A DNA stretch of 21,039 nucleotides from a virus. The stretch lies in IMG/VR virus record IMGVR_UViG_3300033571_001790, positions 1-21,039 of that record, one strand, 5' to 3'. Every line of letters starts with the position of its first letter. Position 1 is the first letter of the stretch. The translations under genes and the position numbers were made by a program. Shown here one piece after another: positions 1 to 21,039 of this stretch. The notes beneath the pieces are model-generated. The model made no database searches and was not told where the DNA came from. It was given only the letters and a program-made list of their open reading frames with translations.

Positions 1-113
1 ACAAGTTCCTTAATATCAGTCTTTAAGCTGTAATATTGAGCAACCAACATGATAGCAATACTAACTATTTGAATTACATCCTTAGTGCCAAACTTTATAC
101 TTTCTGCCTTCAT
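1..113 (-). CDS. Holin-like small membrane protein, partial (C-terminus outside window)
   Basis: An open frame starts with ATG at 113 and runs off the left edge after 37 codons. The ATG overlaps the amidase stop (ATGA), the usual sign of translational coupling. The visible N-terminus has a short charged stretch (KAESIKFGTKD), then one hydrophobic segment at about residues 13-26 (VIQIVSIAIMLVAQ), then a charged stretch beginning YYSLKTDIKEL. One transmembrane helix followed by a charged, probably coiled-coil tail next to an endolysin suggests a holin or other lysis membrane protein. This is inferred from position and topology. The C-terminal end cannot be seen. Confidence 0.6.
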   Translation of the reverse strand, partial: MKAESIKFGTKDVIQIVSIAIMLVAQYYSLKTDIKEL

Positions 114-823
114 AAACTTAACAATAAATCAATTAATTTAGGATGTGGGTACATATCTACTTTTCCATTCAAAACATTGGTATGATTCCATAAACCTGGA
201 TTCTTACTTACATAATTCGCATCGCAAAAGTCAAAAGCTGAAACACCCTTTTGTCTTATCATTTCTGGCAAACCTTTTCTAACGTCTATCCCATCCCTGT
301 TAGCAATATACAAAATTAGTTCTTTTAAGACTTGCAATTGCTTATCTGAATAGTTATGCCAAAACTTATGTCCTTTGAAAGGTGCTTTAAGTTCAATTAT
401 CTGGTCTTTGTGAGCTTCCACGTTTACATACGTTTTACCATCCTTAAGCTGACCAAAGTTGCAAACCTCAATCCCTACAGAATTTGAATGCATAGTGCCT
501 CTACCAGTTCCCAAATGCCATCCCCATCCGCCTGTGGGAAAAGCTTGAGCAATTACCCCATCGTGAAGGTTATCGTTGCCCTTTACACTCTGACCTCCCA
601 ACACAAACTCAGTAGCTATTTCTCCACGTGTATCTCTACCCCATTGTGAAATAGTATTAAATGGATTGTGCCATCCTGCGGTATGGTGTAAAAATAACCA
701 TTGCTTTTTAGTTGGTCCTGCAAAGTATTGACCCTTTGGCAAGTGTGAAATTTTAATATTCAAATCACTCACCGCTTTAGTCTCACTAAGGTCTGTGCTT
801 ATTTTACCTTTATTGAAAATCAT
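110..823 (-). CDS. N-acetylmuramoyl-L-alanine amidase (endolysin)
   Basis: A 237-residue protein of the Amidase_2/PGRP fold, which cuts the bond between muramic acid and the stem-peptide L-alanine of peptidoglycan. Visible motifs: FLHHTAG (about 44-50), with His46/47 as zinc ligand; GWHLGTGRG (101-109); SVGIEVCNFG (115-124); and GLWNHTNVLNGKVDMYPHP (210-228), with His214 and Asp223 as the remaining likely zinc ligands and Lys221 in the usual catalytic area. No signal peptide is seen, so export would depend on a holin, and a holin-like frame follows at once with an ATGA overlap. The start also overlaps the previous gene by four bases (ATGA). Its last position in the late block fits the lysis enzyme. 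Confidence 0.93.
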   Translation of the reverse strand: MIFNKGKISTDLSETKAVSDLNIKISHLPKGQYFAGPTKKQWLFLHHTAGWHNPFNTISQWGRDTRGEIATEFVLGGQSVKGNDNLHDGVIAQAFPTGGWGWHLGTGRGTMHSNSVGIEVCNFGQLKDGKTYVNVEAHKDQIIELKAPFKGHKFWHNYSDKQLQVLKELILYIANRDGIDVRKGLPEMIRQKGVSAFDFCDANYVSKNPGLWNHTNVLNGKVDMYPHPKLIDLLLSL

Positions 824-1041
824 GGCATTGGAGGTGTTGGTTTAGGCTCGTAATTTTCTAAAGGCAATTCTAACAAATAAGCATATTCAGTTTTTGAAAT
901 ATCAATTTCATCCTGCTCGCTTAGTATTAAAAACCAATTGTTATTTATATCCTGTACAAAGTGAAAAAATGTATCACTATCTATAAAAGTACCCTCTAAT
1001 TGTTGAGCTACTTCCTGTATTACTACTCTTCCTTGTATCAT
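820..1041 (-). CDS. Small hypothetical phage protein (73 aa)
   Basis: I do not recognise a family. The protein begins MIQGRVVIQEV, has an acidic middle and ends in a proline-rich tail (YEPKPTPPMP). It overlaps the fibre-like gene upstream and the amidase downstream by four bases each (ATGA-type), so it is translated as part of the same unit. No transmembrane segment or signal peptide is evident. Sitting between a putative adhesin and the endolysin, it could be a small tail-fibre accessory or lysis-related protein, but nothing in the sequence decides this. Confidence 0.75.
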   Translation of the reverse strand: MIQGRVVIQEVAQQLEGTFIDSDTFFHFVQDINNNWFLILSEQDEIDISKTEYAYLLELPLENYEPKPTPPMP

Positions 1042-1856
1042 ACGTTTCTGCTTAAAGTTGTTTGCATAGCTTGTACCGCAGTATTAAAATCAGTTAATTG
1101 AGATGAAGTTAAACCGTCTTTTGCAATATAACCAAATGCAATTTCTACAGAATCATAAGCATCTACAGTTGAAGAAATTACATTATTTCTTGCACCAAAA
1201 TAAAAATTACCATTTGGAACTCCTGCTGAAGTTAAACTAACTGTATTAACTGTTGATCCTTTTGTATGAAATGTATTTGTAGATGAAGTTCTTGACATTT
1301 GAAAAAACCCTTGCGAATTAGCTGTTGAAATTAATGTACTTGTAGTATTATTATGGAAATTTTCAATTGTTGATGAAGTTCCCCAAATAATAAGTAAAGT
1401 ATATTTTCCAGTATCTAAAACACCATGTTGCAATCCATTATTTCCACCCCTTGATGTTCTTGAATAAATCCCATAACTTCCCTCATTTTGGCCAAATGTT
1501 TGAGCATTTGGATTTAAAAAAGTATTTGCGTATGCAGAACCATTTGGAGTTGCTCCTGTGCTTGCATGAGTCCATCCAGTACTGAATGAAAGTCTAAACG
1601 CTCCATTGGTATCTTGTGGATCTTTAAGGTTATATTTGTGAGTGGTGCTTGTTCCTCCTACCATTGGATAGATAGCCTTCATCTTACTCCAAATATTATA
1701 AGACTTTAAATCCAATACTAATTGATTAACCGCACTTTTTTGTGTTGCATCTGTTATTCCTGTTGCAGTGAAAAAAGCAGCCGCATCGGCATCGGTAGCC
1801 GCACCACCAGATACTGCTCTAGGTTTGCTTGGTGAAAATCCAAAACCAAATAACAT
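1038..1856 (-). CDS. Tail fibre / receptor-binding-like protein, lectin-like fold
   Basis: The open frame can start at 1889 (283 aa) or at the in-frame ATG at 1856 (272 aa, MLFGFGFSPSKPRAV). I prefer 1856 because it lies two bases after the upstream stop (1859-1861), while 1889 would overlap that gene by 31 bases. The N-terminal part has a short helical stretch (DADAAAFFTATGITDATQK, then LVLDLKSYNIWSKMKAIYP). The rest is rich in Ser, Thr, Asn and Gly, with beta-strand character and segments such as KYNLKDPQDTNGAFRL and WTHASTGATPNG. I recall this pattern in putative concanavalin-like surface proteins of Bacteroidota phages. A role in host recognition is inferred from composition and location just before the lysis genes. 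Confidence 0.75.
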   Translation of the reverse strand: MLFGFGFSPSKPRAVSGGAATDADAAAFFTATGITDATQKSAVNQLVLDLKSYNIWSKMKAIYPMVGGTSTTHKYNLKDPQDTNGAFRLSFSTGWTHASTGATPNGSAYANTFLNPNAQTFGQNEGSYGIYSRTSRGGNNGLQHGVLDTGKYTLLIIWGTSSTIENFHNNTTSTLISTANSQGFFQMSRTSSTNTFHTKGSTVNTVSLTSAGVPNGNFYFGARNNVISSTVDAYDSVEIAFGYIAKDGLTSSQLTDFNTAVQAMQTTLSRNV

Positions 1857-1858
1857 AA

Positions 1859-2161
1859 TTACTGATTGAAAGTTACTACTCCAATACAATCACCGCTTGA
1901 CATTGTCAAAGCACTAAACCAACTACCCTGTGGAGCGGTTAATAAGCTACCTTGTTTCACTGTACGTCCGGATAAGTTTTGTCCGTACATTGCAGTAGTA
2001 CCCAAAGCTGAAATACTTGTTCCTGCAGCCGTAGTAATTGTTAATGTAGTAAACACCGCATCGGAATTAATCAATAATTGACTAAATTTTTTACCTGTGT
2101 GTGCCGTGGTAACCTCGCAAAAGTAAGTCCCACCATTTCCTGCTAATCTATCTAAGCTCAT
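1859..2161 (-). CDS. Hypothetical beta-rich structural protein (100 aa)
   Basis: A small protein rich in Thr, Ser, Gly and Ala with alternating hydrophobic residues (FTTLTITTAAGTSISALG, GSWFSALTMSSGDCIGVV), typical of a compact beta-sandwich. Two cysteines are present (in FCEVT and GDCIG). There is no signal peptide. The preceding gene stops at 2168-2170, leaving six bases before the ATG, and the next gene starts two bases after its stop. In phages such small beta proteins next to fibres can be decoration or fibre-accessory proteins. This assignment is only suggestive. Confidence 0.75.
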   Translation of the reverse strand: MSLDRLAGNGGTYFCEVTTAHTGKKFSQLLINSDAVFTTLTITTAAGTSISALGTTAMYGQNLSGRTVKQGSLLTAPQGSWFSALTMSSGDCIGVVTFNQ

Positions 2162-2167
2162 TTTTAT

Positions 2168-2338
2168 TTATTTTTTAAGTTTATATCCGTATCTAATTAT
2201 TCCCTCTGGATTGTTTAAATCCGTAGCGTAAAATTCCTTAGTCTCTAATTCTCCATTTATATAATAGTAAATATTATACTTTGGGTATTCAACCCCTTCA
2301 ATATTTACAGGCTCGTATTTTATCTGATATTCGTACAT
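2168..2338 (-). CDS. Small hypothetical protein (56 aa)
   Basis: An ATG at 2338 follows the stop of the Mtd-type fibre gene (2340-2342) after one base. The frame stays open for 56 codons to a TAA at 2168-2170, filling an otherwise empty gap. The product is acidic and aromatic (begins MYEYQIKYEPVN; middle YNIYYYINGELETKEF; ends IIRYGYKLKK). It reads like a short beta protein with many tyrosines. I do not recognise a family. The tight spacing on both sides and the lack of any other use of this interval support a real gene. Confidence 0.65.
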   Translation of the reverse strand: MYEYQIKYEPVNIEGVEYPKYNIYYYINGELETKEFYATDLNNPEGIIRYGYKLKK

Positions 2339-2339
2339 A

Positions 2340-3440
2340 TTACTCAATATAAATAGTTATAACACACCTTGTATTTAAAGGATTTGTAGCCCATGCCGGA
2401 GTTACTAATTTACCATGTATATAATCCCCTGCGCTAACTGAAATATTTGTGTCATAATTTAAGTTACTAAAAGCCGAAGTAAATACTACATTATTATCAA
2501 TTGCATAGTCTGTAGTATTGTTTATTCTTAATGAAAACTGTGATGTTTCACTTGTTCCTGTGGTATTATTTACAAAGGTAGCTGATACCTTTTTTATTTT
2601 TCCTGACTTAACAACATGTGAAGCCGGGAAATTTAACGCTCCCGTTGTCAAAGGTGCAGCGTTAAAATTAGATCCGAATGAATAAGTAGATGAATCAACC
2701 AAGTTAGTCCCTGCAAATCCTGAAAATAAAGTGTAACCTAACATCTGTTTATTCTCATAACGAGTGTTACCACTTGACCATACAATAGTATCATTGTCAA
2801 TTGGATTTGGCGCATAGACATCGTGAAGCTCCGTTAATTCGTATCCGTTGCTAATCTTAACGAATATCTTACCATTATTTGCGTTTACATACTCTACATA
2901 CCCTAAAGAAACTGTATGATTTGGAGCAGTTGGTTTTACATTTGTTATCCCTCCAGCAACTGTTGCACTCAAGTATAAAGGATCCCCATCCGTCCAAGTT
3001 TCACCTTGCAAGCTTCCTGTGGTGTTAATGTTATTTATTTGACCATATAACATTATGTAACCTTCCTGATTGTTTGCAATATCTTCGCTAACTATACCTA
3101 AAGTATCAACACTTGAAGGATCATTGTTTGCCTGTGCTAAATTAACTTGCAATCTTTGACCTTGGGCAGTTGTAACCTTAACAACCTTATATTGTGTACG
3201 TAGTAAATTAGACCCTGTTCCATTTACAACCAAAGCAGTTAATTGAGTGTCTATTGGTTGATAGTTTAAATTACTCCATGTATCAACTCCATTTCCTATT
3301 TTAAAACGTGGCTGGTCTGTTTGAGTATATAAGTCATCCGTACTTACTGCAACCTCGCTATTTAACAAAACAGGATTGTTAGATGTCCAATTTGCCTTTG
3401 TGTCTCTTCTTAGTTGTATTGTACCTGTTAATATACTCAT
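2340..3440 (-). CDS. Tail fibre protein with major tropism determinant (Mtd)-type N-terminus
   Basis: A 366-residue protein. The N-terminal ~60 residues (IQLRRDTKANWTSNNPVLLN, then SEVAVSTDD, then RFKIGNGVDTWSNLNY) match the pattern of the Mtd N-terminal domain, a small beta fold that joins receptor-binding fibres to the tail. The middle (about 70-200: TTAQGQRLQVNLAQANND, GIVSEDIANNQEGYIMLYG, GDPLYLS) resembles a fibre module with a beta-strand repeat. The C-terminal ~125 residues form another Ser/Thr/Asn-rich beta domain, probably the receptor-binding head. The start overlaps the upstream gene by four bases. No C-type-lectin variable region or reverse transcriptase is visible, so retroelement-driven variation is not supported here. 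Confidence 0.82.
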   Translation of the reverse strand: MSILTGTIQLRRDTKANWTSNNPVLLNSEVAVSTDDLYTQTDQPRFKIGNGVDTWSNLNYQPIDTQLTALVVNGTGSNLLRTQYKVVKVTTAQGQRLQVNLAQANNDPSSVDTLGIVSEDIANNQEGYIMLYGQINNINTTGSLQGETWTDGDPLYLSATVAGGITNVKPTAPNHTVSLGYVEYVNANNGKIFVKISNGYELTELHDVYAPNPIDNDTIVWSSGNTRYENKQMLGYTLFSGFAGTNLVDSSTYSFGSNFNAAPLTTGALNFPASHVVKSGKIKKVSATFVNNTTGTSETSQFSLRINNTTDYAIDNNVVFTSAFSNLNYDTNISVSAGDYIHGKLVTPAWATNPLNTRCVITIYIE

Positions 3441-4063
3441 GATGCTACTATACTATTTGAATAAGTTGTATTTGCTAAACCTCCATCTATTCCGCTAAAC
3501 TGCAAAACCGCATACGTTCCCCCACATGCAACTGTTGTAATTGTTGCACCAGTTGAGCTATCCGTAATTGTCACCACTCCACTGCTTGCTGTAGCAGGTG
3601 GTGTGTATGTATCGTAATTAAATCCTAATTGTGGTATGGAACATCTATCCTGATCGAAAAATTGATTGAATGTCAAAACAAACCTCCATCCGGCAATTTC
3701 ATCGTCACCAAATGAATATCTAACAGGATCAAAGTTTACATTCTGTTGTACCCTCATATTTGGGAAATAAGCACCGGATAAAAAGTGAGCCACAACGTCA
3801 AGTGCAACCCTTTGCATATCTGAGTAAACCTCTGCCCAATTAGTAAACCCTTTTGTTAACCTATCAACTAAATATATTTCAATATTTGTTTGTTGGATGT
3901 CATCAACTATGTTAGCCGGATTAACATCTACATACATCAAAGGATAGTTAGTCACTCCGCTTGTTGCCAAATCGTAAACCTCACCACTTCCAAAATTGTT
4001 AATTTGGTAGTGAGCATCCGCAAAGTCACTAAGGTTTTTTATTATTTGGTTTATCGTTGTCAT
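3437..4063 (-). CDS. Putative tail completion / tail terminator-like structural protein
   Basis: A 208-residue protein. The N-terminal ~150 residues have the alternating helix and strand pattern of phage neck or tail-terminator proteins: an initial helix (INQIIKNLSDFADAHYQINN), a strand with YPLMYVDV, a strand IEIYLVDRL, a long helix (WAEVYSDMQRVALDVVAHFL) and a final strand GWRFVLTFNQ. The C-terminal ~55 residues are an added Ig-like beta stretch (GVVTITDSSTGATITTV). It follows the portal and connector genes, as expected of a neck protein. I infer the role from this layout. No catalytic motif is seen. Confidence 0.65.
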   Translation of the reverse strand: MTTINQIIKNLSDFADAHYQINNFGSGEVYDLATSGVTNYPLMYVDVNPANIVDDIQQTNIEIYLVDRLTKGFTNWAEVYSDMQRVALDVVAHFLSGAYFPNMRVQQNVNFDPVRYSFGDDEIAGWRFVLTFNQFFDQDRCSIPQLGFNYDTYTPPATASSGVVTITDSSTGATITTVACGGTYAVLQFSGIDGGLANTTYSNSIVAS

Positions 4064-4148
4064 TTACTTTTTTTAGGTACTCTTTTAACTTTTTTATCTT
4101 ATCAAAATTGTGACTACCTTTTTTAACTCCTCGTTTTATATCGCTCAT
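4029..4148 (-). CDS. Tiny lysine-rich protein (39 aa), putative
   Basis: An ATG-started frame of 39 codons spans the 59-base space between the connector gene (stop at 4123-4125) and the tail-completion gene (start 4063), overlapping them by 26 and 35 bases. The product begins MSDIKRGVKKGSHNFDKIKK and ends KPNNKKP. It is strongly basic and probably one helix plus a tail. No family is recognised. The reason to call it is that gaps in this block are otherwise only a few bases wide. The alternative is a non-coding spacer with a chance frame. Confidence 0.4.
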   Translation of the reverse strand: MSDIKRGVKKGSHNFDKIKKLKEYLKKVNDNDKPNNKKP

Positions 4149-4707
4149 TGTTTCGTTGATTCATGAATTGACTATCACGTCTGTAAAGTCTATTGTCATC
4201 CTCTAAATATATACTACTTGAAAAACTATCTAAGTTCGGGAATATAGTATCTATTTTGTCTCCAGGATTCGTGTATAAAGGATAACTAATCTCATACTCT
4301 AACAAATAATTAATTAAACGTCTTGTATGATATTGTGCTTTGTGCTTTACAAACTCCATTAAACGATCTAAGTCATTCGCTCCTATCGTGCTTGAATTAT
4401 CACTATTCTTAGTTACTATATTCTTATTTGTAAACTTAAATGTAAGGAATGGTGCAGCTTCGTAAATAACCCACCACTTTAAAGCAGGAATAATATAAGT
4501 ATCTAACAAAGTAGTATTCAAAGCTGTAAGCGTGTTTGTGTCTATTTGCGTAACCAACTCATCATAGAGTCCGCTTCCAATATACTCACGTATGTGGATT
4601 TCTTGAGCTTCTTTAATCGAAACAAGTAAGTACTTTTCATCCACGTTCTCATCAATAAACGTAAACTCTTTAATATATGTCGCATTGATAAAATAAATAT
4701 CTGCCAT
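4123..4707 (-). CDS. Putative head-tail connector (adaptor) protein
   Basis: A 194-residue, mostly helical protein directly after the portal gene, three bases downstream of its stop. Visible elements: an early acidic strand (EFTFIDENVDEKYL), a helix with IKEAQEIHIREYIGSGLYDE, a loop with TLTALNTTLLDTYIIPALKW, then FLTFKFTNK and a helical stretch around LMEFVKHKAQYHTRRLINYL. The 'I-KEAQ..I....G..LY..L' pattern is typical of the gp6/gp15-like adaptors that sit under the portal. Position and fold pattern agree, but the exact family is inferred. The C-terminus is basic (RRDSQFMNQRNNERYKTRS). Confidence 0.68.
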   Translation of the reverse strand: MADIYFINATYIKEFTFIDENVDEKYLLVSIKEAQEIHIREYIGSGLYDELVTQIDTNTLTALNTTLLDTYIIPALKWWVIYEAAPFLTFKFTNKNIVTKNSDNSSTIGANDLDRLMEFVKHKAQYHTRRLINYLLEYEISYPLYTNPGDKIDTIFPNLDSFSSSIYLEDDNRLYRRDSQFMNQRNNERYKTRS

Positions 4708-4710
4708 TTT

Positions 4711-6504
4711 CTATGCTTTTTTTCTTACCACCCTTTGTATAAAAATGTGCCTGCAATAGTCACGTGTTATGTCTGTACCTTTTTGTCTCCAATAACCTCC
4801 TCTGTGTTCCCACACATCCCATCCAACCTCTGCGCTAATTAAATTAATATCCTCACGTGAATAAAGCAAATTAGCTTTTACAAGTTCATCGCAAAAAGGT
4901 CTACTTGTTTTAAGTAATATCGGACCAGAAACGCTAGGGTTTAAACCATAGGAATACATTACCTCTACTTTACTAACAGGCTTTTCTTCCAATATTGTTT
5001 GAGCCTTTTCAGTTAATAGTCTTTCGTCTTTTTTAACCTCAATCGCTCCATCTTCAATCATTTTCTCGATAGCCTTATCAACTGCTTCAACTTCCATCTT
5101 TAAGGCTTTGGCTATCTCTTTACTTTCAAGTGTGGGACTTTCTTTTAAAATCTCAAGAATTTGTTTCCATTTCTTCTTATAATCATCAGCAAACAAATCA
5201 TTAACAAATTCATAAGTTTCAGAAGATTTACCATATTTTTTGAATACGTCTAAGGCTTTTAACTCACTTTCATTTATCTTAAATTCCTGAACATTAAACT
5301 CCTGCATGGCTTGTTCCTGCTCAATTGGAGGATAGCCTGCCATTGCCCTAAGTTCATTTTTAGTCAAAATTTGAACAAGTGTATTTTCAGTCAATTGATT
5401 TGAGATAGGCTCAACCTCAACTAACTTTATTTTAACCGGACTTCTTTTGTACTCGAATAACTTATTAAAGAATTTTTCAATTTCTAATTGATGCGGACGT
5501 ACATACGTGTTTTTGAATAACTCAAAAGCTTCAATTAATTCATTCCTCCCTCCCAATTGCCCTGCAGTCTTTACACCCATTAACATGGGATTAACTACTT
5601 TGTGACCAATAAAAAGTTCTTCCTGTACGGTCTTATTAAGGATGTCAAATTGCTTATCAAAGTCAGTAGCTTGTAACCTATCAACTGTCGGAGCATTCTC
5701 CTTAGTTTGATTAAACATTACTAACAAACTATTTGCTGAATCCGTGCCTGTATATTGGTTTTGTAGCTTGTCGAATATATCTTGTTTTTCTTCCTCTGTA
5801 GGACGTCCGTTGTTAAAACTAACAATAGTTCCTGCATTGAAATTAGACTTTATTCCATTAAGCCAAAAGTTAGAAATTTCATATTCCATTTCAGCGTAAG
5901 GAATAGAAGATACATACTCAGGCAGAGCATAATACTTAATACCTGGTCTGTACATTTTAAGACACATCAATTGCCTGCCTGTTGGATTCTCAGCATCAAA
6001 CTCAGGTATATATTCAAGTTCAGTTTTTTCAGCACTTTGAGTAGTTTGTGACCAGTCATTTGAATACCAATAACCTTCTCCACTTTTATCTAATCTAATA
6101 CTTGTATAGTCAATATTATAATACTCAAAATCAGTTCCTGCCTTATTCCAAATAATTTCTACATAAAAAGCACCAAAAATAAGTCTATCTACAATAGATT
6201 TATAAATAATATCACTTACTGTTTCACCATACTTGTTAGCTTGCTTAAGATAGTCTAAACGTATTGATTTGCTTGTAGTAGTTGTTCCCTCGTCCTTAAT
6301 TGTAACACCATTACCTGCAATGTAAAAAGCTTTAGAGGTTATTATAGCATTGTGCTTAGATGAACGATTAAAAAGCTTTAAAAGGTAATCAGGATAGCGA
6401 TTTTTAAACTCTTTGTCATCCGCACCGTAAATAATCCAATCCTTGTTTTTTTCTTCTTTAAAAACAGGCACTTTTGAAGCATTAAGCTTCAATACCATTA
6501 ACAT
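4711..6504 (-). CDS. Portal protein with winged-helix-like and Cys/His C-terminal extensions
   Basis: The portal is the dodecameric ring at the capsid vertex through which DNA enters and leaves. The open frame can start at 6525 (604 aa) or at ATG 6504 (597 aa). I prefer 6504 because it follows the upstream stop by four bases and has AGGAG nine bases before it. Residues below use the long form. The portal core covers about 25-400: DWIIYGAD, NRSSKHNAIITSKAFYIAG, ESIVDRLIFGAFYVEIIW-like helix, FNNGRPTEEEKQDI, and HKVVNPMLMGVKTAGQLGG (308-326), which is characteristic of the family. Residues ~450-505 look like a winged helix (WKQILEILKESPTLESKEIA). The last ~65 carry TSRPFC (540-545), HRGGYW (574-579) and YCRHIF (590-595), a MuF-like Cys/His tail. 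The portal lies after the capsid, which is unusual. Confidence 0.88.
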   Translation of the reverse strand: MLMVLKLNASKVPVFKEEKNKDWIIYGADDKEFKNRYPDYLLKLFNRSSKHNAIITSKAFYIAGNGVTIKDEGTTTTSKSIRLDYLKQANKYGETVSDIIYKSIVDRLIFGAFYVEIIWNKAGTDFEYYNIDYTSIRLDKSGEGYWYSNDWSQTTQSAEKTELEYIPEFDAENPTGRQLMCLKMYRPGIKYYALPEYVSSIPYAEMEYEISNFWLNGIKSNFNAGTIVSFNNGRPTEEEKQDIFDKLQNQYTGTDSANSLLVMFNQTKENAPTVDRLQATDFDKQFDILNKTVQEELFIGHKVVNPMLMGVKTAGQLGGRNELIEAFELFKNTYVRPHQLEIEKFFNKLFEYKRSPVKIKLVEVEPISNQLTENTLVQILTKNELRAMAGYPPIEQEQAMQEFNVQEFKINESELKALDVFKKYGKSSETYEFVNDLFADDYKKKWKQILEILKESPTLESKEIAKALKMEVEAVDKAIEKMIEDGAIEVKKDERLLTEKAQTILEEKPVSKVEVMYSYGLNPSVSGPILLKTSRPFCDELVKANLLYSREDINLISAEVGWDVWEHRGGYWRQKGTDITRDYCRHIFIQRVVRKKA

Positions 6505-6508
6505 ATTA

Positions 6509-6895
6509 CTAAGCTCCTGCGCCATACGTTTTTATAGTTTGTGTTTTTACGTATTGTTTTTTCGTGATTGTAGGTGTTCCTTTAACATACAACATTCCCA
6601 CTTCCAATGGTACTTTATTGTCTGAAAGTGAAGGATTCAAATTAGAATTGCTTAATTGTTCAAACACTCTGTAATCCCATTCACCCTCTTCGGTTAAATT
6701 TACCGTTGTACCTTCCGTAATGTTAAATTGATTAAACCTATCAGGGAAACCACTTACATCAGTAAGTATAATATACACTGGATTCCTCTCAACCTTGTTT
6801 GTAAACTCAAATAAAAAATAAGGATTCGTTAAGGTTTGTTTTTCCTTTAAAGTCACTACAAACTTATTGCTTTGTCCTTTATTAATTACTTGCAT
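6509..6895 (-). CDS. Hypothetical small structural protein (128 aa)
   Basis: A beta-rich protein (KFVVTLKEKQTLTNPYFLFEF, then PVYIILTDVSG, then EGEWDYRVFEQ and VPLEVGMLYVKG). I have the impression of a family found beside portal or tail genes of Bacteroidota phages, but know no function. It is the first gene of a transcription unit: an intrinsic terminator lies just upstream (6936-6958), and a CCAA-N10-TTAGTACTT element ends six bases before its ATG. It overlaps the longest possible portal frame by 17 bases. A minor head or neck component is a reasonable guess. Confidence 0.78.
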   Translation of the reverse strand: MQVINKGQSNKFVVTLKEKQTLTNPYFLFEFTNKVERNPVYIILTDVSGFPDRFNQFNITEGTTVNLTEEGEWDYRVFEQLSNSNLNPSLSDNKVPLEVGMLYVKGTPTITKKQYVKTQTIKTYGAGA

Positions 6896-6901
6896 ATTAA
6901 T

Positions 6902-6924
6902 AAGTACTAAATTTTTGAATTTGG
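6902..6924 (-). promoter_or_regulatory. Promoter-like repeat element A (CCAA-N10-TTAGTACTT)
   Basis: On the minus strand CCAA (6924-6921), ten bases, then TTAGTACTT (6910-6902), ending six bases before the ATG at 6895. Element B (18628-18650) has the same arrangement at the same distance from its ATG, with about 28 of 32 bases identical from the start codon through CCAA. The element sits just downstream of a terminator, where a promoter is expected. It does not match the usual Bacteroidota promoter (TAnnTTTG), so a phage-specific factor or an operator or leader role is possible. Confidence 0.55.
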
Positions 6925-6935
6925 CTATATTAAAT

Positions 6936-6958
6936 AAAAAAGGGGCTAAAAAGCCCCC
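6936..6958 (-). terminator. Intrinsic terminator after the tail tube gene
   Basis: Read on the minus strand, GGGGCT (6957-6952, preceded by another G), loop TTTT, AGCCCC (6947-6942), then six T (6941-6936). This is a perfect six-base-pair, GC-rich stem followed by a T-run, a strong rho-independent terminator. It separates the capsid/tail-tube unit from the portal unit. Confidence 0.88.
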
Positions 6959-6981
6959 TTTCTAAACATGACAAACAGAAA

Positions 6982-7497
6982 TTATAGCAAACCAGAAATA
7001 ATACCTGAATTAACAGTGTTTGCAGGATCAGGCTCGTTTACTTGTAAAGTAAGCATTGAACCATTCTTATCACCCATAGCTTTTCCAGTGGATTCGCTAA
7101 CAGTGATGACATCCATACCTCTTGTCTCACCTAATAACCAATAAGTCCCTTCTGTAGACTTAACAATAGCCATTAGTCTATTTTGTACTAAAAGTTTAAT
7201 TATGTTTCTATTCTTTGCACTCATTTTGAAGATGTCAAAAGTAAGTGTTTGATTAGAAAAATAACTTTGATTTTCTTTGCTGAATGTTTGCTCTTGAGTA
7301 AATGTCGCATTCTCAGGTCTTACTTTGTATTCAAAGAATTTTTTACCGGATGCCATAGTGATACCCGAAACAACTCCCGAAGATGCAGTAACCGCTGAAA
7401 CATTTTCAAACTCAGCCAAGTAAATAGTGTCAATCCCCCCTGCAACTCCTTTGCAGTCGAGAGATAATCCTTCAATGATAACGCAATTTGTTGGCAT
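6982..7497 (-). CDS. Putative major tail (tube) protein
   Basis: A 171-residue beta-rich protein that I judge to be the tail tube subunit, the repeating ring around the tape measure. Supporting patterns: N-terminal CVIIEGLSLDCKGVAGGID; a strand and turn with GKKFFEYKVRPENATFTQEQ; a helix with MSAKNRNIIKLLVQNRLMAI; VKSTEGTYWLLGETRGMDV; and TGKAMGDKNGSMLTLQVNE. The 'D/EG.Y.LLGE..G ... TG.A.GD.NG ... LT' order is the pattern I know from tail tube or related proteins of Bacteroidota phages. It lies between two terminators, right after the capsid gene, which would allow its own expression level. No experimental evidence is implied. Confidence 0.72.
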   Translation of the reverse strand: MPTNCVIIEGLSLDCKGVAGGIDTIYLAEFENVSAVTASSGVVSGITMASGKKFFEYKVRPENATFTQEQTFSKENQSYFSNQTLTFDIFKMSAKNRNIIKLLVQNRLMAIVKSTEGTYWLLGETRGMDVITVSESTGKAMGDKNGSMLTLQVNEPDPANTVNSGIISGLL

Positions 7498-7509
7498 AAT
7501 ATTTTATTT

Positions 7510-7533
7510 AAAAAGGCGGCTATTAACCGCCCT
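7510..7533 (-). terminator. Intrinsic terminator after the capsid gene
   Basis: On the minus strand GGCGG (7531-7527), loop TTAATAG, CCGCC (7519-7515), then a T-run at 7514-7510. The stem is five GC pairs. It is moderately strong and lies in the 46-base gap between the capsid stop and the tail tube start. No promoter element is seen between it and the tail tube, so partial read-through is likely. Confidence 0.78.
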
Positions 7534-7543
7534 TAATTATTAA

Positions 7544-8512
7544 TTAGGTGTTTTTGTATTGAGCTACCGCTGTGTAATCGTGAATAGCTACTCCGATTCT
7601 ACCTGCTAAGAAAAACTTAAGCTTTCTAGATGTCTTATCGAAGAACACGTCAAAATCAGATAAGTCATTCTCTTGGTCGAAACCAAACACAAAGTTCTCC
7701 TTATCGAAAGCAATCATACGATCATTAACCGCAGTTGGAAGTACACCAGTTTCAACGATGTCGTTATCGTTATTCAAAGCTTGGATTCCTACAACTTTCA
7801 CGTTTGATCCAGGGTAAATCAATTCCATTACGTTATTCTCACGAGAACCTGGTACATAGTGATACAAGTTATCAACCCAAAGTTTCTGCAATAACACACG
7901 GAAATTTTCCATACCCATTGCTAAAACTGGATTCTTACCTAATACTCTTGAAGGAATCTTTTGGAAGATCATTTCTTCAACAATACCTCTGATAGTAGAA
8001 GTAGTTACATCTGTCTGAGTAGTAGCTGCAACCGCTGTTCCAGCAGTGTCAATCAAAGAAACATACCCATTCATTAACTTCAACCATGTAGAGTTAGTGT
8101 AAGTTGTTTTACCTTGGAACAAAGTACGTGCTACGTTCTTAGCAATATAAGCTAATTTACGATTAACGATTCTGTCTAAAAGTTCAGTTGTTTCAGGTTT
8201 AGCTCCACCTGGCAAATAAGCCTGAGTAAAATAAGCTTCAAGGTCTTTCAAACAAATGTGCTCTTCAACTGAGAAATCAACAGTTGATAAAGTTGTTTGA
8301 GTGATTGAAGTTGTACCTGATGAAGTAGGGTTACAACCATTACCTGATTGAGCAGGAGCAGTTGAATCAAATACTGGTATTTTTGCAGAGCTTTTAATAC
8401 CTGGTACTTTTGTAAGCAAGTCTGTTGAGCTGTCTCCTAATAGAGCAGTCTCAAATATCGGTGCAGTCATTTCATAACTGTAAGCCGATAATGTTCCTAA
8501 TGATAGTGCCAT
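7544..8512 (-). CDS. Major capsid protein (HK97-like fold)
   Basis: A 322-residue protein in the usual capsid place, right after a scaffold-like gene and close to a prohead protease. Features: an N-terminal segment with MALSLGTLSAYSYEM and IFETALLGDSSTDLLTKVPGIK; an early strand with KIPVFDSTAP; a region with TLSTVDFSVEEHICLKDLEAYF (start of the P-domain-like part); LLDRIVNRKLAYIAKNVA (spine-helix-like); VEEMIFQKIPSRVLGKNPVLAMG; and the C-terminal NDRMIAFDKENFVFGFDQEN and FFLAGRIGVAIHDY, typical of A-domain strands. The leader before the ATG is A-rich (AATAAAACAAAATG), good for strong translation in Bacteroidota. Downstream there is a terminator. Confidence 0.88.
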   Translation of the reverse strand: MALSLGTLSAYSYEMTAPIFETALLGDSSTDLLTKVPGIKSSAKIPVFDSTAPAQSGNGCNPTSSGTTSITQTTLSTVDFSVEEHICLKDLEAYFTQAYLPGGAKPETTELLDRIVNRKLAYIAKNVARTLFQGKTTYTNSTWLKLMNGYVSLIDTAGTAVAATTQTDVTTSTIRGIVEEMIFQKIPSRVLGKNPVLAMGMENFRVLLQKLWVDNLYHYVPGSRENNVMELIYPGSNVKVVGIQALNNDNDIVETGVLPTAVNDRMIAFDKENFVFGFDQENDLSDFDVFFDKTSRKLKFFLAGRIGVAIHDYTAVAQYKNT

Positions 8513-8531
8513 TTTGTTTTATTGTTTTAAA

Positions 8532-9221
8532 TTAAAGTCCAAATTGTTTTCTAAAATTCGCCTTCACATCTTCCGCATTTACAAAGTCTTTTTTCTTTGA
8601 GATAGGCTCCACCGAAGGTTCACTTCCTATTTTCTCAATAAGTGCAAATTGCGATTTTTGTGAATCTAATATTTTTTCAAACGAAATAGTTAAATTTCTA
8701 AGTGATTTGTTTGTTTCTTCTGCGGATGTCATTGAACCTTCCATCTTTGCTACGATTTCAGCAATAACAGCCTTAAGGTTTTCAATCTCAGCCTTTACAG
8801 TTTCAAGTTCATTTGCAGGCATCTCAGCAGGCATTTCTTCAACTGGCATTTCTTCTGCCATTGGCTCCTCTGGTGCTTGTTCACTTGCAACTTCGCCTTC
8901 TGGTTGTTCTGGCATTTCAGCTTCAGGAGATTCCATTTCAGTCACGTAACCTGCTGCAACACTTATCTTTACAGGCTTTTCTTCAATCATGATTTCATAT
9001 TCACCATCCATCAAAGGAGCCATAGTTCCATCCGTGTCTACTACGTCAATCTTTGCACCAATACCTAATTCAACATCGGTCTTTACAATAGTTCCATCGC
9101 CTAATTTATAGTCGTTAAACTTTTGTGCAATACCAAACATTGACTTAAACTCCATTGTTGCAAGTTCCAACTCGCTTTTTAAAGCTTCGTATTCTGATTT
9201 GAATTTTTCTCTTAATGACAT
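8532..9221 (-). CDS. Scaffold-like capsid assembly protein
   Basis: A 229-residue protein between the protease and capsid genes. N-terminus 1-34: helix (REKFKSEYEALKSELELATM). Residues 36-97: a small beta domain (YKLGDGTIVKTDVELGIGAK, DTDGTMAPLMDGEYEIMI, VKISVAAGYVTEM) with the 'DGT ... G.YE' pattern. Residues ~98-137: a Pro/Glu/Met-rich acidic linker with near repeats (PEEPMAEEMPVEEMPAEMPA). Residues 138-195: a coiled coil (ETVKAEIENLKAVIAEIVAK). The C-terminus is basic (KKKDFVNAEDVKANFRKQFG), possibly the capsid-binding tip. The order beta domain, linker, coiled coil, basic tail fits scaffolding proteins cut by a prohead protease. Element C lies just upstream. Confidence 0.75.
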   Translation of the reverse strand: MSLREKFKSEYEALKSELELATMEFKSMFGIAQKFNDYKLGDGTIVKTDVELGIGAKIDVVDTDGTMAPLMDGEYEIMIEEKPVKISVAAGYVTEMESPEAEMPEQPEGEVASEQAPEEPMAEEMPVEEMPAEMPANELETVKAEIENLKAVIAEIVAKMEGSMTSAEETNKSLRNLTISFEKILDSQKSQFALIEKIGSEPSVEPISKKKDFVNAEDVKANFRKQFGL

Positions 9222-9238
9222 AATAAGTGTTTAATAAA

Positions 9239-9261
9239 AAGTACTAATTATTTGATATTGG
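9239..9261 (-). promoter_or_regulatory. Promoter-like repeat element C
   Basis: CCAA (9261-9258), ten bases, TTAGTACTT (9247-9239) on the minus strand, with the same 10-base spacing as elements A and B. It overlaps the last codons and stop of the protease gene and ends 17 bases before the scaffold ATG (9221), farther than in A and B. No terminator precedes it, so it would add transcripts for scaffold and capsid. Part of the match lies in coding sequence and could be chance, but the exact spacing and the shared AAGTACTAA core argue against that. Confidence 0.45.
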
Positions 9262-10285
9262 CTAATTTAGAACGTAGTGATTTGAAACGCTCCATTAAAG
9301 CTTCAATTTGTGTGGCATCTTTATCTACTATAAATTGATGTTCAAATATACCCTCGACACTAAACCCTCTAATTTCGCCATCCTTTACCTTATTCCAAAC
9401 CTCTGGATTTTCAACTTTATAGAATCCAAACCATGAGCCATCTGGCAAACTTTCATATCCCTTTGGAGGATTCACACCTAACTTACGATTAATGATAAAA
9501 TCATTGAACATAAACACACCTTCTACCTTTTGATTAGGATCATGCATTAAGTTTACGTTCTTATTGTTTTGTTGGTAGTGGTATTTCAAACATATTTGTT
9601 CAATTGTTTTAGAATCAAACACTACGTAATATTCCCCCAACTTTTCATCCTGCCTATAAATTGGAAGGTCTGCAATCATTAATGGTCCAGCAATAACCCT
9701 CTTTTCTTCATCGTGGATTTGCATTGAAGATTTATGTTCTTCTTTCCAAACAGAATAACAAATGGCTGCTGCTTGTTCTTGGTCTTTAACTTCATCTACT
9801 AAAGTTGAAATACATCTTGGAATAAACTCACTTTCACGCTCACCCTTTGAAGGCTTAACAAAATCCTGCCTATCTATTTGTTCTAACTTTCTTTGCGCCC
9901 ATGCAATCCCTTCGTTTCCACCCCAAGCAAGCCACATTAACGCTCCGCAATCTTCTTTAGGATCACCTTTTGAGTTTTCTCTATGCCTTTCAAATGCAGC
10001 CATTCTCGCAATAGTATCACGACTAATATTCTCACCTTTTGCTAATTGGTTTGCACGTTGCCACCCCACGGAAGTTCCGCACTTTAAATCATGTTTTTCC
10101 CTCAAGTCAATTGCTCTTTGTGCGTTTTCCTTTGCTGCTTTTGGATAGTCATTGTAACTCTCAAATTTATGAGAATTAAAAGCAACCCAGTTTTTCATAA
10201 TTGCAGGATCATCAACAAGTGCCACGTATTCAACACCGCTTGTCTCTTCATCGTTAATTAATAGTCTGTAAATAGGTAAGTTCAT
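9248..10285 (-). CDS. XkdF-like prohead protease with inserted domains
   Basis: A 345-residue protein. The outer parts match the XkdF-type putative phage serine protease: residues 1-36 (PIYRLLINDEETSGVEYVAL, VDDPAIMKNWVAF) and 190-320 (EKRVIAGPLMIADLPIYRQ, YYVVFDSKTIEQI, NLMHD with His248, PPKGYESLPDGSWFGFYKV, RGFSVEG with Ser309). His248 and Ser309 are the likely catalytic pair, as in U35-like prohead proteases. Between them sit two extra modules. One is a domain at about 43-139 (KCGTSVGWQRANQLAKGENI, TIARMAAFERHRE, LMWLAWGGNEGIAWA). The other is a short one at 147-185 (KGERESEFIPRCISTLVDEV, QEQAAAICYSVWKEE). It lies upstream of scaffold and capsid, its likely substrates. Function of the inserts is unknown to me. 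Confidence 0.8.
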   Translation of the reverse strand: MNLPIYRLLINDEETSGVEYVALVDDPAIMKNWVAFNSHKFESYNDYPKAAKENAQRAIDLREKHDLKCGTSVGWQRANQLAKGENISRDTIARMAAFERHRENSKGDPKEDCGALMWLAWGGNEGIAWAQRKLEQIDRQDFVKPSKGERESEFIPRCISTLVDEVKDQEQAAAICYSVWKEEHKSSMQIHDEEKRVIAGPLMIADLPIYRQDEKLGEYYVVFDSKTIEQICLKYHYQQNNKNVNLMHDPNQKVEGVFMFNDFIINRKLGVNPPKGYESLPDGSWFGFYKVENPEVWNKVKDGEIRGFSVEGIFEHQFIVDKDATQIEALMERFKSLRSKLANIK

Positions 10286-10288
10286 TGT

Positions 10289-12442
10289 TTAATTTATTTT
10301 AGATCGTTCTTCAATTCTGTTTACTTGTTGGTTTACATTTGCCATTTCTGTTTGCACCACTACTGCCTTCAATGGTTGAGGTGCTTGCGTTCCTTGGTTT
10401 TGTAGATTCTCAATGTTAGTGGTAGTATTACCAACTGTCTGACCCATTGCAGGCGCACCCGCTCCACCTCCACCACCTGGTACACTAACGTCTCCACCTC
10501 CACCACCTGGAGCTTTATTTAGTAACGCTTTAGCCTTTGCCACATTTGCTGCTACCGTTGCAAATCCACTTGCCAACCCTGCTGCTAAAACAGATGCATA
10601 CACGATAGGAGCGGCAGGACCAGGAGCAGCCTTAGACGCTTCTTTTGCGTTTCTAAATGCCGCAGGAATCATGGTGCTTATTGCCTGACCTGAATCAATG
10701 GCTAATTGTGCAAGTGCAAAAGCTTTTTGTGCTTTAGCTGCCTTGTCGCTATCCTTTATAAATAAGCTTGTAATTGTTTGAAAGTCATTTAATCCGTTTT
10801 GCCTTAAATAACTCAAAGCTTCCTGCATTGCTTTCTCACCTTCTGTTTGTTTATTTTGAAGTTCCAACATTTTAGCATTGTGTTCTTCTTCCAACTTTTG
10901 CAGATCGGCATTTGACAATTCTTTGTTAGACTTTAATAAATCATACCTACGTATCTCAAAGTCTATTTCATCCTGTAATGATAATTCACGTCTGTTTTTC
11001 TTTTCAAGTTCCTGCGCATCAATTAATGTAAGTCCTTGCTTTATTCTTTCATCCTCTTTTTTCTTTTCTTCCTCTGCTAATTTCTTTGCATCTTCATCCG
11101 CTTTCTTTTGTCTTTCTTCTTCGTACTTAGTTTCTATTGCGTTCCAATCATTGTTGTATTTTTCACGCAAAGCTAATAAAGCTTGTGACTTTGTTTCTTC
11201 ACTTGCTTTTGATTGTCTAATAGATTCCTGTTCAGCTTCGTATTGATTTTTTAACCTTTGTAAGTCTTGTACTTCTTGGTCTTTTATATTATCAGTCCTT
11301 AACTCTTTAAGCTTACGTTGTAATTCCGCTTCACTTTCTAATTTAGCTTTGGCACTTTCTTTGGCTTTGTCTGATGCCGCCTTGTCAATTGCTTGTATGG
11401 ATAACTCAAGTCCTGCACGATCATTCTTTAATTTTTCTAAACCTTTTAAACTTTCTTTCCTTGTTTCCTCTGCTTTTTTTGCTTCCGCTTCTGGATCAAA
11501 CAATAAACTTGCGCCCTTATCTAATAAGTTACTAAAACCTTCAGCTAATCCAAAGTTCTTACCAATAGCTTTACCAACTAAATCAATATTTTGTAATATT
11601 AATCTTAAAGGTGTAGTAAGAAAATCCAAAATACCTTTTAAAATATCGTGATTCCTTTTAGCTGCTTCAATTTGTGCTTTTGATGTAATATCGTTTTGCT
11701 CAATCTGTGCTTCTGTTGCTTTTATTACCGCATCTGTTTGTGACATCTTTAATTTAAGAATGTCTTTTTCAGATTTGCCTTGCAGCTTTAAAATATTTTC
11801 CTGACCTCCAATGGCGTCAAGTTTGCCTTTTTCTGCGTCTAAGTTAGCCTGTGTTTGTTCGTTTAACTTTTGTTGTTCTTCACTTACACCACTAATCGCT
11901 GCGGATATTTCATCCCAATAAGCTACTACCGTACCCAAAGCTACAACCAACGCACCAACACCAGAAGCTATTAAAGCTCCCCTCATTGTTTTAAATGCAT
12001 TAACTGCGGATCTTCCAAAGTCTGAAACTAATCCTTTTAAATTGCTAAATGCATCCCCAATTCCCTCAAGTTCTTTTAACCCTTGAGCCAAAGCCATTGC
12101 ACTCTGTACTTTTAGTAAAGCTTTTTGTACATTCTCACTCTCACTACCAAACAAAGCCATAGCACCTTGAGCGGCTGCAAATCCCCCGGCAATGGATGAG
12201 CCTAAATTAGCCAAAGCCTGAAATTTACCCGCTCCTGTTTTGGATGCAATGGCTTCGTTCAAATCTTCAATCTCATCCTTTACATCCGCTAATTGCTTAA
12301 GCTTTTTTCTGTATTCATCCGTTCCTACAGCTACATTGTCAAGTTCCTTTTGGATGTCTTTAAATTCCTGTTTTAATGTACGTAAACTTTTAGCTCCTTC
12401 GCCTACGTTTACGCCTATATTTATATTTGCTTGTTCTGCCAT
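10289..12442 (-). CDS. Tail tape measure protein
   Basis: A 717-residue protein. Tape measure proteins set tail length and travel into the host with the DNA. Visible: an N-terminal coiled coil (about 16-66, GAKSLRTLKQEFKDIQKELD, KQLADVKDEIEDLN), a Gly/Ala-rich stretch (77-98, GSSIAGGFAAAQGAMALF), a strongly hydrophobic segment at about 155-176 (GALIASGVGALVVALGTVVA), long charged coiled coils at about 320-540 (Lys/Glu/Gln-rich) and a hydrophobic Ala-rich part near 580-640. The C-terminus has two Gly runs (PGGGGGD, PGGGGGAG). By the common rule of about 0.15 nm per residue the tail would be roughly 105-110 nm long (an estimate). It lies after, not before, the tail-tip genes, which is unusual. 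Confidence 0.88.
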   Translation of the reverse strand: MAEQANINIGVNVGEGAKSLRTLKQEFKDIQKELDNVAVGTDEYRKKLKQLADVKDEIEDLNEAIASKTGAGKFQALANLGSSIAGGFAAAQGAMALFGSESENVQKALLKVQSAMALAQGLKELEGIGDAFSNLKGLVSDFGRSAVNAFKTMRGALIASGVGALVVALGTVVAYWDEISAAISGVSEEQQKLNEQTQANLDAEKGKLDAIGGQENILKLQGKSEKDILKLKMSQTDAVIKATEAQIEQNDITSKAQIEAAKRNHDILKGILDFLTTPLRLILQNIDLVGKAIGKNFGLAEGFSNLLDKGASLLFDPEAEAKKAEETRKESLKGLEKLKNDRAGLELSIQAIDKAASDKAKESAKAKLESEAELQRKLKELRTDNIKDQEVQDLQRLKNQYEAEQESIRQSKASEETKSQALLALREKYNNDWNAIETKYEEERQKKADEDAKKLAEEEKKKEDERIKQGLTLIDAQELEKKNRRELSLQDEIDFEIRRYDLLKSNKELSNADLQKLEEEHNAKMLELQNKQTEGEKAMQEALSYLRQNGLNDFQTITSLFIKDSDKAAKAQKAFALAQLAIDSGQAISTMIPAAFRNAKEASKAAPGPAAPIVYASVLAAGLASGFATVAANVAKAKALLNKAPGGGGGDVSVPGGGGGAGAPAMGQTVGNTTTNIENLQNQGTQAPQPLKAVVVQTEMANVNQQVNRIEERSKIN

Positions 12443-12443
12443 T

Positions 12444-13178
12444 TTACATTAATTTTTCTACTACCATTATTGATCCTGCCTTCAAAGTTATTGCGGCATT
12501 TACCTCACTTCTAAATTGCAATTGTGCTGTGCCTGTGTTTGCTCCCGTGTTTATTAATCCAGTTACATAAACAGGAATGATTTGATTGTTTGCAGGTGTT
12601 GCACTTGTTACTGCATAGCTTGTTGCATCCACTACTTGAGATCCTCCCGTGATTGTTCCTGCTGTTCCTAATTGGTGATAAAATTGTAACCATACATTTG
12701 TCACCGCACTACTAACATCAAAAGCAAATCCGCATCCTGTTGTTGAATTAGCTCCACTTATTGCTCCGTAAACGTGTATTCTATAACTTGAATTTGCAGC
12801 GTAAGTAAATACAAATCCACTTATACTATTCATGTTTTGATTAGCTCCCGTTGTTAAGTCATTTGCTAACTTAACATCCAAAGTGTAATTATCTAACTTG
12901 CCATTCCACGTTGTTTTTTCGGAATCAGTTACAAATCTGTGAGTACTATCTTCTGTCACTTTAGTTGATGCGACATCGTTAATCTTTGCATTGGTAACCG
13001 CCCCATTGTCAATAGTCCAAGTCGCACCTGTATTACTTACAGTTATGTCACCTTTGTCCCCATCTTCAATACCTGCACCTCCACCCGAAGCATTTGCCCA
13101 TTCAAGTTTGCCCTCTGTGCTTACACGAAGAAATTTACCGCTATTATTTATTTTTGAAGGTATAAATTTGTAACTCAT
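12444..13178 (-). CDS. Tail fibre-like protein, 244 aa
   Basis: N-terminal part (1-90) has a tail-fibre pattern: [59 protein letters not shown] and [15 protein letters not shown], which I recognise from repeats in phage fibres ('[22 protein letters not shown]'). The C-terminal ~130 residues form a Ser/Thr/Asn-rich beta domain ([53 protein letters not shown]), resembling jelly-roll or TNF/C1q-like trimeric tips. It lies between the 952-residue tail protein and the tape measure, so it is probably attached to the tail tip. The protein ends one base before the tape measure ATG. Confidence 0.72.
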
Positions 13179-13182
13179 TTTT

Positions 13183-16041
13183 TTAAACTATATGATAATT
13201 TGAACCATCTGAAACAATTGTAACCGAATCGTATTGCGTGTTTATTACATAGGTTGCCGCACCATCAATGGTCTGTGCTGAGTAACCATCAATGGTAACC
13301 GTGTTTACACTTGCATCTACTTTTTTAATGTAGAATAACTTACCCATTTCATCTTTAGGACTTGCCACAAATCCACTATCAGGCAAAGTAATTGTAATAT
13401 TTCCGGCTGTTGCATTAACCAACAAAACAGTGTCACTCCATGAAGCGGTAAAATTACCAGTGATTGACTTAACACGTACCGCAGATCCTGTGTCTTTAAT
13501 TGCAAGTGAATTTATATAAACCGCTCCGCTTTGAGTAATCGTACTTCCACTTGACCCTAAAACTGTGGTATATTCTACACCTCCGGCAACAGTCACACCA
13601 CTTGAGCCTAAAACACTTATTCCTTTTGTACCTCCGGCAATATAAATATCCGAGCCACTTACCTTTGCACCTAACGTGCTATCGTGAATAATTACATTCT
13701 CACCTAAACTCTCACCTCCAAATACATTACCTGTTCTTTGTGTATTATACCAACCTTTGACCTCATCTTCCAAAACACCCTGCCCTACATTAGTAGTGTT
13801 TGTTGGTGTGAAAGTTGGATATTCAATAAGCTTAATAAACTCACACTTAGTAACCGACATCTGATTAGGGTTATAATCAAATATCCTGTTTAGTCTCCAA
13901 TACTCACCCTCAAAATAGTAGAAATTTTTAAAGTCTAATTTTGCAATATCTAAAGGTGTTAAGTAAAAATAACCTGTAAATATTTTACTATTTATGTCGC
14001 TTATCTCTTGAATAAATTTCTTCCAATACTTATTGAATAAGTTATTGTTTGTGTAGTTCTGCGTAGTGTAAAATACCTCAATAGGCGCACCAAAGTTGAT
14101 ATCCAATGTAGGCAACAATGGATCATCTAAATGACCTACATACGGATAAGTAGTGTAATTAGTAGTTCCTGAACTTGCCACATACGAATATGGATTTGTT
14201 GTAGTTTTAACACCACCATAATAAAGAATCCGAATATTACCCTGCTTAGGTTTTGGCTGACCATTGTTATCGACTATAAATATTTTAGGAATAATACGAT
14301 CAATACCAATATAATCTGCCAAAGGAGTAGGTGAAAAAATAAGCTCGTTTTTAATCTCACTTTTGAGAAAATCGTTTTCAATTTCATAATCTTTGTAGCC
14401 GTATGTTTCGTTAAATTTCTTTTTGTAAAGTTCATTATAATAATCATTGTCATCCTTGTAAGTAAAAACATACGTCTTACTTTCAAGATCACCCATTGGT
14501 TTAGTTTCGTACGCTTTAGAGTAATCTAACTTATATGACCAATCTAAAGTAGTATTTCCACTTGATGCAAAATAGTCATCCCTTGGCTCAATAACTAATT
14601 TATTCGTGATCGTTTCATCCTGGTCTACGTAAAGGTTAAACATCTTGAATAAAGATGACATAAACTCACTTTGCTTTATGTTCTCAGGTAAGACGTTGTT
14701 CATCTCTAAATTGTCACCCTCTGTCACTTGAGTATCTGCTAACTTAGCTTCAAAATAACAATTAGTGTCTAAATTAATATTACACGATCCGCCATTGGTG
14801 TAAGGACTTAACAATCCGCTTGGTGAGGTATAATTGGCTGTGTAATAATCACAATATACTTGAGTTCCTGCCGGTAAATTAACCACACATTGAATAGCAA
14901 AGTTAGTAGTGGCTGTTGTTGATCCTGTGACTACCGTACCCGGCTGAACAATGGTAACCGAATTTGCAACCTGCGCTCCTGCAAAAATAATCGGTACAGT
15001 ATTGTAAACTTGGTTAGCTGACCTTATCTGTAAAGTACCTAAGTTAATATTTGCAATCGTATCGTTATTAACTGTATTGTTATGCTTTACATTTATACTT
15101 ACAAAGAAAGTTAGTTTGTAATTAGTCGAATAAGGACTTGTAAATTTATAAGTTGATGTATTATAATTGTTTCCAGGGTCATTGTTTGGAGCTGTAGTGT
15201 CATTGTCAAAGGCAATAGTGGTTAAGGCATTTGCAGCTCCCGGTGTTCTGGTAATTGTAATTATACTATTGTTTGAAGCCCTAAATTCACGATTCTGTAT
15301 TTGTGTCTGACTAAGCTTTAAAGTAGTTCCTGTAAACGGAATTACTAAACGCTTAAAAAATGTGCTATTAAAAAAGTTACTGCTATACTGAAATCCTGCC
15401 TGTGCAAATATCTTGTCAATAATGGTTTTAACATAAACAGAAGGATAAAAGTGATTAACATTATAAGTAGAACCATTGGTATGACCATAATCAATAAGAG
15501 GATAGAGATAACCCTCGCCTGTAGGATTTCCACTCGAAAAATTGACATAATTACTTCCGTTTTTAACTATTGATGTATTCCAACTATTAACTTGATTTTG
15601 TCTTGTGTATGTATGGTCGTATTCTGACAAGTCAATTTCTGACAACTTACCCTCTCCTATCGTAGTGAATATATTTGCAAGGTTGCCATAAAAAGATAAT
15701 TCATACTCTACCTTCCCATCCGTGTTTACAATATTGTCAAGTTTTGCAAACCCTTTGAATACCTCATTCCCATCTTGCAATACTAAAACATCTGCCTTTA
15801 AATTAGGATTAAAGTTAGGTGTAAAGTTAGTACCACCTGAGCTTGTTAAATTCACCCCTATATCCCAAATGTGAGAAAATAAAACATTGTTATTTGCAGT
15901 ACCTGGTAAAACTACAGTCTTACTAAAATTAGTATTCCTTTTCTGTGGTTCTCTAATATCCGCAATGGCATAATTCAACGGAATACTTATGTCATCACTT
16001 AAATCTACTTCGGTATTATTTATAAATATTTCCGTTACCAT
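13183..16041 (-). CDS. Large tail-tip / baseplate protein with fibre-like C-terminus (952 aa)
   Basis: The largest gene in the window. Residues ~1-150: [40 protein letters not shown] and [11 protein letters not shown], a beta-rich N-terminus like the first domain of tail-associated (Tal/gp27-type) proteins of Bacteroidota phages. The middle contains two long beta stretches and a baseplate-like region around [20 protein letters not shown] and [19 protein letters not shown]. The C-terminal ~190 residues change character: a left-handed-helix-like repeat ([37 protein letters not shown]), then a fibre-tip domain ([56 protein letters not shown]). It overlaps the 414-residue gene by seven bases. No peptidase motif is seen. 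Confidence 0.7.
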
Positions 16042-17279
16042 TTCTGTACTTTTGAATTAAATGAAGGCATGATCTCAAAGTCATAGTTGAATAATCCATC
16101 CCTTGCATGTGTTTTCTTAGTGTAAGAATCTGTTTTTAAGTTTACAGGAATGCAAAGATTGTTATTCATATCTACCACCCTAACATCCTTGCTTCTAAAC
16201 AAACCCTCAATCCATGCACTCTCACCTTCCGTTACCCATCCGCTCCAAACTTTTATTGAGTACTCAATGTCATTATTAAATTGTGCGCTACTTCTTTCTG
16301 TAGGACTAAATGCATAGTCTGTAGTATTCCAAACATAATTTGACTTCTTAAACATTGACCGCTTGTAATTATACATTTCCTGGAATCCACCGTAACAATT
16401 TATAGTGTCATACCCTCCCCATTGATTGAGCCAAGTCAAACGTAAATAATTTAACTTAGTACATTGACTATCTAATATAAATGTCTTAGATTCACTCGTG
16501 GCACTTAAAAAAGCATCGCAAGTATAAACAGTATAACTTACTGTGTTTGAATCAATAACAGGCTGTGTTCCTACGCTTAAATCAGAGATATTCAAATCTG
16601 CCGGCCCTACAAAAGTTCTGCATCTTTTCTTTGCTTTTGTGTTGGAAGGGTATTGATCGTTTTTAAATGTAAATGTGTTTACGTTTCCAAATACATCGGT
16701 TACGTCTATACCTATAAATTCAGTATCTACGGTATTATCTTGGTAAAAATCTAAAGCAAAACAATCATTCTCTCCTACTCTGAAGTTATTACCTTCTGTT
16801 AAAAATTTAAAGTTTGTATCATTTATATATTGAGCCTGGTACTGAAAATAATTGAATTTAGGATTGTAAGTTCCTTTGTCAATTGTAAATTCATCTAAGG
16901 CTGCACTTATTGCATATTTGTTTAATGAGCTGCTCAAATTCTGGTAAGTTACCACACCAGATGCAGGACCGTATTCCTCACCCCATCTAACATCGTATTC
17001 TACAATAGAGTTTATGCAAGTAACTACACCACTCGATCCTGGCTGCCATACATCTAAGCTAAAAAAATCCTGAATGACACCTTGCAAATCAAAAGCTGCA
17101 TAGCCATTGGAAGGATGCGCAGGTTTTTTAATACGTACATAATCAGGTGAATTGTTTACATAAACGTCTGCTACATACTTAAAGTTAGGCTGCGTGTTAT
17201 TTGTACTATCTAAAGTATAAATAATTTTATTATAACCTAAAGCAGGACTTTGTGCTGTGTTATATATTGTTAGTGCCAT
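16035..17279 (-). CDS. Tail-tip structural protein, possibly distal-tail (Dit)-like (414 aa)
   Basis: A beta-rich protein starting MALTIYNTAQSPALGYNKII, with strands such as YVADVYVNNSPDYVRIKKP, FDLQGVIQDFFSLDVWQPG, DIEYSIKVWSGWVTEGESAW and a C-terminal FNYDFEIMPSF. Several Trp and Cys residues are spread through it. I recall such proteins, paired with a following larger tail protein, at the tail tip of Bacteroidota phages, where a Dit-like hub would be expected. The pairing with the 952-residue gene (seven-base overlap) supports a joint role. A Dit identity is inferred, not shown. Confidence 0.58.
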   Translation of the reverse strand: MALTIYNTAQSPALGYNKIIYTLDSTNNTQPNFKYVADVYVNNSPDYVRIKKPAHPSNGYAAFDLQGVIQDFFSLDVWQPGSSGVVTCINSIVEYDVRWGEEYGPASGVVTYQNLSSSLNKYAISAALDEFTIDKGTYNPKFNYFQYQAQYINDTNFKFLTEGNNFRVGENDCFALDFYQDNTVDTEFIGIDVTDVFGNVNTFTFKNDQYPSNTKAKKRCRTFVGPADLNISDLSVGTQPVIDSNTVSYTVYTCDAFLSATSESKTFILDSQCTKLNYLRLTWLNQWGGYDTINCYGGFQEMYNYKRSMFKKSNYVWNTTDYAFSPTERSSAQFNNDIEYSIKVWSGWVTEGESAWIEGLFRSKDVRVVDMNNNLCIPVNLKTDSYTKKTHARDGLFNYDFEIMPSFNSKVQKW

Positions 17280-17871
17280 TGATATTTTCTACTTCGTTTT
17301 TTATTACTACTTCGACATCCTTTTTTAATGCCTTGCTAATTTCTGAGCTAATAAATTTGTTTAGCTTATCGTTATTCTCACCGATCACATCTGTTAGCCA
17401 TTTATTACCTTTAGTTCCTTTTTTAAGAATCTTTGTGGCTATTGCATAACTTAGTGACCTTGCCTTTTTTTTATCGCTTGCAAAAGCTCCAAATGAATCT
17501 TGTTTACCAGGACTAATAACCCATCTATAAATAGCAGGCTGTAATTTATTTCTTTTGTCTTTATTAAATCCTTCCGCCTTACGTCCTTTGTCTAATTCAT
17601 CCCCATATTTATTGTAAAATATTTGAACGCTTATCCTTTCCTTTGTGGCTTCGTTAGGCTTGGCTATTATAGACTGACTTAGTGATCCTGTGGCATTAGA
17701 TTCCTTCCTAACAAGTGAATCCTGCATCTCAGCCATAACACTACCAACTGCCCTAACTAAAATATCTAACGTATTTGTAAATGATAAATAGTCTGCTTGT
17801 TTCTTTTTGATGTTCTCTAAAGATGCCAAACCTCCTTTATATTTACTTGCGTTACTAATATTTAGTGCCAC
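17260..17871 (-). CDS. HK97 gp10-like tail completion protein, GTG start
   Basis: A 203-residue protein starting with GTG at 17871, 17 bases inside the preceding frame; no ATG occurs before residue 47, so GTG is the probable start. The sequence has a helix (GGLASLENIKKKQADYLSFT), a region with GSVMAEMQDSLVRKESNATG followed by SLSQSIIAKP, and RISVQIFYNKYGDELDKGRK, which fit the HK97 gp10-like pattern ('L..S......... Y...ld.G..'). The C-terminus is Lys-rich and partly helical (SSEISKALKKDVEVVIKNEV). Members of that family close the tail or join it to the head. Its position after the chaperone pair is consistent. Confidence 0.65.
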   Translation of the reverse strand: MALNISNASKYKGGLASLENIKKKQADYLSFTNTLDILVRAVGSVMAEMQDSLVRKESNATGSLSQSIIAKPNEATKERISVQIFYNKYGDELDKGRKAEGFNKDKRNKLQPAIYRWVISPGKQDSFGAFASDKKKARSLSYAIATKILKKGTKGNKWLTDVIGENNDKLNKFISSEISKALKKDVEVVIKNEVENINGTNNI

Positions 17872-18133
17872 GATTCATCTTTTTTCTAAGTTCCTCTAAA
17901 TGCTTTTCCTTGTCCTTATAAAATGCTAACGTATTCAAAAACTCAATTACTCCCATGTTTAAAAAGTAATCCCATTTACTACGATCTGAATTACTCAAAG
18001 AATCTAAAACATTGTACCATCCCCATGCTCCCATTCCTGACTTCGCTCCCTCTCGTATTTCTCCTTCAATTGGCTCATTGTCGATGTCAAAAAGTCTGGG
18101 ATAGCTTCTACTAATTTGATTAATAGAGTGCAA
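17855..18133 (-). CDS. Second-frame (T-like) extension of the tail assembly chaperone, made by frameshifting
   Basis: A 92-codon frame in the -1 frame relative to the preceding gene. The only near-start is TTG at 18133, and it coincides with the end of a T9 run. There is no ATG in this frame before residue 33, and the frame is open upstream through the slippery run. The sequence is well behaved (IDNEPIEGEIREGAKSGMGA, WGWYNVLDSLSNSDRSKWDY, GVIEFLNTLAFYKDKEKHLE) and helical, with a Trp-containing 'GW...I/L..L' pattern I recall from the C-terminal part of such proteins in Bacteroidota phages. A -1 slip on T TTT TTT (18139-18133) would give a 255-residue G-T type fusion. It overlaps the gp10-like gene by 17 bases. 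Confidence 0.75.
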   Translation of the reverse strand: MHSINQISRSYPRLFDIDNEPIEGEIREGAKSGMGAWGWYNVLDSLSNSDRSKWDYFLNMGVIEFLNTLAFYKDKEKHLEELRKKMNRGTKY

Positions 18134-18621
18134 AAAAAAAGTGTCATCGGATAAATCTGCTGAACATTTGCATGGTTTAGTATCTCAACCTTTGCTTCAA
18201 ATGTCAAATCTATCTTGCGTTTAAATATCCACCACCCTTTGTAAGGTGTTAAAAATAAAGCAATTAACTTTGGTGTATTGATTACAATATTTTCTTTTTC
18301 CTTTGTTAACTCAGTCACACTGATATACTCCCCTGCTGTTATTTTGCGGATGTCTAAACGTGGAACCCATAAATAACCACCCAATCTAAATGACTTTGGG
18401 TTGGTAGGCTTTGGAAAGTCATGCACCCATGAAATATCCTTTTGAGCTTGCACCCATGTATCTAATGTCATTGATTCCACCTGATCAATAGTCAAACCAC
18501 TAAGTATTGAAAATATACGTATTGACTTGTCAATAGCTTCAATACTTTCATCTTGAGCGATGTCATATAAGTCTATAAACTGCTTAATGTTTACGTCCTT
18601 CCAACTTTGTGCTATTTTCAT
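18004..18621 (-). CDS. Putative tail assembly chaperone (G-like product)
   Basis: A 205-residue protein, first gene after a terminator and promoter-like element B. N-terminus: SWKDVNIKQFIDLYDIAQDE and KSIRIFSILSGLTIDQVESM, helical, with the 'W.dv....f.dl' and 'il.glt.dqve.m' pattern that I recall from tail assembly chaperone-type proteins of Bacteroidota phages. Middle: LWVPRLDIRKITAGEYISVT and LIALFLTPYKGWW. Near residue 160 the reading passes YPMTLFF, which the DNA encodes with nine T in a row, and the -1 frame then opens into a second conserved-looking segment. In zero frame the protein goes on for 42 codons (CTLLIKLVEAIPDFLTSTMS). Lambda-like phages make a short G and a longer GT product by -1 frameshifting in the same way. 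Confidence 0.7.
   Translation of the reverse strand: MKIAQSWKDVNIKQFIDLYDIAQDESIEAIDKSIRIFSILSGLTIDQVESMTLDTWVQAQKDISWVHDFPKPTNPKSFRLGGYLWVPRLDIRKITAGEYISVTELTKEKENIVINTPKLIALFLTPYKGWWIFKRKIDLTFEAKVEILNHANVQQIYPMTLFFCTLLIKLVEAIPDFLTSTMSQLKEKYERERSQEWEHGDGTMF
18132..18140 (-). other. Probable -1 frameshift site: T9 slippery run
   Basis: On the minus strand nine T in a row, read in zero frame as CTT TTT TTT TGC. The heptamer T TTT TTT (18139-18133) allows tandem P- and A-site tRNA slippage by -1, after which the next codon is TTG at 18133 and the frame stays open to 17855. No strong downstream hairpin is obvious. Transcriptional slippage (a T10 transcript) would produce the same fusion. Confidence 0.72.
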
Positions 18622-18627
18622 ATAATT

Positions 18628-18650
18628 AAGTACTAAATTTTTAAAATTGG
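18628..18650 (-). promoter_or_regulatory. Promoter-like repeat element B
   Basis: CCAA (18650-18647), ten bases, TTAGTACTT (18636-18628) on the minus strand, ending six bases before the ATG at 18621. It is nearly identical to element A, including the leader to the ATG, and like A it comes after a terminator whose tail (TTATTTAATA) is shared too. It is the likely start of the tail transcription unit. Confidence 0.55.
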
Positions 18651-18669
18651 TAAGTTGAATTTATTAAAT

Positions 18670-18696
18670 AAAAAAAGGCAGCCTTACGGGGCTACC
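18670..18696 (-). terminator. Intrinsic terminator after the large terminase gene
   Basis: On the minus strand GGTAGCC (18696-18690), loop CCGTAA, GGCTGCC (18683-18677), then at least six T from 18676. The stem is seven pairs with one G-T wobble. It lies in the 115-base gap between the terminase stop and the next gene and closes the packaging unit. Confidence 0.86.
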
Positions 18697-18736
18697 ATTT
18701 AAACCTTCAACCAAATCAATCAGTCAAATATACAAA

Positions 18737-19942
18737 TTAAAGTAATATGTACCTACCACCTTTTGCAAAATCTTTGTATGCCTGGTAACAAATAGCTGTA
18801 CTCATTACACCATCGTCGTGGAATCCTGCCGGAGCGGAATACTTAATCATGCGACTTTGTGGGTTATATTCGTAACTAAACACCTCAAATTCTTTCTTAA
18901 GCCAATCTAAGTCTAAAATAGTAACCTCCTTATTTTGGCTTGCAACTAATAAACTTTCTATTATATCCGTTTTACTTTTAGCTGTAGTAACGAACGGATG
19001 TATATTACAAACACCGCTCAAATCGTTTCTAAGCGTTTCTAAAACAATATCCCCTATTGAATTAACCTCTACGTACAAATCAGGTCTGTAATCTCTTAAA
19101 ATCGATTTTACATTGTTTAATATCTGCGTCCATTCCATCTGCCGCCACCTATCACAATAAACCATCTGCCCTTTGTCATTCATTATTGTAAGTACGGTAT
19201 AGTCATCTGCCCTACCTAAGTCTAATCCTGCAACCATTCTCGATGTACGTTCGCCAACTCCAATGGGTATATTATTAAACAAATAGTGACCCCCATCAAT
19301 AAACTCTGCTAAATATTCTTGCCTAAAAATAATATCAGGCAACGTCACCCTTGCATCATCAATTTCAGAAGGTGTAATTATTGGATTGTCATACGAAGTC
19401 ATAGTAAACGACTTGTATTGCGGATTCACCCCATCCAATTGGTATAAATTGTAAAAATGGTTTTTACCCTTTGGTGTACTAATCAAAAGTACTTTTTTAC
19501 CCTTAACCAATACTGTTGCACGTAAAACCTCTGTCCAAGCCTTAGAATCCATGAAGGCAAACTCATCACAAACCAAATAGTCAAAAGTAAATCCACGAAT
19601 ATTATCGTATCTCTCAGCAGAAAAGAATTGAATGGTCGATCCTGTGACGTACTCCAATAACAAGTCCGATTGGTTTACACTACGATAAATTTCAGGACGT
19701 TTAATAAACGCTTTGTGAATATCCTGAAATACTTTTTTGCTTTGCTTGTAAACAGGACTCACCCATGCGCATTTAACATTCTTATTATTTAATGCCCAAT
19801 AGAGTAACTGATTCGCTGCTAATAACGTCTTTCCAAACTGCCTGCCTATATTAAGCAAGTAGTATTTGTGAGGCTCGTTATTGATCGAGTAGTGTATCTT
19901 CTCCTGATTCGAGTGTGGGGTATATAGTATCGCTCTTGCCAA
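18737..19942 (-). CDS. terL: Terminase large subunit
   Basis: The packaging motor: an ATPase plus nuclease that pumps DNA through the portal and cuts it. Motifs in the 401-residue product: Walker A GRQFGKT (33-39); Walker B LVCDEF (123-128); coupling motif ISTPKGKN (154-161); RNase H-like nuclease with AGLDLGRADDYT (238-249, Asp241), VEVNSIGD (291-298) and FHDDGVMSTA (374-383, Asp376/377). The first usable start is TTG at 19942, which overlaps the small-subunit gene by 65 bases. A TGA lies upstream in this frame and no ATG occurs until residue 131, so the start is TTG or another non-ATG codon. The gene is followed by a strong terminator. Confidence 0.95.
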   Translation of the reverse strand: MARAILYTPHSNQEKIHYSINNEPHKYYLLNIGRQFGKTLLAANQLLYWALNNKNVKCAWVSPVYKQSKKVFQDIHKAFIKRPEIYRSVNQSDLLLEYVTGSTIQFFSAERYDNIRGFTFDYLVCDEFAFMDSKAWTEVLRATVLVKGKKVLLISTPKGKNHFYNLYQLDGVNPQYKSFTMTSYDNPIITPSEIDDARVTLPDIIFRQEYLAEFIDGGHYLFNNIPIGVGERTSRMVAGLDLGRADDYTVLTIMNDKGQMVYCDRWRQMEWTQILNNVKSILRDYRPDLYVEVNSIGDIVLETLRNDLSGVCNIHPFVTTAKSKTDIIESLLVASQNKEVTILDLDWLKKEFEVFSYEYNPQSRMIKYSAPAGFHDDGVMSTAICYQAYKDFAKGGRYILL

Positions 19943-20297
19943 ATTCCGCTGTGAATTTCATGTTTCCTTTAATCTCCAAATTGTGCTGCTCAATGTACCC
20001 TCTTTTCTTTGCTTTACACTTCAAGTAGAAAATAGTAGATAATGGATTACCTTTAGCTATTTGTTTATGTAATTGTGTTTCTGCAAAGTCTAAAGCTACA
20101 TTTTCAATCTCTTTGACTTTAGCCTTATAATCTTTATCCTTCCGCATCCATTCATAGTGCGTTCTACGTGGCACGCCTGACATCCTACTTGCGCTTGTCA
20201 CCACTCCTAAAGATTTCTCTAAAGCTTCTAACATGTTTTCTTTTCCTTGTACAGTTCCCCAAGGATCATCTACCATTCTTTTAATTTCTTTACTCAT
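19878..20297 (-). CDS. terS: Terminase small subunit
   Basis: A 139-residue DNA-recognition subunit. A helix-turn-helix is visible in LGVVTSASRMSGVPRRTHYE (about 30-49) followed by WMRKDKDYKAKVKEIENVAL, the usual Phage TerS-type pattern. Then comes a helical stretch with ETQLHKQIAKGNPLSTIFYL, a feature of small terminases ('GN...I.FYLK'). The C-terminus is probably the part that contacts the large subunit. It overlaps the ParB-like gene by four bases (ATGA) and the large-subunit gene by 65 bases. Confidence 0.9.
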   Translation of the reverse strand: MSKEIKRMVDDPWGTVQGKENMLEALEKSLGVVTSASRMSGVPRRTHYEWMRKDKDYKAKVKEIENVALDFAETQLHKQIAKGNPLSTIFYLKCKAKKRGYIEQHNLEIKGNMKFTAEFGKSDTIYPTLESGEDTLLDQ

Positions 20298-20812
20298 AAA
20301 TTTATACTTAAATAAGCTCCATCAAATTCTCTGTCTAATATTTCTTGTATTTCATTTTCAGCCTTTTGCAAGTCCTCTGGTGACTTAAATGTGATCTTCA
20401 TTGTAGGCTCTTTTGTTGGTTCAGCTTCAATTTCTATTTCAGGCTCTTCAAAAGGTATATCCATACCCCACTCTTTTAAATCAAGTGCCTCCCATTCGTT
20501 TGCAAGTTCATCCCAATCCCAATCCCCAAACCCGACGTTATCCTTTATTATAAATTCCTTTTGTTGTTCGGGTGTGAGATAAGATGCATCAATGATAGGT
20601 ACTTCGATTAACCCTGCTTCAATACATGCCTTAAGTCTCATGTTGCCAGCAAGTGCCTCCATATTTTCATTCACCACAATAGGACGTATTTTTAACATCT
20701 GTGGAAAGTCCATAATAGACTGAACAAGTTTTTTAAACTTTGCATCCTTTATTATACGTGGGTTACGTGGGTTTGGTTTTACCTCACCTATTTTAACTAT
20801 TCTATAACTCAT
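20294..20812 (-). CDS. ParB-like nuclease-domain protein
   Basis: A 172-residue protein with an N-terminal ParB/Srx-type domain: IVKIGEVKPNPRNPRIIKD (about 5-23), FPQMLKIRPIVVNENMEALA (36-55), GNMRLKACIEAGLIEVPIID (56-75), the NPRNPR and GNMRLKAC motifs being typical. It then has LTPEQQKEFIIKDNVGFGDW and an acidic linker (EEPEIEIEAEPTKEPTMKI). The C-terminus (ITFKSPEDLQKAENEIQEIL) is a short helical tail. Such proteins often stand next to terminase genes in phages of Bacteroidota. Whether it acts in packaging, DNA modification or nicking is not known. No methyltransferase is fused to it. Confidence 0.85.
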   Translation of the reverse strand: MSYRIVKIGEVKPNPRNPRIIKDAKFKKLVQSIMDFPQMLKIRPIVVNENMEALAGNMRLKACIEAGLIEVPIIDASYLTPEQQKEFIIKDNVGFGDWDWDELANEWEALDLKEWGMDIPFEEPEIEIEAEPTKEPTMKITFKSPEDLQKAENEIQEILDREFDGAYLSINL

Positions 20813-21020
20813 TGCGTTCTTTTAAAAAATCATATAAGAAAGTGTACATAGCAGTGATGCATCCACCGCAGAAGGTATTAACATGCCCGTAATTCAATCC
20901 CTCTGCAATGCCTTTATAAAAATAAACATCGCCAGGACTGATATTAAATATCTTCCAATTCTTAATAGCCTCTTTGTTGTTAATCAACTTCTTAAGCGAG
21001 GATTCGTATAAGTCTGACAT
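20802..21020 (-). CDS. Small hypothetical protein with a CGGC motif (73 aa)
   Basis: A 73-residue protein ahead of the ParB-like gene, overlapping it by 11 bases. It begins MSDLYESSLKKLINNKEAIK and has CGGC at about residues 51-54 followed by a hydrophobic helix (ITAMYTFLYDFL). The paired cysteines could bind a metal or form a disulfide, but only two are present, so a zinc finger is not supported. I do not recognise a family. The spacing shows it belongs to the packaging operon. The upstream gene lies outside the window, except for at most a few bases. Confidence 0.7.
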   Translation of the reverse strand: MSDLYESSLKKLINNKEAIKNWKIFNISPGDVYFYKGIAEGLNYGHVNTFCGGCITAMYTFLYDFLKERNEL

Positions 21021-21039
21021 AAATAAATTCTATTAGTGA

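Follow-up and report, generated by a model that had tools for sequence, protein, structure and literature searches.

A short word that changes in step between clades is a probable late-promoter element of uncultured Bacteroidota phages

The late promoters of phage T4 (TATAAATA) consist of a single -10-like element served by a small phage sigma factor, gp55, two traits in which they resemble the system proposed below; they also require gp33 and the gp45 clamp. In phiEco32, a podophage of E. coli, the early genes depend on host sigma70, and the phage sigma factor gp36 reads a single-element late/middle promoter, tAATGTAtA, that stands before the late units and directs transcription to start 6-8 nt downstream (PMC8948821). 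Salmonella phage 7-11 has late promoters at genome positions similar to those of phiEco32, with a changed consensus and a diverged sigma factor, gp47 (15% identity) (PMC8948821). For phages of Bacteroidota, a limited search of the literature found neither a late promoter nor a phage sigma factor. On the host side, the -7 box of Flavobacterium johnsoniae occupies positions -12 to -5, is followed by 4-5 nt to the transcript start, and virtually never has a G at -10 (PMC6847099). Here we analyse a short word found before a few virus-assembly genes, which, judging from sequence comparison, is probably a start signal for late transcription.

The window, i.e. the whole stretch of DNA analysed, is a 21,039-base virus record of an uncultured Bacteroidota phage. 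All of its structural genes, on the minus strand, are those for terminase, gene A, tail proteins, tape measure, protease, gene C, likely major capsid, portal and amidase-like gene. The initial annotation had reported three copies of CCAA-N10-TTAGTACTT; we recovered each as an exact minus-strand match, at 18628-18650 (site A), 9239-9261 (site C) and 6902-6924 (site B), and the window contains no further exact TTAGTACTT (Table 1). Between TTAGTACTT and the start codon there are 6 nt at gene A, 17 nt at gene C and 6 nt at gene B; the six-base gap to the ATG and the match of 28 out of 32 bases through the leader, both noted earlier for sites A and B, are correct. Gene C, by its position and acidic composition, probably encodes a scaffold or assembly protein, and its product has no match in PHROG. 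As an internal control, the core motif is absent from the leader AATTTAAAACAATAAAACAAA of the likely major capsid gene. Nor is it present downstream of the hairpin next to this gene, which may act as a partial terminator and thereby reduce the expression of gene 6982-7497.

Table 1 Coordinates of the motif copies, genes and terminators. Positions refer to the window unless a contig is named.
Feature	Position	Strand	Remarks
Site A core TTAGTACTT	18628..18636	minus	Exact match; in relatives conserved or replaced in step
Site A predicted transcript start	~18623	minus	2 nt before ATG; TAGTACTT proposed as -12..-5 promoter element
Site A CCAA	18647..18650	minus	Auxiliary at best
Intrinsic terminator following terL and immediately preceding site A	18677..18696	minus	-12.4 kcal, z -2.0, T7 tail
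Gene A, 205 aa; follows site A and is the first gene past terL	18004..18621	minus	Orthologs in ~70 loci
Site C core TTAGTACTT	9239..9247	minus	Starts immediately past the stop codon of upstream gene 9248-10285
Gene C, 229 aa	8532..9221	minus	Upstream of likely major capsid gene; motif upstream conserved
Likely major capsid gene, 322 aa	7544..8512	minus	Weak PHROG virion-structural match
Hairpin with short T run, between likely major capsid gene and gene 6982-7497	~7514..7533 (region 7505-7545)	minus	-13.2 kcal; coordinates approximate
Strong intrinsic terminator immediately preceding site B	6935..6964	minus	-18.9 kcal, z -4.4
Site B CCAA	6921..6924	minus	Auxiliary at best; CCAT in sister clade
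Site B core TTAGTACTT	6902..6910	minus	Predicted transcript start ~6897, 2 nt before ATG
Gene B, 128 aa (MQVINKGQ..), upstream of portal gene	6509..6895	minus	
Sigma-like gene, 170 aa	G001 13345-13854	minus	Flanked by NinG-like gene and glycosyltransferase-like genes

The minus strand also encodes a ParB-like domain protein (20294-20812) immediately ahead of the small terminase gene; phage DNA methyltransferase families match this protein as well, with their N-terminal part. In the close relative G001, whose TerL is 96.8% identical to that of the window, an N6-adenine/N4-cytosine methyltransferase is fused to a ParB-like part (L107:17646-18842).

The full motif CCAA-N10-TTAGTACTT, seen three times, would be expected 0.002-0.003 times in the window under Markov models of orders 1-3, and TTAGTACTT alone 0.4-0.7 times. 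The latter is the sole 9-mer to occur in at least three of the 25 upstream segments of 35 nt each. In random sets of segments, some 9-mer was nonetheless common to at least three of them in 165 of 2000 draws; such a repeat is thus not very rare, the window alone is only moderately convincing, and a comparison with relatives had to decide. Unrelated viral contigs with the exact spaced motif exist as well, and their sequence contexts led us to judge these as chance occurrences.

Relatives were retrieved from IMG/VR via the capsid, the terminase and a sigma-like protein discussed below, and about 100 related phage contigs were compared. Throughout the window's own clade (e.g. L005, L006, L008, L012, L014 and L016), TTAGTACTT is retained at each of these sites that a contig covers. 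In a sister clade (L007, L009, L010, L011 and L017-L020; TerL 88% identical), all three orthologous sites carry ATAGTTCTT: the identical two changes are found at each of them and the remaining seven core positions are unchanged, with the 40 bases upstream of the three sites agreeing between the two clades at 26, 20 and 13 positions only. In a distant clade (TerL ~67%), GGTACTT precedes the gene A and gene B orthologs as well as three other genes (small terminase, tape measure and MANALRL); at the gene C ortholog, several contigs have GGTACTT and others GTACTT. Finally, the word is AGCACTT in a fourth clade (L022-L025, L195 and L204). It stands at two gene starts in L195, and in L025 and L204 the site A copy is the only one at a gene-start position. 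The word therefore changes in step at separate sites, which points to a shared trans-acting reader.

In an unbiased count of 7-mers up to 30 nt upstream of starts, GGTACTT came top in each of the six distant genomes, where 4-6 copies were seen against ~0.04 expected. TAGTTCT headed the ranking of G002, and TAGTACT came second in that of G001, for which one gene start had been manually adjusted to match the window. A motif search in relatives had been proposed by the initial annotation; its outcome is that the core or a variant of it is enriched at gene starts, orthologous sites included. The same short element precedes several late gene units within one phage and is conserved at the orthologous late genes of relatives. 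A chance repeat in an AT-rich genome, which could draw on the ~8% of random draws that yield three-segment 9-mers, is hardly credible in view of this conservation, of the in-step change across clades and of the top-ranked enrichment in independent genomes.

L196 and L202 (TerL ~66-67%) show no recognisable core word before the gene following terL. In a relative further removed, terL is followed by TTATACTTgatgtATG (L220:7650-7680), perhaps a fifth variant of the word. In L113, L120, L078 and others, GGTACTT is found 0-3 nt before the start of the MIPQ/MTEE/MNEE gene, in a stretch that also encodes conserved residues and that reads GGTATTT in G011 (L122); this occurrence is probably coding and not a promoter, a distance of 0-3 nt being too close to the start. 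Among cultured relatives, neither the capsid protein nor the sigma-like protein has a match, and TerL reaches ~30% identity at most. A search for the host returned one short Chitinophagaceae MAG contig (L190, TerL 66%), possibly a phage contig binned with that MAG.

As far as sequence can tell, the comparison shows the working core to be TAGTACTT, and neither the palindrome nor the CCAA spacing: since the word changes across clades, the AGTACT palindrome and the exact distance to CCAA are not conserved features. A CCAA exactly ten bases from the core, as originally described, is confined to the window's own clade; in the sister clade, site B shows CCAT and site C an 11-base gap, CCAA at the latter belonging to a conserved coding stretch, and no CCAA element was seen at the sites listed for the distant clade. 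We consequently rejected CCAA as an obligate second box. TTACCAATTT at site A is retained in the sister clade despite the divergence of much upstream sequence. On the other hand, TTATTTAATA, which had been pointed out in the terminator tails of sites A and B, is not retained in relatives. The palindrome, too, is present in the window's clade and lost elsewhere, becoming AGTTCT in the sister clade and AGCACT in the fourth. The inverted repeat AGTACT had suggested an operator for a phage repressor or regulator; because its symmetry is lost in related clades, with position and neighbouring bases kept, we rejected the palindromic operator and consider it very improbable.

The terminators that the initial annotation placed before sites A and B are confirmed, with the stability values given in Table 1. 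As both sites directly follow them, a new transcript would have to start in the short gap before the gene, unless the terminators are read through. From T-run to ATG, this gap measures ~40 nt in G001 and sister contigs, and ~17 nt, GGTACTT included, at gene B of G009 and G011. A host-type TATATTTG box lies right past the terL stop (18725-18732, minus strand), upstream of the 18677-18696 terminator, and a similar box is found in the same place after terL in G001 and G002; box and terminator together could yield a short RNA of ~45-55 nt.

At sites A and B, 6 nt separate the end of TAGTACTT from the ATG, and placing this element in the -7 frame of F. johnsoniae would put the transcript start 1-2 nt before the ATG. 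The six-base leader had been taken as an argument against a -7 box. That argument fails, given the spacing of 4-5 nt in F. johnsoniae (PMC6847099) and the host-type TAnnTTTG boxes that, in related phages, precede the start codons of other genes by 4-5 nt. Leaderless mRNAs make up 5.5% in F. psychrophilum (PMC9723704).

That the core is not the host TAnnTTTG box, as first noted, is upheld. It shares with the Bacteroidota sigma A promoter (TTTG / TAHHTTTG) the -12..-5 position as well as T-12, A-11 and T-6, but the TAHHTTTG consensus (PMC6847099) is broken in both TAGTACTT and TAGTTCTT by a G at -10, a C at -7 and a T at -5; the window's clade also has A for T at -8. With G at -10 virtually absent from F. 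johnsoniae promoters, TAGTACTT is not a host sigma A box, and a host sigma A promoter was rejected on consensus at the three sites. GGTACTT resembles the ECF -35 sequence GGAACTT; this assignment was rejected on geometry, as the start would fall inside the coding sequence. A scan for E. coli-type sigma70 promoters gave 61 matches versus 75 expected by shuffling.

In most clades, the distance from the core to the ATG is 5-8 nt at sites A and B, and the core also occurs in tight gaps inside operons, as might a translation signal in the mRNA leader of a few late genes, bound by the ribosome in a non-Shine-Dalgarno manner or by a phage protein. We find this improbable. Across clades, the gap between motif and start codon ranges over 2-21 nt, unlike the fixed short spacing of a Shine-Dalgarno-like signal, and at the same terminase gene it is 11 nt in some relatives versus 20-21 nt in others. 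The likely major capsid gene, presumably heavily translated, is without the word; the sites follow terminators; no RNA structure is predicted at them; and in flavobacteria it is adenines at -3, -6 and -12/-13 that tune initiation, not such a word (PMC6847099). Of the three readings offered by the initial annotation, the phage-specific late promoter is thus best supported, and both the operator and the leader read at translation are weakened.

The initial annotation had also proposed looking for a phage-encoded sigma factor elsewhere in the genome. A candidate was found in relatives: a putatively ECF-like protein of 160-174 aa, encoded outside the window and present in members of all four variant clades; the entire distant clade has orthologs, and others occur in the sister clade and in L025. 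Against Pfam, it gives nothing convincing. Its weak sequence matches are to SigW over nearly the full length (E 1.1) and to Sigma70_r2 (0.15), and among PHROG families to 1740 (3 of 8 members, best 0.007) and 1025 (0.015). We built two AlphaFold2 models, of lead sequences 31% identical to each other, with mid-confidence pLDDT of 70 and 80. For both, sigma factors, predominantly of the ECF type, fill almost all of the first ~20 Foldseek ranks; the best of these matches has E 0.05 and probability 0.95, and none falls below 0.001. The structural alignments cover sigma2 over residues 1-82 and sigma4 over residues ~88-168, with Z near 7 and under 8. An ECF-like sigma factor is our best guess for this protein because of the consistency of the matches, its size, domain order and genome position, the scores alone being insufficient.

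Up to 70 nt upstream of the sigma-like gene, TAHHTTTG is found in 28 of 30 contexts, many of them interrelated and partly coding, against a background of 0.5-0.9 per kb. No consistent -35 element is visible at the late sites, though the protein has a predicted sigma4-like domain. In G001, a cluster of genes resembling glycosyltransferases and FkbM-type methyltransferases, named by eye, separates the sigma-like gene from the terminase genes (L107:8267-13367), and such genes recur at the same place in the distant clade.

The motif evidence does not name the reader. The same late promoters might be read by host sigma A together with a different phage activator, or by an alternative sigma factor of the host; F. 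psychrophilum has 7 ECF sigma factors (PMC9723704). We consider this unlikely, since the core departs from TAHHTTTG at near-invariant positions (G -10, C -7, T -5), the motif occupies the sigma-reading position and not an upstream one where an activator would bind, and concerted change between close phage clades better fits a reader borne by the phage. It is likely, in our assessment, that TTAGTACTT is the -10-like (Bacteroidota -7) element of three late promoters read via a phage ECF-like sigma factor. Transcription from these sites and its link to the sigma-like protein are what we infer; four variants in four lineages are too few to prove co-evolution of the word with this protein.

According to this late-promoter model, the early genes, including that of the sigma factor, would probably be read by host sigma A from TAnnTTTG boxes. 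Host RNA polymerase carrying the phage-encoded ECF-like sigma would then recognise TAGTACTT at -12 to -5, the promoter consisting of the -10-like element alone with little or no fixed -35 element, and transcription would start 4-6 nt downstream. The sigma protein would in this way activate the unit downstream of terL, the scaffold/capsid unit and the portal/tail unit, so that transcription resumes past the internal terminators. The predicted late mRNAs are near-leaderless, with leaders of ~0-2 nt for genes A and B, and of ~12-13 nt for gene C.

By analogy, the proposed system is like that of phiEco32 gp36 in its single element, its phage sigma and its early genes left to the host sigma factor. 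It differs in that gp36 is without region 4 homology, whereas the protein described here has a predicted sigma4-like domain; the host phylum and the promoter sequence are also different, and near-leaderless starts are predicted here. Phage 7-11 gp47 sets a precedent for a sigma factor and its promoter changing together. Its promoter, however, is bipartite (GTAAtg-16-aCTA), and it is two phages that have diverged in that case, as against four clades in the present one. More tentatively, and with slightly more doubt than confidence, we suggest a new family of Bacteroidota phages with an undescribed ECF-like sigma factor, a single -7-position element, essentially leaderless main late mRNAs, and a sigma factor and word co-diverging across at least four clades.

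If true, the model would provide a predicted late switch for a widespread group of uncultured phages, and four natural sigma/promoter pairs for the study of promoter specificity. It would also offer test cases of leaderless translation in a phylum without Shine-Dalgarno sites and, possibly, an orthogonal transcription tool for Bacteroidota.

Follow-up and report, generated by a model that had tools for sequence, protein, structure and literature searches.

One start codon in a phage tail-module gene very probably gives rise to two proteins, a common product of 205 residues and a minority product of 255 residues, through a -1 shift at a run of nine Ts. That the run, the frame relation and both coding frames are conserved is decisive and strongly supports programmed recoding. 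Recoding of this kind is known; this widespread family of it is new, and a literature search, by the terms used, found no paper tying tail-chaperone recoding to Bacteroidota phages.

The window, that is, the whole stretch of DNA analysed, comprises 21,039 bases of IMG/VR virus record IMGVR_UViG_3300033571_001790 and has a GC content of 35%. Its minus strand carries phage structural genes for TerS-like, TerL, recoded, tail, tape-measure-like, capsid and portal proteins. The features needed here are as follows.

18737-19942, minus strand: terminase large subunit (TerL), the upstream neighbour of the recoded gene
18670-18696, minus strand: terminator-like hairpin followed by T7, read from the sequence, between terminase and slip gene
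18004-18621, minus strand: zero-frame gene of 205 aa, putative short G-like product, from the ORF and its relatives
18132-18140, minus strand: candidate T9 slip site, zero frame CTT TTT TTT TGC; a T run stands there in every split relative
18139-18133, minus strand: candidate ribosomal heptamer T_TTT_TTT, within T9 and in the zero frame
17855-18133, minus strand: -1 extension, 92 codons to the stop, predicted 255-aa fusion, from substitutions and the in-frame homologues L326 and L333
18004-18133, minus strand: region probably read in both frames, 130 nt; both frames constrained in the window's clade
17260-17871, minus strand: next gene, 203 aa, tail-completion-like from context alone
10289-12442, minus strand: tape-measure-like protein, PHROG match (phrog_24676)
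4711-6525, minus strand: portal, a structural gene

The T9 run (18140-18132) lies inside the 205-codon ORF 18621-18004, and the -1 frame, entered at TTG 18133, stays open for 92 codons until the stop at 17855, overlapping the zero frame by 130 bases; an earlier, sequence-only reading of this DNA had given the same coordinates, register and overlap. Upstream of the TTG, the -1 frame is free of stops for a further 17 codons. Its first ATG past the T run comes late, as that reading had said, at residue 34 (18034) rather than 33. The domain encoded there shows the pattern W..W(Y)..LD.LS..DR.KWD..LNM.V..FLN.L...KD, and the following 203-residue gene has a GTG start and overlaps the stop of the -1 frame by 17 nt. 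A single T9 is unremarkable because the DNA is AT-rich: the window holds one A/T run of at least nine, and a first-order Markov model expects about three. The run alone is within chance, whereas its conservation at the same codon in all split virus relatives goes beyond it.

The recoded gene is the first after TerL, and four genes separate it from the tape-measure-like gene further downstream. The hairpin with its T7, which is also present in L002 and L003, separates TerL from the recoded gene, and the latter may therefore start its own transcript. Gene order in the window runs from packaging through the tail, tape measure included, to capsid and portal; the distant relative L125 has a similar order of TerL, recoded gene, tail, tape measure and capsid, assigned by eye. 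The portal carries a winged-helix-like C-terminal region (about residues 447-514, with weak PCI, MarR and HTH_24 matches), which is unusual in a portal.

We infer the slip itself, together with its mechanism and efficiency, in the following form. Most expression would read straight past T9 and end at 18004, giving the 205-residue protein; a minority would be shifted to -1 at the T run, and the ribosome would then read the downstream domain to 17855, giving the 255-residue protein. The minimal signal common to the family would be T_TTT_TTT, on which two tRNA-Phe, in the P and A sites, would re-pair one base back.

Conservation of the T run in viruses and bacterial genomes

Virus relatives were gathered from eighty TerL loci and by a scan for the motif WGWYNV, which gave 165 IMG/VR loci with a relative of the zero-frame gene; removal of duplicates and addition of the cultured Nonlabens phages P12024S/L brought the set to 121 distinct virus genes. 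The T run always falls on the same Phe-Phe, as T9 in 101 genes, T10 in 19 and T11 in one, and is retained there although identities fall to about 13-20%. Each of the 166 pairs of zero-frame and second ORF from virus contigs stands in the -1 relation. The site recurs unchanged, together with both frames, in two near relatives from other metagenomes, at 98% and 79% protein identity. The Nonlabens phages, in which genes 38/39 and 40/41 show CTT TTT TTT TAT with a -1 ORF, were found only once a more distant relative served as query; the window proteins themselves, run against Pfam and PHROGs and by tblastn against phage records, gave no match for the slip-gene protein.

Profile matches also occur in 87 of 351 sampled genomes of the order of Pedobacter, about a quarter, with a few more in the order of Neptunitalea and across Bacteroidota. 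Among the 77 distinct split members from bacterial genomes (prophages of Bacteroidota), 46 have T7, six T8, 21 T9 and four T10, and in all 77 T_TTT_TTT precedes a second domain that lies in the -1 frame. Members with T7-8 belong almost entirely to a single clade with CAT as codon 1 (CAT TTT TTT A), and the tree needs only two changes between T7-8 and runs of at least nine; the T7 members sit on chromosome-sized contigs, for example L361 on 5.35 Mb. Overall, 198 distinct genes from viruses and bacterial genomes carry T_TTT_TTT in the zero frame, always with an overlapping -1 second ORF in the split ones, so that the alignment of homologues suggested in the sequence-only reading found both heptamer and frame relation conserved. 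A search of the genome collection for the exact window protein gave no match, and matches to the WGWYNV motif in genome contigs, the best in L285 and L271, were rejected as chance.

Cultured members are currently annotated as two unrelated hypothetical proteins. Once the site is recognised, a pair of uncharacterised genes beside the terminase, found across a large group of phages from the environment, gains a likely role.

Ribosome or RNA polymerase at the slip site

In the T7 members nothing beyond the in-frame heptamer is left, so that -1 slippage by the ribosome is probably enough for the family; in the CAT clade, where T7 on chromosome-sized contigs leaves the heptamer alone, it is the economical reading. 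In E. coli, U_UUU_UUY ranks with the better heptamers (PMC4066793). The heptamer seems to work without a stimulatory RNA structure: a search for a conserved downstream stem-loop or pseudoknot gave no consensus fold and a mean z near 0 in all groups, and an upstream Shine-Dalgarno-like stimulator was absent. Known tail-chaperone sites can likewise lack a stimulatory structure; P2 E/E+E', for example, shifts at TTTTTTG without one (PMC3091744).

A run of at least nine Ts exceeds the length that a heptamer needs, and nine is the usual run length for slippage by bacterial RNA polymerase (PMC1088944; PMC5009743; PMC3711429), a common threshold in bacteria (PMC1088944; PMC5009743). As such runs are found nearly everywhere outside the CAT clade, slippage during transcription may play a part in the window's lineage, where the nine Ts would be long enough for the polymerase to add a T and the shift may be partly or mainly transcriptional. 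The sequence-only reading had left both translational and transcript slippage possible, rightly in our judgement. In the stronger version, the polymerase would add one U on T9, the resulting T10 mRNA would encode the 255 residues, and the ribosomal route would be secondary or specific to the T7 clade, implying a change of mechanism such as separates the dnaX of E. coli from that of Thermus; we put this version a little short of an even chance.

Several observations favour a mainly transcriptional shift. Outside the CAT clade, 144 of 146 distinct genes keep at least nine Ts despite an estimated 19 changes in codon 1 and 12 in codon 4, and the run occupies two codon registers. A conserved A/T run of at least nine characterises the window's lineage and is relaxed to T7-8 in one clade, and runs of that length are scarce elsewhere in these contigs (49 in 1.59 Mb). 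Since polymerase slippage also yields +1 transcripts, early closure of the +1 frame in the long-run genes would suit it: this frame is closed within three codons in 37 of 51 representatives with at least nine Ts (16.6 expected), as against 6 of 29 with T7-8 (8.2 expected).

Against this, related T7 genes, at which polymerase slippage is unlikely, share the -1 arrangement, and a codon 4 that starts with T may be held by residues of either frame (F/L/C). The few independent codon switches also leave the compensation and +1-closure signals without phylogenetic power. Run-length compensation between codons 1 and 4, near perfect in counts, was dropped as proof because it reflects one to three independent switches and because the -1 residues L/F/Y can favour T in codon 4. 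Shared ancestry and amino-acid constraint in two frames thus weaken the polymerase arguments, and for the window we judge ribosome and polymerase to be roughly even.

Known genes with poly-A/T slippage (Thermus dnaX with A9, Shigella mxiE, IS elements) resemble the present one in a homopolymer of about nine at the frame junction and in the rarity of such runs otherwise; they differ in that the T7 relatives here suggest that the ribosome can act alone. A wider proposal, that a Bacteroidota phage family spanning the phylum sets the ratio of its two tail-assembly proteins by polymerase slippage on a maintained T9-T11 run, with one clade that cut the run to T7 and depends on the ribosome alone and other members fused in frame, and hence has three expression solutions, is tentative and in our view less likely than not. 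If true, the new part would be transcriptional slippage with ribosomal and unsplit variants in one family. The natural series of T7, T9, T10-11 and unsplit genes makes the choice between ribosome and polymerase testable in one gene, as with dnaX.

A probable role in tail assembly

The anatomy of the gene, with its place at the head of the tail module, a short and a long product and a W-containing helical second domain, suggests tail-chaperone function of the lambda G/GT kind. Xu, Hendrix and Duda reportedly described, in 2004, lambda G/GT and the conserved -1 frameshift of tail chaperones. By analogy with that pair, coating of the tape measure protein would fall to the short form and recruitment of tail tube subunits to the rare long one. 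As in lambda, one start would serve both a short and a long product, the -1 shift would come late in the first ORF, the extension in the shifted frame is T-like, and a stimulatory structure is apparently absent. The lambda slip sequence, however, is GGGAAAG and the run here is poly-T (T9-T11), sequence homology is not detectable, and the recoded gene is not adjacent to the tape measure gene.

Similarly, P2 E/E+E' (Phage_TAC_7, PF10109) shares the -1 shift, a T-rich heptamer (T_TTT_TTG) and the lack of a hairpin, but its site has six Ts and then G, and the 91-residue gpE is not demonstrably homologous. Homology to gpE was rejected after hhalign against ten P2 gpE homologues gave a probability of 1-2%, and PF10109 appears below threshold in 6 of 42 relatives. 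Homology does not place the recoded pair by descent in the lambda G/GT or P2 protein families; of the G / G-T chaperone pair named in the sequence-only reading, the anatomy fits and the homology is lacking.

The 205-residue product is predicted to form a compact fold (pLDDT 87) ending in a long helix, residues 153-199, that passes through the slip site into the zero-frame tail; AlphaFold models the -1 domain poorly (pLDDT 54). A PDB fold search with the 205-residue model gave no match, and its fold matches are mainly uncharacterised phage proteins.

The recoding could be real and the protein still serve another tail or head-tail joining function, which we consider unlikely. The window protein has no Pfam or PHROG match at threshold, and the hhalign result and the distance to the tape measure gene also suit such a function. 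The chaperone reading is preferred on three grounds: in two clades the gene follows TerL and opens the tail module, a long and a short protein linked by a -1 shift are typical of tail chaperones, and one weak fold match (prob 0.85) is to a protein annotated as a tail assembly chaperone.

Constraint on both frames and the possibility of separate genes

Substitutions were counted in closely related pairs by codon position upstream of the T run, in the overlap and downstream of the zero-frame stop. In the window's clade, zero-frame position 3 takes the substitutions upstream of the run (0.167 per site), and zero-frame position 2, the wobble position of the -1 frame, takes those past the zero-frame stop (0.104). 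This switch of the wobble position across the site indicates that both frames are translated. In the overlap both classes are lowered (0.054 and 0.038), which shows that in this clade the last 42 codons of the short product are under constraint of their own; in the CAT clade the zero-frame tail is nearly free of constraint. Purifying selection, as read from these substitution patterns, acts on both frames of the recoded gene. L326 and L333 carry both domains in a single ORF from which the slip site is absent, and such unsplit homologues show that the two parts belong together. The predicted products of 205 and 255 residues thus agree with a conserved run and frame relation, two coding frames and unsplit homologues.

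It is very improbable that the second ORF stands alone as a gene, translated from a start codon of its own or by coupled re-initiation, and yields no fusion. Such a gene would match the annotation of P12024S/L, where, in a departure from the window, the second of the two hypothetical proteins is a separate 55-residue ORF with a possible ATG overlapping the zero-frame stop. Most members, however, have no Met early in the -1 part (none in its first 25 residues in 187 of 198 genes), which speaks against the independent, ATG-started second gene considered in the sequence-only reading; moreover, the -1 frame is open and constrained right behind the T run, the run is invariant and unsplit homologues exist. 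Gene decay, or an indel from sequencing or assembly, which error-prone homopolymers might suggest and one contig alone could not exclude, is already refuted by conservation: across many samples and genomes, 198 distinct genes share the run type and frame relation, and purifying selection acts on both of their frames. The T10 alternative is excluded by the recurrence of T9 in relatives from other metagenomes and in cultured phages.

Some related genes depart from the split arrangement. In the bacterial genomes L350, L365, L390 and L402, the zero-frame gene ends exactly at the slip position (...VTEALPIA) with no T run, and the cut gene is joined to a small ORF of another kind, by deletion or module swap at the recoding site. 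Six others (L332, L368, L407, L409, L414 and L417) have the first domain with no separate -1 ORF found, and their C-termini resemble an in-frame second domain, below the profile threshold. In Flavobacterium phage 6H (L421:10047-10927), the fold match R9VW65 (presumably AGN89393) ends at T_TTT_TTC, after which the -1 frame stops at once, and the unannotated gap 10047-10352 holds a stretch like the second domain.
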